64,000 bases of DNA from Saprospiraceae bacterium. Its GTDB lineage: Bacteria > Bacteroidota > Bacteroidia > Chitinophagales > Saprospiraceae. The DNA is taken from contig JAHDCU010000007.1 in NCBI GenBank assembly GCA_020629715.1, forward strand, positions 62,001-126,000, written 5' to 3'. Both the position numbers and the translations under genes were made by a program. The notes under the pieces were generated by a model. The model was not told the DNA's origin, made no database searches, and worked only from the letters and a program-made list of their open reading frames with translations. This document shows, piece by piece, positions 1 to 64,000 of the stretch; position 1 is the stretch's first letter; each line of letters starts with the position of its first letter.

Positions 1-6
1 TTTGCT

Positions 7-14
7 TATATTTG
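7..14 (+). promoter_or_regulatory. Candidate -7 element for the rimP-nusA-infB operon
   Basis: The octamer TATATTTG fits the Bacteroidota -7 consensus TAnnTTTG. A start of transcription near position 20 would give a leader of about 60 bases before rimP. The matching -33 element would lie outside the window, so only half of the promoter can be seen. Confidence 0.45.
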
Positions 15-30
15 CGGCGAACTTGATAGA

Positions 31-55
31 GAGGGAGCATTTGTTCCCTTTTTTT
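31..55 (+). terminator. Short hairpin plus U-tract in the rimP leader (possible attenuator)
   Basis: AGGGA at 32-36 pairs with TCCCT at 45-49 (one more G.U pair outside), followed by seven T. It lies downstream of the candidate -7 box at 7-14 and upstream of rimP. It may terminate an upstream gene outside the window, or attenuate the operon that encodes the termination factor NusA. The stem is short, so strength is uncertain. Confidence 0.45.
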
Positions 56-80
56 ATTGGTATAAATCTATATAAAAACA

Positions 81-539
81 TTGAATTTAGAACAACTTGT
101 ACAAGATGCCATCTCAGAACTGAACTATACAGACTGTTTTTTGGTAGAAATTGTAGAAGGAGCCAACAAGTTTGAAATCTTCATCGACAGCGATGAAGGT
201 GTTACTTTTTTAAAGTGTAGAAAAATCAGCAGATTATTGGAGGAGCACATCGATGCCAATCCCAATATCCCTGAAAAATATACCTTGGATGTTTCAAGTG
301 CCGGAGTAGGTAGACCACTCAAATTGTTTAGACAATATAAAAACAATGTAGGTCGCTTGCTAGCCGTGAAGCTTGCCGATGGTAGCAAAAAAGAAGGAGA
401 CCTTTTGGAAGCTACCGAAGAGCATATAAAGCTTGAAGTATTGAAAGATCCAAATAGCAAAAAAAAGATTAAAGAAAAAGAGCAAATTATCGTAGAGATG
501 AACAACATTATGGAATCCAAAGTCAAAGTCAGATTTTAA
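81..539 (+). CDS. rimP: Ribosome maturation factor RimP
   Basis: 152 residues, the usual length. RimP binds the free 30S subunit in the cytoplasm and is needed for its maturation. The N-terminal alpha/beta domain (about 1-80) contains the family stretch Y-x-L-D-V-S-S-A-G-V-G-R-P-L around residues 67-80, and the C-terminal SH3-like barrel follows (about 85-152). The start is TTG at 81; no ATG lies upstream in frame, and homologous proteins begin close to this point. It is the first gene of the conserved rimP-nusA-infB order, 11 bases ahead of nusA. Identification rests on the signature and the neighbours and is secure. Confidence 0.95.
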   Translation: MNLEQLVQDAISELNYTDCFLVEIVEGANKFEIFIDSDEGVTFLKCRKISRLLEEHIDANPNIPEKYTLDVSSAGVGRPLKLFRQYKNNVGRLLAVKLADGSKKEGDLLEATEEHIKLEVLKDPNSKKKIKEKEQIIVEMNNIMESKVKVRF

Positions 540-550
540 AAATTTAGATT

Positions 551-1795
551 ATGAATTTAGTAGAATCTTTCTCGGAATTTAAGGCTGGAAAAAATATTGA
601 TAGACCTACTATGGTCAGGGTATTGGAAGATGTATTCCGTACGCTTATCAAGAAAAAATATGTCGATGATGAGAACTTTGATGTGATCGTAAATACGCAG
701 AATGGTGACCTCGAGATGTGGAGAGTACGAGAAATCGTATCCGATGGTGAGGTGACTGATGAGATGAGCCAGATTTCTTTCTCTGAGGCTCAAGCGATAG
801 ATGATGATTATGAGGTTGGTGAAGAGTGTTATGAGCAGTTAGGTTTAGAGGATTTTGGCCGTAGAGCCATTATGGCCGCTAGACAGACCTTGATCTCCAG
901 AATTATGGAGCTCGAAAAAGATGAAATATACAAGCGATATGTAGATCGTGTAGGTGATATAGTATTAGGTGAAGTTCACCAGATTTTGAAAAGAGAGCTA
1001 CTCATACTCGATGATGCTACAGGTAACGAACTTGTGCTACCTCGTAATGAGATGATCCGTGGTGATTATTTCCGTAAGGGAGATATGGTACGTGCTATTA
1101 TCAAGGATGTAGAAATGAGAAATAACAATCCTGCAATTGTCATCTCTCGTACAGATTCTGCTTTCTTGGAAAAACTACTGGAGCAAGAAGTACCAGAAAT
1201 TGAAGACGGTCTGATTACTGTGAAAAAGATCGTACGTATACCAGGTGATAGAGCGAAAGTAGCGGTAGAGTCATATGATGATAGAATCGACCCTGTAGGT
1301 GCTTGTGTAGGTATGAAAGGTAGTCGTATCCACGGTATTGTGAGAGAACTCAAGAATGAGAATATCGATATCGTAAACTTTACGACCAATAGTACTCTAT
1401 TCATCCAGAGATCATTGACACCGGCCAAGATCACTAATATCGAGTTGGATACTGAAAACATGAAAGCTTCAGTATTCTTAAAGCCCGATCAAGTATCATT
1501 GGCCATTGGTAGAGGTGGTACTAATATTAAGTTAGCTAGTAAGTTGACTGGATTTGAAATTGATGTGTATCGTGAAAGCGACCAACTAGAAGTAGAAGAT
1601 GTAGATTTAGATGAATTTACAGATGAGATCGATGGTTGGGTAATCGATCAGCTGAAAAACATCGGCTGTGATACCGCTCGAAGTGTATTAGATTTAAGTA
1701 AACAGGAGCTTGCTCGTAGGACTGACCTTGAGGAAGAAACTATAGATGAAGTATTAAGAATATTAGCAGCAGAATTCGAAGATGATGAGAATTAG
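551..1795 (+). CDS. nusA: Transcription termination/antitermination factor NusA
   Basis: 414 residues, typical for Bacteroidota NusA. It binds RNA polymerase and nascent RNA and modulates pausing, intrinsic termination and antitermination. Visible parts in order: N-terminal RNAP-binding domain (about 1-125), S1 domain (about 130-200), KH1 with V-G-A-C-V-G-M-K-G-S-R-I-H near 255-268, and KH2 with L-A-I-G-R-G-G-T-N near 318-326. A short acidic helical C-terminal tail (about 350-414) resembles a single helix-hairpin-helix repeat rather than the two acidic repeats of enterobacteria. It sits between rimP (11-base gap) and infB (36-base gap) and is surely co-transcribed with them. Confidence 0.97.
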   Translation: MNLVESFSEFKAGKNIDRPTMVRVLEDVFRTLIKKKYVDDENFDVIVNTQNGDLEMWRVREIVSDGEVTDEMSQISFSEAQAIDDDYEVGEECYEQLGLEDFGRRAIMAARQTLISRIMELEKDEIYKRYVDRVGDIVLGEVHQILKRELLILDDATGNELVLPRNEMIRGDYFRKGDMVRAIIKDVEMRNNNPAIVISRTDSAFLEKLLEQEVPEIEDGLITVKKIVRIPGDRAKVAVESYDDRIDPVGACVGMKGSRIHGIVRELKNENIDIVNFTTNSTLFIQRSLTPAKITNIELDTENMKASVFLKPDQVSLAIGRGGTNIKLASKLTGFEIDVYRESDQLEVEDVDLDEFTDEIDGWVIDQLKNIGCDTARSVLDLSKQELARRTDLEEETIDEVLRILAAEFEDDEN

Positions 1796-1831
1796 GCACT
1801 AGATTCGACAAACAAACTATTAATCAGGTAA

Positions 1832-4579
1832 ATGGCAAAAAGATTAGTCAAAATAGCTAAAGAATTGAATGTTGGTACGTCTACCATAGTAGACTTCCTA
1901 GCAAACAATGGACATGCAATAGAAAACAAACCTACTGCCAAGGTATCTGATGAGCAGTACAATATGCTATTGGCGGAATTTAGTAACTCTATGGCCGTCA
2001 AAGAAAAAGCAGATTCGCTAGTGATTGGTACACGTAGAGAAGAAGTGGCTACCCCTCCTCCACCACCTGTTGCACCACCACCTGCTCCAGTAGTCAAAAA
2101 AGAAGAGCCCAAGCCAGAACCTGTCAAAGCAGAAGCTCCTAAATCAGAGCCAACGCCTGCAGTCGAAGCTCCAAAAGAAGAGAAAAAAGAAGAGGAAGCA
2201 CCTAAAGAAACTACAGGTCCTAAACTTAAAGTACTAGGTAAAATAGATCTAGAACCTAAAAAGAAGGTCAAGAAGAAAGAAGAGGTAAAAGCAGAAGCTC
2301 CTAAGCCAGAAGAAAAGGCACCTGCAGCTTCTAAACCTGAGGATAAAAAGAAAGACGAAAGTCCAGCTCCTAAAGAAGATAAAGCTCCTGAAGCACCCGC
2401 AGCACCTAGCAATGAAATTGTAAGGGCCGCTACACCGCAACTCAAGGGTCTGAAAATCATGGGTAAGATTGACAAATCTAAACTCGATCAAATCAATAAA
2501 ACCCCATCGAAAGACAAGGCTAAAACAGGTGGATCAGAAGATCCAAATAAAAAGCGTAAACGTAAACGTAAAAAGGTTGCTCCAGCATCATTCAATAAGT
2601 CTGGTGGAAATAGAGGTGGTAAAGGTGGAAATAAGCCACGTAGAGAAGAAGTCAAAGAAGTATCTCAAAAAGAGATCGAAGAAAAGATCAAAGCAACCAT
2701 GGCTAGAATCTCTGGCGGTGGTAAAAATAAGAGACAAAAAATACGTCGAGACAATAGAGAAGAGAAAAGAGAGAAACAAGAGCAAAAAGAGATGGAAGTA
2801 CAGACTGGAAAACTCCAATTGACGGAGTTTGTATCAGTATCTGAGCTTGCAAATCTTCTTAATGTTCCTGTAACAGAAGTCATCATGACTTGTATGAATC
2901 TCGGTGTTATCGTATCTATCAACCAACGTCTCGATGCAGAGATTATAGAGTTAGTTGCAGGAGAATTTGATGCAGAGGTTGAGTTTATTAGTGCAGAAGC
3001 TGTAGATGATCAAGAGGAAGAAATCGTTGATGATCCAGCAGATCTGAAGCCAAGAGCTCCGATCGTTACGGTGATGGGGCACGTAGATCACGGTAAGACA
3101 TCACTCTTGGATTATATCCGAGATGCTAATGTAGCCGATGGTGAAGCCGGTGGTATCACACAACACATTGGTGCATACGAAGTTCGAGTAGGACCAGATA
3201 AAAAGAAGGTAACATTCTTAGATACTCCGGGTCACGAAGCCTTTACCGCGATGAGAGCTCGTGGAGCTAAAGTGACGGATATAGTAATCATCATTGTAGC
3301 TGCCGATGATCGTATCATGCCACAAACGAAAGAGGCCATCAGTCACGCTCAAGCAGCTGGTGTACCGATCGTATTTGCCATCAATAAGATCGATAAGGAT
3401 GGAGCCAACCCTGATCGAATCAAGAATGAATTGGCAGAAATGAACTTCCTAGTTGAAGAATGGGGAGGTCAATACCAATCAGAGGATATATCCGCTAAGA
3501 AAGGAACAAACATAGATTCGCTTCTAGAGAAAGTAGCACTTCAAGCAGAAATGCTAGAACTTCAAGCTAATCCTGATAGACTATCTACCGGTGCAGTACT
3601 CGAAGCATCATTAGATAAAGGCCGAGGATACGTAACAAAAATACTGGTACAAGCAGGTACACTTAAGATAGGTGATTCTGTTGTTGCTGGAGAATTTTCT
3701 GGTAAGGTCAAAGCCATGTTTAATGAGAAAGGTAAACGTATCAAAAAAGCTGGACCGTCAACACCTGTACTTTTACTAGGATTGAGCGGTGCACCGCAAG
3801 CGGGTGAGAAGTTTAAAGTCATGGAGACTGAGCAAGAAGCCAAGCAATTAGCTTCGAAGAGAGCTCAAATCTCGAGAGAACAAACCAATAGAGCTAGTAA
3901 ACGTATCAGTCTTGATGAGATCGGTCGTCGTCTAGCCCTAGGTACATTTAAAGAATTGAACTTGATCATCAAAGGTGATTTTGATGGTTCGGTAGAAGCA
4001 CTTGCTGATTCTTTGATCAAACTAGGTATCGAAACGGTACAAGTAAATGTACTACACAAAGCGGTTGGACAAATTGTTGAATCCGACGTATTGCTTGCAT
4101 CAGCATCTGATGCTATTGTCATAGGATTCCAAGTTCGTCCATCAGCTAATGCACGAGCACTAGCGGAGAAAGAAGGCGTACAGATCAAGACATACTCGAT
4201 TATCTACGAAGCTATTGATGAAATCAAGCTTGCAATAGAAGGATTACTAGAACCTACTGAAGAGGAGAAAATCACAGCACAAGTTACTGTACGTGAGACC
4301 TTCAAAATCAGTAAGATTGGTACCATTGCAGGTTGCTATGTAGATAGTGGTTTGATCACTCGTAATACATTTATCAGAGTCATCAGAGATGGTATCGTCG
4401 TCTATCCTACCAAAGAAGGTATGAAAGGTGAACTTACCTCACTGAAGAGATTCAAAGATGATGTAAAAGAGGTCAAGAAAGGATTTGAATGTGGTCTTAC
4501 GGTGAAAGGCTTCAATGATATCAAAGTAGATGACGTCATCGAAGGTTACGAAATCGTACAAGTAAAACAGACGCTATAA
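1832..4579 (+). CDS. infB: Translation initiation factor IF-2
   Basis: 915 residues. The GTPase places fMet-tRNA on the 30S subunit and promotes subunit joining. Order: IF2 N-terminal domain (1-50, [11 protein letters not shown]), a long charged linker rich in K, E, P and A (about 65-330), a second IF2_N segment (about 335-385), G domain from about 410 with G1 GHVDHGKT near 415-422, G3 DTPGHE near 463-468 and G4 NKID near 517-520, then domains II-IV to the end. The linker carries runs of five and three prolines near 72-80, a likely ribosome-stalling sequence that would need EF-P. Reverse-strand open frames opposite the linker are compositional shadows. Confidence 0.98.
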
Positions 4580-4592
4580 TAGCTCATATTTT

Positions 4593-5357
4593 TTGAAAAA
4601 GGCTGATCTAAAACTTCTACTCGATGATGCGGTATTGCGATACAACAATGCTGACTTTATCGCAGATGATCCTATAGGAATACCACATCAATATTCAACC
4701 AAACAAGATATTGAAATCACCGCATTCTGGACTTCCATGCTCGCATGGGGACAACGGGTAACGATCATCAATAAGATGAATGAATTATTCGCCTTAATGG
4801 ATCATGCTCCACATGATTTTATAGTCAATCATCAAGAACATGATCGTAAGCGTTTTGAGCACTTTAAGCATCGCACGTTCAACTATACAGACTGTTTATA
4901 TTTCTTGCATTTTCTCCAATATCACTATCAGCAACATCACAGTTTAGAAGAAGCTTTCTTGATCAATGGCAAGTTTAATGCAAAAGAAAGTATAGCAAAT
5001 TTTCATGATTACTTCTTTAGTCTTACGGAAGCTCCTCATCGAACTAAAAAGCACGTCGCTACTACAGCGAGAAACAGCAGTTGTAAACGTATGAATATGT
5101 TTTTAAGGTGGATGGTAAGAAGTAATGCTACTTATGTTGACTTCGGCATTTGGCGTAAGATACCGAAGAGTAAACTTATGATGCCCTTGGATGTACATGT
5201 ACAACGCGTAGCTATCAAACTAGGACTTCTCAAACGTGATAAAGCAGACTGGAGAGCTGTTGAAGAACTGACGAAAAATCTTCAGAAATTCGATCCAGAA
5301 GATCCCGTAAAGTATGATTATGCTTTATTTGGACTTGGAGTGAATCAGGAGTTTTAG
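4593..5357 (+). CDS. TIGR02757 family protein (DUF2400)
   Basis: 254 residues. The family is conserved in Bacteroidota and some other phyla and has no established function. Recognised by the early block around F-W-T-S-M-L-A-W-G-Q-R, the middle K-R-M-N-M-F-L-R-W-M-V-R, the stretch P-L-D-V-H-V-Q-R-V-A and the ending D-P-V-K-Y-D-Y-A-L-F-G-L-G-V. The L-D-x-H-V-x-R block recalls helix-hairpin-helix DNA glycosylase folds, which is inference only. The start is TTG at 4593, 13 bases after infB, so it probably belongs to the same transcript. Its last 4 bases overlap the convergent gene at 5354. Confidence 0.88.
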   Translation: MKKADLKLLLDDAVLRYNNADFIADDPIGIPHQYSTKQDIEITAFWTSMLAWGQRVTIINKMNELFALMDHAPHDFIVNHQEHDRKRFEHFKHRTFNYTDCLYFLHFLQYHYQQHHSLEEAFLINGKFNAKESIANFHDYFFSLTEAPHRTKKHVATTARNSSCKRMNMFLRWMVRSNATYVDFGIWRKIPKSKLMMPLDVHVQRVAIKLGLLKRDKADWRAVEELTKNLQKFDPEDPVKYDYALFGLGVNQEF

Positions 5358-6400
5358 TCTATTCTTGAAACTTCTTTCATACCTCCCGTTGCAAGCTCAT
5401 ATTGTTTCATTACCTCTTCAAGAGTTTGATTATCATAAAATTCTGAAACCAATCTTCTTATCGATGTAAAAACGAAAGGAATTTCAGATTTAGCACTATA
5501 TGCGGATTTAATTTCTATATCCTCTATAGAGTCAGCAAACCATTTGTCACGTGTACAATTAATTTTTGAAAGTGTTGAGTCATCTAAATCCCTAACCCAA
5601 ACCTTATTTAGAAGACTGTCTGGCAAAAGTCTATGTCTATACTGCCAAGTAGAATGAACGTGAAATAGATCTTTCTCTGGATCGTTTTGATAGCTTAAGT
5701 AAACAATAGCACTTTCTGGATCAATTCGACCTAACCTTACAGCCTTAAAAAGTATTTGCTCTAGATCTATAACAGACTTATCATAACTACGCCGTTGAGC
5801 TGAATGATGTAAAACAACATTATGACCTTGATTATTAAAAAAACCATTATAGCCCAACTCAAAATGAGATGGAAATCCTAGAGAGTCAGACACTTGTAAT
5901 ATCCGTTCTAAATTTATTTTCCTATTTGCATTTATGGTATCATCATGTGTATCGTACATAGGTCTGAATAATTGATCCCTTTCAGAGATCAACTCAAATT
6001 CGTTCCGTAGTTTATCTGAGTAATCCACGCTTCTATTTTTAATTAGAGTATCCCAAGAATCCTTAGAAAGATATTGGTCAACAAAAACAGAATTCAAAAA
6101 ATCTAAGTCATCCGAATTATCTATAATAAGTTGCAGATGTTTATCTCTAACTTTTACATACCCTAGTTCTGCAGCTACCAAAGCTGCATTGAAAGATTCG
6201 GATGCAAAAGGCTTTTTAAGATGTTTGAAAGCTTCATCATACAGAGCTAGTGCTTTTTCAAAATCTAACTTACATATAGCTAACTCCGCATCATTGACGA
6301 GTGAATGATAACGATCAATGGATATAGAGCTTTTGTTATTACAACTAGCGTATAAGAAAATAGTAAACACTATAACAAAATACCCTTTTAAATAACTCAT
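5354..6400 (-). CDS. Putative lipoprotein of unknown function, DUF6624-like
   Basis: 348 residues. The N-terminus is a lipoprotein signal: hydrophobic segment about 5-18 followed by Y-A-S-C with Cys20, so it is probably anchored in the periplasm or outer membrane. Residues 30-110 look helical and repeat-like, as in TPR proteins. The middle (about 140-245) has a D-x-H-D-D-T-x-N block, a G-F-P-S-H-F-E-L-G turn and V-V-L-H-H-S-A-Q, which recalls DUF6624 proteins; this match is from memory and not verified. It ends convergently into the TIGR02757 gene. No pathway can be assigned. Confidence 0.7.
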   Translation of the reverse strand: MSYLKGYFVIVFTIFLYASCNNKSSISIDRYHSLVNDAELAICKLDFEKALALYDEAFKHLKKPFASESFNAALVAAELGYVKVRDKHLQLIIDNSDDLDFLNSVFVDQYLSKDSWDTLIKNRSVDYSDKLRNEFELISERDQLFRPMYDTHDDTINANRKINLERILQVSDSLGFPSHFELGYNGFFNNQGHNVVLHHSAQRRSYDKSVIDLEQILFKAVRLGRIDPESAIVYLSYQNDPEKDLFHVHSTWQYRHRLLPDSLLNKVWVRDLDDSTLSKINCTRDKWFADSIEDIEIKSAYSAKSEIPFVFTSIRRLVSEFYDNQTLEEVMKQYELATGGMKEVSRID

Positions 6401-6409
6401 TCCTAGATA

Positions 6410-6790
6410 TTAATCCCTCCAATCATCAAATCGTATCTCAACGATTTCACCCTTTTCCAAGTACAAAAAGACCCGATAGACTCCTTTACTGGCTTTGAGT
6501 TTACCTACCCAGTAGCGACTTCCTTTATCGGCTGACTTACCCGAATGAACTTTACGAGCAGATTTGGCACCGACATCTTTCAAAAATGTCTTAATCTTCT
6601 GTAATGCTTCTGCCTTACTAAAAAAGTCTGGACTATCAGAAATACATAGCTCTACCTCACTCGACATACGTGATTCAAGTAATTCTAATTTAGCACTACC
6701 GAGGTCTCGGAGTAAGCCCTCTCCTTGCTGTGCTACTAGCAACATGCTAAAGCATATGATAATTAGTCCTGTAGTTAAGATTCGTTTCAT
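6410..6790 (-). CDS. DUF4783 domain secreted protein
   Basis: 126 residues. Signal peptide about 1-20, probably cut after V-A-Q. The mature part matches the Bacteroidota-specific DUF4783 family: M-S-S-E-V-E-L-C-I near 42-50, F-S-K-A-E-A-L-Q-K-I-K-T-F-L near 57-70, and the strand-rich ending Y-R-V-F-L-Y-L-E-K-G-x-I-V-E-I-R-F-D-D. The family has no established function; the NTF2/cystatin-like fold suggested by the pattern is inference. The gene lies 9 bases upstream of the DUF6624-like gene, so the two may be co-transcribed. The region ahead of it (6791-6954) is a divergent promoter region shared with gpmI. Confidence 0.85.
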   Translation of the reverse strand: MKRILTTGLIIICFSMLLVAQQGEGLLRDLGSAKLELLESRMSSEVELCISDSPDFFSKAEALQKIKTFLKDVGAKSARKVHSGKSADKGSRYWVGKLKASKGVYRVFLYLEKGEIVEIRFDDWRD

Positions 6791-6954
6791 CTCTTATAAA
6801 TATAATTATTAAACCATTCATAGAATCTTAATAGTTCTGAATATGTGGTAAGAAAACGTTAAAAGGACATATGATGTACCGTAAAAACCCTTAATTATTC
6901 ACTTTCTACTAGCATTACTAAGCTTATCTTCGTGCTCCAAGCAATAGTTTAGAC

Positions 6955-8475
6955 ATGATATCAAAGCGAGCATTTTTGATCATTTTAGACGGTTGGGGCA
7001 TTGCAGAAGATCCCAGCCGTAGCGCAATAGACCTAGCGAACAAGCCATTTTTTGATCAATTATGGAATAACTTTCCACATACAACACTCACTACCTACGG
7101 ATCACAAGTAGGCCTTCCAGATGGTCAAATGGGAAACTCCGAAGTAGGTCATCTCAACATAGGAGCTGGTCGTGTAGTGTATCAAGATCTCGCTAAAATC
7201 AATAAGGCTATAAAGGATGATGAACTAAAATCTAATCCAGTATTACAAAATGCCATCCAGTATGCCAACGATCATAACACCAACATTCATCTCATAGGTC
7301 TCGTATCCGATGGAGGTGTCCATGCTCATATAGATCATCTAAAGGCTCTCTGTGATATCATGAATAAAACAGTCCAAAATGATTGCTTTATACATGCCTT
7401 CCTCGATGGTCGAGATACTGCACCTGATAGTGGCATAGGATATATAAAGGATCTACAAGACCATATAGAAAACACTAATTGTAGACTCTCTAGCTTGATC
7501 GGCCGCTACTATGCCATGGATAGAGATAATCGATGGGAACGTGTCAAACTCGCTTATGACCTGCTTGTACATGGCAAAGGGCAACACTCAATTGATGCGA
7601 TAGAATCTATTCAAGCCTCATATGATGTGGGTACGACCGATGAATTTATGCCTGCTATCAAAATGGATCTTGAGAAAAAGAGTACTATATCTGATGGTGA
7701 TGTAGTCCTATTTTTTAACTATCGTACGGATCGACCTCGAGAGCTGAGCCAAGTACTGTGTCAGTCTGATAATGCAGAGTATGATATGAAAGCACTGGAT
7801 CTACATTTTGTCACCATGACTAAATATGATGATAGCTTTCAAAATGTACATATCATGTACGAGAAGGATAATCTCAAAAATACCATCGGTGAAGTTTTAG
7901 AAGCTCATGGCAAAACACAAGTTCGAATCGCAGAAACTGAAAAATATCCCCATGTGACATTCTTTTTTTCTGGTGGTCGGGAGAAAGAATTTGACGGAGA
8001 GTCTCGTTTGCTAGTTCCTTCGCCCAAGGTCGCTACCTACGATTTACAACCAGAGATGAGCGCTGATCAAGTCACTGAATCGATTATAAAAGACATCAAT
8101 ACAGATCCCAAAGACTTTATATGTCTCAATTTTGCCAATACTGATATGGTTGGGCATACAGGTGATATAGAAGCAGCAATTCGCTCAACAGAAAAGGTAG
8201 ATGAATGCCTTGCCAAAATAATTCCTACAGCGCTAGCTAAAGATTATGGTATCGTGATTATTGCTGACCATGGCAATTCAGACATTATGAAAAATGAAGA
8301 TGGATCAGCGCATACCGCTCATACTTTGAATCCTGTGCCTTGTATTTTGGTAGCGAAAGAAATAGACGGGGAAAAGCTTAATGAAGGTGCCTTGTGTGAC
8401 GTCGCTCCTACCCTACTTCATTTATTGGATGTACAACAGCCTGATGAGATGACTGGTGAATCATTGATCCACTAA
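6955..8475 (+). CDS. gpmI: 2,3-bisphosphoglycerate-independent phosphoglycerate mutase
   Basis: 506 residues, the usual length. It interconverts 3- and 2-phosphoglycerate in glycolysis using two Mn ions and a phosphoserine intermediate. Visible residues: Asp12 in L-D-G-W-G, the nucleophile Ser62 in Q-M-G-N-S-E-V-G-H, the substrate-binding D-G-R-D-T-x-P near 151-157, and the C-terminal metal ligands in F-A-N-T-D-M-V-G-H-T-G-D, A-D-H-G-N-S-D and T-A-H-T. The ATG at 6955 places the metal motif at the normal distance from the N-terminus. The last 15 bases overlap the 3' end of truA on the other strand, so no terminator separates the two. Confidence 0.97.
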   Translation: MISKRAFLIILDGWGIAEDPSRSAIDLANKPFFDQLWNNFPHTTLTTYGSQVGLPDGQMGNSEVGHLNIGAGRVVYQDLAKINKAIKDDELKSNPVLQNAIQYANDHNTNIHLIGLVSDGGVHAHIDHLKALCDIMNKTVQNDCFIHAFLDGRDTAPDSGIGYIKDLQDHIENTNCRLSSLIGRYYAMDRDNRWERVKLAYDLLVHGKGQHSIDAIESIQASYDVGTTDEFMPAIKMDLEKKSTISDGDVVLFFNYRTDRPRELSQVLCQSDNAEYDMKALDLHFVTMTKYDDSFQNVHIMYEKDNLKNTIGEVLEAHGKTQVRIAETEKYPHVTFFFSGGREKEFDGESRLLVPSPKVATYDLQPEMSADQVTESIIKDINTDPKDFICLNFANTDMVGHTGDIEAAIRSTEKVDECLAKIIPTALAKDYGIVIIADHGNSDIMKNEDGSAHTAHTLNPVPCILVAKEIDGEKLNEGALCDVAPTLLHLLDVQQPDEMTGESLIH

Positions 8476-9273
8476 ATGCCATTGATCAGAATGAGCAACG
8501 GTAGTGTCTAAGGTATTATCTAAAGAAAGAAACTCGTACTCCACCTTCGATAAAAACAAACCTTGTGGCGGTGCAGTATTGATGAATGGAAGTAGCTCTT
8601 GATCATCTAGGTGTCTTTGCAGATCCGTTACTGACCATTGTCCTTTAGCTATTTTCCACAGCTGAAACATCAGTATGCGAATCATTGATTTTAAAAATCT
8701 GTTCCCTGTGATTTTAAGACAATATTGATTTCGGCCCTCTGGTTTCCATATTCCACAATCATAAATAGCACAGATTGTATCTTTATTCTTATCTGGTTGC
8801 TTGCAATATGCTCTGAAGTCATGCTTACCTTTTAGAGCACCACATGCCCTTTGCATAGCTGGTAAATTCCATGTATCCGAATCACTACAATAGCTACTGA
8901 CCTCATTTAGAAAAGGATCTATTTCACCATGAAAATAATAGTGATAACTACGAGATCGAGCATGCCGCTGAGCATTTCGAAAGCGCTCCACTGGAATCAC
9001 TTTGAGTAGTTGAATATCCGTTGGTAATATACGATTGGCACGTTGGACCAGATCAAAGTTATCAAGCTTACTATTGGTTTCAAAATGAGCAATATATTGC
9101 GATGCATGGACGCCCTTATCCGTACGACCACATCCGTGTAAAACGATACGTTCCTTCAAAATTTGGCTTAACGCATCTTCAAGCACTTGCTGTATTGTCA
9201 AAACGTCCGGCTGCCGTTGCCAACCATGGTATCGAGTACCCTTATAAGATAAGTGGAGAAAGAAACGCTCCAA
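8461..9273 (-). CDS. truA: tRNA pseudouridine(38-40) synthase TruA
   Basis: 270 residues. It isomerises uridine to pseudouridine at positions 38-40 of the tRNA anticodon arm. The N-terminal Y-K-G-T-x-Y-H-G-W-Q-R-Q is the family opening, and the catalytic Asp is in G-R-T-D-K-G-V-H-A (about 49-57). The second half carries R-N-A-Q-R-H-A-R-S-R-S-Y-H-Y and G-N-R-F-L-K-S-M-I-R, both typical of TruA. It starts 2 bases after the stop of the MtfA-like gene and is probably translated from the same message. The convergent 15-base overlap with gpmI is unusual but small. Confidence 0.96.
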   Translation of the reverse strand: MERFFLHLSYKGTRYHGWQRQPDVLTIQQVLEDALSQILKERIVLHGCGRTDKGVHASQYIAHFETNSKLDNFDLVQRANRILPTDIQLLKVIPVERFRNAQRHARSRSYHYYFHGEIDPFLNEVSSYCSDSDTWNLPAMQRACGALKGKHDFRAYCKQPDKNKDTICAIYDCGIWKPEGRNQYCLKITGNRFLKSMIRILMFQLWKIAKGQWSVTDLQRHLDDQELLPFINTAPPQGLFLSKVEYEFLSLDNTLDTTVAHSDQWHLVDQ

Positions 9274-9275
9274 AA

Positions 9276-10118
9276 TTATTGTAGTCTTGATGGATTGTCA
9301 AATATATCCTTGAATCTCATAACATACTCGGGTAAGTACTTAGCAAATAATTCCTGATCATAGAAATAGGCAACTATCAATACGGGCAGAATATCCTGTT
9401 GAGTATAACCAATAGTAGATTCTATCTTTTCTTTCGTGATACCAAGTATCTGAGTGATACCATTCCAATCTTCAATCTTACCATCTGGCCAATCAAATCG
9501 CTGATGAACCTTTGCAAATGCTTCCGCATAAGCATGCATCACAATATTATAGTACTCTTGCCTATTCACAATACCAGGTATCGCATGCTCCATAGAAAGA
9601 ATGATCATACGATCCTCATGTTCTGTTTCTACTGTATGTAAAAACTTCATTCTAGGCGTTGGAAAAGGATGCTTATATAAAAATAGACGATCGTAATCTC
9701 CTATCAAATGATCTTTATGATAGAAGCTTATTCGTACTGCTTGACCTGCAATGACCGCTTTGATATCATGAGGTACGTCATGGTGCTCCGATCCCACGGA
9801 CTTAAACATACGTGCCTCCAAGTAGAGCACAAGTCTGGTCTCAAACCTAATCTTCTCATCAGCAGAAAGGCTTTTGTAAAAAGGATCATATTGCTGTAAC
9901 CATTCTTTTAACTGCTTATCCAATGTAAGAGGATGTCGCTTGATCCACCAATAATCAATCTCTCCATGACCCACATAAATAGCAACTAATACTATAAGAC
10001 AGGGTACCAGACCGTAGACAGCCCATTGAGATCGACCATCAAAGGTATAGAACATAAATACCAACAATGGAATAGCGGCGATGACGGCAAGTACTTTGGA
10101 AAAACTGTGGATTTTCAT
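9276..10118 (-). CDS. MtfA-like (M90 family) protein lacking the zinc motif
   Basis: 280 residues with two hydrophobic segments (about 8-24 and 32-50) followed by a cytosolic MtfA/M90-type domain. Family features: F-Y-K-S-L-S-A-D-E-K-I-R-F-E-T-R-L near 80-96, A-V-I-A-G-Q-A-V near 121-128, and an ending of the form Y-F-Y-D-Q-E-L-F-A-K-Y-L-P. MtfA peptidases bind zinc through H-E-x-x-H; here the matching place reads H-A-Y-A-E (195-199), and the downstream glutamate ligand also appears missing. It may therefore be a non-catalytic relative. Two bases separate it from truA. The family call is moderate; loss of the motif is seen directly. Confidence 0.72.
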   Translation of the reverse strand: MKIHSFSKVLAVIAAIPLLVFMFYTFDGRSQWAVYGLVPCLIVLVAIYVGHGEIDYWWIKRHPLTLDKQLKEWLQQYDPFYKSLSADEKIRFETRLVLYLEARMFKSVGSEHHDVPHDIKAVIAGQAVRISFYHKDHLIGDYDRLFLYKHPFPTPRMKFLHTVETEHEDRMIILSMEHAIPGIVNRQEYYNIVMHAYAEAFAKVHQRFDWPDGKIEDWNGITQILGITKEKIESTIGYTQQDILPVLIVAYFYDQELFAKYLPEYVMRFKDIFDNPSRLQ

Positions 10119-10223
10119 AGTTAAGCCACAATTTTATAAAAAAAATCTAGAATGAGCAGCGTTTTCAAAACTTATCGGGTCTTCCTTTCAAAGGGGTTGA
10201 GAAACCCGTTAAGACTATTTATC

Positions 10224-10231
10224 CAAATATA
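10224..10231 (-). promoter_or_regulatory. Candidate -7 element for the MtfA-like gene
   Basis: On the reverse strand this reads TATATTTG, a fit to TAnnTTTG. It would give a leader of about 100 bases before the MtfA-like start at 10118. No convincing -33 TTG was found at the right distance, and the site overlaps the forward small-RNA candidate. Confidence 0.3.
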
Positions 10232-10233
10232 TG

Positions 10234-10266
10234 ACCCATTGCTAAATGTTAGCAGTGGGTTTTTTT
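10234..10266 (+). terminator. Intrinsic terminator, forward strand
   Basis: An 11-bp stem, ACCCATTGCTA at 10234-10244 with TAGCAGTGGGT at 10250-10260, loop of five bases, then TTTTTT. One pair is U.G on the forward transcript and would be A.C on the reverse, and only the forward side has a U-tract. No forward gene precedes it. Confidence 0.6.
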
Positions 10267-10275
10267 GATATACGG

Positions 10276-10989
10276 CTACACTTCCACCAGTGTCCCTACC
10301 TGCTCTCCTTGTACGATTCTAAGTAGGTTATCTTTCTCGTTGATATCAAACACTACAATAGGTAATTCATTTTCTTGACACAAAGTAAATGCGGTCATAT
10401 CCATTACATTAAGACCCAGGTTGATTGCTTTATTGAACGTAATGTTATCAAACTTAGTCGCGGTAGGATCTTTTTCTGGATCAGCGGTATAGATTCCATC
10501 CACTCTTGTACCTTTTAAGATGACGTCAGCATTGATCTCGTTGGCACGAAGTGCAGCTGCCGAGTCTGTTGTAAAGTAAGGACTACCAGTACCAGCACTA
10601 AAGATTACAACTCTTCCCTTCTCTAAATGCCTTATGGCTCGTCTACGGATGTAGCTCTCTGCGATCTCTCTCATATCTATTGCTGAGATCAGGCGAGAAT
10701 GCACTCCATGTTGCTCAAGGGAAGACTGTAGCGCCATACCATTGATACATGTAGCAAGCATGCCCATATAATCTCCCTGTACTCGCTCTATACCTGAATC
10801 TTTAGCCTGAAGTCCTCTAAATATATTACCACCACCAATCACAATTGCAATCTCTACGTCAAGCTCTTTAAGCTTTTTGATCTGCCAAGCATAATGCTGT
10901 AGCATTTCAGGACTGATACCAAAGCTTTGATCACCCATGAGCGACTCTCCACTCAACTTAAGAAGGACGCGTTTATATTTCAGATTCAT
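10276..10989 (-). CDS. pyrH: UMP kinase
   Basis: 237 residues, the normal length of the hexameric bacterial enzyme. It phosphorylates UMP to UDP with ATP in pyrimidine nucleotide synthesis. Motifs: K-L-S-G-E-S-L-M-G near 11-19, [10 protein letters not shown] near 50-59, the substrate region around G-D-Y-M-G-M-L-A-T near 71-79, and [13 protein letters not shown] near 132-144. It follows tsf, as in many bacteria, but a strong terminator and its own -7 box lie between them, so it can be transcribed separately. Confidence 0.97.
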
Positions 10990-11008
10990 ATTATGATTAA
11001 TGTTGATA

Positions 11009-11016
11009 CAAAATTA
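11009..11016 (-). promoter_or_regulatory. Candidate -7 element for pyrH
   Basis: The reverse strand reads TAATTTTG, a fit to TAnnTTTG, 20 bases ahead of the pyrH ATG. It lies just downstream of the tsf terminator, where a separate pyrH promoter would be expected. No clear TTG was seen 20 bases upstream. Confidence 0.4.
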
Positions 11017-11059
11017 ATGCTTAGTTGATGTTTTCCTAGAAAGTCTGTGGAAACTCAAA

Positions 11060-11098
11060 AAAAAGCAAAAAAAAAGAGCAACTAAATAGTTGCTCTTT
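11060..11098 (-). terminator. Intrinsic terminator of the rplM-rpsI-rpsB-tsf operon
   Basis: A perfect 11-bp stem, AAAGAGCAACT at 11073-11083 with its complement at 11088-11098 and a four-base loop. On the reverse strand it is followed by a long T-rich run. It lies 9 bases past the tsf stop. Confidence 0.88.
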
Positions 11099-11106
11099 TA
11101 TAACTC

Positions 11107-11937
11107 TTATCCTAAAGTTACATGCTTAAATTCTGTAACCGTTAGTTCTGGATCTTTAGTCTTAAGATATGCACTTACTGACTGCTTACCATCTTTTACG
11201 AATGCTTGATTTAGTAAAGTATTCTCTTTATAAAACTTATTAAGCTTACCCATGGCAATCTTTTCTAGCATAGCCTCTGGTTTACCTTCTTGTCTTGCAA
11301 CTTCTTTACCGATTTCGATTTCTTTTTCTACTACGGAAGAATCTACGCCATCTTTATCCACTGCAATAGGCTTCATTGCTGCTACCTGCATAGCTACATC
11401 TCTACCTGCGTCAAATATATCGTCACTAGCTTTATTTAATCCTACGATTACGCCAGCCTTGTATCCCATGTGTATATATGGAGCAACCATACTAGCTTCG
11501 ATTTTTTCATAACCAGCCAATTCGATTTTCTCACCTATTACACCTGTTTGCTCGATTACTTTATCGCCTATGGTCATGCCATCTATCATCTGTGCTGCAA
11601 GACCATCCTTGTCAGCTGGTAGAGCAGCTAATGCAATATCGGCAACTTGAGCCGTCAAGTCAACAAAATCTTGATTTTTTGCAACGAAGTCAGTCTCGCA
11701 ACTTAATCTTACTACCACACCTTTAGTGCGGTCATCAGATACCTTAGCGATAACAACTCCTTCCTTTGCTTCTCGGTCAGCTCTTTTAGCACTAAGTTTT
11801 TGACCTTTCTTTCTTAATATTTCCATTGCTGCGTCGATGTCACCGTTCGCTTCTGAAAGCGCTTTTTTACAGTCCATCATACCAGCCCCAGTCTGATCAC
11901 GTAGGGCTTTTACATCTTTAGCTGAAATAGAACTCAT
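11107..11937 (-). CDS. tsf: Elongation factor Ts
   Basis: 276 residues. It is the nucleotide exchange factor that recycles EF-Tu from the GDP to the GTP form. The N-terminal UBA-like domain (1-45) contains V-K-A-L-R-D-Q-T-G-A-G-M-M-D-C-K-K-A-L, and the exchange core contains V-R-L-S-C-E-T-D-F-V-A-K-N near 76-88, both diagnostic. The second half holds the dimerisation part with K-P-I-A-V-D-K-D-G-V and an E-I-G-K-E-V-A-R-Q-E-G-K-P-E motif. It follows rpsB by 52 bases and ends at a strong terminator. Confidence 0.97.
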   Translation of the reverse strand: MSSISAKDVKALRDQTGAGMMDCKKALSEANGDIDAAMEILRKKGQKLSAKRADREAKEGVVIAKVSDDRTKGVVVRLSCETDFVAKNQDFVDLTAQVADIALAALPADKDGLAAQMIDGMTIGDKVIEQTGVIGEKIELAGYEKIEASMVAPYIHMGYKAGVIVGLNKASDDIFDAGRDVAMQVAAMKPIAVDKDGVDSSVVEKEIEIGKEVARQEGKPEAMLEKIAMGKLNKFYKENTLLNQAFVKDGKQSVSAYLKTKDPELTVTEFKHVTLG

Positions 11938-11989
11938 TCCTTATTTATATTGAAAAGGGTTTTACAATTTAGATTTCAAAAAATTACAA

Positions 11990-12715
11990 TTAAGCAGTTG
12001 CTTTGGCTTCTTGCTGAGCTTTAACTTGTTTACGATCTGCAAGACCTTCTTTAATCGCTTCAGCTACATAGCCAGTGATCAAAGAAATAGACTTAGAAGC
12101 ATCATCATTTGCTGGGATAGGGAAATCTACTACTCTAGGATCAGAGTTAGTATCTACCATGGCAAATGTTTTGATGCCAAGTTTTTTGGCTTCCTCAATA
12201 GCAATATGCTCATGATGTACATCAACAATAAACATAGCAGCTGGTATTCTATTCAAGTTAGAGATACCACCAAGTACTTTATCAAGTTTTTGTCGCTCTC
12301 TATCCAAAGTAAGACGCTCTTTTTTAGTCATACTGGTATTGGCAGCATCACCGAGCAGTCTTTCGATGTTATTCATCTTCTTCACTGATTTTCTGATCGT
12401 AGAGAAGTTAGTCATCATACCTCCTAACCATCTTTCCGTAACGAAAGGCATGTTAACAGATTTTGCAGATTCTTTTACGATGTCTTTTGCTTGTTTCTTG
12501 GTAGCGACAAACATGATCTTACGACCAGACTTTGCAATAGATTTTAATGCTGCCGCGGCAGTATCAAGACATTCAGAAGTTCTGTTGAGATCAATGATGT
12601 GGATACCTTTACGCTCCATAAAGATGTATGGAAGCATTTTAGGATTCCATTTTCTTTTCATATGACCGAAGTGAACGCCTGCGTCAAGTAATTCTTTATA
12701 TGTGGGTTTAGACAT
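11990..12715 (-). CDS. rpsB: 30S ribosomal protein S2
   Basis: 241 residues. S2 is added late to the 30S subunit and lies near the Shine-Dalgarno track. The opening L-L-D-A-G-V-H-F-G-H-M-K-R-K-W-N-P-K-M and the middle E-R-W-L-G-G-M-M-T-N-F near 113-123 are family signatures, as is I-A-I-E-E-A-K-K-L-G-I near 172-182. The C-terminus is lysine- and alanine-rich. It lies between rpsI (55 bases upstream) and tsf (52 bases downstream) in one reverse-strand cluster. Confidence 0.97.
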   Translation of the reverse strand: MSKPTYKELLDAGVHFGHMKRKWNPKMLPYIFMERKGIHIIDLNRTSECLDTAAAALKSIAKSGRKIMFVATKKQAKDIVKESAKSVNMPFVTERWLGGMMTNFSTIRKSVKKMNNIERLLGDAANTSMTKKERLTLDRERQKLDKVLGGISNLNRIPAAMFIVDVHHEHIAIEEAKKLGIKTFAMVDTNSDPRVVDFPIPANDDASKSISLITGYVAEAIKEGLADRKQVKAQQEAKATA

Positions 12716-12770
12716 TTCTTTGTGTTATTAGAAGTTCCTAAATAAATAGATAAACAATCGAATAAGTCGA

Positions 12771-13157
12771 TTACCTTTTCGAGAATTGGAAACTCTTTCT
12801 CGCCTTTGGCTTACCGTATTTTTTACGCTCTACCACTCTTGAATCTCGAGTTAAATACTTCTTCTCTTTAAGTGCTTTTCTATTTTCTTCATCGATCTTT
12901 ACCAATGCTCTAGAGATCGCAAGTCTTACCGCCTCAGCTTGACCTTTAAAACCTCCTCCATTGACATTTATTTTAGCATCATATTGCCCTTCAACACCTA
13001 CGGTACGGAATGGATCTTCGATATTGAACTGTGTATGAACTACAGGAAAGTATTCCTTCATAGACTTTCCATTTACTGTAATTTTACCTTTGCCTTCTGT
13101 AAGATATACTCTTGCTACAGAGGCTTTTCTTCTTCCTATTGCGTTAATCATTTCCAT
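12771..13157 (-). CDS. rpsI: 30S ribosomal protein S9
   Basis: 128 residues. S9 lies in the head of the 30S subunit, and its C-terminal tail reaches the P-site tRNA. Signatures: I-G-R-R-K-A-S-V-A-R-V-Y near 7-18, the glycine-rich V-N-G-G-G-F-K-G-Q-A-E-A-V-R near 65-78, and the basic tail ending in S-K-R, whose last arginine contacts tRNA in other bacteria. It starts 6 bases after rplM, the universal rplM-rpsI pair. Confidence 0.97.
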   Translation of the reverse strand: MEMINAIGRRKASVARVYLTEGKGKITVNGKSMKEYFPVVHTQFNIEDPFRTVGVEGQYDAKINVNGGGFKGQAEAVRLAISRALVKIDEENRKALKEKKYLTRDSRVVERKKYGKPKARKSFQFSKR

Positions 13158-13163
13158 ATTCTA

Positions 13164-13604
13164 CTATTTGAGGGCTTTAGGTTGTTGAGCTGCATGAGGG
13201 TGCTCTGCTGCATCGTACACAAATAATTTTTTGTACATCGCTCTTCCAAGTTTAGTTTTTGGAAGCATACCTTTTACAGCATCTTCGATGACCTTGATAG
13301 GTCTTTTATCCAGTTGCTCTTTGGCAGTACGCCTTCTTTGACCTCCAGGATATCCTGTGTAACGGATATATTCTTTTTGATCTAACTTGTTACCAGTAAA
13401 TCTGACTTTATCGGCATTCAATACGATTACGAAATCACCTGTATCTACATGAGGAGTATAGCTAGGCTTGTGTTTGCCTCTCAATACAGTAGCAATCTTA
13501 GTCGCTAGACGACCTACGATCTCTCCTTCTGCATCAACTACGTACCAATCTCTCTTCACCGTTTCCTTCTTGGCAGATTGGGTTTTGTAACTTAATGTAT
13601 TCAC
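13164..13604 (-). CDS. rplM: 50S ribosomal protein L13
   Basis: 146 residues from a GTG start at 13604. L13 is an early-assembling 50S protein. The family core [16 protein letters not shown] and [12 protein letters not shown] are both present, with G-Y-P-G-G-Q-R-R near 95. A frame-open ATG exists at 13652, but homologous proteins begin M-x-T-L-S-Y-K-T, which matches the GTG start, and the -7 promoter box (13650-13657) covers the ATG, so that codon should not be transcribed. First gene of the ribosomal cluster. The leader of about 40 bases can form a small hairpin (AGCG/CGCT), a possible but unproven autoregulatory element. Confidence 0.95.
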
Positions 13605-13649
13605 TTGATCTATTTTATAGTTTTCAAAGCGCTCATCGCTAAGCGGCTG

Positions 13650-13680
13650 CAAATGTATATTTCTATTTTATTGAAAGCAA
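13650..13680 (-). promoter_or_regulatory. Promoter of the rplM-rpsI-rpsB-tsf cluster
   Basis: On the reverse strand TTG (13678-13680), a 20-base spacer and TACATTTG (13650-13657) give a full match to the Bacteroidota TTG-N19-21-TAnnTTTG form. Predicted transcription start is near 13643. Confidence 0.72.
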
Positions 13681-14170
13681 GCTTTTCTATCCAATTTTTT
13701 GAAAATACTTTTCATAACTCCCTGAAAAACAGTAAAAATATCGCATAACTTACGATAACACCTATAAATTAAGGGATGCTATTTAATAAGATTTTTACTT
13801 CAATGCTTACATTTTATCACACCGTAAAAACCATTTTAACATATTGACCATACTCTCCAAGGTGTTATCTATCCAAATTGTGCAGCGCTATTTAACATAA
13901 TAACTAATATATCCTGACCTTTATTTATAGCTAACGATTCGTTTCTGAATTAAACTGACTTAATGAGCAAAAACATAAGAAACTGCCCAAATAAATACGT
14001 ATAACTACGTAATTAGGTACGATTAACTACTATTATTTTCAAACCATTTGTCAGTCGAATACAATACAATAAACTGTTTTACAGTTATTTATCACATTTT
14101 CCTGAATTAAGTATTCAACTTTCAATCACTATTTTCAGATATCCTCTTAGTTCTAAAAATTAATAGTGTA
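13681..14170. other. Gene-free divergent region between rplM and the 14171 locus
   Basis: About 490 A+T-rich bases with no supported ORF, tRNA or terminator. It holds the phased TACGTA sites at 13996-14019 and a short hairpin, AACTGT/ACAGTT, near 14072-14086. The left end is the rplM promoter; the right end must contain the promoter of the forward signalling module, which I could not identify. Confidence 0.6.
13996..14019 (+). promoter_or_regulatory. Phased TACGTA-type half sites, candidate regulator binding site
   Basis: TACGTA occurs at 13996 and again at 14006, one helical turn later. The second copy is the left half of a near-perfect palindrome, TACGTAATTAGGTA (14006-14019), with one base off perfect symmetry. 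It lies about 150 bases ahead of a locus that encodes a LuxR-type response regulator, so autoregulation is a fair guess. No binding data are implied. Confidence 0.35.
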
Positions 14171-14509
14171 ATGGCGAAACCTTTCAAAACATCAGACGGC
14201 TCATGGGTAAGTATCAACGAAGCACGTACTCATATTCAACAATATCAAAATAGTACACAGTTTAAAGCAAATAGTAACGTGAAAGCTATTTTTTATGGAA
14301 AAGACAAACTTGAAAGTCTCTTAGCACAGGATGGCTGTATGGGACTTAGGGCATATTTTGGGCTCAGAACTGAAGACGGGAATGATATACCTACGCTTTA
14401 TTTTGTGGGTTGTGAAAAAGATGGCAACGATATGCTTGAAGCATCTCTTGTGCTAGATCTAGGAAGACCTTGTCCTGATGACTGTCCTCCTAATGTCAAA
14501 CTAGGATAG
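14171..14509 (+). CDS. Small conserved Bacteroidota protein with C-terminal CPDDC motif
   Basis: 112 residues, no signal peptide and no membrane segment, so probably cytoplasmic. It has the pattern I associate with a widespread, unnamed Bacteroidota family: a middle stretch G-C-M-G-L-R-A-Y-F-G-L, then L-Y-F-V-G-C-E-K-D-G-N-D-M, and an ending R-P-C-P-D-D-C-P-P. The four cysteines (at about 57, 78, 98 and 102) could bind metal or be redox-active; this is inference. It is the first gene of a run with a 7-helix membrane protein, a histidine kinase and its regulator, 31 bases ahead of the membrane protein. Function unknown. Confidence 0.78.
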   Translation: MAKPFKTSDGSWVSINEARTHIQQYQNSTQFKANSNVKAIFYGKDKLESLLAQDGCMGLRAYFGLRTEDGNDIPTLYFVGCEKDGNDMLEASLVLDLGRPCPDDCPPNVKLG

Positions 14510-14540
14510 GCATTACATTACCTAAATAAAAAAGAACGGG

Positions 14541-15224
14541 GTGATTTATAATTTGGATTATTCCAGCCAATTAGATTATATTCCATACATGGAATCAATC
14601 TTGGGTACTTGCTTACAGTTTTCCGTAGTTATTCCATTTATCTATGGGATAATACAATGGAAAAAGATAGATCGTTTCTTTAAGTTGATCGTTGTTCTTT
14701 GTGGGATGTCTTTGCTGTTTGATCTAGCTGGCAATTATATCAGAAGTCTAGGAATGTATAATTTACCTGTACTACATACATTCGCAGTGGTTCACATATT
14801 GCTATTGATCAAGATATGGCCTCCATTTTTCAAAAAAAATGGCCCTTTATATCAATGGACAGTACCTCTCGGATATTTTTTGATGATTGTTTTATTTCCA
14901 TGCATTTTTATAATTCATACCACGGCATTTCATATAGTATATATGGTTACTCATTTATACTCCTTATTGCTTGGTTTATTATATTACCTATGGAAGACAC
15001 AGAATATAGGTAATCATATCAACATGCACGAAGCCAAATTTATTCTAGCTTCAGGTCAGATCATGCTTGCATTATGTACGTGTATTCTAGCAGGTACATC
15101 GTTTTTATTTAAAGGTGAGGATTATTATTTAAACTGGATTACACGACAAACATTTTACACCTTGTACTACATCTGTGTTTTATATGCTTTATATTTGAAC
15201 AGCAGAACAAAAAATATATCTTGA
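14541..15224 (+). CDS. Seven-helix integral membrane protein, possible sensor
   Basis: 227 residues from a GTG start; an ATG at 14589 is an alternative. Hydrophobic segments lie near 20-37, 45-63, 75-92, 105-125, 130-150, 165-185 and 200-218, so seven helices are likely. It lacks enzyme motifs. The gene stops 4 bases before a histidine kinase that has only one membrane segment and no obvious sensory domain, so the protein may be the sensing partner. Similar membrane proteins next to NarL-type systems are common in Bacteroidota, as far as I recall. No ligand can be proposed. Confidence 0.75.
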   Translation: MIYNLDYSSQLDYIPYMESILGTCLQFSVVIPFIYGIIQWKKIDRFFKLIVVLCGMSLLFDLAGNYIRSLGMYNLPVLHTFAVVHILLLIKIWPPFFKKNGPLYQWTVPLGYFLMIVLFPCIFIIHTTAFHIVYMVTHLYSLLLGLLYYLWKTQNIGNHINMHEAKFILASGQIMLALCTCILAGTSFLFKGEDYYLNWITRQTFYTLYYICVLYALYLNSRTKNIS

Positions 15225-15228
15225 TCTT

Positions 15229-15993
15229 ATGTCACTGATTGTTGTCATATTGATAAGTGTAATTCTGCTGTTATTCTTTGGAGTGTTTCTGCTTTTTATC
15301 ATCAGGTATACTCGAAACATTATTAGCCACAACAAACAGCTATATCAAGTAGAACTTGAAAAAGAAATCTTCAAAAGAACTGAAATCATCAAAACGCAAG
15401 AAGCGGAGATACGGCGCATAGGTAATAACATTCATGATGATATAGGACCTACTCTTATGGCCATCAAAATGAAGACTAATCGGTTACTAAAAACAATAGG
15501 GCAAGAAAAAGAAAAACATCAAGAACTGCTTAATATGATACAAACTTGTATCAAAGATGTGAGGGGAATTTCACATAGTCTATATCCACAAACACTTGAG
15601 TCGCTAGGACTTAAGGATGCCATTACTGATCTTACAGAAAGAATCAATAATGACGCTAAAATCCGAGTCAATTATGAATTTAAATATGCCTTCGGATATT
15701 TACCCCCAGCATCAGAATTAGCGCTTTACAGAATAATTCAAGAATTTTGTAACAATGCGATTAAGCATAGCAAATGCGAAAAAATAAGTATTTTACTAGA
15801 CCGATCAGATAATTTCCATTGTATCAAATTATGCGATAATGGTATTGGTTTTGATACACAATCAAAAGAGGAAGGATTAGGTATACGGAGTATGAGAATG
15901 AGAGCAGAACTTGGAGAGTTTAGCTTCTCATTGACTAGTAATCAAAATGGAACTACCTTAGAATTAAAATCAAAATTTCTTCATGAACGCTAG
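15229..15993 (+). CDS. Sensor histidine kinase, NarX/HisKA_3 type
   Basis: 254 residues. One membrane segment (about 5-25), a short coiled linker, then the HisKA_3 phosphoacceptor block I-G-N-N-I-H-D-D-I-G-P with the histidine near residue 70, followed by the L-Y-P-Q-T-L-E-S-L-G-L stretch typical of the class. The HATPase domain has the N-box E-F-C-N-N-A-I-K-H-S near 170-180 and the G-box D-N-G-I-G-F-D near 201-207. No periplasmic sensor domain is present, so input likely comes from a partner. It overlaps the regulator gene by 11 bases, which points to tight co-translation. Confidence 0.92.
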   Translation: MSLIVVILISVILLLFFGVFLLFIIRYTRNIISHNKQLYQVELEKEIFKRTEIIKTQEAEIRRIGNNIHDDIGPTLMAIKMKTNRLLKTIGQEKEKHQELLNMIQTCIKDVRGISHSLYPQTLESLGLKDAITDLTERINNDAKIRVNYEFKYAFGYLPPASELALYRIIQEFCNNAIKHSKCEKISILLDRSDNFHCIKLCDNGIGFDTQSKEEGLGIRSMRMRAELGEFSFSLTSNQNGTTLELKSKFLHER

Positions 15994-16627
15994 AGATATA
16001 AAAATTGGGATACTAGATGATCATAAATTATTTAGATCGGGTATATGTGAATTAATCAAAGATGAAGAAGGATTTGATGTACTGATATCGGCTGACACAA
16101 GACAAGAACTCTTGTCAAAGCTTAAAAAGATAGAAATTGACATATTACTTTTGGATATTCGACTTAAAGATGATAGAGGAGATGATGTGCTGGTAGAAGT
16201 GAAAAAATTATATCCAAGTACTAAGGTAGTCATGCTCACGATGCATAGCGAAAATAGCTTTCTCATCAAGATGGTCAAGCATGGAGCAGATGGTTATTTA
16301 GTAAAAGATAGTGAACCCGAAGAACTTATTAAGACCCTTAAAAACGTGTATACCTACGGCAAACACTTTAGCTCTTTGACAACTGGTAAAATTATCAAAG
16401 GCATGCAAAAGGAAGAGCTGAAAATCAAAAATGGAGAATATCTTAAACCTTACGAGATCAAGGTGATCAAATATTTAAGTGAAGGAAAAACGGCTGAAGA
16501 AATCGGACTCATCATGCATAAAAGCCCAAGAACAGTGGAGGGCTACAAGCAAAAGCTCCTTGAAAAAACCAAGACTAAAAACACCGCAGAATTGATCTCT
16601 TGGGGATATAAAGATGGCTGCCTTTGA
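15983..16627 (+). CDS. LuxR/NarL-family response regulator
   Basis: 214 residues. The receiver domain (about 5-125) has the acidic pair D12-D13, the phosphorylation site Asp58 in L-L-L-D-I-R-L, and the conserved Lys near 107 in V-K-D-S-E-P. The LuxR-type helix-turn-helix (about 148-210) reads L-S-E-G-K-T-A-E-E-I-G then S-P-R-T-V-E-G-Y-K-Q-K-L. It is the output partner of the overlapping kinase. Phased TACGTA sites ahead of the locus are candidate targets. No terminator was found before the convergent gene at 16643. Confidence 0.94.
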   Translation: MNARDIKIGILDDHKLFRSGICELIKDEEGFDVLISADTRQELLSKLKKIEIDILLLDIRLKDDRGDDVLVEVKKLYPSTKVVMLTMHSENSFLIKMVKHGADGYLVKDSEPEELIKTLKNVYTYGKHFSSLTTGKIIKGMQKEELKIKNGEYLKPYEIKVIKYLSEGKTAEEIGLIMHKSPRTVEGYKQKLLEKTKTKNTAELISWGYKDGCL

Positions 16628-16642
16628 GTCAAATTCAATTAT

Positions 16643-17140
16643 TTATTCTCGCTCAAAAATAACTTGTACCCCATCGACTGGAGTATTATCAAAAAACATA
16701 TACTGAGAGCAAAAAACCTCTTGCTGTAAGACGAAATGACTAGGCTCTGTGTATAGTAGCCAAGTGGTAGAACCAAAAATATCTGTGGACTCTACAATAT
16801 TCCAGGTAAAATCTACATTTTCTTCAATATTACCTGACTCCAATCTTTCGAAATATTCAAGTCTACCCGTACCATCGTCATTTAAATCTACACCTGCCTC
16901 GACATCACCAAAAGGAATACAGAAACCGCAGTCTATGTAAATCAACTCCCAGCAACCTACAATTTCATCAAGAATATCACCACGCTCAAAATATCGATCT
17001 TCATAACATTCATCTTTTACATCATCAACATCTCCAACATCCAAATACGATGGGTCGCTACAGGATGACATAAACATCGACAAAATACTAAGAAACATAA
17101 GGATATAGATCAACTTGCTATTCATTGGTATAGTTTCCAA
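16643..17140 (-). CDS. Putative lipocalin-like lipoprotein
   Basis: 165 residues, or 160 if the second ATG at 17125 is used, which gives a more regular signal peptide. Lipobox M-S-S-C follows a hydrophobic stretch, so the mature protein is likely lipid-anchored. The mature part contains E-I-V-G-C-W-E-L-I-Y-I, an N-D-D-G-T-G-R-L-E-Y-F turn and F-T-W-N-I, the order seen in small lipocalin-like Bacteroidota lipoproteins. It has several further cysteines. It converges on the LuxR-type regulator. Function unknown. Confidence 0.68.
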   Translation of the reverse strand: METIPMNSKLIYILMFLSILSMFMSSCSDPSYLDVGDVDDVKDECYEDRYFERGDILDEIVGCWELIYIDCGFCIPFGDVEAGVDLNDDGTGRLEYFERLESGNIEENVDFTWNIVESTDIFGSTTWLLYTEPSHFVLQQEVFCSQYMFFDNTPVDGVQVIFERE

Positions 17141-17192
17141 ATAAAACGGCTTCCACGGATAAATTGTAACTACCTATACTCTTAAAAAACTA

Positions 17193-18236
17193 TTAATCTT
17201 TATTCGCCAACTGGCCACATGCGGCATCTATATCTTTTCCCCTTGATCTCCTTACAGTGACCGTGACTCCATGGTCAGTGAGGTATCTGGCAAAGTTATC
17301 CAATCTATCCTGAGCAGACTTTATGAAATCCACCCCTCCTATAGGGTTGTATTCGATAATATTTACCTTGACCGGAAACCTACGGCATAGTTTAGCCAGG
17401 TTTTTAGCATCTTCTATACTATCGTTGAAATTGTCAAATGTGATGTACTCATAGCTGATGCGATTACCTGTTTTTTCATAAAAGTATGAGATAGCATCCA
17501 TCAAGACTGCAAGATTATTTTGCTCATTGATAGGCATTATAGAATCTCGCTTGGCATCATCCGCAGCATGTAGGCTTAGCGCTAGATTAAATTTTACGTT
17601 ATCATCAGCAAGTTTTTGAATCATTTTGGCAATACCTGCTGTGCTAACCGTGATCCTTCGTGGAGACATACCTAGACCCATTGGACTCGTGATCTTATCG
17701 ATACTTCCCAATACGTTTTTATACGCAAGTAAAGGCTCTCCCATACCCATGTATACAATATTCGTGATCGGATGATCATATTGCTGCAAGCATAGATCAT
17801 TAACTTTTTTGACCTGATCATAGATCTCTCCTGGCTCTAGATTACGTAGACGCTTCATCCTTCCAGTAGCGCAAAAACTACAGGTGAGACTGCAGCCTAC
17901 CTGACTAGATACGCAGACGGTATATCTATTTTCACGTACCACTGGTATGAGTACAGACTCTATCAAGTGTCCATCAAATAACTTATATCTCAGCTTTATG
18001 GTGCCGTCATTACTGTATTGAACTTTATCTTCTGTGATGGTACGTATTTCGTATTCACTAGCTAATGTATCTCTGAATGTCTTAGATAAATTAGTCATCT
18101 CATGGATATGATCTACGCCTTTATTCCAAAGCCACTCATATATCTGTTTGGCTCTGAACTTGGCTTGCCCCATCTCCACAAGGGTTGTGGAAAGATCGTC
18201 CAGACTAAGTTTTCGTATATCTTTTTTATTTTCCAG
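17193..18236 (-). CDS. rlmN: 23S rRNA (adenine(2503)-C(2))-methyltransferase RlmN, probable CTG start
   Basis: A radical SAM enzyme that methylates A2503 of 23S rRNA and A37 of some tRNAs. The cluster-binding motif is C-S-F-C-A-T-G, preceded by V-G-C-S-L-T; the partner cysteine is in the C-terminal D-I-D-A-A-C-G-Q-L. The first ATG/GTG in frame is GTG at 18179 (328 residues), but the frame continues upstream with I-R-K-L-S-L-D-D-L-S-T-T-L-V-E-M-G, which is conserved RlmN sequence. An in-frame stop lies at 18243-18245, so the only fair start is CTG at 18236 (347 residues, the normal length). A -7 box at 18255-18262 fits. The extension is read directly; CTG use is inference. Confidence 0.93.
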   Translation of the reverse strand: MENKKDIRKLSLDDLSTTLVEMGQAKFRAKQIYEWLWNKGVDHIHEMTNLSKTFRDTLASEYEIRTITEDKVQYSNDGTIKLRYKLFDGHLIESVLIPVVRENRYTVCVSSQVGCSLTCSFCATGRMKRLRNLEPGEIYDQVKKVNDLCLQQYDHPITNIVYMGMGEPLLAYKNVLGSIDKITSPMGLGMSPRRITVSTAGIAKMIQKLADDNVKFNLALSLHAADDAKRDSIMPINEQNNLAVLMDAISYFYEKTGNRISYEYITFDNFNDSIEDAKNLAKLCRRFPVKVNIIEYNPIGGVDFIKSAQDRLDNFARYLTDHGVTVTVRRSRGKDIDAACGQLANKD

Positions 18237-18254
18237 AGATGCTTATTTTGAACG

Positions 18255-18262
18255 CAAAAGTA
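18255..18262 (-). promoter_or_regulatory. Candidate -7 element for rlmN
   Basis: The reverse strand reads TACTTTTG, a fit to TAnnTTTG. Predicted start of transcription is near 18248, about 12 bases ahead of the CTG codon proposed as the rlmN start. The -33 region has TTTTC rather than TTG. Confidence 0.5.
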
Positions 18263-18344
18263 CATGATTATTTATATCCTGAAGAAAACTATGGATATAC
18301 AAGAATGCAGAGCAATTTACGTTATGTACCTTTATTGATACGAT

Positions 18345-19496
18345 ATGGAGATATATAAGCAACGATCGTGGTGGAAACTATTACTTGGGATTGGTGGCAT
18401 TGCTATCATTATTATCACTTTGCTATATTCCAACTACTTGGCACAAGAGCTTGAAAAAAGTGAACAAAAAAACCAGCTTATCTATCTAAAAGCATTTGAA
18501 GAAAGTCAAGACTTAAGCAATTTAAATCAGGATATCGGACTTATGGATACCATATTGCAGGCCTTTGATCTGCCAGTAATATTAGAAGATGAAGATGGTA
18601 ATCTTATCTCCGAAGCATGGAGCCCTGAAGAAAATGAAGATCAAGAATTTCTCAACCGTAAGAAACAAGAATTTTTAGATGCAGGTAAAAAGCCTATAGA
18701 AGGTACCGGGTATGCTAGATATTCTTACTTTTTCAATTCAAAACTTCGCAGTCAGATTACTTATTTCCCAATCATACAAGCCTTAATGGTTGCAATGTTT
18801 ATTGCTTTAGGCTATTACCTATTTAGTACTTCAAGAAAAGCAGAGCAAAACCGTGTATGGGCTGGTATGGCGAAAGAAACTGCACATCAACTGGGTACTC
18901 CTATCAGTGCCATCATTGCATGGATAGAACATCTGAAACTCAATGCAGAAAACGATCCTGATCAGCAAGAAATCATTCAAGAGCTACGAAGTGATGTAGG
19001 TCGATTGGAACTGATAGCAGATCGATTTTCTAAAATAGGTTCTGCACCAAAACTACAATCTGAGGATATATATGAGCAGCTAGAACATGCTCGTAAGTAT
19101 ATGCAACGTAGGGCTAGTAAAAGGATGAAGTTCGACTTTCAAACTAGCAAATCTCCCCTGCTTGTACAGATCAACCCTCATTTATTCTCTTGGGTAATCG
19201 AAAACTTGATTCGTAATGCTTTGGATGCGATGGGTAGTGAAGGCACTATTGCGACAGAAATTTATACAGAGAATAATTATGTTTGCATCGACTTATCAGA
19301 TACTGGCAAAGGGATCGCCTCTTCACAACTGAAGACTGTATTTCAACCAGGATTTACAACTAAAAAAAGAGGATGGGGTCTAGGTCTGTCTCTTGCCAAA
19401 AGAATAATTGAAGAGTATCACCAAGGTAAAATATATGTCAAACAATCTAAACTTGAGGAAGGTACTACATTTACGATCAAGCTTCTTAAGGTTTAG
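18345..19496 (+). CDS. Sensor histidine kinase
   Basis: 383 residues. Two membrane segments (about 12-30 and 141-161) enclose an extracytoplasmic region of about 110 residues with acidic stretches and no recognised sensor fold. The phosphoacceptor His181 lies in K-E-T-A-H-Q-L-G-T-P, a variant H-box common in Bacteroidota. The ATPase domain has the N-box L-I-R-N-A-L-D-A-M, D-T-G-K-G-I and the G-box R-G-W-G-L-G-L-S. No response regulator is adjacent; the next gene, a TonB-dependent receptor, starts within its 3' end. It may signal through a distant regulator. Confidence 0.9.
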   Translation: MEIYKQRSWWKLLLGIGGIAIIIITLLYSNYLAQELEKSEQKNQLIYLKAFEESQDLSNLNQDIGLMDTILQAFDLPVILEDEDGNLISEAWSPEENEDQEFLNRKKQEFLDAGKKPIEGTGYARYSYFFNSKLRSQITYFPIIQALMVAMFIALGYYLFSTSRKAEQNRVWAGMAKETAHQLGTPISAIIAWIEHLKLNAENDPDQQEIIQELRSDVGRLELIADRFSKIGSAPKLQSEDIYEQLEHARKYMQRRASKRMKFDFQTSKSPLLVQINPHLFSWVIENLIRNALDAMGSEGTIATEIYTENNYVCIDLSDTGKGIASSQLKTVFQPGFTTKKRGWGLGLSLAKRIIEEYHQGKIYVKQSKLEEGTTFTIKLLKV

Positions 19497-21903
19497 TATT
19501 CTTACAGGAATTGTACTCCTTTCTAATATCGCATTTTCGCAGAGTATACCTATCCTTATTTTGGATGAACATGAAGAGCCATATGTGGGAGCGCAAGTTT
19601 TTTCAGCAAATACTCTTTTGTCCACCACTGATGAAGATGGACAATGCTATATCCCAGATCAATCAAAGCTTTTCCCGATCAATATCTATGCATTTTCTTA
19701 TGAAGAATTAGCTATAAGCTATGATGATTTTATGGCTAAGACTGGTAATACCATAAGACTAATACCTAAAGCAGCAGTATTGGAAAATGTCACCGTAGTA
19801 GGTCGTACCAATACTTCAAGTGATAAGATTCCATACCATATAGAGCGTATCCAAAAGGAAGAGATCCAAAGAAAACAATCGCAAACATCAGCTGATGCAT
19901 TGACTAAGAACGCCAACGTCTACATCCAAAAATCTCAAATGGGTGGAGGTAGTCCAATCGTTAGAGGTTTTGAAGCTAACAAACTACTACTCGTGGTAGA
20001 TGGCGTCAGACTCAATAATGCTATCTATCGGAATGGTCATCTACAAAATGCCATCACGATAGACCCATCTATGCTTGATCAGATAGAAGTACTATATGGC
20101 CCTGGATCACTCAACTATGGCAGCGATGCCCTCGGTGGCGTGATACACTTTAGGAGTACAGATCCGAGTCTGAGCGTCGGTGAATTTCAAAAATCTTTGA
20201 CTGCCAATAGCACCTTGAGGTGGTCAAGCGCCAATCAAGAACAACATGCTCATGTAGATGTCAACTACGGTAGTAATCGATGGGCTAGCCTGAGTTCGCT
20301 AAGTTTTAGCAAGTTTGGTGATCTACGGTCTGGTGCTCGTCAGAATGACCAATTCCCAGATTTTGGCTTACGGTTAGACTATATAGACACCCAAGATGGT
20401 CTAGATGAAATCGTACAAAACCCCGACCCATATGTACAAATAGGTACAGCTTACGAACAGTTAGATTTACTACAAAAATTTAAATTTCAGATCGATCAAA
20501 ACTCAAATCTCGTAGTCAACCTTCAGTATTCAAATTCATCGGATATACCTCGATATGATCGACTCATTGAGAGATCTGATGATCAAACATTAAAATTTGC
20601 GGAATGGTACTACGGGCCTCAGCGCCGTATCATGGCATCTGCACGGTACACCTTAGATTTGGATCATACCCTATTTGACCGCATGATCATCATACCGGCA
20701 TACCAAAATGTGAAAGAAATTAGAGTCGATCGAAGATTCCAAAGTACAAGTAGATCGACACAAGATGAAACTCTAGACATAGGAAGTCTTACGATTGACT
20801 TTAATAAAAATAGTCTAGGATTAGATTGGTCTTATGGTTTTGATCTGCAACATAATAGTCTCGAGTCTGAAGCCTACTCAGAAGATATTATTACAAAAGA
20901 AATCCAAAATGATGAGCTATCTAGATATCCTGACGGTAAAAACTCCATGCTATACTCCGGTATTTATCTCAAAGCCGAACGCGACTTTTGGAATAAACAC
21001 ATTAATATTCAGACAGGATTACGCTATAGTTTCAACCAAATCAACGCTCAGTATATTCGTCGAGATCTGATTACTTGGCCAGAATCATATTATCAAGGAC
21101 TAGATACCAATAATAGTGCCTTGACCTGGTCTGTTGGGATCCGATATCAAAATGACGCTATTCGACTACAATTGATTGGGGCAAGTGCTTTTCGGTCTCC
21201 TAACATAGATGATATGGCTAAGATCAGAATCAAAGCCGGTGATATTACGATACCAAATCTTGATTTAAGCCCCGAAAGATCAAATAATATTGAAGTCAAT
21301 TATCAACAAAAAATAAGAACGTCTACAAGCCTTAGAGCTTCTATTTTTTATACACGACTTCAAGATGCGATTATTAGGACTGCTTTTGCACTGCCCGACG
21401 GTACTGGACAGATCATCGATGGTGGTGATACACTCACTACAGTTGCCAATGTCAATGCATCATCAGGATATATTTATGGTTATTCAGTTGGAGCTAATCA
21501 TGCTTTTAATGAGAAATGGGCATTAAGTGCAGGGTATAACTACACCTATGGTCGAGCACAGAAGGACAATGAAGCAGAAACTCCTCTTGCCCATATTCCT
21601 CCAGCATATGGTAATATAAACTTATCTTATGAAAGCCGCTTGTGTGATCTATCAGCGGATTATAGATTTAATGCTTCCAAAGCTGCAGCTGATTTTGATC
21701 CATCTGTTGACAATCTTGATCTCGCGACCGCTATAGGTTCATTATCTTGGAGCACTTTCAATGTATATTCCGAATTTAGAATAGGTGAATTATCATTAGG
21801 ACTTGCTATGGAAAATATTTTTGACGTACATTATAGACCATTCGCCTCTGGTATCAGCGCTCCTGGGAGGAATGTCATTGTTTCATTACGATCAAAATTA
21901 TGA
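19435..21903 (+). CDS. TonB-dependent outer membrane receptor, haem-receptor-like
   Basis: 822 residues from ATG at 19435, which lies 62 bases inside the kinase gene. The frame is open further upstream, but this start gives a usable signal peptide ending at F-S-Q. A CarboxypepD-regulatory-like domain (about 37-115) precedes the plug (about 120-235), which has I-V-R-G-F-E-A-N-K-L-L-L-V-V-D-G-V-R and A-L-G-G-V-I-H-F. The beta-barrel follows to the end, with a late R-P-F-A-S-G-I-S-A-P-G-R-N. These match the haem/haemoglobin-type receptors of Bacteroidota, but the ligand is not proven. Two barrel genes follow with 4-base and 1-base overlaps. Confidence 0.9.
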   Translation: MSNNLNLRKVLHLRSSFLRFSILTGIVLLSNIAFSQSIPILILDEHEEPYVGAQVFSANTLLSTTDEDGQCYIPDQSKLFPINIYAFSYEELAISYDDFMAKTGNTIRLIPKAAVLENVTVVGRTNTSSDKIPYHIERIQKEEIQRKQSQTSADALTKNANVYIQKSQMGGGSPIVRGFEANKLLLVVDGVRLNNAIYRNGHLQNAITIDPSMLDQIEVLYGPGSLNYGSDALGGVIHFRSTDPSLSVGEFQKSLTANSTLRWSSANQEQHAHVDVNYGSNRWASLSSLSFSKFGDLRSGARQNDQFPDFGLRLDYIDTQDGLDEIVQNPDPYVQIGTAYEQLDLLQKFKFQIDQNSNLVVNLQYSNSSDIPRYDRLIERSDDQTLKFAEWYYGPQRRIMASARYTLDLDHTLFDRMIIIPAYQNVKEIRVDRRFQSTSRSTQDETLDIGSLTIDFNKNSLGLDWSYGFDLQHNSLESEAYSEDIITKEIQNDELSRYPDGKNSMLYSGIYLKAERDFWNKHINIQTGLRYSFNQINAQYIRRDLITWPESYYQGLDTNNSALTWSVGIRYQNDAIRLQLIGASAFRSPNIDDMAKIRIKAGDITIPNLDLSPERSNNIEVNYQQKIRTSTSLRASIFYTRLQDAIIRTAFALPDGTGQIIDGGDTLTTVANVNASSGYIYGYSVGANHAFNEKWALSAGYNYTYGRAQKDNEAETPLAHIPPAYGNINLSYESRLCDLSADYRFNASKAAADFDPSVDNLDLATAIGSLSWSTFNVYSEFRIGELSLGLAMENIFDVHYRPFASGISAPGRNVIVSLRSKL

Positions 21904-22535
21904 AACTAAATAAATTAATAACACTAACACTGGCTATATCATTTATGGTATATGGTAGCCTTTGGTCACAATCTAATGAAAAACATACAGAGCTTGGTTT
22001 CAATATGACTCAGGCGCTGAGTATGTTTATCAACAATGATAACATCCAAAACAGTGATGTACCATTTACAATCAAAAGGGTAAAAGGCAATAAAGCAACA
22101 CGATTTGGTTTTGCTTTTGATCTTAATTTTAATACTGATGAATTTAGAAGCTTAGAAGATAATACACTTGCTCTGAGAGTCGGAAAAGAACGACGCAGGC
22201 AGATAGAGTCTTGGGTAGATCTTTTGTATGGATTAGATATTTTTAGTCAAGCAAATTATATCAAGAGTAGCTCCTCTATAGGCACTGATAATATTTCTCT
22301 CGTCACTACTGATATACTTTTTGGCCCTAGAGCCTTTATAGGCTGCCACTTTAAAGTAAGTCCTCGTATTGCATTTGAATTTGAACTCGCATTTTTGTTA
22401 TCAGGCACTTATTCACGAGAAAACACAGAATTTTCTTTCGATCCAAGTCAAAATAAGTCTGATAATTCTTTTGATTATGATTTCACAATGATTGCTCCCC
22501 AATCATTTTATCTCATTATAAAACTTGGTAAATAA
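21900..22535 (+). CDS. Putative outer membrane beta-barrel protein, first of a tandem pair
   Basis: 211 residues. Signal peptide (about 1-23, ending S-L-W-S-Q) and alternating strand-like segments fit a small 8-stranded barrel. It ends with L-I-I-K-L-G-K. It overlaps the receptor gene by ATGA and is followed without a gap by a related gene; both share an opening like E-x-G-x-N-x-T and the pattern L-A-L-x-V/Y-x-K-x-R in the middle, so they look like tandem paralogues. Function unknown; co-translation suggests that it works with the receptor. Confidence 0.72.
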   Translation: MKLNKLITLTLAISFMVYGSLWSQSNEKHTELGFNMTQALSMFINNDNIQNSDVPFTIKRVKGNKATRFGFAFDLNFNTDEFRSLEDNTLALRVGKERRRQIESWVDLLYGLDIFSQANYIKSSSSIGTDNISLVTTDILFGPRAFIGCHFKVSPRIAFEFELAFLLSGTYSRENTEFSFDPSQNKSDNSFDYDFTMIAPQSFYLIIKLGK

Positions 22536-23104
22536 TGAGGATATATCTGCTTAGCTTAATCATGATATTGAGTTATACCACGTTGACAAGCCAAGACGTA
22601 GAATTAGACTCTGAAAACTATGCTGAATATGGTCTCAATACTACTACACTGATAAGTAAAATGATCCCATTTGGCTCTAGCGATATACCATGCGGACCTT
22701 TTGGTTTTAGCTACAAGAAATTTAATAACAACAAGGGAGTTTTGTTAGCCATCGGAGCTAATATTGATTCCAATCAAAATGATTTTATAGATAATAGTTT
22801 TCTAAATCTAGCATTAGGTTATGAAAAACGAAGTGATGTGGGGACGCATTGGTCTTGGTATCAAAACTATCAGTTGATTCTCTCGGGAGGAAGTCTAAAT
22901 ATTGATCAAGACCAGCAGTTTGATCCTTTTGGCGGAGGCAATGATGATGCATATTTCGGTATAGGATTCGGACTGGGAGGAGAATATAGGATAAACTCTC
23001 ATGTAGCTGTCGGTACCGAAGCGATCTTACTGTTTGATTTTATAGATGACTTTTCTCTAGTGACTATTCCACCTCTAGGAATATTTATCAAGTTTAGAAC
23101 TTAA
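22535..23104 (+). CDS. Putative outer membrane beta-barrel protein, second of a tandem pair
   Basis: 189 residues. Signal peptide about 1-20 (ends L-T-S-Q). The mature part has Y-A-E-Y-G-L-N-T-T-T, a serine/proline turn, F-L-N-L-A-L-G-Y-E-K-R and a glycine-rich G-I-G-F-G-L-G-G-E-Y-R, all strand-like, and ends in F-I-K-F-R-T. Its start shares one base with the stop of the previous gene. The last 11 bases overlap the convergent porin-like gene at 23094. Probably the final gene of the kinase-receptor-barrel transcript. Confidence 0.72.
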   Translation: MRIYLLSLIMILSYTTLTSQDVELDSENYAEYGLNTTTLISKMIPFGSSDIPCGPFGFSYKKFNNNKGVLLAIGANIDSNQNDFIDNSFLNLALGYEKRSDVGTHWSWYQNYQLILSGGSLNIDQDQQFDPFGGGNDDAYFGIGFGLGGEYRINSHVAVGTEAILLFDFIDDFSLVTIPPLGIFIKFRT

Positions 23105-23951
23105 ACCCTAGTGAAAACTGCATCCCTAGATGTGTATCATTGTCATCCCTAAGCACAAATCCATTTCCACTATTGAGCTCTCTAAGTGATACATCTGATG
23201 CTCTACGTGTCAAATCTCTGAATCCATATTCAGCACGTGCTGATGCATAAAACCCAGGGTTGAAATAGTATGAAAATCCACCCACAAGACCTACGTCAAT
23301 CACCTTAAATAAGTTTTCTTCGACTTCATCAAACTGGTAATAAGCTCCTGCAATCTGTGGCACGGTTACCAGATTAGTTCCGTTGACAATAACCTCTATA
23401 CCAGGCACAATAAAGTTGCCCTCTAGCGCTACATCATCAAAGTAATTGTAATCTAAAGACTGAATGATCACAATATTATCAGCCGCTATGGTACTATCAT
23501 AATCAAGAGAACCATTGGCCGTAGGACCAAAAATGAAATTGGTGTAAGCACCACCAAAGATTTCCCATTTCTTACTCAATCTAACATGCGCTGTGAATGG
23601 TAGACCTATACTTGCATTGGATTGCTCAAGCAGGTAGCTATTCAATGTACCTTCATCTACATAATCTGCACTATGGATAATAAAGTAGCTAGGGCCTGAA
23701 TACTCTTTTTTATGACCATTCTGAGTATACGACACCTCTCCTCTCAGCCCAAAACGATCCGTAAAATTCCAGGTAAAATTAATCCCGAAGTGAAATCCAT
23801 CTTGAAAACTAGCCGTTTCTCCTTGTTCTAATTCACCGCCGAGCATTGACCAATTAAGTCCAGCTCTTACTCCTATATTGTAATCTTGAGCATTGATAAT
23901 AAAAGAACTCAATGCAAATAAGATGAAAGGTAAAATGATTTTAAATCTCAT
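23094..23951 (-). CDS. Outer membrane beta-barrel (PorT/opacity-like) protein
   Basis: 285 residues. Signal peptide about 1-21 (S-F-I-I-N-A-Q), then Y-N-I-G-V-R-A-G-L-N-W-S-M-L-G-G, the usual opening of Bacteroidota OMP_b-brl proteins, followed by strand-like segments such as F-H-F-G-I-N-F-T-W-N-F and F-G-L-R-G-E-V-S-Y. It ends in G-M-Q-F-S-L-G-F-K-F, with the terminal Phe expected for barrel insertion by BamA. It is convergent with the tandem barrels and not clearly related to them. Function unknown. Confidence 0.8.
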   Translation of the reverse strand: MRFKIILPFILFALSSFIINAQDYNIGVRAGLNWSMLGGELEQGETASFQDGFHFGINFTWNFTDRFGLRGEVSYTQNGHKKEYSGPSYFIIHSADYVDEGTLNSYLLEQSNASIGLPFTAHVRLSKKWEIFGGAYTNFIFGPTANGSLDYDSTIAADNIVIIQSLDYNYFDDVALEGNFIVPGIEVIVNGTNLVTVPQIAGAYYQFDEVEENLFKVIDVGLVGGFSYYFNPGFYASARAEYGFRDLTRRASDVSLRELNSGNGFVLRDDNDTHLGMQFSLGFKF

Positions 23952-24097
23952 GATTTCTATTTTCTGAAGGCATCTAAAGACATATCTCTAACGCATCAAT
24001 GGCAATAGTGTATGCTTGAAATACCATATTCCAAGCCACAAAATTAATATTACTCTGCAAGTAACCCAATACTGAGCATGAAGGATACATAAAGAGA

Positions 24098-24128
24098 TTG
24101 GAATATCAGGTAAATGGGTATACTTTTG
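24098..24128 (+). promoter_or_regulatory. Promoter of trmB
   Basis: TTG at 24098-24100, a 20-base spacer and TACTTTTG at 24121-24128 match the Bacteroidota promoter form exactly. The ATG of trmB is 22 bases further on. Confidence 0.75.
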
Positions 24129-24150
24129 CAGTCCTAAATCATCCTCTGAT

Positions 24151-24843
24151 ATGAGTCGCAGAAATAAACTTGGAAAATTTGCCGATCTACTCAAATATCC
24201 CCATGTATATGAAAATTTTGATCCACTAGTACCCGTATTACACCGATCAGCTACGGAGACTGTACAGATGAAAGGTAAGTGGAAAAGCGATCATTTTGGT
24301 AATGAAAATCCATTGACTTTAGAGCTAGCTTGTGGCAAGGGTGACTATGCGATGTCACTGGCACGAGCATATCCTGATCGAAATATCATGGGTGTAGATG
24401 TCAAAGGTGCACGTATATGGAAAGGTGCAACAGATGCACTTGCAGAGAACATCGATAATGTTGCATTCTTACGAACAAGAATAGAGCAAATCGGAAATTT
24501 CTTCGAACCAAATGAGGTTGATGAAATATGGATTACGTTTCCAGATCCTTTTCTAAGAGAAAGTAAAGAAAATAGACGCCTGACATCACCCAATTTTCTA
24601 GATCGATATAAAAAAATCTTAAAGCCTGGAGCCATCATACATCTCAAAACCGATGAAGTGCAGCTTTATGACTATACGATGGAAGTACTATCGGAGTACG
24701 ACAGTGTCAATATCATATATCACAATGATGATATCTATGCCTCAAATCTAGCATATGCAGAACTGGAATACAAAACCTTCTATGAACGCATGCACCTTGC
24801 CAATGGGCTGACGATCAAATATATTCGGTTTACCATCAACTAA
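24151..24843 (+). CDS. trmB: tRNA (guanine(46)-N7)-methyltransferase
   Basis: 230 residues. It uses SAM to methylate G46 in the tRNA variable loop. The SAM-binding motif L-E-L-A-C-G-K-G-D-Y lies near 50-59, followed by G-V-D-V-K-G-A-R-I-W-K-G near 80-91 and the catalytic-region motif I-W-I-T-F-P-D-P-F near 127-135, the Bacteroidota form of F-P-D-P-W. It has its own promoter with a short leader and no close partner gene. Confidence 0.95.
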   Translation: MSRRNKLGKFADLLKYPHVYENFDPLVPVLHRSATETVQMKGKWKSDHFGNENPLTLELACGKGDYAMSLARAYPDRNIMGVDVKGARIWKGATDALAENIDNVAFLRTRIEQIGNFFEPNEVDEIWITFPDPFLRESKENRRLTSPNFLDRYKKILKPGAIIHLKTDEVQLYDYTMEVLSEYDSVNIIYHNDDIYASNLAYAELEYKTFYERMHLANGLTIKYIRFTIN

Positions 24844-24877
24844 GCACCAATAATTCACAAAAGCTCATCTTATATCT

Positions 24878-25066
24878 ATGAAGATGTGGCATTCCATATT
24901 ATTGATCATTGCTTTTACGGCTAGTTGCAATCTCTATCCTGTAAAGAAGCATAAGAGTGTTGATCTTAGGTTTCAAAAGGATAATAAGCTATTATTACCA
25001 ACAAGGGATACTAGTATACTTTTTCCTCAATTTGTAAATCAAAATATAGATTCTTCAGAATGCTAA
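24878..25066 (+). CDS. Small putative lipoprotein
   Basis: 62 residues. Hydrophobic segment about 5-14 followed by T-A-S-C, a fair lipobox with Cys17, leaving a mature part of about 46 residues rich in Lys, Asp and Gln. It starts 34 bases after trmB and converges on thiL. The signal peptide and start are the only support; no homologue is known to me. Confidence 0.5.
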   Translation: MKMWHSILLIIAFTASCNLYPVKKHKSVDLRFQKDNKLLLPTRDTSILFPQFVNQNIDSSEC

Positions 25067-25086
25067 AATGAGTAATAACAATTTCC

Positions 25087-26133
25087 CTACTCCGCTTTAA
25101 AATGTTGCCATCCCTGTGCCTCTAGTGGATAGATATTGCCTCCAGAGCTATGTAGGTTTACTCCCTCTTTCTTATCCAAAATATCACCGATAAGATATAC
25201 ACCTGGCATAAATCGTACTTTCTCTAGATCGTCTGGCTTTACGGTAAACAAGAGTTCATAGTCTTCGCCGCCATTGAGAGCACAAGTGATCGGATTGACA
25301 TTAAATTTGAGTGCCAATTGATACGCATCAGGTTGTATAGATACCTTATCCTCTTCAATATATGCACCTACATCTGATTGCTTGCAGATATGAAATAATT
25401 CTGAAGCCAGCCCATCAGATATATCGATCATCGATGTGGGTTTAAATCCATGTTTAGCGAAATAATCGATCGTGTCTTTTCTGGCTTCTGGCTTCAAAAA
25501 TCTACGGAGACAATACTCTTGATTTTCAAGATCTGGCTGTACCTGAGGAGCTTCGAGATATATTTGCTTTTCTCGTTCTAGTATTTGTAAGCCTAAGTAT
25601 GCTGCTCCTAGATCACCACTTACACAGATGATGTCTCCCGGCTGAGCACCGTCTCGATATACAATATCTTCTTTTTTCGCTGCTCCTAATGCTGTTATAC
25701 TGATTATCAACCCTTTTGGTGATGAAGTCGTATCACCACCCACTAGATCAACATTATAAAGTTTACATGCCAATAATATGCCTTCGTACAATTCATCGAT
25801 TGCCTCCACAGAGTATCGATTAGAAAATGCGATAGACACTGTAATCTGTGTCGGTCTAGCATTCATGGCATATATATCTGAAAGATTGACGATAACGGAC
25901 TTGTAGCCAAGATGCTTGAGCGGTGTATACATCATATCAAAATGGATACCTTCTACAAGCATATCGCTCGATACTACTGTTTGTAAGTCTCCATGATCTA
26001 TGACGGCTGCATCGTCTCCAATCCCACGTCTACTTGATTTATTCCGAAGTGCTATATCTTGAGTCAGGTGATCAATCAATCCAAATTCACCCAGTTTGTT
26101 AACGTCCGTTCTTTTAGTCTCTTTATTTTCCAT
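25087..26133 (-). CDS. thiL: Thiamine-monophosphate kinase
   Basis: 348 residues from ATG at 26133; an ATG at 26145 also exists, but it is part of an AGGAGA stretch that would act as Shine-Dalgarno for the second ATG. It phosphorylates thiamine monophosphate to the pyrophosphate, the last step of the pathway. Motifs: L-G-E-F-G-L-I-D-H-L at the start, G-I-G-D-D-A-A-V-I near 39-47, V-G-G-D-T-T-S-S, and M-I-D-I-S-D-G-L-A-S-E-L. The N-terminal end overlaps the pseudouridine synthase gene by 11 bases. Confidence 0.95.
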   Translation of the reverse strand: MENKETKRTDVNKLGEFGLIDHLTQDIALRNKSSRRGIGDDAAVIDHGDLQTVVSSDMLVEGIHFDMMYTPLKHLGYKSVIVNLSDIYAMNARPTQITVSIAFSNRYSVEAIDELYEGILLACKLYNVDLVGGDTTSSPKGLIISITALGAAKKEDIVYRDGAQPGDIICVSGDLGAAYLGLQILEREKQIYLEAPQVQPDLENQEYCLRRFLKPEARKDTIDYFAKHGFKPTSMIDISDGLASELFHICKQSDVGAYIEEDKVSIQPDAYQLALKFNVNPITCALNGGEDYELLFTVKPDDLEKVRFMPGVYLIGDILDKKEGVNLHSSGGNIYPLEAQGWQHFKAE

Positions 26134-26803
26134 CTTTCTCCTCATTTAAAAAATTAAATGCACTCAGCCATAATGCATCATGACTAGGTAAAGTTGCCTG
26201 AAACTGCATCGATTTTTGAGATACGGGATGCGTAAGTTCGATATGATATGCAAATAGATGGATACTCCGATCTTTATTGGACCTTCGAGCACCATACTTT
26301 ACATCTCCTTTGATGGCATGTCCAAGATGTGCCAACTGTGCTCTGATCTGATGAAATCTACCTGATATTAACTCTACTTCTACAATCGTGTATCGTTCTA
26401 AAACTTGTAATGATCGGTATTTCAGTTCAGCCGTCTGTCCTCTTTTAGGATTGATAAATGCCTTCTTTAGCTTGGTATCATGAAAGAGTTGATTGCTAAG
26501 TGTAGTCCAGTCCTTTGCTTCTAGCTTACCTTCTACGATTGCGATATATCGCTTGATCAGCTTTGAATTATTAAGGTGAACATTTCCCTGAGCTGATTTT
26601 GAGAATAATGTAATACCACCGACGGGCCGATCCAATCTAGTGATCAGATGCACCTTATGCTTACAGTAATTTCTGACCATCGCTGTCCATGAGGAATCCT
26701 CGGTCAGGTCATCTTGTACAGGTATCCCAAAAGGCTTATTGGCCAGTAAAAATTGATTGTTAGACTCAATGATTTGGTTGGAAATACGGAATTTTTCGTT
26801 CAT
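26123..26803 (-). CDS. RluA-family pseudouridine synthase
   Basis: 226 residues from ATG at 26803. An in-frame ATG further upstream lies inside the preceding small gene and is rejected. It isomerises uridine in rRNA or tRNA. The catalytic motif H-L-I-T-R-L-D-R-P-V-G-G (catalytic Asp in R-L-D-R) lies near 53-64, and the later G-R-F-H-Q-I-R-A-Q-L motif near 147-156 is typical of RluA/RluC. No S4 domain is present, so target choice (rluA, truC or rsuA-like) cannot be told. It lies 4 bases after the 49-residue gene and overlaps thiL. Confidence 0.92.
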   Translation of the reverse strand: MNEKFRISNQIIESNNQFLLANKPFGIPVQDDLTEDSSWTAMVRNYCKHKVHLITRLDRPVGGITLFSKSAQGNVHLNNSKLIKRYIAIVEGKLEAKDWTTLSNQLFHDTKLKKAFINPKRGQTAELKYRSLQVLERYTIVEVELISGRFHQIRAQLAHLGHAIKGDVKYGARRSNKDRSIHLFAYHIELTHPVSQKSMQFQATLPSHDALWLSAFNFLNEEKDGK

Positions 26804-26807
26804 AGAT

Positions 26808-26957
26808 TTATTCATCAAGCTCTTCATAATCAGTAAATACTTCTGGCTCTTGCTTGCCTTGCGCATTGTGCTTAGCATCATTAATCTGTTTAGAAAATGA
26901 AAACAGTCTATAGATAAAATAAACGATGCTAGCCAGTACTAGATATTTCAATAACAT
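26808..26957 (-). CDS. Small single-pass membrane protein, DUF4834-like
   Basis: 49 residues: a hydrophobic helix at about 3-19 (Y-L-V-L-A-S-I-V-Y-F-I-Y-R-L-F), a polar linker and an acidic ending F-T-D-Y-E-E-L-D-E. The helix plus a final D-Y-E-E is the pattern of DUF4834 proteins, common in Bacteroidota, from memory. ATG at 26957, TAA at 26808-26810. It stops 4 bases before the pseudouridine synthase start, so it probably leads that operon. A -7 box 5 bases upstream suggests a leaderless message. Function unknown. Confidence 0.65.
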   Translation of the reverse strand: MLLKYLVLASIVYFIYRLFSFSKQINDAKHNAQGKQEPEVFTDYEELDE

Positions 26958-26961
26958 GGTG

Positions 26962-26969
26962 CAAAGTTA
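26962..26969 (-). promoter_or_regulatory. -7 element of the small membrane protein operon
   Basis: The reverse strand reads TAACTTTG, a fit to TAnnTTTG, with its 3' end only 5 bases before the ATG at 26957. The transcript would begin at or next to the start codon. No -33 TTG was seen. Confidence 0.45.
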
Positions 26970-27053
26970 TCTATATTTCACGGTAGATCGCGCTTATTAT
27001 TACCCCAATCGTACTCACATCTCCAAAGCCCCAATCTTGCATGAGAATATTAT

Positions 27054-27061
27054 TACATTTG
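27054..27061 (+). promoter_or_regulatory. Candidate -7 element for the GT117 gene
   Basis: TACATTTG fits TAnnTTTG and leaves a leader of about 40 bases before 27108. A TTG at 27037-27039 is only 14 bases away, closer than usual, so the match is partial. Confidence 0.4.
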
Positions 27062-27107
27062 TAGCGTTTTTATTGGATTAATATTGATACGATTTAATTA
27101 ACCATAT

Positions 27108-30100
27108 ATGACCTCATTTAAAGGAATCTCTAGAATCATTTCCTGGACGGTATTTGTAATAGCAGCAGTAGTATATTTTCTCACTGCCGAACGTACAGGT
27201 AGCCTATGGGACTGTGGGGAGTTCATTCTCGGAGCACAAAAATTACAAGTAGTTCACCCTCCTGGGGCGCCTTTGTTTATGCTGATTGGTCGTTTATTTA
27301 CCTATGTAGCAGAACTTGTATCTAATGATCCTGCAGATATTGCATTTTCTATCAACCTGATGTCGGGTATTTTTACCGCTTTTGGTGCTGGTCTAGTGGC
27401 TCAGATCACCATGATATTTGGTAAAAGAATTTTGAAAACAGAAGAAGAATTATCTCAACCAGAGCTTTTTACATTAGCTGCTGCAGGTCTTGTAGGTGGT
27501 TTGACTACTGCTTTCTGTACATCCATATGGTTTAGTGCTGTAGAAGGAGAAGTATATGCACTCTCTACATTTTTTACTATTCTAACATTTTGGGCATCGA
27601 TTAAATGGTATGATTTACCAGATACTAAATCCAATGATCGTTGGCTTGTATTTGTAGCATTAAGTGCAGGGTTATCTATCGGAGTTCACCTACTGAGTAT
27701 ACTTACATTCCCTGCAGTAGCACTGTTATACTATTTTAAAAAATATGAAAAAACTACGCTACTTGGTGCTCTACTAAGTATGGTCATAGGTGCTATATCT
27801 GTGGTATTTGTCATGAAAGGAATAATTGCAGGGATTCCGGGTATTTGGAAATTCTTTGAGATCCCTATGGTCAATAATATGGGTCTTCCATTCCATACAG
27901 GTATCATACCGACAATTTTACTTTTGGGTGGTATAGCATTTGCTTTATTGAGATATGCTCATAAGAGAAATCTACATGAGCTCCAGTTATTTACCATGAT
28001 GAGTGTCATGGTGATTATGGGTTTTTCAACCATAGGAGTCATCGTTATCCGAGCGAATGCTGATACACCTATCAATATGAATGTGCCCAGTGATGCGACT
28101 AGACTTCTACCCTACCTCAATAGAGAACAATATGGAGAAAGAGCATTGCTACACGGCCCTACCTACCTAGGCGAACCAAAAGGAATTGAACGAGAGGACA
28201 GACTGGGTCAACTCAATGGACGATATGAAAAAGTGGACGAGAAGTTCAGTATGAACTTTGATAGTAAGGATAAAATACTCTTCCCTAGAATCGGGCATAG
28301 TGAAAAACGAGCACAGCATCAAGAATGGCGTAAATACTTAAATGAAGCTGGCCAAGGAAAACCCAGTTATGCATACAATATCAAATATATGCTCAGCTAT
28401 CAATTTAATTGGATGTACTGGCGATATTTTGCTTGGAACTTTATCGGTAGACAAAACGGCGATCAAGGATATTACCCATGGGATAAGCGCAGTGGTCACT
28501 GGGAGTCTGGTATATCCTTTATTGATGATGCTAGACTGTACGATAGCGAGTACAAGCCCGATTCGTTATACTCTAAGGCTACCAATCATTACTATTTTAT
28601 ACCATTTTTGATTGGATTGATCGGATTGTTTTTCCATTTCAAATCAAAGGGAAAAGACGCAACAGCTCTTCTTATATTATTCTTAATTACTGGAATCGGT
28701 ATCATTTTATACTCTAACCAACCGCCTAATGAACCACGTGAACGTGACTATGTACTGGCAGGATCTATGTTTGCATACTCTATATGGGCTGGTCTAGGTG
28801 TAATAGGTATATTCCAAATGTTCCGAAAAAATATCGCCAATGTTCCATCTATGGCAGCCTTTGGTGTAGCTGCAGTACTCGGGGTCATCGCACCGACATT
28901 GATGCTCAGCGAAAACTTTGACGATCATGATCGTAGCGAACACTATGGCTCTCGTGATTACGCAGCAAACTTCTTAGAGAGTTGCGAACCTAACTCTATC
29001 ATATTTACCTATGGCGATAACGATACATATCCGCTCTGGTATGCTCAAGAAGTAGAAAATATCAGAACAGATGTAAGAGTAGTCAACCTAAGTCTCATAG
29101 CAGTAGATTGGTATATCGAAAAAATGACTTGGAAGGTCAATGAATCTGATGGTCTTAAAATGACTATACCAAAAGAAGCATATCGTGGTATCAAACGTAA
29201 CCAAATGTGGTTTATGAATGATCCACAAGAAGCTGGTAAAGATCAGCGTATAGATGCTTTAGCGGAATTGAAATTTATCGCTGGAGACAGAGGTATCATG
29301 AGAGGTACTGATCGCAGAGGCAATCAGATAGAGCAATATACGATCAGGACTCGTAAACTGGCGATCCCCTACGATAAGTCAAAGGCATTTCAAAATGGAC
29401 TTTTGACTCCTCGTGATACGGCTAATGTCGTTGAAAAAATACCAGTGACATTTAAGGCTAGAGAACGATATATCACTAAGGCAGAACTTGGAGTACTAGA
29501 TATCATCGCAAGCAATATCAACGATAGACCAATTTACTTTGCCATCACTTCTAACCCTGAAAAGCTCATGGGATTAGATGATTATCTACAATTAGAAGGT
29601 CTAGGTCTGAGATTGATACCTGTAAAATCTAAAAGTGATCGTGATCTGTATATTTACGGTAACGGACGGGTTGATTCTGATAAGCTTTTTGACAATGTCA
29701 TGAATAAATGGAAGTGGGGTAATTTTGACAAAGAAGACCTCTATATCAATCCTAGCTACGGTGCTGAGTTACAGGCGATGAAGATGAGTATGCTGAGAGC
29801 ATCAGTAGATCTTTCGGAAAACGGCAGACACGAAAAAGCAACTGCTCTTGCTAATAAATACTTTGATGTATTCCCTAATTTCAATTTCCAGTATGACTCT
29901 ACGATATTCCCATTTATCGACGTGATGATCAGAGCCAAGGACTATGAAAATGCTAAAGAACACATCGAAATATTAGCTAATCTCACTCAAGAAAAGCTAT
30001 ACTTCTTTGAAAGCCTAGACGAGTCAGATTTCAGCAGTTTCCAAGAAGATTTCCAATACTCATTAAGATCAGCTAATGATATCTTAAGAAATGTAGATAA

Positions 30101-30191
30101 ACTGGAAGATCCCGATTTTGCCAAAAGGATGAAAGAACTATTAGGTCAATATGATATCAGACAGTATCAAAATAGCCAACCAAAAGGATAA
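27108..30191 (+). CDS. GT117 family membrane glycosyltransferase (DUF2723)
   Basis: 1027 residues. The N-terminal half is a polytopic GT-C-type core with about ten hydrophobic segments; the start T-G-S-L-W-D-C-G-E-F-I-L-G-A-Q-K-L-Q-V-V-H-P-P-G-A-P-L-F near 29-56 is the DUF2723 signature, with the acidic residues expected at the catalytic loop. Later helices lie near 500-620. From about 630 the chain is soluble and ends in TPR-like helices (about 910-1010). The GT117 class is described as protein O-glycosylation enzymes in Bacteroidota; the acceptor here is unknown. rpiB follows after 4 bases. Confidence 0.92.
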   Translation: MTSFKGISRIISWTVFVIAAVVYFLTAERTGSLWDCGEFILGAQKLQVVHPPGAPLFMLIGRLFTYVAELVSNDPADIAFSINLMSGIFTAFGAGLVAQITMIFGKRILKTEEELSQPELFTLAAAGLVGGLTTAFCTSIWFSAVEGEVYALSTFFTILTFWASIKWYDLPDTKSNDRWLVFVALSAGLSIGVHLLSILTFPAVALLYYFKKYEKTTLLGALLSMVIGAISVVFVMKGIIAGIPGIWKFFEIPMVNNMGLPFHTGIIPTILLLGGIAFALLRYAHKRNLHELQLFTMMSVMVIMGFSTIGVIVIRANADTPINMNVPSDATRLLPYLNREQYGERALLHGPTYLGEPKGIEREDRLGQLNGRYEKVDEKFSMNFDSKDKILFPRIGHSEKRAQHQEWRKYLNEAGQGKPSYAYNIKYMLSYQFNWMYWRYFAWNFIGRQNGDQGYYPWDKRSGHWESGISFIDDARLYDSEYKPDSLYSKATNHYYFIPFLIGLIGLFFHFKSKGKDATALLILFLITGIGIILYSNQPPNEPRERDYVLAGSMFAYSIWAGLGVIGIFQMFRKNIANVPSMAAFGVAAVLGVIAPTLMLSENFDDHDRSEHYGSRDYAANFLESCEPNSIIFTYGDNDTYPLWYAQEVENIRTDVRVVNLSLIAVDWYIEKMTWKVNESDGLKMTIPKEAYRGIKRNQMWFMNDPQEAGKDQRIDALAELKFIAGDRGIMRGTDRRGNQIEQYTIRTRKLAIPYDKSKAFQNGLLTPRDTANVVEKIPVTFKARERYITKAELGVLDIIASNINDRPIYFAITSNPEKLMGLDDYLQLEGLGLRLIPVKSKSDRDLYIYGNGRVDSDKLFDNVMNKWKWGNFDKEDLYINPSYGAELQAMKMSMLRASVDLSENGRHEKATALANKYFDVFPNFNFQYDSTIFPFIDVMIRAKDYENAKEHIEILANLTQEKLYFFESLDESDFSSFQEDFQYSLRSANDILRNVDKLEDPDFAKRMKELLGQYDIRQYQNSQPKG

Positions 30192-30195
30192 AATA

Positions 30196-30624
30196 ATGAA
30201 AGTAGCGCTGGGATGCGACCATGCTGGTTTTGATTATAAGGAAACCGTCATCAGATTGATTAAAAAACTCGGTCATGAAGTGATCGATAAAGGAACTTAC
30301 TCCTTAGATAGTGTAGATTATCCTGATTTTGTACATCCTGTAGCTCAACTTATTGATAGTGGTGCTGCGGATCGTGGTATATTGATATGTGGTAGTGGTA
30401 ATGGTGTAGCCATGACTGCTAATAAGCATGAAAAAGTAAGAGCTGCATTATGTTGGAAAAATGAAATTGCAAGTCTTGCAAGACGGCATAATAATGCTAA
30501 TATCATCTGTATACCAGCAAGATTTGTATCAGCAAAGTTGGCCAGATCCATGATTAAACTATTCATGGAAACTCCTTTTGAAGGAGGCAGACATGAGCGT
30601 AGAGTCTCTAAAATTTCTTGCTAA
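30196..30624 (+). CDS. rpiB: Ribose-5-phosphate isomerase B
   Basis: 142 residues from ATG at 30196; the frame is open a little further upstream inside the previous gene, but homologues begin with M-K-V-A-L-G-C-D-H-A-G-F. It interconverts ribose 5-phosphate and ribulose 5-phosphate. Motifs: G-C-D-H-A-G-F near 6-12, the loop I-L-I-C-G-S-G-N-G-V-A-M-T-A-N-K near 61-76 with the catalytic Cys, and R-H-N-N-A-N-I-I-C-I-P-A-R near 97-109. It sits between GT117 (4 bases) and the M28 peptidase (13 bases), probably in one operon. Confidence 0.95.
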   Translation: MKVALGCDHAGFDYKETVIRLIKKLGHEVIDKGTYSLDSVDYPDFVHPVAQLIDSGAADRGILICGSGNGVAMTANKHEKVRAALCWKNEIASLARRHNNANIICIPARFVSAKLARSMIKLFMETPFEGGRHERRVSKISC

Positions 30625-30637
30625 AAAACTAAATTAA

Positions 30638-32266
30638 ATGAATAATCGTATAATAAAGATCTATACGTTCATCCTAGCTATTTCTGCTACGATTTCGATT
30701 AATGCACAATATATCAGCTCCATTACAGTGCCTGACACCACCGTCTCCATATCACAAGATACCTCAGATATAGCTGTAAAAATTGCTAGTACCATTACAG
30801 CAGCAGATATAAAATCACATCTTGACGTCCTCGCTTCTGATGAATATGAAGGTCGTGAAACTGGAAAAGAAGGCAATCGTAAAGCCGCTCAATATATAGC
30901 TAATCAATATGATCAACTTGGTTTGCCTGATATTGGTGATGATGGTAAATTTCAAAAAGTAGCTTTTACCTGGTCAAAATGGGATGAAAAATCGATCTAT
31001 GTTAATGATAACAGATATAAGTTTCTGTGGGACTTTCTTGCATTTCCAGCAAGAAACAATGGCCTAGATTCACTTAATACTGAGGAGGTCTATTTTATAG
31101 GATACGGTATTGATGATCCTGAGTATAGTGACTACAAAAACAAAGATTATCAAGGAAAAGTAGTCCTATTCTTTGATGGAGAACCTAGAAATAAAGATGG
31201 TAAATATCACATAACAGGCAGTGAATCACCATCAAAATGGAGCAAGGATATCAACCACAAATTAAAAACAGCATATAATAAGGGTGTAGCGCTAGCATTG
31301 ATCATCACCCCTGATATCAAAGACATGCTAGGTCGCAATAGACGACTCCTTCTCAGTCCACAAATGGAACTCGGCGATTTATCTGATAGAACCGTAGATC
31401 TTGCCAACCATGCGTATATATCTACTGACATTGCCAAAGACATCTGGGGTAAAAAAGAGAAAAAAGTACTCAAAGCCAGAAATAAAGCCAACAAAAAAGG
31501 AAAAGCAAAACAAGTAAAACTAAGTACTAAGCTTGATGTAAAACTCCAAAAAGGAATAAAGACATTATTCGGCGAAAATGTACTAGGCTATATCGAGGGT
31601 ACAGATCTAAAAGATGAAGTCGTAGTAGTATCCGCGCATTTTGATCATCTAGGTAAGCGAGGTGACGACATCTATAACGGTGCGGATGATAATGGATCTG
31701 GTACATCAGCAATTTTAGATATGGCAGAAGCCTTTACCATTGCCAAAAACATGGATGCAGGACCAAGAAGATCAGTGCTTTTTCTAAATGTAACCGGTGA
31801 AGAAAAGGGACTATTAGGATCTGCATACTATGCTGATAATCCCATTTTTCCATTAAAAAATACCGTAGTGGATGTCAATGTAGATATGATCGGTCGAGTG
31901 GATGAAAAATATACTAACAATCCAAACTACATCTATGTCATCGGATCGGATCGATTAAGTACAGAACTTCATAAAATCAACGAAAACATGAATCAAAAGT
32001 ATAGCCAACTTATGCTTGACTATACCTATAACTCAGAGCAAGACCCTAATCGATACTACTACCGATCTGACCATTATAATTTTGCAGAAAAAGGTATTCC
32101 TGCTATATTTTATTTTAGTGGGGTACATAGAGACTATCATATGACTACAGATACTCCAGAAAAAATCATGTTTGATAAAATGGAAAAAGTAGCTAGACTT
32201 ATTTTTCATACAACATGGCAACTAGCCAATCAAGATAAACGCATCGAAGTAGATGTGAAGAAATAA
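30638..32266 (+). CDS. M28 family metallopeptidase, secreted
   Basis: 542 residues. Signal peptide about 1-23 (S-I-N-A-Q). The helical opening is followed by a PA-like insertion (about 130-300) and the M28 aminopeptidase domain. Zinc ligands expected from the family are visible: H-F-D-H near 333, D in G-A-D-D-N-G-S-G near 350, the catalytic Glu pair in T-G-E-E-K-G near 386, Asp in V-D-M-I-G-R near 414, and His in R-S-D-H-Y-N-F near 476. It is periplasmic or lipid-free exported, and cleaves amino-terminal residues from peptides. It ends the operon before a bidirectional terminator. Confidence 0.93.
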   Translation: MNNRIIKIYTFILAISATISINAQYISSITVPDTTVSISQDTSDIAVKIASTITAADIKSHLDVLASDEYEGRETGKEGNRKAAQYIANQYDQLGLPDIGDDGKFQKVAFTWSKWDEKSIYVNDNRYKFLWDFLAFPARNNGLDSLNTEEVYFIGYGIDDPEYSDYKNKDYQGKVVLFFDGEPRNKDGKYHITGSESPSKWSKDINHKLKTAYNKGVALALIITPDIKDMLGRNRRLLLSPQMELGDLSDRTVDLANHAYISTDIAKDIWGKKEKKVLKARNKANKKGKAKQVKLSTKLDVKLQKGIKTLFGENVLGYIEGTDLKDEVVVVSAHFDHLGKRGDDIYNGADDNGSGTSAILDMAEAFTIAKNMDAGPRRSVLFLNVTGEEKGLLGSAYYADNPIFPLKNTVVDVNVDMIGRVDEKYTNNPNYIYVIGSDRLSTELHKINENMNQKYSQLMLDYTYNSEQDPNRYYYRSDHYNFAEKGIPAIFYFSGVHRDYHMTTDTPEKIMFDKMEKVARLIFHTTWQLANQDKRIEVDVKK

Positions 32267-32289
32267 GGTAAGCAGCTATCGTAAAATAC

Positions 32290-32328
32290 AAAAGGCATAC
32301 TTTACTAATTAAAGTATGCCTTTTGTTT
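32290..32328. terminator. Bidirectional intrinsic terminator
   Basis: A perfect 14-bp stem, 32290-32303 with 32311-32324, seven-base loop, T-rich on the forward side and A-rich opposite. It separates the M28 peptidase from the convergent response regulator gene. Confidence 0.88.
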
Positions 32329-32362
32329 TATAGGGAGTCTATATTACGTCATGAACTATTCT

Positions 32363-33079
32363 CTAGCTCACCAGCGTATTTCTGTCGATCAATCTGAAAC
32401 CGTTACCATGTATATTCACGATCTCAAGCTGATCATCCTTAGCTAAATATTTTCTTAGCTTGGTAACGAAAACATCCATACTACGTGCCGTAAAATAATT
32501 GTCTTCATTCCAGATCTTGGTTAATGCAACTGATCTAGGTAAAACATCATTTTTGTACATACAGAATAGCCTTAGCAAATGTGCCTCTTTAGGAGATAAT
32601 TTATCTTCAGACTTAGTCTTTCCATTGGTATAGGTAAGTATTCTGAGTGGATAGTTGAAATGATATTTTCCTATATCAAATTCTTTAATGTCTTCTTTTG
32701 GATCTGGAGCCTTAGCACTACGTTTTAATATTGCTTGGACACGATATAGTAATTCTTCGCTATTGAAAGGCTTAGTAATATAATCATCAGCACCTACCTT
32801 AAATCCCTCAAGTACATCTTCTTTAAGCGTTTTAGCTGTTAGAAATATGATAGGTGTTTCTTTATCCTGTTCTCTCACCTCTTTACCTAATGTAAAGCCA
32901 TCCTTTTTAGGCATCATCACATCAAATATGCAAAGATCATAGTCATCTTTATCAAAAGCCTGTTTTCCAGCTTCACCGTCAGTAGCTAGAGTCACTTCAA
33001 ATTCGTGCATCTCTAGATAGGACTTTAGTACATCACCAAAGTTTTGATCGTCCTCTACTAGTAATATTTTGTTTGACAT
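32363..33079 (-). CDS. OmpR/PhoB-family response regulator
   Basis: 238 residues. Receiver domain (about 4-118) with E9-D10-D11, the phosphorylation site Asp53 in C-I-F-D-V-M-M-P-K-K-D-G-F, Thr and Lys near 81 and 103 (F-L-T-A-K, T-K-P-F). The C-terminal winged helix (about 135-230) has L-S-P-K-E-A-H-L-L-R-L and R-S-M-D-V-F-V-T-K-L-R-K-Y-L. It is the partner of the kinase upstream (28-base gap). Confidence 0.95.
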   Translation of the reverse strand: MSNKILLVEDDQNFGDVLKSYLEMHEFEVTLATDGEAGKQAFDKDDYDLCIFDVMMPKKDGFTLGKEVREQDKETPIIFLTAKTLKEDVLEGFKVGADDYITKPFNSEELLYRVQAILKRSAKAPDPKEDIKEFDIGKYHFNYPLRILTYTNGKTKSEDKLSPKEAHLLRLFCMYKNDVLPRSVALTKIWNEDNYFTARSMDVFVTKLRKYLAKDDQLEIVNIHGNGFRLIDRNTLVS

Positions 33080-33107
33080 TCGTTAAGTCTTTTTTTGAAG
33101 GTTGTTC

Positions 33108-34562
33108 TTATAATTGGGATGTAACTTTAGTCATTAAGTCACTTTTATCAACGGGAAAATTAATAATAAAGTTGCTTCCCTTTCCGAGTTCGCTTTGTAC
33201 TTTAATGGTGGCTTTATGGGCATCAACTATAGCTTTAACATAACTCAGCCCGAGTCCAAACCCTTTCACATCGTGAAGATTACCTGTATGAACCCTATAA
33301 AACTTATCAAAAATATGCTTTATAGATTCACTTGAAATACCAATACCGTTATCCTTAACACTTACCTCTAGTCCCTTTCTCACATTTCTTGTGGATACGA
33401 CAATCTTTGGAGGGTTTTTAGAGTATTTCATAGCATTATCCAGAAGATTATGAATGATGCTTGTTAGATGGGTTTCATCACCAATAATCTCAGGAGATTC
33501 AGCACTTAAATCTAAGCTGATGCTTCCATCCTTTTGCTCCACTTTAAGATTGGCATTTCCAGAAGCCTTAGTGATAATATCGTGCATATCTATAGTCGCA
33601 AGCTTGAGATCAAAATCTTGCTTATCGATCGTTGCCATTTGCAATACCTTCTCCACTTGCTTTAGCATTCTTTGATTTTCTTGCTTTATGATACCCGTGA
33701 ATCTTCTGATTTTGGATTCATCATTGATAATCATCGGGCTGGTAATAGAGTCTGATGCTAAAGAGATAGTTGCTATCGGAGTCTTAAACTCATGGGTCAT
33801 ATTATTGATAAAATCCGTCTTCATTTCAGAAACTTTCTTTTGTCTCAAAATGACCATGATCGTATATGAAAAGCAAAATAAAATAAGCCCCGTAAATATC
33901 AAGGAGGTAAGCAGGGAAGTACTTACTTGTGACCAAAGGAAACTATTCTTTTTTGGGAAAAAAATCTTTAAAAATCCTGGATTGGCAATCTCTGTTCGGA
34001 ATAGATCAATCTGATATTCCGATCTAGATAAGCTATTATTAATGCCACTTTCGCTGCTCTTTTCATCTTCATTGACCAACGGTACATACTCGCCATCCAC
34101 AATAAAAAACCCTTTATCACCATTTGAGTATACTCCGTAATTATAATCAAGATCAATAGACTGATCTTGCAGCTCTCTAAGCATCAGACGATCCAACGTT
34201 CTGTTACTGATATTATCAAAATCATCTTGTGGTTTTAGATAAGCATATGTATCATCAAATAGCGATCGGTCAAGAGAGCTGAAGGAGCCCATATTACCTA
34301 AATATTGCTTAGCGCCAATTGTACTTTTGGTACCAAAGGGTGATTTTGTAATTTTATCCAGATCACTCTTTACATCTTTTTTGAGAGAAGCTTCCTTTTC
34401 AATTTGTTCTTTTACTCTATTTAGGGTCATGGTGACTTTAGAGTCAAAATTTTCTTCATTGAGATCAACCTGCCATTTTATCCAGTAGTACTGAATAAGG
34501 GTGATACCAACCAAGGCACCAGTCATTAAAATTATTATCGCCCAGATGGACCTCTTGTTCAT
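33108..34562 (-). CDS. Sensor histidine kinase, EnvZ/PhoR-like
   Basis: 484 residues. Membrane segments at about 6-26 and 214-238 flank an extracytoplasmic sensor of about 185 residues with no recognised fold. His257 lies in N-N-M-T-H-E-F-K-T-P, the N-box in I-I-H-N-L-L-D-N-A-M-K-Y-S, and D-N-G-I-G-I-S, G-F-G-L-G-L-S follow. It is transcribed with the response regulator. Divergent to the PDZ protein at 34709, so the two may share a regulated promoter region (34563-34708). Confidence 0.95.
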   Translation of the reverse strand: MNKRSIWAIIILMTGALVGITLIQYYWIKWQVDLNEENFDSKVTMTLNRVKEQIEKEASLKKDVKSDLDKITKSPFGTKSTIGAKQYLGNMGSFSSLDRSLFDDTYAYLKPQDDFDNISNRTLDRLMLRELQDQSIDLDYNYGVYSNGDKGFFIVDGEYVPLVNEDEKSSESGINNSLSRSEYQIDLFRTEIANPGFLKIFFPKKNSFLWSQVSTSLLTSLIFTGLILFCFSYTIMVILRQKKVSEMKTDFINNMTHEFKTPIATISLASDSITSPMIINDESKIRRFTGIIKQENQRMLKQVEKVLQMATIDKQDFDLKLATIDMHDIITKASGNANLKVEQKDGSISLDLSAESPEIIGDETHLTSIIHNLLDNAMKYSKNPPKIVVSTRNVRKGLEVSVKDNGIGISSESIKHIFDKFYRVHTGNLHDVKGFGLGLSYVKAIVDAHKATIKVQSELGKGSNFIINFPVDKSDLMTKVTSQL

Positions 34563-34708
34563 AGCTTCGCTTATACCTTTCCTAACACTCCAACAAATGC
34601 TAATCTATTCAAATACTAGCTATTTTAACTAGGTTTTAACCCTTAAAAAATTACTCTTCAGCACATTCATCAGTAAATTCAAGTCTATTTTAATACAAAT
34701 GCATAATT

Positions 34709-35446
34709 ATGAATACCCATACTTTACTATTTACATCCATTTTTTGGCTTAGTGCCATTTTATTTTCTACCTCTAGTATTACTGCACAGACAGAAGAATC
34801 TGTCACTATAGAAGAAGAAATAACAGATGATGGAAAGAAAAAAATTACGAAAAAAGTAATTCGAAAAATGGATGGTGATGTGAAAGAACATACTATCAAG
34901 AGCACGTTCGAAAAAGAATATCAAGTAGTCATCGTAGATGATAACGGAGAACGCAAAGAACTAAAATGGGACGGTACTGGTGAGATGCCTGCAGAAATGA
35001 AAGCCTTATTGGATGAACATGACATCAATATTGAAAGCAACGAATCATTAACAAAAGAAATAGAAGTAGAAGTCGATGCTATGGATGATGAGAATATCGA
35101 TATCAAAGTGATCGGCGATGTAGACGAAGAAAACATGAAAGTCATCGTAAAAGAAATCAATGGAGAAAAAGTAGTCACCGTTACGGTAGATGATGAAAGT
35201 GATAAAAAACCACGTCTTGGAGTCATGATCGAAGATGTTAGCGATGGTATACGTATCACAGAAATTATCAAAGACTCTAAAGCCGATAAAGCTGGTCTAG
35301 AAGCAGGAGATATCATCACCTCGATCAATGGTATCAATGTAAACAATAGTGATATGCTCATCAATATTGTTCAAAACATTATAGATGATGCTCGTATCAG
35401 CTATGATCGTGATGGAAAGGAGATGAGTACTATGATTCAGTTTTAA
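34709..35446 (+). CDS. Exported PDZ domain protein
   Basis: 245 residues. Signal peptide about 1-26 (S-S-I-T-A-Q). An acidic, strand-rich region (30-160) has repeated D-x-E-N and V-K-x-I-x-G patterns and no known domain. The PDZ domain (about 167-245) has the opening P-R-L-G-V-M-I-E-D-V and the core G-L-E-A-G-D-I-I-T-S-I-N-G. No protease domain is present, so it is a binding or scaffolding protein in the periplasm. It is divergent from a two-component pair and may be its target; this is inference from position. Confidence 0.85.
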   Translation: MNTHTLLFTSIFWLSAILFSTSSITAQTEESVTIEEEITDDGKKKITKKVIRKMDGDVKEHTIKSTFEKEYQVVIVDDNGERKELKWDGTGEMPAEMKALLDEHDINIESNESLTKEIEVEVDAMDDENIDIKVIGDVDEENMKVIVKEINGEKVVTVTVDDESDKKPRLGVMIEDVSDGIRITEIIKDSKADKAGLEAGDIITSINGINVNNSDMLINIVQNIIDDARISYDRDGKEMSTMIQF

Positions 35447-35546
35447 ACCGCATTATGCATTGAAATATGTACATAACGGACGAATGATTTTCAATGGTTT
35501 CGTCTATCCATAAAGCGGATTAAACAAAAAATAATTAACTAAAAAG

Positions 35547-35584
35547 AAGAGGGTCAAGCAAGTAGTATGCTTGACCCTCTTTTG
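35547..35584. terminator. Bidirectional intrinsic terminator
   Basis: A perfect 14-bp stem, 35547-35560 with 35568-35581, seven-base loop, T-rich on the forward side and A-rich on the other. It lies between the PDZ protein and the sprA 3' end and should stop both. Confidence 0.88.
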
Positions 35585-35605
35585 CTATTTATGTCTTATA
35601 TTTTC

Positions 35606-38600
35606 TTAGTTCAAATTAAATCTCACTGTGATACCGCCTCGCATACTTGTGACATCTACACTACTGGATAACTTTGGTTGCTGTTTGTTGTAATCAAAAA
35701 ATGCTCTAAGAGTCAAATTTTCATTGATATCATAATCTACAGATGGGCTAAAGCTTATACTTCTTGCTCCTCTCGTTGGCTCTGCAGAATAATCACTATC
35801 AAGCTCGTGTAGTACCGTAAGGTCATCTCCTAAGGCAAAATCTACATTGAGCGTAAGTTCTCGACCTCTGAAGTTATTGACCGAACCACCACGACCTCCT
35901 CTGCCTCCACGGCTATTAGTATTATTATCCAATTTGTCAGGATCTTCCTCTTTTTTATCACGATCTCTTCTCGAGCTTTTCTTACCCTTATCACCTGTGA
36001 GGAACTTGATATTTACATCAGGGAAGGTATATCCGAATCCGAATGCGATTTCTTTGTTTTTTCGCTCTTGGAGATTAGTAGTCTCTAAGATCAAAGCAAG
36101 ATTACGAGTCTGTCGATATTCGAAATCGATCTTCATGTCGCTTATAGTCTTGATCTCTATCCCGATCAATGGTTCGAATCCTTCATCTATTACTACTTGA
36201 GGGATTTCTATTTGAGAGTAGAAGTTACCGTTCTCTTTGATACCCGGTAATCCTGGTATATCTTGACCAAACTCAAGATCATATTCCTGATCGCTGAAGT
36301 AAGAATTGACACTTAAGGTCGATTTATATCCATGCTTAAATACAATGGAGCTAAATATCTCCTTCATAAATGAAAGTTTGGACAGACCTTTATATTCCAA
36401 ATTCCAATTAGGTCTAGGGATATAATTATTATTGGCGATCTGTCGTTCTAAGTTGACTTCTTCACCATTAGAATAATCTAGATTATTGACATCTTGACCA
36501 GTATATGCCGCTAGGAAAGATGGTATAATCACTTGTGATGAACTACCACCGTAGCCTTCTTTAAAGCCAAGATCAAGGTCATGCGGTATATCATTATTAG
36601 CGAGATTTCTAGATACAAGATACCTATTAGCCTTCATGGTCTGAAATAACTCAAAAGAATTGGTATTGAATAAGGTCTGAAATGATGCATAGGTGACCTC
36701 AAATGATCCTACATCTTGTCTCGCCACTTGTTGGAAGTCAGGAACACCTTCGATATCCGAGAGGTTTCTGAAATTTTCCTTGTGGTCTTTGACGTATCTC
36801 TTATTAAGTTTTACATTGACCTTAAAGTCTCTGATCGGCTCTACATCGATATTAGCATCCCAAGAGATCGTGCGATTTTGCAGTACCTGACCATTGAAAA
36901 GTCTATCTTCTGTGATCCAACCATTATTAGCTGCATCATATAACCAGTTGCTACCAACATTAGGATCCTCTACATAATTAATATCTGGTTGCCATCCGAG
37001 TACAAAAGCAGCTCCTGGAGCATCAAATCCTGAAGTCAAACCAAGATATTGCGGAGATAATCCTGCATTGAAGCCTGGCACAACGGTAGATAAATTTTCA
37101 CGATAATTAAATTTGATATTTCGTAAAGCCAACAATGGTTTGATCAATATACGCTCTATATCACTTGGACCATCTCGTTTGCTCTTTTTACGGGATCGAT
37201 CGTCTTTCGCATCCTTGGTATCTTCTTTTGTATCCGCTTGTTTTACATCTCCTCGTGTTTTCCTCTTTGTATTACGAGTACTCTTTTTACGATCTATACT
37301 TTTGAGATACTCAGATTTTGCATAAAGCTTAGTGAAGTTGAGCGATACGTTGAGGCTACGACTTTGATTATTTTGAATAATCCCTCCAAACTCTTGTATG
37401 CTCAATGGTGCAGCATCCCAACTGTAGCCAGCATTATAACTTGCCTTGGCAGTAGTCCAATCCAACAATGGAATATACGTTAGTGGCGCAGTGAATGTCA
37501 CTGCTAGATCATGCTGATATTGTCGATTACGACCACCATTAGTGATATTTTGCCAACGGTAGTCATTTACATACTCAGGATTATCTCGTACTATATCACT
37601 AAAATTTTGACCCGTAGCATCCGACTGATTACCAAATTGATCGGTCCATATTCTATTTTCTGGATTACTTACCCAAGCTTCCAAGTCAGTTGTACCTGCG
37701 GGAGCATTAGTCTCACGTGGGACTCCTACTTGACGCAATTCATCTATCACAGAAGTATTAGTTGCATTAAAGTTAATCTTGATCGATTTACTCAAATCCC
37801 AATTGAGCCCATATTGTCTAGTCCAATCAAACCGCTGATCATCAAATGCATATACAGGCACCTCGGGTAGACGATATTGTCGTTCATTTTTGTAGCGACG
37901 CATCTCCGTCGTAAAGTTGAACGATTGTGGTAATGGATTGAAATTAAACTCACTCAACCACTTCAACCATTTTCCTTTTATTCCCTTAAAGGGCTTAATA
38001 TAATTGGCCTTACGACTATAATTATAATCCAATGCTCCTCTGATGTCCTTCGTTCTATCCTGATTATAGAATTCGTCCGTATGATTCATTTCAGTATACG
38101 CATAGCTGGCACTGAAATTTTCAATATCCCATGGTTTCGGGGTCCTTTTCTTTTCTTTTTTGGCTTTACCTGTGTTTATTTTATCACCAGGTTTACCTAT
38201 ACCTTGATTAGCTCGTTTAGCTGTTTTTTTCTTAGAACCGCCTCTATTTTTCTTGACATTAGTGAAGTTAAACGTCTTGATGGTGGTCACGTCTTGTCCA
38301 CGATCACGGATTTCTTGAGCCTCTTCACCAGTAGCCTTTCTTGAACTGATTGTTTCCTCAGCCGTGAGATCCAGCTCGTAGGGATCCCACCTTTCTTTGA
38401 TCGTGTTTTTTGAATATTGAGCAAAAAACGGGATACTTACATTCCATGCTTCTGGTAACATCTTTCCGATCTCCAGATTGGTCGCCACATCCCAGTTGGT
38501 CCGAGTATCTTGTTGTCTATCGGCCAGTTTATCATTGAGTGCTCCAAAGCCTACTGTAGAGAATCCTCCCGAAGCCGTTACTGATCCTAGATCTGCCATC

Positions 38601-41600
38601 TGTATATCCATACGAGCTAGACCAGCGTATCCGCCTTGCTCCTGTAATCCTGTAGCTCTTAGCTCATTGATCCACACCTCTGATCTGTAAAACTCTAACT
38701 CTGGAGAATTTTTTGATCTAACCCCAATTTCTATTCCTTTTACATAACCTAAACTTGGGTTGCCAATGATTTTAATTGAATCTGGAGCCTCACCGGGTAA
38801 GCTGCCTTCCTTAAAAATCTCCTTACCGTAAATTTCCCCGGCTGATGCTTCACTATCACTATTTCTATCTTGCTTAAGATCAGTAAATTCTTTCAAAGCA
38901 AAGTCAAACATATTTTCATCTCGCCAAATATTCTCCTCAGAAGAGATACTTTGATTTGGATCCGACATCACGAGTGGTATCTGATACTCATAGTAGTTTT
39001 GTTTGAAATCTTTACCAATCTTAAGATAAACGAATAAGTCACCTGGGTCTATAGGGTCTGCACCATCAGTATCATTAAATGATAAATCCTCGGCATGTAC
39101 AAACATCTGCATACGCTCGTAGAGCCTCAAGTCCACATTGGTAAACTTAAATACACTTGCTTCGCAACCTGAGCTTGGGAATTTATTGATCTGAAGTGCA
39201 AGTGACTTCTCATCTTGTCTCAGATTAGAGAACGAACTAAATAAAGTCTGTTGCTTGATACCTTCAGGAAGAACATAGTTAAAAGGTGTTTTATTAGAAT
39301 TTTCTTGAACACCTACATCATCTATACTAAACTGAACAGCATCTCTTGGTACATCTGGTCCTGCGAAGCAATCTGGGATATTCCTTCTCCATTGATTTCT
39401 CACTAATTCTAACTCTGCAAATCGCAGGGTCTTTGGCTTCGTAAAGCCGGTCATATACATTCTGATAAACTGTATAGATCTTAGACCTTCTATTCCATTT
39501 ACAGATTCTCCAACATTGATTGGTATCTGAAATCGGTACCACTCTTCATTAGGACCATTAGCCCTAATAACCGTTCTACGCTCTCTGATAAATTGCTCTC
39601 CTACATCGGCAGCCAATCCATTATTACCGTCATGGCGCAGTTCTACTTTGTATTCGTAGTAGCTTTCGCTTGTCTCAAGTGATCGATTATTATTCAGATC
39701 TTCCACTTGTGGATTACGATCTCCTGCCAACGCGGAAGCTCCAGTAGCCGTAGCTGTATTAGTATTATCAGGTCTATTTCCTTGAGGGTTGTTGTTATCT
39801 TTATACCTGATGGTTAGATCATTTTCGCCATTGTATAAATCATCATTGAAGGCTACGAAGTTGTCACCTGCTGGATCATCATTAAGTACAGGTTCATTGC
39901 CATAACTAGCGAGATAGTCCTGAAATTTTACTCTTTCAGTTTCATCATTGAGGCCATCGTACCCTTGATCTTGTTTGTCTCCTTCTTGGTTATCATATGC
40001 GATGATGGGTGGTATTCTGATCGGCACATCGCCCCATACACTTTCTACTACAGGCACTACATCAGTATCATTGATGGGTATTGCATTTTCAAAAAACTGA
40101 ACATCATCTTTTAAAATATCCTCTGATACATTTCCTAAGTTGAAATATAAATAACCAGTTTCGTCTACATCAGGATCACCACTATCACGGCGCTCCATAA
40201 ATGGATTCATCATCCAAAACTCGATATATTCTACATTGGCTGCCTCAAAGTCATTATTATTGAGTTCTCTCATCACCCCACCCCATCGAGTCTCAGGTTC
40301 ATTGAGCTTTATTTTATTTTCATTGGCATCAAAAAAGGCACCCGCAGTGTTATCGTAACCATCACCTGGTAGATCAAAATTATATGGTCCTCTCTCCTCA
40401 GGATAGTATGAAAGGTCAAATGTAAATAGGTTAGGTAGCTGATCAAATGCTAAATCACGATCAAATAAATCATCTTGAAGGATCGTTCGAGTATAAGGAT
40501 CTTCTTGATCTTCTGAGGATTGTGTGACTTGATCAATACGATACCAGCTCAATTTTGCACGATTGGCTCCATACTCTAGATTATCTACAAGCTCAGCTTC
40601 AGGACGATAACTATCTGTACCTTCTAGACCTAGTGGAGTACTAGCCAATACCCATTCTAGTGGCTGAGTGCCTAAGGGAATAGCACTCGCGGCACCCTCA
40701 AAGTCATCAATACTCACTACTCCTGTATCTTCACCAGATAGATTGATTGCATTGTTATGACCTGGTCTTAATGCTGCTACCTCTCCAGAGAAATTTACAG
40801 TTGACGGAACATTGGTACTATAAAAAGGGAGTTTGTCAACCGCCTTTGTGATCCAATCAGAATTCTTGCTAAAATTCATATCCAGACCATAGATGCGGTT
40901 ATTGATTGGATCGTCACCAAAATTTACCTTTTCGGTAAATGGTCTCTCTTTTAGTTGTAAAAACGTGGCACCAAACTGAAGATTGTCACTATACAGATAG
41001 TCAGCTCTGACACCAAGCATATTTTTTTGCTGTAGGCTAAATAATGACTGATCTTCAAAAGATACCCTTATCGGAGTACCTGACTGGAGGTATGCGTCAT
41101 TGATGATTTTCAACCTACCGATACCATAATCTATTTCATAATCTTGACCTTCTATCAAGGTGACACCACCCGCACGTACCGTTACTGATCCTTGCGGTAT
41201 ATTAAATGCTCCTAAAGAGATTTCTGATGAAACACTAGACTTAAACTGCCCAGCCATGACAAATCTATTCTTCTCAAGAAAGTTACGAGCACCAGTCACG
41301 GTGGTATCATAAAGCTCTTGGTACTTATAAAACTCAGGATTTACCCCTGGTGCCGCGTCAGCAAATAGCTCATCCAATGACGAACCAAATGGCTCCAAAA
41401 CAGGGAAAATAATCGTTCCGCTCCTTGGTATCACAGTCACTCCAGGTACAAAGTCAAAACGACCATCAGGCTGAGGATCCAACTTTGAATTGAGTTTATC
41501 TAACTGAAATAAATCTAGTAATGGCAAATAACGAATACCGTCTTCTGGTATAAATCGCTTAAGCGATCCATCAGTATTATCCTCATAAAAAATATCAAAT

Positions 41601-43282
41601 ACAAAATCTTCAGTTCCTAGCTGGCCTGTACCTAGTGGATATACATTTTTCATCATCAGATCCCAAGATGGTAAAGCTGGTATCTGATTAGAGCTTTTTA
41701 GCATTTTTAGATAGATCACATTATCAGGCTGAGGCTCTGCACTCTGGTCTGTACTAGAGCTATTGGCATCCTCTGTGATCTCTCCTACTTTATATATACC
41801 ATCACCGTTGTAGCTATAGTTATATTCATAAGCAACCGCTAAAGCTTGATTAGGTCTGAGTCGTACATTCAGGGATATAAAACCCAATTGCTCATTGAAA
41901 GAATATTCAGTGGGGCTAAGTTTTCTAGCTCTAAATTTTTCAAAACCTACATTTTCTTCTAAGCCATAAGAAGGACCAATCAGTCCTTGTACAGTCATAG
42001 ACTGGATCCTTGTCGAAGGGTCATCGGCTAGTTCACTATATAAATTGTTGTTATTATTACTTGGTAGTATATCACCATCAGCATCTACTTCAAACCTCGC
42101 CGGGGTGACAGATATCCTATCTGAAGGATCATCAAAAAGACTGCGATTAGCCTTAGCTATATCCGCCAATGCACATACGGTACGCGTCTGCTCTACATTT
42201 CTATCCGTCATCTCCTCTACCCAAACTTGTAGTCTCACAATACCCATTTGACTTTGGATATAAGGAAGATCTACCAATGCGTCTTCAAATTTATCTCGAT
42301 GGTAGTGAGATAAAAAGAAGTGCCTATTCTCATCATACTCATCTGGTCTTACCTCAAACTCTTGCACAACGGCGCCACCATCAATCTGTATATCTTCCTG
42401 CTGGGATCGTTGCTGAGAAGCCAATAATGTCAAAAATAATTTCCCAAACTGTAACTCAGTCTTGATACCAAATAGACTTTCTGATCCTTGTATCAACTGA
42501 CTATTGAGAGGCATTGATACATTACCAGCCTCTATGTTTTTGATAATATCGTCTTCTGAAAACTGCTCTGTATCGTATGCAATTTTGATACGGCGATCAA
42601 AATCAAAAGTGGCCTGCGTATCGTAATTAAATCCAAGATTGAGCTTTTTACCAATACTACCTTCTACGTTCATTTTGATAGCCATATCAAAATCAAAAAG
42701 TGGCCCTTGAACTCGTTGTCTTTCTAGTAATGCTGGATCGTCACGCTTGTTATAATCAAATCCTGTCGTGATATCTATATTACCTTGTGGCTGGATATTG
42801 ACTTCGCTTCCTCCAAATAGTCTATCGATCAGATTGTCCTTGACATCGATCTTGGCCATTGGATCTATTTTTCCCGATCCACTTTTTACACCTGAATTTA
42901 TACCTGCCAGTTTGCTAAAATACTGGCGCTCTTGCTCTTTACCTCTATGATCAAGGTACTCTCCAAAGGTCATCGTTGTCGGATTTCTGAAATACTCCTC
43001 TCCTATCCTCTCTGTAATGATGTATTGATTAGTCTCTGGATCATACTCCACTTCTTGAGTCACATTACTCGGTGTAATGTCAAATGGATTGTAATAATCA
43101 TTATTGATAAAATCTGTATCACGATCTCTCAATGGGATCGTATCAGATGACATCTCAACGATTTTCACAGCAGAAGTGCTAATCTCCTCCAGTGTCGGAC
43201 CTTTAGTAAAAGCCGATGCCTCATTGAAACCGAACAAAACCACGCTGATGACAGTTATCAATGTGTATGTGAATCTCCTCAT
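35606..43282 (-). CDS. sprA: SprA, type IX secretion outer membrane translocon
   Basis: 2558 residues, in the size range of SprA/Sov (about 2400-2500). SprA forms the giant 36-strand outer-membrane barrel through which type IX substrates pass, and it is needed for gliding in species that glide. It has a signal peptide (about 1-24, N-E-A-S-A), the SprA_N-type repeats around F-D-I-T-P-S-N-V and Y-N-R-K/K-R-D, the block D-D-F-E-G-A-A-S-A-I-P-L-G near 862-874, and a barrel ending G-G-I-T-V-R-F-N-L-N. A Lys/Arg/Gly-rich insertion near 2435-2470 is low-complexity. ruvA lies directly upstream, as in other Bacteroidota. Confidence 0.96.
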   Translation of the reverse strand: MRRFTYTLITVISVVLFGFNEASAFTKGPTLEEISTSAVKIVEMSSDTIPLRDRDTDFINNDYYNPFDITPSNVTQEVEYDPETNQYIITERIGEEYFRNPTTMTFGEYLDHRGKEQERQYFSKLAGINSGVKSGSGKIDPMAKIDVKDNLIDRLFGGSEVNIQPQGNIDITTGFDYNKRDDPALLERQRVQGPLFDFDMAIKMNVEGSIGKKLNLGFNYDTQATFDFDRRIKIAYDTEQFSEDDIIKNIEAGNVSMPLNSQLIQGSESLFGIKTELQFGKLFLTLLASQQRSQQEDIQIDGGAVVQEFEVRPDEYDENRHFFLSHYHRDKFEDALVDLPYIQSQMGIVRLQVWVEEMTDRNVEQTRTVCALADIAKANRSLFDDPSDRISVTPARFEVDADGDILPSNNNNNLYSELADDPSTRIQSMTVQGLIGPSYGLEENVGFEKFRARKLSPTEYSFNEQLGFISLNVRLRPNQALAVAYEYNYSYNGDGIYKVGEITEDANSSSTDQSAEPQPDNVIYLKMLKSSNQIPALPSWDLMMKNVYPLGTGQLGTEDFVFDIFYEDNTDGSLKRFIPEDGIRYLPLLDLFQLDKLNSKLDPQPDGRFDFVPGVTVIPRSGTIIFPVLEPFGSSLDELFADAAPGVNPEFYKYQELYDTTVTGARNFLEKNRFVMAGQFKSSVSSEISLGAFNIPQGSVTVRAGGVTLIEGQDYEIDYGIGRLKIINDAYLQSGTPIRVSFEDQSLFSLQQKNMLGVRADYLYSDNLQFGATFLQLKERPFTEKVNFGDDPINNRIYGLDMNFSKNSDWITKAVDKLPFYSTNVPSTVNFSGEVAALRPGHNNAINLSGEDTGVVSIDDFEGAASAIPLGTQPLEWVLASTPLGLEGTDSYRPEAELVDNLEYGANRAKLSWYRIDQVTQSSEDQEDPYTRTILQDDLFDRDLAFDQLPNLFTFDLSYYPEERGPYNFDLPGDGYDNTAGAFFDANENKIKLNEPETRWGGVMRELNNNDFEAANVEYIEFWMMNPFMERRDSGDPDVDETGYLYFNLGNVSEDILKDDVQFFENAIPINDTDVVPVVESVWGDVPIRIPPIIAYDNQEGDKQDQGYDGLNDETERVKFQDYLASYGNEPVLNDDPAGDNFVAFNDDLYNGENDLTIRYKDNNNPQGNRPDNTNTATATGASALAGDRNPQVEDLNNNRSLETSESYYEYKVELRHDGNNGLAADVGEQFIRERRTVIRANGPNEEWYRFQIPINVGESVNGIEGLRSIQFIRMYMTGFTKPKTLRFAELELVRNQWRRNIPDCFAGPDVPRDAVQFSIDDVGVQENSNKTPFNYVLPEGIKQQTLFSSFSNLRQDEKSLALQINKFPSSGCEASVFKFTNVDLRLYERMQMFVHAEDLSFNDTDGADPIDPGDLFVYLKIGKDFKQNYYEYQIPLVMSDPNQSISSEENIWRDENMFDFALKEFTDLKQDRNSDSEASAGEIYGKEIFKEGSLPGEAPDSIKIIGNPSLGYVKGIEIGVRSKNSPELEFYRSEVWINELRATGLQEQGGYAGLARMDIQMADLGSVTASGGFSTVGFGALNDKLADRQQDTRTNWDVATNLEIGKMLPEAWNVSIPFFAQYSKNTIKERWDPYELDLTAEETISSRKATGEEAQEIRDRGQDVTTIKTFNFTNVKKNRGGSKKKTAKRANQGIGKPGDKINTGKAKKEKKRTPKPWDIENFSASYAYTEMNHTDEFYNQDRTKDIRGALDYNYSRKANYIKPFKGIKGKWLKWLSEFNFNPLPQSFNFTTEMRRYKNERQYRLPEVPVYAFDDQRFDWTRQYGLNWDLSKSIKINFNATNTSVIDELRQVGVPRETNAPAGTTDLEAWVSNPENRIWTDQFGNQSDATGQNFSDIVRDNPEYVNDYRWQNITNGGRNRQYQHDLAVTFTAPLTYIPLLDWTTAKASYNAGYSWDAAPLSIQEFGGIIQNNQSRSLNVSLNFTKLYAKSEYLKSIDRKKSTRNTKRKTRGDVKQADTKEDTKDAKDDRSRKKSKRDGPSDIERILIKPLLALRNIKFNYRENLSTVVPGFNAGLSPQYLGLTSGFDAPGAAFVLGWQPDINYVEDPNVGSNWLYDAANNGWITEDRLFNGQVLQNRTISWDANIDVEPIRDFKVNVKLNKRYVKDHKENFRNLSDIEGVPDFQQVARQDVGSFEVTYASFQTLFNTNSFELFQTMKANRYLVSRNLANNDIPHDLDLGFKEGYGGSSSQVIIPSFLAAYTGQDVNNLDYSNGEEVNLERQIANNNYIPRPNWNLEYKGLSKLSFMKEIFSSIVFKHGYKSTLSVNSYFSDQEYDLEFGQDIPGLPGIKENGNFYSQIEIPQVVIDEGFEPLIGIEIKTISDMKIDFEYRQTRNLALILETTNLQERKNKEIAFGFGYTFPDVNIKFLTGDKGKKSSRRDRDKKEEDPDKLDNNTNSRGGRGGRGGSVNNFRGRELTLNVDFALGDDLTVLHELDSDYSAEPTRGARSISFSPSVDYDINENLTLRAFFDYNKQQPKLSSSVDVTSMRGGITVRFNLN

Positions 43283-43380
43283 ATGTAGTGTCTCTTATGG
43301 ACCTTTCTTCAATATTATACGACAAGCACAGAAGTGCTTCGTCAAAATCACCATTAATTAACTCTAATAATCTATAAATA

Positions 43381-43971
43381 TTATGTCATCTGACGTAATA
43401 TCATCTTGATTAACGTTTCTACCTGATCAACCTGCGGATTCTTCGCTAGGATCATATCAATCTTCTTATTGATCGTAGCTTTTTGGAATCCTAAAGCTAA
43501 TAGTGCAGATAACGCCTCTTCTTTGAGACTATTGTTTGATCCGAGTGAAGTTTCGGTTTGTTCCATACCTTCTTTGATCAATTTGTCTTTTAAGTCAAGT
43601 ATGATACGTTTTGCAGTCTTTGGGCCTATGCCTTTTATCTTATTGATAGCGACTACATTTTCATTGACAATGGCTTGCTTAACCTCTTCTGGAGGCATAT
43701 AGCTGAGCATGATTCTTGCTGTATTAGGGCCTATCCCAGATACGGAAATTAAATGCTTAAATAATGCCCGCTCAGCAATAGTCAGAAAACCGTATAGTGT
43801 ATGGCTATCTTCTTTGACTTGCAGATGAGTGTAGAGTCTAACGGCATCTTTTCCTTCTAATCCTTCTGCCGTAAAAAGACTAATATTGATATGATATCCT
43901 ACACCATGAGTTTCAAGATATACATATGTAGGACTCTTGAAGCTAATTTCTCCTTTTATATAACCAATCAA
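43381..43971 (-). CDS. ruvA: Holliday junction branch migration protein RuvA
   Basis: 196 residues. RuvA binds the four-way junction and loads the RuvB motor. N-terminal OB domain (1-65, M-I-G-Y-I-K-G-E-I), then the tandem helix-hairpin-helix region with V-S-G-I-G-P-N-T-A-R near 76-85 and I-K-G-I-G-P-K-T-A-K-R near 112-122, and the domain III helices (about 150-196) that contact RuvB. It is the first gene of the ruvA-sprA order with a 98-base gap, so the two could share a transcript. A divergent region to purD lies upstream. Confidence 0.96.
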   Translation of the reverse strand: MIGYIKGEISFKSPTYVYLETHGVGYHINISLFTAEGLEGKDAVRLYTHLQVKEDSHTLYGFLTIAERALFKHLISVSGIGPNTARIMLSYMPPEEVKQAIVNENVVAINKIKGIGPKTAKRIILDLKDKLIKEGMEQTETSLGSNNSLKEEALSALLALGFQKATINKKIDMILAKNPQVDQVETLIKMILRQMT

Positions 43972-44069
43972 AATGTGCTAATTTGTTGGTGTAAAGCTAC
44001 TCAAATATTATGAAATAATTATATATGATTATGCTTGAAGTATTTAGCTTTCACATACCAATTTCAGGT

Positions 44070-44077
44070 TACTTTTG
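44070..44077 (+). promoter_or_regulatory. Candidate -7 element for purD
   Basis: TACTTTTG fits TAnnTTTG, 25 bases ahead of the purD ATG at 44103. No good TTG was found about 20 bases upstream; TTTC is in that place. Confidence 0.45.
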
Positions 44078-44102
44078 TGATAACAATCAATAAAACTCAA
44101 CA

Positions 44103-45374
44103 ATGAACATCTTAATACTTGGAAGCGGAGGAAGAGAGCATGCATTGAGCTGGAAAATCAGTCAATCATCGCATTGTGATCGGTTATTCATTGCTCCAGG
44201 TAACGGAGGTACATCCGCGCATGGTACTAATATTGACGTACAAGTTGGTGATTTTAATGGTATAGCGAAAAGCATAAAAGAGTATTCGATACGAATGGTT
44301 GTGGTAGGACCTGAAGTACCATTGGTCAATGGTCTCAAGGAGTATCTACAGTCAAGCCTTGAAACTATACCCATATTTGTTGGGCCTGGTAAGTCGGGTG
44401 CAATCTTAGAAGGAAGCAAAGCATACTCTAAGGAGTTTATGAAAAAATATAATGTGCCCACCGCAGCTTATGGTACATTCTCTAAAAAAACGCTAAGTGA
44501 AGCCAAGGCTTTCTTAAAAACCATGGATGCACCTTATGTACTTAAAGCGGATGGATTAGCTGCGGGCAAGGGAGTGCTTATCATAGATCAACTCGCCGAA
44601 GCAGAAGCAGCACTTGACGAAATGTTCTCTGGGAAATTTGGAGATGCCTCATCTACCGTGGTGATCGAAGAATTCTTAGATGGTATCGAGTTTTCGGTAT
44701 TTACATTGATTGATGGCAAAAACTATGTCATTCTTCCGGAAGCAAAAGACTACAAACGTATTGGAGAAGGCGATACTGGTCTCAATACAGGTGGTATGGG
44801 TGCAATTTCTCCGGTGCCTTTCGTAGATGATACTCTCATGGATCAAGTAAAACAACATATAATAGAACCTACAATCCGAGGTATCGAAACAGAACAACTG
44901 GATTATCGAGGATTCATTTTTTTTGGATTGATCAAAGTGGGAGATACTGTCAAAGTTATAGAATATAACTGTAGACTTGGTGATCCTGAAACTGAGGCTA
45001 TCATACCACGTATCACCTCTGACCTAGTGCCTATATTAGCAAGCCTCGGAGATCAATCTTTGGACCAGCATAGCCTTCAGATAAGCGAAAATATCTGCTC
45101 TACCGTAATGATGGTATCTGGCGGCTATCCCGAAGCGTATGAAAAGGGTAAAAACATAACAATAGATGGTCAAGATGGAGATTTGCTTTTCCATGCTGGC
45201 ACTATTGAAAGTGATGAAAATATTGTCACCAATGGTGGTAGAGTACTCAGTGCCAGTGCATTATCACATGATATACAATCTGCATTAGACAAAAGTTATG
45301 ACCTTGTCAATAGAGTATCTTTTGACCAAAAGAACTTCCGTACAGATATCGGAAAGGATCTACTCGCATTATGA
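44103..45374 (+). CDS. purD: Phosphoribosylamine-glycine ligase
   Basis: 423 residues. ATP-dependent ligation of glycine to phosphoribosylamine, the second step of purine synthesis. ATP-grasp enzyme with the opening I-L-G-S-G-G-R-E-H-A-L near 5-15, the A-D-G-L-A-A-G-K-G-V block near 150-159 and the metal/ATP region N-C-R-L-G-D-P-E-T-E near 289-298. It is usually near murF or alr in Bacteroidota, and here overlaps murF-alr by ATGA. Confidence 0.96.
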   Translation: MNILILGSGGREHALSWKISQSSHCDRLFIAPGNGGTSAHGTNIDVQVGDFNGIAKSIKEYSIRMVVVGPEVPLVNGLKEYLQSSLETIPIFVGPGKSGAILEGSKAYSKEFMKKYNVPTAAYGTFSKKTLSEAKAFLKTMDAPYVLKADGLAAGKGVLIIDQLAEAEAALDEMFSGKFGDASSTVVIEEFLDGIEFSVFTLIDGKNYVILPEAKDYKRIGEGDTGLNTGGMGAISPVPFVDDTLMDQVKQHIIEPTIRGIETEQLDYRGFIFFGLIKVGDTVKVIEYNCRLGDPETEAIIPRITSDLVPILASLGDQSLDQHSLQISENICSTVMMVSGGYPEAYEKGKNITIDGQDGDLLFHAGTIESDENIVTNGGRVLSASALSHDIQSALDKSYDLVNRVSFDQKNFRTDIGKDLLAL

Positions 45375-47767
45375 TCCATCGCATAGAAGATATTGGGACA
45401 CATGCGAATGCCATTACACAAATAGCATTTCCAGAAGATACCAAGATTAGAAATTTTTACTACGATAGTCGTAAAGTACTCGTAGGAAAGCATTCATTAT
45501 TCATTGCCCTGTCTACGGCACATCGAGACGGTCATGACTTTATTAAAGAGGCATATGATCTAGGAGTCAGAAACTTCTTAGTAGATACTCAGTATAACAT
45601 AACACTCAAGGCAAACTACATCATCGTAGATAATACTCTTACGGCACTGCAGCACTATGCAAAAGAGTATCGAAAAAGCCTATCAACTAGGATAATTGGA
45701 ATCACCGGCAGTAATGGTAAAACCATCGTAAAAGAGTGGCTCAAGTCAGTTACTAAAGATCACTACGCAGTATTTGCAAGCCCCAATAGCTACAACTCTC
45801 AACTCGGAGTTGCAATGTCTTTATTGATGATACAAGACCATCATGACCTCGCTTTTATAGAATGTGGTATATCTGAAAAAGGAGAAATGATCAAACTTCA
45901 AGACATGGTACAACCTGATGAGGTCATCATGACCAATATCGGTGATGCCCATGATGGTGGTTTCCATACTCGAGAAGAGAAACTTGCAGAAAAACTAATA
46001 CTTACAAAAAATACAAGACAGATCATCTTTAGCGATCATCATGATTTTATCAAAAAACATATTATTCCTAGCGAAAAGGCTAGATCGTGGAGTATAGACT
46101 CACAACATGACGACCAAATTGTCATCAAGCTGATCGCTCAAAATCAATTTTTAAGCTTTATTCTGCCAGAAGGTATCATAGCAAGTCATTCTGTTGAAAA
46201 TCTTGCACATGTGATTGCATTCTGTGCATACAATGAACTGCTAAATCATAATAAACTTCAATATGAAATCAAAAAGCTAGAAAAACTGGACCAGCGACTT
46301 AGTATCCGTACTAATTCCACGGGACTTAGTATTCTCGATGACAGTTTTAGCTGTGATCTAGAATCCATGAAAATCTCATTGTCTAGCTTCAGTAGGTATA
46401 TTATTCCCCAAAAGTCCTTTATTGTATTGACTGATTTTGCAGAAGAACATGGTGATGCCCATCAAAAGTGGAAAACACTCTTGCCAATCATCAATGCAAG
46501 CAATATAACCAGAATACTCTTTGTAGGAACTCAATTAAATAACTTTAGCCACCAGGTTATACCTGAACTTATCGTTGTCAGCAACATTGTAGAACTATAT
46601 CCACATCTGGATAAAATGATCGGTACGTACAAGAGCTGCTTGATCAAAGGAGCATCAAAATATCAGTTATCTAAAATCATCAACTATCTTGAGGATTATA
46701 AGAGTCATAATACTCTGCATATTGATCTTGAAGCACTTAGACATAATGTGGATTATTATAAAAGGAAATTGACCCCTGGGACTAAATGTATTGCCGTCAT
46801 CAAAGCCAATGCCTATGGTAGTAATGCAAAGATTATTGCAAAAGAACTAGTGTTAGCATCTATCGACTATCTAGCTGTCGCATACTTAGCAGAAGGTATA
46901 GAACTACGAAAATCGGGAATCACAACACCCATTATTGTTTTAACTCCAGACCTTAATAATCTAGAACTCTATGAATATTATAATCTAGAACCCCAAGTCT
47001 ATGATTTAGCGGCTTTGAACCAATTATCGAGAGGTAGTAACCTCAAAATACATCTCAATCTTGATACGGGTATGAATCGCTTAGGCATGAAATCTCTTGA
47101 TCTGAAAGCTATTGAAAGCATCAAAAACAAGGTGAAAATTGAGTCCATTTATAGTCATATAAGAGCTACAGAAGATATGGAGGATACAAGCAATACTTAT
47201 CATCAAGTCTCATTGTTTCTAAAAATGTATGATCATATCTCTTCCATCCTCGACTATAAACCCTGGAAACATATTCTCAATTCAGAGGGCATTATCAATT
47301 TTCCGCAGTATTGTTTTGATGCCGTCAGGGTAGGCATTGGTTTATATGGTATAAGTCAAAATCAGAATACTGTACTCCGGACCACACATCGACTAGAAAG
47401 TGAAATTATACAAATCAAAGACGTAGAAGTAGGAGAAACGGTCGGATACGGTAATCAAGATATAGTGCAACAATCTGGATATATTGCTGTCATACCACTT
47501 GGTTACGCAGATGGGATATCAAGACTATTGAGCCAATCTGACTATCAAGTATATATTGGTCAAAAGCAGTACTCCATAATCGGAAAAATATCTATGGATC
47601 AATTAACGATAGCACTAGGAAAAGATGAATATCCTGTAGGTACAAAAGTTGAAATTTTTGGGAAAAATATTTCTCTAGCAAAAATGGCAACGTATGCCCA
47701 TACCATACCCTATGAGCTATTATGTGGCTTATCGTCGCGCATAAAACGAGTCTTCCACAAGGCATAG
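45371..47767 (+). CDS. Fused UDP-MurNAc-tripeptide:D-Ala-D-Ala ligase and alanine racemase
   Basis: 798 residues. The N-terminal MurF half (about 1-450) has the ATP-binding G-I-T-G-S-N-G-K-T near 113-121 and joins D-Ala-D-Ala to the UDP-tripeptide. The second half (about 455-798) is alanine racemase: the PLP lysine in I-K-A-N-A-Y-G near 477, the L-G-Y-A-D-G tyrosine near 711, and R-V-G-I-G-L-Y-G-I in between. This MurF-Alr fusion is characteristic of Bacteroidota. The MurF part has low conservation in the middle and C-terminal regions, so it may be partly degenerate; the racemase looks intact. The fusion links D-Ala supply with its use. Confidence 0.93.
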   Translation: MIHRIEDIGTHANAITQIAFPEDTKIRNFYYDSRKVLVGKHSLFIALSTAHRDGHDFIKEAYDLGVRNFLVDTQYNITLKANYIIVDNTLTALQHYAKEYRKSLSTRIIGITGSNGKTIVKEWLKSVTKDHYAVFASPNSYNSQLGVAMSLLMIQDHHDLAFIECGISEKGEMIKLQDMVQPDEVIMTNIGDAHDGGFHTREEKLAEKLILTKNTRQIIFSDHHDFIKKHIIPSEKARSWSIDSQHDDQIVIKLIAQNQFLSFILPEGIIASHSVENLAHVIAFCAYNELLNHNKLQYEIKKLEKLDQRLSIRTNSTGLSILDDSFSCDLESMKISLSSFSRYIIPQKSFIVLTDFAEEHGDAHQKWKTLLPIINASNITRILFVGTQLNNFSHQVIPELIVVSNIVELYPHLDKMIGTYKSCLIKGASKYQLSKIINYLEDYKSHNTLHIDLEALRHNVDYYKRKLTPGTKCIAVIKANAYGSNAKIIAKELVLASIDYLAVAYLAEGIELRKSGITTPIIVLTPDLNNLELYEYYNLEPQVYDLAALNQLSRGSNLKIHLNLDTGMNRLGMKSLDLKAIESIKNKVKIESIYSHIRATEDMEDTSNTYHQVSLFLKMYDHISSILDYKPWKHILNSEGIINFPQYCFDAVRVGIGLYGISQNQNTVLRTTHRLESEIIQIKDVEVGETVGYGNQDIVQQSGYIAVIPLGYADGISRLLSQSDYQVYIGQKQYSIIGKISMDQLTIALGKDEYPVGTKVEIFGKNISLAKMATYAHTIPYELLCGLSSRIKRVFHKA

Positions 47768-47846
47768 TTCTTCAAAAAGGGATAATCTTTGACGTTAATG
47801 AAACGTTTAAGGCTATTGCCATTAAAATGTACGGTAAATTAATTAG

Positions 47847-47854
47847 TACTTTTG
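47847..47854 (+). promoter_or_regulatory. Candidate -7 element for the PPIase operon
   Basis: TACTTTTG fits TAnnTTTG, 26 bases ahead of the ATG at 47881. No TTG is at the right distance upstream. Confidence 0.45.
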
Positions 47855-47880
47855 CTTTTTTATATGAGACCCTTATCGAT

Positions 47881-49851
47881 ATGAGATTGATCCTACCTAG
47901 ATACTTATTTATCACGATAGCTCTACTAAGTTTTGCGCTAGACTCTTACGGACAAGGAGAGACCCTTTTCGAGGTTGATGGATATCCAGTGACTCAAGAC
48001 GAATTTGAATATATATACAAGAAAAACAATAGCAAAGATGCTGACTATACCAAGCGTAGCCTAGAAGAATATTACGAGTTGTATAAAAAATTTAAACTCA
48101 AAGTCAGAAAAGCACGAGATCTAGGTCTCGATACTTTGCCTCGTCTCAAAAAAGAGCTCCAAGGATACAGAGATCAACTCTCTAAATCATATCTCGTAGA
48201 TAAAGAAATATCCAATAATCTGTTGCAAGAAGCATTCAAAAGACAGCAGCATGATATACGTATGAGTCACATTTTAGTAACCTTATCCCCCAAAGCAAAA
48301 GAAGGTGAGGTAGCCGCTGCTATGATGAAGGCCAAAGACATCAAAAAAGAGATAGACAATGGCAAATCATTTGAAGATGCTGCCAGTGAGTACTCCGCAG
48401 ATAAATCATCCGCTATTAATGGTGGAGACATAGGATATTATACTGCCATGCTACCTGAAGGCTTTTACGAATTGGAAAATGCCTTATATACCACTAGTGT
48501 CGGCAGTATATCTGATATTGTGAGGTCTAAGGTAGGGCTACATATCATTAAAGTAACTGACAAAAGAGATGCCTGGGGTCAAGTAGAAGCTGCTCATTTA
48601 CTTATCCGAAAAAAAGTCGCAGGCAAGGAAAAAACCAATGCTAAATACTTAGCAGATAGCCTATATCAGGAGCTTCAGAATGGTGAAAACTTTGCTGAGC
48701 TCGTAAGAAAGTATAGCGATGATAACACGACCAAAACAAAAGATGGAAGTCTAGGATATTTTGGGATTAATAAATATGATAAAGCTTTTGAAAAAGTAGC
48801 TTTTACGCTAGAAAATGATGGAGACTTCGCCGCTCCAATAGAAACAAAAGTAGGATGGCATATAATCAAAAGATTATCTAAAAGAGACATATCAAATTTT
48901 GATGATGCTAAAAAAAGGTTAACCGCCAAATTAACTAAAGCCAAACGCTATGACATCGCAAAAGAGGCACTCATTGAAAATATTAAGGTCAATGGTAACT
49001 ACCAGCTGGATGAAAAAGCATTTTCAGCATTTGTTAAAAATTTAGACCAGAGCTTTTACACCTACCAATGGAAACCTTATCAGTTTGAAGATGTGAACCT
49101 TTTCACCTTTGATAATGGTATATCCTCGTCACTAAGAGAATTTGCCAATTACCTTAAAAAGAACTCTAGAAAGCGTCTTAGATATGATAAAACTACTCCT
49201 GTAGCAAATGCTGCTAAAGAGATGTTGAATGAATACGTTCAAGATTATGCAATCCAATACGAAGAATCTACACTAGAATCTAAATACCCTGAGTTTAAGG
49301 CTCTGATGAGAGAATATTCTGAAGGAATCTTACTTTTTGAAGTTACAAAAATGAATATCTGGGATAAAGCATCTAGTGACACAGTAGGCCTTGAACGATT
49401 TTTTGAAAACAACAAGTACAAGTATGAATGGAAAGAACGAGCTGTACTAGAGACGTTTACTGTATATACGGATGATATCAATAAAATAAAAGAGATCCGT
49501 AAAGCCATAAAAAAGAAAAGTTGGGAAGAAGTGCAGACTAAATATAACGGACCAGAAGGAAATCTTGTAGAAATGAAAACTGGTACACATGAGTATGGCG
49601 CTAAGATACTCAGTGGTCTCAAGTGGAAGAAAGGAACGATAACCGAACCAGAGTTTGACAAAAAGAAATCCAGAGCTAGCTTCAAATATATACGGGATAT
49701 CCTTCCTGTCTCTCCTAAGACTCTTGATGAATCACGTGGATATGTGTTGGCTGATTATCAGGATTTTTTAGAATTACTCTGGATCAAAGAGTTAGAAGAA
49801 TCCTATGAGGTTAAAAGAAATGATAAGCTATTTTATTCTTTGATAAAGTAA
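47881..49851 (+). CDS. Periplasmic peptidyl-prolyl isomerase, two PpiC domains
   Basis: 656 residues from ATG at 47881; the frame is open further upstream inside murF-alr, but the signal peptide (about 1-21, D-S-Y-G-Q) begins here. A SurA-like helical N-part (25-120) is followed by two PpiC domains: about 123-220 (M-S-H-I-L-V-T-L) and about 230-325 (A-A-H-L-L-I-R-K). The rest (330-656) is a large helical and strand region without recognised domain, with a weak parvulin-like trace. It is probably a chaperone of outer-membrane proteins. First of three chaperone-type genes; the stop shares one base with the next start. Confidence 0.9.
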   Translation: MRLILPRYLFITIALLSFALDSYGQGETLFEVDGYPVTQDEFEYIYKKNNSKDADYTKRSLEEYYELYKKFKLKVRKARDLGLDTLPRLKKELQGYRDQLSKSYLVDKEISNNLLQEAFKRQQHDIRMSHILVTLSPKAKEGEVAAAMMKAKDIKKEIDNGKSFEDAASEYSADKSSAINGGDIGYYTAMLPEGFYELENALYTTSVGSISDIVRSKVGLHIIKVTDKRDAWGQVEAAHLLIRKKVAGKEKTNAKYLADSLYQELQNGENFAELVRKYSDDNTTKTKDGSLGYFGINKYDKAFEKVAFTLENDGDFAAPIETKVGWHIIKRLSKRDISNFDDAKKRLTAKLTKAKRYDIAKEALIENIKVNGNYQLDEKAFSAFVKNLDQSFYTYQWKPYQFEDVNLFTFDNGISSSLREFANYLKKNSRKRLRYDKTTPVANAAKEMLNEYVQDYAIQYEESTLESKYPEFKALMREYSEGILLFEVTKMNIWDKASSDTVGLERFFENNKYKYEWKERAVLETFTVYTDDINKIKEIRKAIKKKSWEEVQTKYNGPEGNLVEMKTGTHEYGAKILSGLKWKKGTITEPEFDKKKSRASFKYIRDILPVSPKTLDESRGYVLADYQDFLELLWIKELEESYEVKRNDKLFYSLIK

Positions 49852-50705
49852 TGTCATTCATTAAAAAAAATATAACATCATGGATGATATTGTTGATATC
49901 TGGAATGATCATCAGCTGTACTGATAAAGCATCTAAGACCGAGGGAGATTTATTACTTGCAGAGGTCAACCATGAAAAGTTATATCTCAGCGATATACGA
50001 GAAAAATTACCAAACTCAATATCAGAGATTGATAGTACGGCTTTTGTCGCAAGCTATATAGAGCAATGGATACATAAAACTTTACTGACAGAAAAAGCAG
50101 AAAGCCAATTTGGAGAATCGTCAAATATTAAAGCCCTTACTGATCAATATCGCAATGATCTCCTTATCCATGAGTTAGAAAAATATTTGATTTCAAATTT
50201 TAAGGACACTATTATCGAAGAGGCTGAGTTGATGCAGTACTACGATAAATATAAAAATGACTTCAAGTCTGAAGAGGAATACTTATTAGTGGAATATGCC
50301 ATTATTAATGAAAAAGCAGCAGGTATTGATAGATTTTTTGAATCGTGGAAGAAAAAAGAAAAAGCCATCATTAAGGCTTTTTGTGATAAAAGTGCAGATC
50401 ATTATTGTATAAACGATGATTGCTGGAAGACCAAAGAGGAGCTCAATCAACTTAATATACCTTCTAAATATGTGAAAAAAAATAAGTCTTCACAGTTCAA
50501 TAAATTATCGAGTGAATTTTTTGTTCGAGTCATTGATAAAAAGGAAAAAGGTGAGATAAAACCTTTTAATAAGGCCAAGGCTGAGATAAAAGCCATACTA
50601 TTGCATCGCCGAAAGCGAAATATTCTTCAAAGTGAGGCAGCAAGACTAAAGGAAGAAATGTTAAAAAAGAATAAGATTAAAAATTACCTAAAACTTGTAC
50701 AATGA
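49851..50705 (+). CDS. SurA-like lipoprotein, PPIase domain not seen
   Basis: 284 residues. Lipobox I-I-S-C with Cys23 after a hydrophobic segment (about 11-22), so it is lipid-anchored in the periplasm. Residues 34-110 resemble a SurA N-terminal helical domain (A-E-V-N-H-E-K-L-Y-L-S-D-I-R-E-K-L-P). The rest is basic and helical; I cannot see a PpiC motif such as H-I-L. Flanked by PPIase genes with 1- and 4-base overlaps, it is likely a partner subunit or a diverged chaperone. Confidence 0.75.
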   Translation: MSFIKKNITSWMILLISGMIISCTDKASKTEGDLLLAEVNHEKLYLSDIREKLPNSISEIDSTAFVASYIEQWIHKTLLTEKAESQFGESSNIKALTDQYRNDLLIHELEKYLISNFKDTIIEEAELMQYYDKYKNDFKSEEEYLLVEYAIINEKAAGIDRFFESWKKKEKAIIKAFCDKSADHYCINDDCWKTKEELNQLNIPSKYVKKNKSSQFNKLSSEFFVRVIDKKEKGEIKPFNKAKAEIKAILLHRRKRNILQSEAARLKEEMLKKNKIKNYLKLVQ

Positions 50706-52069
50706 GTTACAAAGCAACATGGTGTTTATTTTTTGTACTGTTCAGTACTATCCTGATAAGTCAAGAAAGACTAGTAATCGATAGAGTAATTGCTAAAGTC
50801 GGCGGTGAAATTATATTATTATCAGATGTCGAGGAGCAGTATTCGTATCTTAAGGACAATGCAGTCGATATTGACGAAAGTGCCAAATGCGAATTGCTAG
50901 AAAATATCATTGCTCAGAAAATGTTTATCCACCATGCTAAACTCGATAGTATAGTAGTGACCGATGAAGAGGTAAACTCACAGTTAGATTTTCGATTTGA
51001 CAATGTACTAGCGCAGATGAATGGTGACGAAGAATTTTTTCAAGAATACTACGGTGCTACGGTACAGGAAATGAAAGAAAAATATCGTGATGATCAAAAA
51101 GAACAGATCCTACTAGAAAGAATGCAACAATCACTCATCGCGAATGTAAATATAACACCTGAGGAAGTACAAGAATACTATACTTCTGTACCTACCGATA
51201 GTCTTCCTTTTCTAAGCTCTGAGGTAGAAATCAGCGAAATCGTTTATGAACCTAAGGTAAATCCACAAGAAGAAAAAAAAGCTCTTGATCTTATCACCAA
51301 TATCAGGGAGAGAATTGTAAATGATGGAGAGTCATTTGAAGAACTTGCCAGGACTTACTCTATGGATGGTTCAGCTCAAGGAGGAGGAGATTTAGGTTTT
51401 GCCAAGCGTGGTAGTTATGTAGCAGATTTTGAGGCGGCGGCCTATAGTCTTAAAAAAGATGAAATTTCTGAAATTGTACAAACAGAATTTGGTTTTCATA
51501 TCATCCAAATGATTGAGCGGCGAGGAAATAAAATACATGTACGACATATCCTAATCATTCCAGAAATTACAGATGCTGATCTCGAAAAATCTCGATTAGA
51601 ACTCGACTCTATACAAAATGAAATCGTCATCGATAGTATGAGTTTCGAAACTGCTGTAAGACTTCACTCTGTAGAAAGCAGTCCAAGCTATGGATTTGGA
51701 GGTCGTATGAAAAATCCAAAGTCAGGGGATACCTTTTTTGAAACTGGAGACTTACCCCCAGACATTTATTTTGCTATCGATACGATGTCTGTGGGTCAGA
51801 TATCTTCTCCTCTAGAATATACAACACCACGTGGTGAAAAACTCTATCGTATCATCAAATTGGACTCCCGTAGTAGCCCACACCGAGTATCTATAGATCA
51901 AGATTATGATCGAATCAAAATCATGGCCAAAGAAGGGAAGAAAAGCCAATATATGGCTGAATGGATAGATGAGAAGTATAATAAGACCTTCATAGAAATC
52001 GAAGAGGACTATAGAGGATGTAGCAATCTAGATAAATGGATTAGGAAAGGTATTGTCTTAAAACCTTAA
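50702..52069 (+). CDS. SurA-type peptidyl-prolyl isomerase
   Basis: 455 residues, the size of SurA (about 430). Signal peptide about 1-21 (I-L-I-S-Q), SurA N-domain (R-V-I-A-K-V-G-G-E-I-I-L-L-S-D-V near 26-41), then two PpiC domains: about 175-275 (with G-G-D-L-G-F-A-K-R-G) and about 277-385 (V-R-H-I-L-I-I-P). It should chaperone unfolded outer-membrane proteins in the periplasm. Overlaps the preceding gene by ATGA. The 738 bases after it hold no gene. Confidence 0.92.
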   Translation: MSYKATWCLFFVLFSTILISQERLVIDRVIAKVGGEIILLSDVEEQYSYLKDNAVDIDESAKCELLENIIAQKMFIHHAKLDSIVVTDEEVNSQLDFRFDNVLAQMNGDEEFFQEYYGATVQEMKEKYRDDQKEQILLERMQQSLIANVNITPEEVQEYYTSVPTDSLPFLSSEVEISEIVYEPKVNPQEEKKALDLITNIRERIVNDGESFEELARTYSMDGSAQGGGDLGFAKRGSYVADFEAAAYSLKKDEISEIVQTEFGFHIIQMIERRGNKIHVRHILIIPEITDADLEKSRLELDSIQNEIVIDSMSFETAVRLHSVESSPSYGFGGRMKNPKSGDTFFETGDLPPDIYFAIDTMSVGQISSPLEYTTPRGEKLYRIIKLDSRSSPHRVSIDQDYDRIKIMAKEGKKSQYMAEWIDEKYNKTFIEIEEDYRGCSNLDKWIRKGIVLKP

Positions 52070-52301
52070 AATACTTAGACCGAAACGGTAATTAGCCATT
52101 CTAAATCCTCGGTTATCTGAGAATCGATTATCTAACTATATTGGGCAATCATTATATGAGTATGTTGATAATTATGAAATAGACTATTCTATTATCAAAA
52201 CAATCATGTTTTTCAAATGAAAAATCAGACTTCCATATAAAGTTGAGCTAAGATCAGTAAAATACCCAAATACCAATCTAACTGAATTGAATACCTACTT
52301 A

Positions 52302-52315
52302 ACTACTATAGTAGT
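52302..52315. repeat. Perfect 14-base palindrome
   Basis: ACTACTATAGTAGT is fully self-complementary. It has no adjoining U-tract longer than five A/T bases on one side, so it may be a protein binding site rather than a terminator for the PPIase operon. TACCTA precedes it at 52292. Confidence 0.4.
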
Positions 52316-52371
52316 AAAAAATAATGATTTGGAATAAAGTCTTTCTTAATGTTTCAGAGTGAAATCTAGAG

Positions 52372-52411
52372 AAAAAAAATGGCCGATCCGAATTCCCCCT
52401 TGGACCGACCA
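52372..52411 (-). terminator. Intrinsic terminator of the reverse-strand small RNA
   Basis: On the reverse strand TGGTCGGTCC pairs with GGATCGGCCA (52402-52411 with 52380-52389), two G.U pairs, 12-base loop, then eight T. Confidence 0.72.
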
Positions 52412-52463
52412 TCGATCTTAAGTATTCTCCTTAAAAATCTGAACAACTACCTATGTGCCAAAT
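52372..52463 (-). ncRNA. Candidate small RNA with intrinsic terminator
   Basis: About 92 bases. A -7 box TAGCTTTG (52470-52477, reverse strand) precedes it; no -33 TTG was found. The RNA can fold a hairpin around CTTAAG (6-bp stem, seven-base loop) and then a 10-bp terminator hairpin followed by eight U. The terminator has two G.U pairs that would be C.A mismatches on the forward strand, which favours a real reverse transcript. No ORF lies upstream on this strand for several kilobases. It does not show SRP, tmRNA or RNase P signatures that I recognise. Function unknown. Confidence 0.5.
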
Positions 52464-52469
52464 CCTTGC

Positions 52470-52477
52470 CAAAGCTA
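52470..52477 (-). promoter_or_regulatory. Candidate -7 element of the small RNA
   Basis: The reverse strand reads TAGCTTTG, a fit to TAnnTTTG. A start near 52463 gives a transcript of about 92 bases that ends at the terminator. No -33 TTG was found. Confidence 0.4.
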
Positions 52478-52710
52478 TCTAATAGATCTAAAATCCCAGG
52501 GTATTTATTAGTTGAAGAAAATATCTAACACGTACTAATAACATAATCATTGCACTACATAATTTTATTTTCTGATATGTTGTAAGTTTCTTAGCTTAAA
52601 AAATTGAGTTGAAATATTTTCAGTAGATTACTGACCATTCAAGGCAAACGCAACTCCAATCTTCTAAAATAATTTTCACCCCAAAAACGAAAAGTATGTA
52701 CTTACTGCAC

Positions 52711-52752
52711 TTTGTCATTTTGTCATAAAACCTTAACTGGCATTCCATTTGA
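52711..52752 (+). promoter_or_regulatory. Sigma-54-like htpG promoter with upstream GTCAT repeat
   Basis: TGGCA at 52738-52742 and TTTGA at 52748-52752 lie at the -24/-12 spacing of sigma-54 promoters (GG, ten bases, then GA in place of GC). Upstream, GTCAT is repeated at 52714 and 52722 (8 bases apart), a possible enhancer or operator. No TAnnTTTG box fits better. The start would be near 52764. Confidence 0.38.
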
Positions 52753-52807
52753 CCTTAGCATAGATAATTAGTTATTTTCAATTATCTGGCTAAAAATTTA
52801 ATAGCAC

Positions 52808-54673
52808 ATGCAAAAAGGTCATATTTCGGTACAGACGGAAAATATATTTCCTATCATTAAAAAGTTTCTTTACTCTGATCAAGAGATATTTCTCCGGGAA
52901 CTTGTATCAAATGCTGTAGATGCCACATCCAAAATAAAGACACTCGGCTCTAGAGGAGAATTCAAAGGAGATCTAGGAGAACTTACTATAGATATCAATC
53001 TGGATAAAGAAGCAAAGACATTGACCATACACGATCGCGGGATCGGAATGACAGAAGATGAAGTCATGAAATACCTCAATCAGGTAGCATTTTCAAGTGC
53101 CTCTGATTTTCTAGAAAAATATAAAGAGGATACTAATATCATTGGACACTTTGGATTGGGTTTCTACTCTGCTTTTATGGTCGCAGAGAAAGTAGAAGTC
53201 CGAACCAAGTCATATAAAGATACTGAAGGCGTAACTTGGATATGTGACGGCAATCCAGAATATGAAATAGGAAGTAATGACAAATCAGATCGCGGTACAG
53301 AGATTATTTTACATGTAGGAGAAGACAGTGTAGAATTTTTAGAGCAAACTAGGATTCAAACCCTTTTGGATAAATACTGTAAGTTTCTTCCTGTAGAAAT
53401 ACGTTTTGGTACCAAAACCGAATATGATTATGAGGGCGAAGGCGAGGATAGAAAGCAAGTAGAAAAACAAGTAGAAAACATCATCAACAACCCTAACCCG
53501 GCTTGGAGAAAGCAACCATCCGAGTTGAAAGATGAAGATTATCAAAGTTTTTATAAAGAACTGTACCCGTATAGTCAACCTCCTCTCTTTTGGATACACT
53601 TAAATATAGACTACCCATTTAACCTCACTGGTATCTTATACTTCCCAAAACTGAATAATAGTCTAGAAGTACAGAAAAATAAAATTCAGTTGTACTCTAA
53701 TCAAGTTTATGTCACCGACGATGTAAAGGAAATCGTACCTGAGTTTTTAACATTGTTACATGGAGTCATTGACTCCCCAGATATCCCGCTCAATGTATCA
53801 AGATCTTATCTACAGAGTGATAGTAATGTAAGAAAGATCACGAATTACATTACAAAAAAAGTAGCTGATAAGCTCAATGATCTCTTCAAAAAGGATCGTG
53901 AAAACTATGAGTCAAAGTGGGATGAAATCTCTGTATTTGTCAAATATGGAATGATCTCGGATGAGAAATTTTATGACAAAGCAGTGAAATATACGCTCTT
54001 CAAAAATATAGATGCAAAATATGCAACTATAGAAGAATATAAAGAGAAAGTAAAAGCTAATCAGACCGATAAGCACGATAAGATCATACTACTATATACC
54101 AATAATCCAAAAGAGCATCACAGCTATGTTCTATCTGCACAGAGCTACGGTTATGATGTATTGGAGTTTGATACAGTGATCGATAATCACTATATGCAAC
54201 ATCTGGAACAAAAACTAGGCAATGTGACCTTTGTACGAGTAGATAGTGATATACCATCTAAGTTAGTGCAGAAAGAAGAAGAGCAAACCTCAGTGCTTAG
54301 TGAAAAAGAGCAAGAGAAAGTCAAAGGATTATTTGTAGAGTCACTCGGATCTGATAAAGAAAATAGCATATCTCTTGAAGCATTATCTCCAGAAGATCAT
54401 CCTGTGGTGATTACTGTTCCAGAGTTTATGCGTCGTATGAAGGAGATGCAAGCACTCCAAGGCAATAGTTTTGGAGACTTTCCTGATACCTTTAATATCG
54501 TAATCAATACTAATCATCCTTTAGTAGCAGACAAACTATTGAAAATGAAAAGTGCTGAAAAGAAGACTAAGTTTGCCAACTACCTGTATAATCTTGCGCT
54601 GCTCAATCAGAATAAATTGAAAGGTGAAGAGATGTCGAAGTTTATCAACCAGTCAATAGAGTTTATGTCATAG
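52808..54673 (+). CDS. htpG: Molecular chaperone HtpG (Hsp90)
   Basis: 621 residues, normal for the bacterial Hsp90. ATP-dependent dimeric chaperone of the cytoplasm. N-domain ATP motifs: E-L-V-S-N-A-V-D-A-T near 37-46, D-R-G-I-G-M near 78-83, and G-H-F-G-L-G-F-Y-S-A-F near 115-125. The middle domain has P-L-F-W-I-H-L-N-I-D-Y and V-S-R-S-Y-L-Q-S-D, and the C-terminal dimerisation part ends with L-A-L-L-N-Q-N-K-L-K-G-E-E-M. It is a single gene with its own terminator; a heat-shock-type promoter is likely. Confidence 0.97.
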   Translation: MQKGHISVQTENIFPIIKKFLYSDQEIFLRELVSNAVDATSKIKTLGSRGEFKGDLGELTIDINLDKEAKTLTIHDRGIGMTEDEVMKYLNQVAFSSASDFLEKYKEDTNIIGHFGLGFYSAFMVAEKVEVRTKSYKDTEGVTWICDGNPEYEIGSNDKSDRGTEIILHVGEDSVEFLEQTRIQTLLDKYCKFLPVEIRFGTKTEYDYEGEGEDRKQVEKQVENIINNPNPAWRKQPSELKDEDYQSFYKELYPYSQPPLFWIHLNIDYPFNLTGILYFPKLNNSLEVQKNKIQLYSNQVYVTDDVKEIVPEFLTLLHGVIDSPDIPLNVSRSYLQSDSNVRKITNYITKKVADKLNDLFKKDRENYESKWDEISVFVKYGMISDEKFYDKAVKYTLFKNIDAKYATIEEYKEKVKANQTDKHDKIILLYTNNPKEHHSYVLSAQSYGYDVLEFDTVIDNHYMQHLEQKLGNVTFVRVDSDIPSKLVQKEEEQTSVLSEKEQEKVKGLFVESLGSDKENSISLEALSPEDHPVVITVPEFMRRMKEMQALQGNSFGDFPDTFNIVINTNHPLVADKLLKMKSAEKKTKFANYLYNLALLNQNKLKGEEMSKFINQSIEFMS

Positions 54674-54703
54674 ATCATCACATATTAAATTTGAATAATA
54701 AAG

Positions 54704-54738
54704 AGCCCGACCTCAATCTATTTGGAGTCGGGCTTTGT
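54704..54738 (+). terminator. Intrinsic terminator of htpG
   Basis: AGCCCGAC at 54704-54711 pairs with GTCGGGCT at 54727-54734, followed by a T-rich stretch, 31 bases after the htpG stop. Confidence 0.75.
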
Positions 54739-54786
54739 TATATATTTATGTGTCCTTTAAATAAGATATATTAAAAAAACGATCTC

Positions 54787-55455
54787 GTGAATATCCTTTG
54801 TTTAGAAACCACTACTAATACCTGTTCAATAGCCCTACATACATCAAATGGTATTCATAATAAAAATGTAGATAAAGGTTTGCGACATAGTGCTGTGATT
54901 ACCCTATTTATCCAAGACGTATTGCAGCAAGCTCAAATTGAAATTAATCAATTGGATGCTGTAGCTGTAAGCCAGGGTCCAGGCTCGTATACAGGTCTTA
55001 GAGTTGGTTATAGTACGGCCAAGGCATTATGCTTTGCTCAAGATATCCCTCTTATTGAAGTAGATACACTTCAAGCACTAGCGAAAGCACATCAAGATGA
55101 AGCCAATAGAATCATACCTATGATCGATGCGAGAAGGATGGAAGTGTATTATTCCATATGGGATCAAGACAATAATCAAATAGGCACTACTAATAATTTT
55201 GTAATCGATGCACCCTTTTGCATGGTCGATAAAGATAAATATGAGGTATTGATCTGTGGTGATGGTGCCTCCAAAGCGATGGAATATTGGAGTGATCCAA
55301 AAATTAAAATAGGTCGTACTGTCTTACGAGCAGAAGACATGATCACTATAGCAATTGAGAAGTATCAACGAGAAGACTTTAGTGATATTGCATATGCTAT
55401 TCCCCACTATCTTAAAGCTCCTAAGATAACAAAGTCAAATAAACTTCTAATCTAG
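54787..55455 (+). CDS. tsaB: tRNA threonylcarbamoyladenosine biosynthesis protein TsaB
   Basis: 222 residues from a GTG start. TsaB works with TsaD and TsaE in forming t6A37 on tRNAs. It has the ASKHA fold with L-C-L-E-T-T-T-N-T-C-S near 4-14, the signature V-S-Q-G-P-G-S-Y-T-G-L-R-V-G near 61-74 and I-D-A-R-R-M-E-V-Y near 112-120. Partner genes are not in the window. Standing between the htpG terminator and arsR, it is likely transcribed alone. Confidence 0.94.
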   Translation: MNILCLETTTNTCSIALHTSNGIHNKNVDKGLRHSAVITLFIQDVLQQAQIEINQLDAVAVSQGPGSYTGLRVGYSTAKALCFAQDIPLIEVDTLQALAKAHQDEANRIIPMIDARRMEVYYSIWDQDNNQIGTTNNFVIDAPFCMVDKDKYEVLICGDGASKAMEYWSDPKIKIGRTVLRAEDMITIAIEKYQREDFSDIAYAIPHYLKAPKITKSNKLLI

Positions 55456-55561
55456 TAGAACTTTAATACATTGATTAGGTGTTACTTATACATATATCTA
55501 GAAAATAATTAGATATTTTTTCTATCAGAGTAAACCCTTAATAGAAAGTTGGTACAGTTTT

Positions 55562-55584
55562 GGATTACTAGATAAAAGTAATCC
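55562..55584 (+). promoter_or_regulatory. Inverted repeat ahead of the ArsR gene, candidate operator
   Basis: GGATTACT at 55562-55569 and AGTAATCC at 55577-55584 are exact complements with a 7-base spacer, 25 bases ahead of the ATG at 55610. ArsR-family repressors commonly bind imperfect palindromes over their own promoter, so this is a natural operator candidate; it could also be an RNA hairpin. Confidence 0.45.
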
Positions 55585-55609
55585 GTGAACTATCAAACTT
55601 TCATTTAAC

Positions 55610-55948
55610 ATGAGAAACGACAAAAACGAAACTGTTACTTTAAAAAAAGGTATAAATGAAGTTCTGCTGGACTATGCCGACCTGAGAAAAGCAGTGCTAG
55701 TTCTAAGAGCAGTAAACCATAAATTAAGACAGCGTATTATCGATCTTTTAGAAGAGAGTGATACTATGACTGTAACGGATATTTATATCAAATTGCGATT
55801 AGAGCAATCAGTAGCGTCACAACACTTAGCTATTTTAAGAAGAGCTGGTGTGGTACGTACCGAACGACAAGGAAAATTCATCTACTACTCTTTAGATCCA
55901 TCAAGATTGGAGCAGATCTCTAAGCTTGTTGAGGATTTAGTAGGATAG
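55610..55948 (+). CDS. ArsR-family winged-helix regulator without cysteines
   Basis: 112 residues. The winged helix spans about 25-105 with the recognition helix near 66-78 (S-V-A-S-Q-H-L-A-I-L-R-R) and the wing T-E-R-Q-G-K-F-I-Y-Y-S-L. It has no cysteine at all and no obvious His cluster, so the usual thiolate metal sensors of the ArsR/SmtB family are excluded; the signal may be of another kind. It is followed by a strong terminator and then a YceI gene. An inverted repeat lies in its leader. Confidence 0.9.
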   Translation: MRNDKNETVTLKKGINEVLLDYADLRKAVLVLRAVNHKLRQRIIDLLEESDTMTVTDIYIKLRLEQSVASQHLAILRRAGVVRTERQGKFIYYSLDPSRLEQISKLVEDLVG

Positions 55949-55993
55949 TCAGATTGTATAACAACTTTCGTGGAGGATCATATCCTCTGGAAG

Positions 55994-56031
55994 AAAGGTT
56001 CATCATCTTCATAGATGTTGAACCTTTTTTT
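55994..56031 (+). terminator. Intrinsic terminator of the ArsR gene
   Basis: A nine-bp stem AAAGGTTCA/TGAACCTTT extended past one mismatch by CATCT/AGATG, four-base loop, then a seven-T run. A second small hairpin, GAGGAT/ATCCTC, precedes it. Confidence 0.85.
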
Positions 56032-56153
56032 GTTTGTGCTACACTCAGCATACTGTTCATCTATTAATAATTGCAATTCATATAGTAATCAGTCATTGGA
56101 ACCAACATTAATGATCAGGTCTCAGTTTTAGAAATACTTAATTCACTAATAAA

Positions 56154-56165
56154 AGTATCGATACT
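56154..56165. promoter_or_regulatory. Perfect 12-base palindrome next to the YceI start
   Basis: AGTATCGATACT ends 2 bases before the ATG at 56168. A complementary AATACTT lies about 20 bases upstream. It could be a binding site, perhaps for the ArsR protein, or block the start in RNA. Confidence 0.35.
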
Positions 56166-56167
56166 AC

Positions 56168-56713
56168 ATGACCCTAAACATCCAAGTACTATCATTGATG
56201 GTTTCTGCACTGAGTATCGTTTCTTACTCCTATTACTCAGATAGCTATACTTCAGAAACCGAGTATAATATTCAGTTTTCAACTAAAAAAGTGGAGGGTA
56301 ATTTGTACGGACTGACTGGTACAATATCAGTCGATAAAACTAATCTTATCGACGCTAAAATATCGGTCGCCGCAGATGTCAACACCATACAAACTGGCAA
56401 TAGAAAGAAAGATAGACATGCTAGAGGTAAGAAGTGGTTTGATGCCGAGCAGTATCCCAAGATTACTTTCAAAGGTCTACGTGTAGAAAAAACTGATGAC
56501 CAATATCAAGTCGTTGGAAAACTCACGATCAAAGATGTTACAAAAGAGGTCGCAATTCCATTTGATTTTGTGAAGAAAGAAAATCAAGAATATCTAGAAG
56601 GCTCACTACTCCTTAACCGAAAGGAGTTTAATATCAAGGGTAACTTTTTTGGTTTTACAGTGGGTAAAGAAATAGAGGTTAATCTCTCTGTACCTAACCA
56701 ATACAAAGCATAA
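56168..56713 (+). CDS. YceI family periplasmic protein
   Basis: 181 residues. Signal peptide about 1-22. The mature part is a lipocalin-like YceI barrel that binds isoprenoid-type lipids in known members: Y-N-I-Q-F-S-T-K-K-V-E-G near 36-47, R-K-K-D-R-H-A-R-G-K-K-W-F-D-A-E-Q-Y-P-K-I-T-F-K near 79-102 and the late F-N-I-K-G-N-F-F-G. It probably shares an operon with the next gene (13 bases). Confidence 0.92.
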   Translation: MTLNIQVLSLMVSALSIVSYSYYSDSYTSETEYNIQFSTKKVEGNLYGLTGTISVDKTNLIDAKISVAADVNTIQTGNRKKDRHARGKKWFDAEQYPKITFKGLRVEKTDDQYQVVGKLTIKDVTKEVAIPFDFVKKENQEYLEGSLLLNRKEFNIKGNFFGFTVGKEIEVNLSVPNQYKA

Positions 56714-56726
56714 TCTACTAGGAATC

Positions 56727-57296
56727 ATGGAAATCCAACTACAACATAGCTCTGTAAAGAAAAAAGAGAAAGGCAAAGTCAAGGATAAGGTAAAAAAGAA
56801 AGGTAGAGCCATAGAATCTCTCTTCAGAACGCTAGCCAAAAACCAATATCGACTTATGCAGATGATTGATCGTAAAGTAAATGTGATGATCTCTGCCAAT
56901 GCTATTATTCTGACCATTTTAATAGGTACACGTTTTTTAGAAGATATCGTGGGATCAGCAAATAATCACCTCTATCTACTTGCAGGTACTTCATTGCTAT
57001 CCATACTTTTTGCATTATTTACCATGAGGCCTTTCCATCTAAATGGTGCCGCTACAGGGCTCGAAGAAAATAAGATGCTCAACTATGATGTCATAAGATC
57101 ATTGAGTGCTCAAGAGTATAAAGAGAAGATGAAACAAGTCACTCAAAACGACGAAGATATCTATGAATCCATGACGGAAGATATATACTTCATCGGTCGT
57201 ACGATCAAACTGAAACATATACTACTCGGTATTTCCGCTTTCTTCTTTTGGGTTGGCCTCACGGTGACTATGATCGCTATGGTATTGCCTACCTAA
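56727..57296 (+). CDS. PycTM-like membrane protein (DUF5706-type)
   Basis: 189 residues with a basic N-terminus (1-30), helix R-L-M-Q-M-I-D-R-K-V-N-V-M-I-S-A-N-A-I-I-L-T-I-L near 42-65, and three membrane segments (about 52-70, 81-100 and 164-187). The I-D-x-K-x-N-x-M-I-S-x-N-A-I-I block matches the PycTM/DUF5706 family, effector part of the Pycsar antiphage systems. In a Pycsar system a cCMP/cUMP cyclase should be adjacent; none is seen, and the neighbours are YceI, DUF763 and DUF5655. It may be a housekeeping relative. Family call good, role uncertain. Confidence 0.75.
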   Translation: MEIQLQHSSVKKKEKGKVKDKVKKKGRAIESLFRTLAKNQYRLMQMIDRKVNVMISANAIILTILIGTRFLEDIVGSANNHLYLLAGTSLLSILFALFTMRPFHLNGAATGLEENKMLNYDVIRSLSAQEYKEKMKQVTQNDEDIYESMTEDIYFIGRTIKLKHILLGISAFFFWVGLTVTMIAMVLPT

Positions 57297-57348
57297 GGTT
57301 GAATCGAAATCTACAACCATACGTTGTTTCATGGGTTTTTATACTTGT

Positions 57349-58560
57349 ATGTCCAAAATCAAACATTCGGGCTCAACAGATCTAGCACTTATGGGTGGTG
57401 GTATACCTAAGTGGTTGTATCATCGTATGAAAAAGCTGAGTTTGGGCGTAGTAGAAGCTATTCTCATTGAATACGGTCATAAAGCATTTCTATCGAAGTT
57501 ATCAGATCCTTTTTGGTTTCAAAGTTTTGGTGCTGCTATTGGGATGGATTGGAACTCCTCTGGAGTGACCACAGCCGTCATGCGAGCCTTAAAAGAAACC
57601 ATAAATCCCAATGCAAAGAGTCTAGGACTGTATGTATGCGGAGGTAAAGGAAAAGAATCGCTGAAGACCCCTGAAGAACTGATGCAGCTTAGTGATCGCC
57701 AAGGCCTAAATGGTGATTTACTTAGTACCCTAAGTAAACTTGTTGCTAAGGTAGATAACACTGCGCTTCAGGATGGTTACAATCTATACATCCATAATTT
57801 TATCGTAAGCAATGAAGGTGATTGGTCGGTCATACAGCAAGGGATGAATCCTAAAGATGGTTCTGCTCGTCGTTACCATTGGCACTCGGAGCATGTGGAC
57901 TCCTTCGTTGAAGAACCTCACAGTGCTGTATGCGGTGATCATCAGGGGGAAATCCTTAATCTCGTTGCGAAAGAAGCAGATAATACTCGTAGTGGCATTC
58001 TAGATATTACCTCTGAGCATCCTGATAAAATCATGAAAGAAGTCAAACGATTGGTATTACCGAAGTACCACGGTATTAAATCCAAAGATGTGGACCTCAA
58101 ACGACTAGGTAGTATCTTATGGTTAGCAGAAGAGCAAGGCACTAAAGACTTTGAAGAATTATTACTCTTGAAAGGATTAGGACCAAGAACGCTACAATCA
58201 TTGACATTAATTAGTGAAGTCATCCATGGTACTCCTTCTAGATTCAGTGATCCTGCTCGGTTTAGTTTTGCCCATGGAGCTAAGGGTGGATCACCTATTC
58301 CCGTACCTACCAAAGTCTATGATGAAACCATCCAAGAATTGACTTCAGCGGTAGAGAGGGCAAAAGTGGATCAATCTGACAAACTTAAAGCTATCGCCAA
58401 ACTCAGTAAACTGGCTAAGAAAGCAGAGCAGGGCTTTACACCTACAAAAGGACTTGACGAAGTCATCAAAAAGGAAAAACGAGAAAGCTACAAATACGGC
58501 GGCAGAACAATCCGAGGGTATGAAAAGCCTCCTGAAGATGAACAGCTAAAACTCTTCTAA
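57349..58560 (+). CDS. DUF763 protein, possible nucleic-acid enzyme
   Basis: 403 residues from ATG at 57349; an ATG at 57331 gives six more. The opening G-S-T-D-L-A-L-M-G-G-G-I-P-K-W-L, then D-P-F-W-F-Q-S-F-G-A-A-I-G-M-D-W-N-S-S-G-V-T-T, and V-C-G-G-K-G-K-E-S are DUF763 signatures. A late helix-hairpin-helix motif, L-K-G-L-G-P-R-T-L-Q-S-L near 272-283, and a Lys-rich C-terminus suggest DNA or RNA contact. The biochemical function of the family is not established. It stops 3 bases before the DUF5655 gene, so they are translated together. Confidence 0.88.
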   Translation: MSKIKHSGSTDLALMGGGIPKWLYHRMKKLSLGVVEAILIEYGHKAFLSKLSDPFWFQSFGAAIGMDWNSSGVTTAVMRALKETINPNAKSLGLYVCGGKGKESLKTPEELMQLSDRQGLNGDLLSTLSKLVAKVDNTALQDGYNLYIHNFIVSNEGDWSVIQQGMNPKDGSARRYHWHSEHVDSFVEEPHSAVCGDHQGEILNLVAKEADNTRSGILDITSEHPDKIMKEVKRLVLPKYHGIKSKDVDLKRLGSILWLAEEQGTKDFEELLLLKGLGPRTLQSLTLISEVIHGTPSRFSDPARFSFAHGAKGGSPIPVPTKVYDETIQELTSAVERAKVDQSDKLKAIAKLSKLAKKAEQGFTPTKGLDEVIKKEKRESYKYGGRTIRGYEKPPEDEQLKLF

Positions 58561-58563
58561 ACC

Positions 58564-58968
58564 ATGTGGACTTGCCCTAGATGTAATCGTAATTTTCAGA
58601 AGAATAATCAATCCCATATGTGTAGTACCAAGGATATCGGAGAACTTTTCGAAGGAAGACCTGATACGCTTGTACTTGCATTTGATGCGATTCTTCAAGC
58701 TACGATAGATTGGCAACCAAATACCATTGGAGCCTCGATCCATAGTGTTGTGATGACTAGTAAAAAAGCATGGTTGATTATTAAGCCCATGAAGAAATGC
58801 CTAGATGTAAAGTTTTACTATGATGAACTATTGACTTCTCATCGAGTACATAAAACCACAAAATATCCCAATAAATGGGCACATCATCTACGTATACATC
58901 ATGAAGATGAAGTAGATCAAGAGATTATCGAGCTGTTGCAAACAGGATATAAGTATTCAGTAAGTTGA
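58564..58968 (+). CDS. DUF5655 domain protein with N-terminal zinc-type motif
   Basis: 134 residues. The start W-T-C-P-R-C-N-R-N-F-x(5)-S-H-M-C has a C-x2-C-x10-H-x-C spacing, which would bind zinc. The rest (25-134) is the DUF5655 fold: Y-Y-D-E-L-L region, A-W-L-I-I-K-P, H-L-R-I-H. Function unknown. It is the last gene of the YceI-PycTM-DUF763-DUF5655 run, and its last codons are part of a long inverted repeat. Confidence 0.82.
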   Translation: MWTCPRCNRNFQKNNQSHMCSTKDIGELFEGRPDTLVLAFDAILQATIDWQPNTIGASIHSVVMTSKKAWLIIKPMKKCLDVKFYYDELLTSHRVHKTTKYPNKWAHHLRIHHEDEVDQEIIELLQTGYKYSVS

Positions 58969-58999
58969 TTATTAATTCCAATAATCAACTTACTGAATA
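58954..58999. repeat. Perfect 20-bp inverted repeat across the DUF5655 stop codon
   Basis: 58954-58973 is exactly complementary to 58980-58999 with a six-base spacer (AATTCC). It covers the end of one gene and precedes the convergent POT gene at 59007. There is no U-tract, but the long stem could act as a bidirectional terminator or RNA-stability element. Confidence 0.8.
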
Positions 59000-59006
59000 T
59001 TCGGCA

Positions 59007-60965
59007 CTACTCTACCCCATGCATCAGTCTCTTGATCACAGGATTCAACAGAATACCAATGAGACCAAGTCCTATCGGAACAATAGTAAATATCAAGAAG
59101 AAGGTAGTCAAACTATATTGCTCTGCAATAGCTTCTATTGATCCACCCATTTTACCAGCTAGTTTATTTCCGATAGCTATAGCCACATAGTAAACTCCAA
59201 ACATCAATGCGATCATACGACCAGGTACAAGTTTACTGATGTAAGAAAGTGATACAGGAGAAAGACAAAGTTCTCCCAACGTATGGAATAGATAGGCTAA
59301 CACAAGCCAAATAATACTTACAGATGCAACTATAGCACCACTTGGGATCGTAGAAGATCCCCATGCTAATGCACCGAATCCTATACCAAGTAGTATTAAT
59401 CCTAAGCCATATTTTGCGGCCGCTGGTGGATTGTATTTGCTCTCCCACCATTTACTAAATAATGGTGCAAACATGATAATAAAAAGCGAATTGAGTATAC
59501 CAAACCATGTAGCTCCTATCTCAACTTCATTACTCTTGATCTCTCTTACGGTTGCTTTTATGATTGGTGAAGACTTACCCGCTTCTCTAGTCAATTCTTC
59601 TGCTCTGGTAGATTTAGTTTCATTCATATACAAGTACTTTCCTCGTACCTGAATGACATTGACCACTTCACCTATTGCCAACTCAAGAGGTTCAGTAATT
59701 TTCACCTGTTCTATTCCTTCCGAAGTAGGTACATCAACGATGAATGACTGAGAATTCAAATCACGGTTAATCATCCATCCCACCAGTCCCCAAATAATGA
59801 TGAAACTCGTAGCAAGGAATACATTGGATAGTAAATAATTACCATAAGTCTGAATGACTAACTTAATCAACACGTAAGTGATAATCACAAGTGGAATGAT
59901 GGTGATCAAAATATTCACTACAATAAATGTAGTCGCCCATGAGCCTTCCATGACTCTACCTGTGAAGTCATTGGCGAAGATGGTCATAGATCCTCCAGCC
60001 TGCTCAAAACAAGTCCAGAAACATACCGTCATAATACAGAATATACCAATCGCAATCATACGATCACGGGTTTTATTTGGATAACGGACAATCCTAGAAA
60101 TAATCAAGGTAAAGAAAATGATGATCCCTGCAAGTATGTAGTAGTTACTGAGATCTACACCACCGATCTCAAGCAAATTTGTACCTCCAATTTTGGATAG
60201 TGGGTCATTGATAATCCAAGTCAATCCGATGAATGTACTCAATGCCATTAGCACCTTATCCAAACCAGTAAAAGGATTAAGCCTATCACCTTCGAACTCT
60301 AGTTTAGGATCTTCATCATCAGTGGTAGTAACCATTGGTTTATCGCCTATAGTACCGAATATATCTTTCGAAAAATAGAATTGTAGCATTCCAAGCAGCA
60401 TAAAAATACCCGCTAGGCCAAAACCATATGACCAGGAGACTTTCTCACCGATATATCCACAAAGCATGATTCCAAGAAATGCACCGGCGTTCACTCCCAT
60501 GTAGAAGATCGTATAGGCACCATCTTTCTTTTGTGGATGGTTTTTATACATTTCTGAGATGATTGAAGTCATATTAGGTTTGAAAAATCCATTACCGATA
60601 ATCAGTAATGCAATACCTATAAACATAAACATCTTATTAAACTCCAGCGCCATAGAGCCATGACCCAATGCCATCACCACCGCACCGATTATGACCGCAC
60701 TTTTATACCCTATCTTCTTATCCGCAAGCCATCCACCAAGTATTGGCGTAAGGTATACCATCGAAGTATATGTACCATACAATGAAAGTGCCTCGACACT
60801 AGTCCATTCCCATCCTCCAATACCAATAGAAGACATCAAGAAAAGAACAAGTATAGCTCTCATCCCATAGTATGAAAATCGCTCCCACATCTCTGTAAAG
60901 AATAGGATAAATAGCTGTTTAGGATGCCCTAATACATCTGGCGTAATTTCAAGTTGTTTATTCAT
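59007..60965 (-). CDS. POT/PTR family peptide transporter with large insertion
   Basis: 652 residues. Proton-coupled uptake of di- and tripeptides. The signature F-F-T-E-M-W-E-R-F-S-Y-Y-G-M-R near 22-36 is intact, and helices follow through to F-F-K-P-N-M-T and the C-terminal half. Compared with the neighbour, it has an insertion of about 150 residues (about 405-510) that is hydrophilic and probably extracytoplasmic, with alternating strands. It is 45 bases downstream of a second POT gene. The two differ enough to suggest distinct substrates. Confidence 0.93.
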   Translation of the reverse strand: MNKQLEITPDVLGHPKQLFILFFTEMWERFSYYGMRAILVLFLMSSIGIGGWEWTSVEALSLYGTYTSMVYLTPILGGWLADKKIGYKSAVIIGAVVMALGHGSMALEFNKMFMFIGIALLIIGNGFFKPNMTSIISEMYKNHPQKKDGAYTIFYMGVNAGAFLGIMLCGYIGEKVSWSYGFGLAGIFMLLGMLQFYFSKDIFGTIGDKPMVTTTDDEDPKLEFEGDRLNPFTGLDKVLMALSTFIGLTWIINDPLSKIGGTNLLEIGGVDLSNYYILAGIIIFFTLIISRIVRYPNKTRDRMIAIGIFCIMTVCFWTCFEQAGGSMTIFANDFTGRVMEGSWATTFIVVNILITIIPLVIITYVLIKLVIQTYGNYLLSNVFLATSFIIIWGLVGWMINRDLNSQSFIVDVPTSEGIEQVKITEPLELAIGEVVNVIQVRGKYLYMNETKSTRAEELTREAGKSSPIIKATVREIKSNEVEIGATWFGILNSLFIIMFAPLFSKWWESKYNPPAAAKYGLGLILLGIGFGALAWGSSTIPSGAIVASVSIIWLVLAYLFHTLGELCLSPVSLSYISKLVPGRMIALMFGVYYVAIAIGNKLAGKMGGSIEAIAEQYSLTTFFLIFTIVPIGLGLIGILLNPVIKRLMHGVE

Positions 60966-61010
60966 TTTATCTGTATATCGTGTCTATGAATTATTTTTCC
61001 TGGTTCTGAT

Positions 61011-62402
61011 TTAGTTTTGATCTGCTAACTCAAAGCCTTCGGTTTCGTCAAATCGCATTTCGCGTTCTTCATCTTCTACTCCATGAGTAAGCTTTTCTAG
61101 TCGTTTTCTAAAAATCATGACGATCAATCCGAAAGCTACACAGAAGATTGCGATACCTGTGAATATGGTAAACTCACCCAATTTCTCTGCTGACTCTCCT
61201 AATATACCAGCAAGCTTATTACCAAAACCTGTCATAGCGAAATATACACCCATCATGAGCGATCCATATTTGAGCGGTGCCAATTTTGTGATGTAAGATA
61301 AAGCAACCGGACTTATACACAACTCTCCCACGGTATGTAGCAAATAAGCTAATACTAACCACACCATTGCCGAAGAACCATCAGATTCATATTGAGCAGA
61401 GGCCGCAGACATAAAGAAAAATCCTGATCCCATAATGATGAGTCCGATGATCATCTTAAATAATGAGCTTGATATTTTTCCATTCAATTTTCTACTTGCC
61501 CAGTATCCTGCTACGGTAGTACCCAAGAAAATAATAAACATGGCATTTAGAGACTGAAACCACGAAGCTGGTACCTCCCAACCCATGAGCATTCTATTCG
61601 TTTTTTCTTTGGCGTAGAGATTCATCAAGCCACCGGCCTGCTCAAAGGCTCCCCAAAACACGATTACTAAAAGAAATGAAATCAAGAGAACTATAATTCT
61701 ATCTTTTTCGACAGAAGTTAGTGGTCGTTTCATAGCTGCCTGCTCCTCTTCATTGACAGATGTGCCAAAAAAGTTACCCACATGGACTAGATATTTTTGG
61801 CCATATAAGTATACCAACATACCCAATAACATACCTATACCTGCTAATCCAAATCCATAATGCCAGCCATGTACTTCACCTACATACCCCACGATCAAAC
61901 TCGATAGAAAGGCACCCACATTGATACCAATATAAAAAATGGTGAATCCCTTATCTCGTCGAATATCACCCTGCTTGTAGAGTCCACCTACCATGGTAGA
62001 GATATTAGGTTTTAATAGTCCTACTCCTAGGATAATGAGTAACAGACCTGTATAAAACGCCCATAATTGCTCCACAGCTAAAATACCATGTCCCATACAA
62101 AGCAAGATTCCACCGTAAAGCACCGATTTTTTCTGTCCGATGAGCTTATCAGCAATCCATCCACCAGGTATAGAAGCCACGTATACAAGCATAGTATACC
62201 AACCATATAGTTTGAGAGCTTCTCCATCAGTCCAGCCCAATCCAGGATTATCTCCTTTTTCTAATGCCACGAGGTATAGTACTAGTATGGCTCTCATCCC
62301 ATAATAAGAAAATCGCTCCCACATCTCCGTGAAAAATAGTACGTATAGTCCTATTGGATGTCCAAATAATTCTTTCTGATGTGCCGCAGTCGCATTGCTC
62401 AT
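61011..62402 (-). CDS. POT/PTR family peptide transporter
   Basis: 463 residues, the normal 12-14 helix length. Signature F-F-T-E-M-W-E-R-F-S-Y-Y-G-M-R near 24-38 and F-Y-I-G-I-N-V-G-A-F near 163-172. It is upstream of the longer POT gene on the same strand, and both begin alike, so a tandem duplication is likely. The tail is acidic (E-D-E-E-R-E). Peptide use fits a proteolytic lifestyle that also has the M28 peptidase. Confidence 0.93.
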   Translation of the reverse strand: MSNATAAHQKELFGHPIGLYVLFFTEMWERFSYYGMRAILVLYLVALEKGDNPGLGWTDGEALKLYGWYTMLVYVASIPGGWIADKLIGQKKSVLYGGILLCMGHGILAVEQLWAFYTGLLLIILGVGLLKPNISTMVGGLYKQGDIRRDKGFTIFYIGINVGAFLSSLIVGYVGEVHGWHYGFGLAGIGMLLGMLVYLYGQKYLVHVGNFFGTSVNEEEQAAMKRPLTSVEKDRIIVLLISFLLVIVFWGAFEQAGGLMNLYAKEKTNRMLMGWEVPASWFQSLNAMFIIFLGTTVAGYWASRKLNGKISSSLFKMIIGLIIMGSGFFFMSAASAQYESDGSSAMVWLVLAYLLHTVGELCISPVALSYITKLAPLKYGSLMMGVYFAMTGFGNKLAGILGESAEKLGEFTIFTGIAIFCVAFGLIVMIFRKRLEKLTHGVEDEEREMRFDETEGFELADQN

Positions 62403-62516
62403 ATCGTCAGTATTGATTTTACGTTTTTTAAAACCCTTGAAAATAGCAGAAATCTATGGCAAACAGATAGAATTACCAATGAAAGATTGGTCAATAAGAG
62501 GAGTGTTGATAAAAAG

Positions 62517-63125
62517 TCAACCTTGGAATTGAGGAGGAAGTATATTTTTCTCTACGTTAAAATTCCAGCCAGCCCCCTCTATCACGAAGCGTAGAGTCTC
62601 GTATATATCATCTTTGGACTCAACAGCTCTCGTCATAAGTTCGCTATTCTTTGCTTGTTCTAATACAAAATTTTTAGCCCGACTATTCATATTATTATAG
62701 TCCTCGTTACTAAAATAGTTGAATGTTCCTTGATCAATATCATAGTAATCAAGGTCATGATCTATCGATAATATCTCGGGGTCTCCAAGGTCTGTGATCG
62801 TGATCGTCTTGGTCAAATCATCCATCTCCAATGCAAAATCATCGATTTTATATCCTACCAAAACTTTTGCTTTTACCCGAATAAGAGCCTTTTTTTGGAA
62901 AGGAGCAATATCAAAAAACTGGTGTTCTTTGTATTTATATATTTCAGAAAGCTCTCCCTGTACCGTTGCTAACTGGGTGATGTTTTTGATTTTCTCAAGT
63001 AAAATTGTGGATTGCTCCTCAGAATTCACTTTTGGTTGAAACCACTTATATCCAAGATAAGCACCAAAAATAATGCTGAGCAAAATCAATAAAACACCGA
63101 TCAAAACTTTAATGGATATTTTCAT
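62517..63125 (-). CDS. DUF4230 domain protein
   Basis: 202 residues from ATG at 63125; a TTG at 63134 is less likely. One N-terminal membrane segment (about 5-24) then the DUF4230 domain: K-I-K-N-I-T-Q-L-A-T-V-Q-G-E-L-S near 45-60, and the later G-D-P-E-I-L-S-I-D-H-D-L-D-Y-Y-D near 117-132. It is anchored with the domain outside the cytoplasm. Function unknown. It starts 5 bases after the DUF3108 stop. Confidence 0.88.
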   Translation of the reverse strand: MKISIKVLIGVLLILLSIIFGAYLGYKWFQPKVNSEEQSTILLEKIKNITQLATVQGELSEIYKYKEHQFFDIAPFQKKALIRVKAKVLVGYKIDDFALEMDDLTKTITITDLGDPEILSIDHDLDYYDIDQGTFNYFSNEDYNNMNSRAKNFVLEQAKNSELMTRAVESKDDIYETLRFVIEGAGWNFNVEKNILPPQFQG

Positions 63126-63130
63126 AAGAA

Positions 63131-63946
63131 TCAATCTAATGCATTGAGTGGATATTTCAAAGATTCGTGACTATGTAGTATCGCTTTCACCGATCCAATG
63201 GAGACTGGTGATTCTATCTGTAAAGGTACTTTATTTTGATCCGCAGAAAACCAAACCTTCATTTTACTGCCCTCTTCAAAGACGTAACTATCTACGAGTT
63301 CTGCTTCAAGCAAGTGAGTATTGTAAGTACCAAGGTTTTTGATTTTCTTCTGTTTGTTTTTCTTCTTAAGTGTTAGTCCTATATCAAAAGCCTCGTTATC
63401 AAAAAATATCGATGCGTCTAGTCTATCCTTCTTTTTCACCTGATCGATATCTACATTTCTGATCTTATAAATGATGCTAAGCATATCTTGAATACAATGG
63501 TCTGAGCTAAACTGAGCTGTCTTAGCTTGTTCACGAGATTTACCATTGACCGTAGTCATCAGCAAGGTGTCCGGATGAAAATAAATGCTATCAAACTTGA
63601 AGTACTTCCCCTCATGCACATCTCTTAAAAATGTACGTGGTTCCATAGTTTCTTTGTCACAGGAAGCGGCAAAATAATCATCTACTTTAAAGAAACTTTC
63701 ATACGAGCTAAACGTTTTTCCTCTAGCTTCAAATTTATAGTTATCCTCATTTTCCTTAACTGTAAAGACAACTTCTCCCGCAGGAATCCAAACAAACTTC
63801 CAATTGTAATAAAGTCGATATACCAATCGCTCACCATCTTGAAATGTAGTGTTTTCTGTCAAACATGAATCATAAAAGTCTTGAGCAGACATAAATGTCA
63901 GGCTCTGGAGACTAAGAAGGATGATAATGACGATTCTTGATACCAA
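63131..63946 (-). CDS. DUF3108 domain exported protein
   Basis: 271 residues from a TTG start at 63946; no ATG is found in frame before an upstream stop near 63986. Signal peptide ends at M-S-A-Q. The DUF3108 opening G-E-R-L-V-Y-R-L-Y-Y-N-W-K-F-V-W-I-P-A-G-E is clear, and the barrel-like segments continue to the end (V-W-F-S-A-D-Q-N-K-V-P-L-Q-I). Function unknown. The start codon is the least sure part; it leads into DUF4230. Confidence 0.85.
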   Translation of the reverse strand: MVSRIVIIILLSLQSLTFMSAQDFYDSCLTENTTFQDGERLVYRLYYNWKFVWIPAGEVVFTVKENEDNYKFEARGKTFSSYESFFKVDDYFAASCDKETMEPRTFLRDVHEGKYFKFDSIYFHPDTLLMTTVNGKSREQAKTAQFSSDHCIQDMLSIIYKIRNVDIDQVKKKDRLDASIFFDNEAFDIGLTLKKKNKQKKIKNLGTYNTHLLEAELVDSYVFEEGSKMKVWFSADQNKVPLQIESPVSIGSVKAILHSHESLKYPLNALD

Positions 63947-64000
63947 GGGACTGCAGTATATTTTCTTTACTAACGAAAAAAAGACCTACTAATGATGGTA

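Follow-up and report, generated by a model that had tools for sequence, protein, structure and literature searches.

A 64,000-nucleotide stretch of DNA from a Saprospiraceae bacterium (the window) carries, on the minus strand between a SurA/PPIC-type isomerase gene and the chaperone gene htpG, a compact unit that looks like a small RNA (sRNA) gene. The initial annotation had proposed an independent reverse-strand small RNA at this place, and terminator covariation together with conserved synteny bears this out: on comparative evidence the RNA is real, and it is predicted to be transcribed. The features of the locus are as follows.

50702-52069, plus strand: gene for a SurA/PPIC-type peptidyl-prolyl isomerase (PF00639), convergent neighbor
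52445-52372, minus strand: predicted 74-nt sRNA (TGTTCAG...T8), from conservation and folds, with a predicted +1
52472-52456, minus strand: putative sigma-54 -24/-12 promoter TTGGCAAGGATTTGGCA (GG at 52470-52469, GC at 52458-52457), from the columns of 81 members
52439-52414, minus strand: hairpin 1, GAUUUUUAAG-GAGAAUA-CUUAAGAUC, from folds
52413-52378, minus strand: intrinsic terminator hairpin with an 11-bp core, from folds and covariation
52399-52395, minus strand: GGGGG at the apex of the terminator hairpin, a proposed site of contact, from folds of members
52379-52372, minus strand: T8 terminator tract, from the sequence
52713-52725, plus strand: TGTCATTTTGTCA repeat adjoining the htpG site just upstream, possible activator site
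52738-52753, plus strand: sigma-54-like site of htpG, TGGCATTCCATTTGAC (GG-N10-GA), facing the sRNA, from the pattern in htpG upstream regions
52808-54673, plus strand: htpG (Hsp90; PF00183), divergent neighbor

Three consecutive SurA/PPIC-like isomerase genes occupy 47722-52069 on the plus strand, the first recognized by eye, the second a weak and the third a strong match by Pfam.

Promoter and structure of the small RNA

Judged from its conserved columns, the promoter appears to be of the sigma-54 -24/-12 class and not a primary-sigma -7 box. Our comparison covers 81 members (the window and 80 stretches, taken from matches in 102 genomes), and the promoter, TTCAG, G-run, and synteny counts over this set include close relatives. 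GG-N10-GC, at -24/-12 and in a TGGCA/TGC context, is found in 60 of the 81 members, and the window is among those with GC; GG-N10-G[CA] is found in 73, and 8 have neither. The column consensus is TTGGCA(A)G..AT..GC(A), with frequencies of T.95, T.99, G.99, G 1.0, C.99, A.99 ... T 1.0 ... G.98, C.75; for distant members, the conservation of promoter and G loop is partly circular, as the model that detected these members contains both. The window's genome encodes a single RpoN as well as three strong Sigma54_activat proteins, and one Sigma54_activat protein that was scanned has a response-regulator domain. A sigma-70 promoter scan and a simple terminator scan gave nothing specific. Genome-wide, TGGCAN6TNGCA has 30 matches compared with 8 for the reversed pattern, but 28 of the 30 lie inside open stretches of at least 119 codons, so that this motif carries no weight on its own. 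Elsewhere in the window, TTGGTACAGTTTTGGA (55549-55564, plus strand) resembles a sigma-54 site and lies some 46 bases ahead of the gene of an ArsR-type regulator (55610), with a YceI gene next.

No clear common activator motif was found in 78 regions upstream of the sRNA, where the k-mers and dyads were mostly AT-rich words. Slight enrichment was seen for AAAATACC (9 of the 78 regions versus 1.0 expected) and TTTTTCAT (12 versus 1.2 expected). Some members, for example, L067, L069, and L072, have AAAATACC at a distance of about 30 bases upstream of the -24 element.

A sigma-54 start is expected 12 bases past the C of the GC. The predicted +1 is 52445, which would give an RNA of about 74 nt; conservation falls after the -24/-12 element and rises again at this position. 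In a 30-member alignment the information content is high in the sigma-54 element, drops to 0.2 to 0.8 bits in the ten columns that precede the predicted start, and reaches 1.1, 1.8, and 2.0 bits in the TGT of TGTTCAG. TTCAG stands at offset 27 in 30 of the 81 members and at offsets 26 to 30 in 45, and its absence from 34 means that the block after +1 is kept in part of the family only. The length of about 92 bases given by the initial annotation came from a misread 5' end, and about 74 nt is likelier.

Over 52372-52477 the minus strand folds better than its shuffles (z of -2.74; 3 of 200 as good), while the plus strand has a weaker fold (z of -1.29; 22 of 200 as good). Trimming the minus strand to 52443-52372 improves the z score to -3.55, with none of 200 shuffles as good. 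The two hairpins described earlier survive in part: the first exists in the trimmed RNA (52439-52414), but the 5' hairpin as originally drawn is partly promoter DNA. The second is indeed followed by eight U, since minus-strand 52379-52372 is T8 after an 11-bp GC-rich hairpin, and its two G.U pairs (one U.G and one G.U) are both mismatches on the other strand, as had been pointed out.

Covariation in related genomes, suggested at the outset as a check, is strong in the terminator. In alignments fitted to the covariance model, which favors the model's structure, 11 of 11 terminator pairs have two-sided changes, with 96% of cells paired among 29 distinct members and 95.4% among 79. Two-sided cells number 66 versus 20.9 in shuffles (29 distinct) and 182 versus 47.6 (79 distinct), and 0 of 500 shuffles reach either value. 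The covariation score is 0.458 versus 0.244 in shuffles for the 30 members (29 distinct), where 28 of 500 shuffles reach the count of further pair types, one of five measures of covariation. For the 81 members (79 distinct) it is 0.494 versus 0.231, no shuffle reaches any of the five measures, and sliding the pair partners drops the score to 0.157 at most. The inner 5 pairs of hairpin 1 have 95.7% of cells paired and no two-sided change among the 29 distinct close members; among the 79 distinct members 89.5% are paired, with two-sided changes in all 5.

The loop of the terminator hairpin is conserved as well. A run of at least four G lies in the predicted apical loop in 72 of the 81 members (folds of the 3' part), although this conservation is partly circular for the weakest members because the covariance model includes the loop. 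Over the whole match, the longest G run has 6 bases in 40 members, 5 in 22, 4 in 13, and 3 in 5, and there is none in 1, the last being cut by a contig end (L150 is the member ending at a contig edge). At least four G in a row occur in the central 18 bases of 65 of 70 recognized sRNA hairpins versus 2 of 38 other terminators from the same loci, as called by one simple terminator finder, with the 38 controls de-duplicated and the 70 sRNA hairpins not. The G run is therefore specific to the sRNA terminator and no general terminator feature. Loop and stem are kept, while the stretch between +1 and the terminator differs from clade to clade.

A small protein is not indicated, as no conserved reading frame was found: frames of at least 70 aa overlap the RNA in only 9 of the 81 loci, 8 of them on the RNA strand. 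By sequence, the unit has what marks a bacterial trans-acting sRNA, namely, its own promoter, a conserved structure, and an intrinsic terminator, without a conserved frame. The remark that it fits no known RNA family agrees with our Rfam 15 scan, which gave 0 matches at or above the gathering threshold in the window; the weak matches up to an E value of 10 were four, the best with 17 bits versus a cutoff of 50, and Qrr was not among them.

Distribution and gene neighborhood in Saprospiraceae

The window's genome has a single copy of the RNA. Two other genomes of the genus carry it beside htpG with 95 and 99% identity. In a fourth genome (G004) a diverged copy sits at a different place, flanked by genes that by eye resemble pcrB and an AI-2E exporter, and its terminator stem still pairs through changes on both sides. 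A DNA search of 60 relatives yielded 17 loci beyond the own copy and the two same-genus matches. Eleven of the 17 were inspected, only the G004 locus (L004) proved to be a true member, and the remaining weak matches were then dropped.

A first covariance model built on four members found matches in 95 of 398 family genomes at E values of ≤0.1. A second, built on 30 members, found 102 of the 398 Saprospiraceae genomes at E values of ≤0.01, about a quarter, including 75 of the 275 good genomes (those among the 398 that pass 90% completeness and 5% contamination) and 31 of the 112 genera of the family; the E values of the models are rough, and searches over more than 40 genomes ran with stricter filters, by which weak matches are lost. 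In samples of the order and of the phylum, both partly made of Saprospiraceae, it matched 20 of 248 and 3 of 296 genomes, respectively; every match was within Saprospiraceae, and outside the family these two samples gave none. The core sequence occurs in ten database records, each of them a metagenome-assembled genome of Saprospiraceae or Saprospirales. Some genomes have two or three matches (G171, with 3, G072, G271, and others). Divergent copies occur in genus g70 (L143, L156, and L158).

The pattern of a sigma-54 element, G5, and T6 matched in 14 of 375 phylum genomes, three of which are known members, and the reversed control gave 6 matches in 5 genomes; the other 11 genomes were judged from the first 80 letters only. 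A different unit of the form TTGGCA ... G-run ... T6, which may be a separate element, is shared by two or three genomes (L206/L208; L209-L211) in each of two further families of the phylum.

The small RNA adjoins htpG, as first noted, both in the window and in conserved synteny. In 24 of the 81 loci htpG is found upstream at a distance of no more than three frames, divergent in 24 of 24 and with another frame between in four, and a SurA/PPIC-type operon is near in 25; one or the other is present in 38 and both in 11. This synteny was not used in the search for members. It extends to 15 of 27 genera and to 14 of the 25 matches below 50 bits, so at least those 14 look true. The remaining 43 of the 81 loci have neither htpG nor a SurA-type operon, and their neighbors are common mainly within genera. 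Ten neighboring proteins were scanned in all; those from such loci gave FtsX, Beta-lactamase, Sortilin-Vps10, MFS, HD, E1 dehydrogenase, and AraC-type matches, and one gave none.

htpG itself has a sigma-54-like site that faces the sRNA. TGG[CT][AG]-N6-[TG]-N-G[CA] was found in 17 of the 24 htpG upstream regions versus 2.3% of mononucleotide shuffles; 16 of the 17 sites have GA where the classical -12 element has GC, and 7 of the 24 regions are without a site. A repeat of the TGTCA-N3-TGNCA type was found in 10 of the 24 regions. The htpG-type pattern has 10 matches in the window's genome compared with 5 for the reversed control, and seven lie inside long frames. Besides the one at htpG, an intergenic match, TTGGTACGGTATTTGAC (L235, C14:28780 of the own genome), stands before a lytic-transglycosylase gene (SLT, LysM), which is a possible further sigma-54 target. 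In Flavobacterium psychrophilum, mapped starts with predicted sigma-54 motifs were described before htpG, dnaK, groESL, grpE-dnaJ, lon, clpB, and skp, another sigma-54-motif start lies 118 bp from the htpG start and is assigned to a neighboring locus tag, and the sigma-54-motif list also holds a putative muramidase (PMC9723704).

Proposed function and alternative readings

We give a probability of about 60% to the reading that this is a sigma-54-dependent trans-acting sRNA, co-regulated with chaperones, whose G loop contacts C-rich leaders. Transcription of the gene for the roughly 74-nt sRNA would depend on sigma-54 (RpoN) RNA polymerase together with an enhancer-binding protein, and because htpG has a facing sigma-54-like promoter, chaperone and sRNA would be produced jointly when proteins or the envelope are under stress. 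As the point of contact the G-run loop is the best candidate, since it is kept while the part from +1 to the terminator changes between clades. It would make the first contact with C-rich stretches in the leaders of target mRNAs and lower their translation, and the sRNA would act as the non-coding arm of a sigma-54 chaperone/envelope stress regulon. A broader version, to which we lean less than to its opposite, is that such an arm of the sigma-54 heat shock/envelope stress regulon exists family-wide in Bacteroidota, divergent from Hsp90, with the terminator itself as the targeting element and one fixed G4-6 contact.

Candidate targets were sought through base complementarity. C runs were not enriched in the leaders of the fetched loci (3 of C5 or longer versus 2 of G5 or longer in 28.8 kb). 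TTCCCCCTT has 10 sites in the own genome, including the one in the sRNA; because the word is unchanged on reversal, the reversed control is uninformative. Two of the other nine sites are intergenic. One, a C5 stretch, follows closely on a rhodanese-like frame and precedes an MS-channel-type gene; the other precedes a small frame that is helix-turn-helix-like by eye. Their predicted duplexes have energies of -17.4 and -15.8 kcal/mol, values reached by 1 and 3 of 500 mononucleotide shuffles, which is weak support because the two candidates were chosen for matching. The C5 stretch before the MS-channel-type gene is a weak candidate lead.

This outcome of the C-run and TTCCCCCTT searches, without clear targets, also suits the main rival, in which a sigma-54-driven RNA binds a protein as a decoy or cofactor, as CsrB or GlmY does, and the G-run loop is the protein site with no mRNA pairing. 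The constancy of loop and stem next to a middle part that differs between clades favors it too. However, a plain homopolymer run suits pairing equally. CsrB/RsmZ-type decoys carry several GGA hairpin loops, whereas here there is one G-run hairpin per RNA, unlike in multi-site decoys, and many loops read CUGGGGGGUA by eye, without GGA, which makes a CsrA-type site unlikely. We regard protein binding as unlikely overall, with perhaps a minority share of the probability.

Far less probable is that there is no regulatory RNA and that the terminator simply closes a primary-sigma transcript or shields the convergent SurA-type operon. A terminator would be useful in the window, where the SurA-type gene downstream is convergent, but the downstream gene is codirectional in 38 of 78 loci, and the reading leaves aside the conserved -24/-12 element with the block after +1, the dispersed loci and extra copies (3 matches in G171), and the G run, which is no general terminator feature. 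Those codirectional loci could in turn speak for a 5' leader in which a regulated terminator controls the gene that follows; we give this very little credence, as the gene is convergent in 40 of 78 loci, the window included, and the loci do not share one family of downstream gene. Equally hard to credit is a 92-nt sRNA made from the primary-sigma -7 box TAGCTTTG of the initial annotation, which is present in the window (52477-52470) but recurs as TAnnTTTG at that place in only 2 of the 81 members, window included, its TA being absent already from the other two genomes of the genus while the overlapping -24/-12 element is kept.

Relation to known small RNAs

To our knowledge, few sRNA families have been described in Bacteroidota. 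MicA and RybB are the non-coding arms of sigma-E, cases in which a stress sigma factor makes sRNA beside its protein regulon. FoxJ of Fusobacterium is likewise described as the sRNA arm of a stress sigma factor (PMC11005410). The Saprospiraceae RNA differs from all three in having another sigma factor, in being another RNA, and in that its targets are candidates. Qrr sRNAs, like the Saprospiraceae RNA, occur in several copies in some genomes. Those of Vibrionaceae are reported to depend likewise on sigma-54 and enhancer-binding proteins (LuxO/SypG) (PMC10162802). Compared with them, the Saprospiraceae RNA is in a different phylum, has no Rfam match, is about 74 nt long with two hairpins and a G-run terminator loop, and lies in an htpG neighborhood.

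Among open-licence papers, supplements aside, we found no such RNA in Saprospiraceae and a single published indication that Bacteroidota have a sigma-54-driven RNA, namely, Rfp36 of F. psychrophilum, a putative regulatory RNA with a sigma-54-motif promoter (PMC9723704). Compared by description, the two are alike in phylum and in the sigma-54-type promoter, and the list that holds Rfp36 also has chaperone and envelope genes; they differ in that Rfp36 is in expression cluster B419 and htpG in B254 (PMC9723704), and the model of the Saprospiraceae RNA matched nothing outside Saprospiraceae in the phylum sample. FopS and GibS of Bacteroides are also short Bacteroidota sRNAs with a Rho-independent terminator and paralogs, in a phylum described as having no classical sRNA chaperones, but FopS is reported to have primary-sigma promoters, a single-stranded 5' seed, and a structure stated as deposited in Rfam (PMC11697453), whereas the Saprospiraceae RNA has no Rfam match.

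Sigma-54-driven sRNAs as such are thus already known from Qrr; what is new here is the family, the phylum setting, and the unusual conserved terminator loop. The G-run loop offers a clear element for testing, and the covariance model can be used to annotate the RNA family. If the proposed reading is true, a structured and widely kept sRNA beside htpG would tie the chaperone regulon to RNA control.
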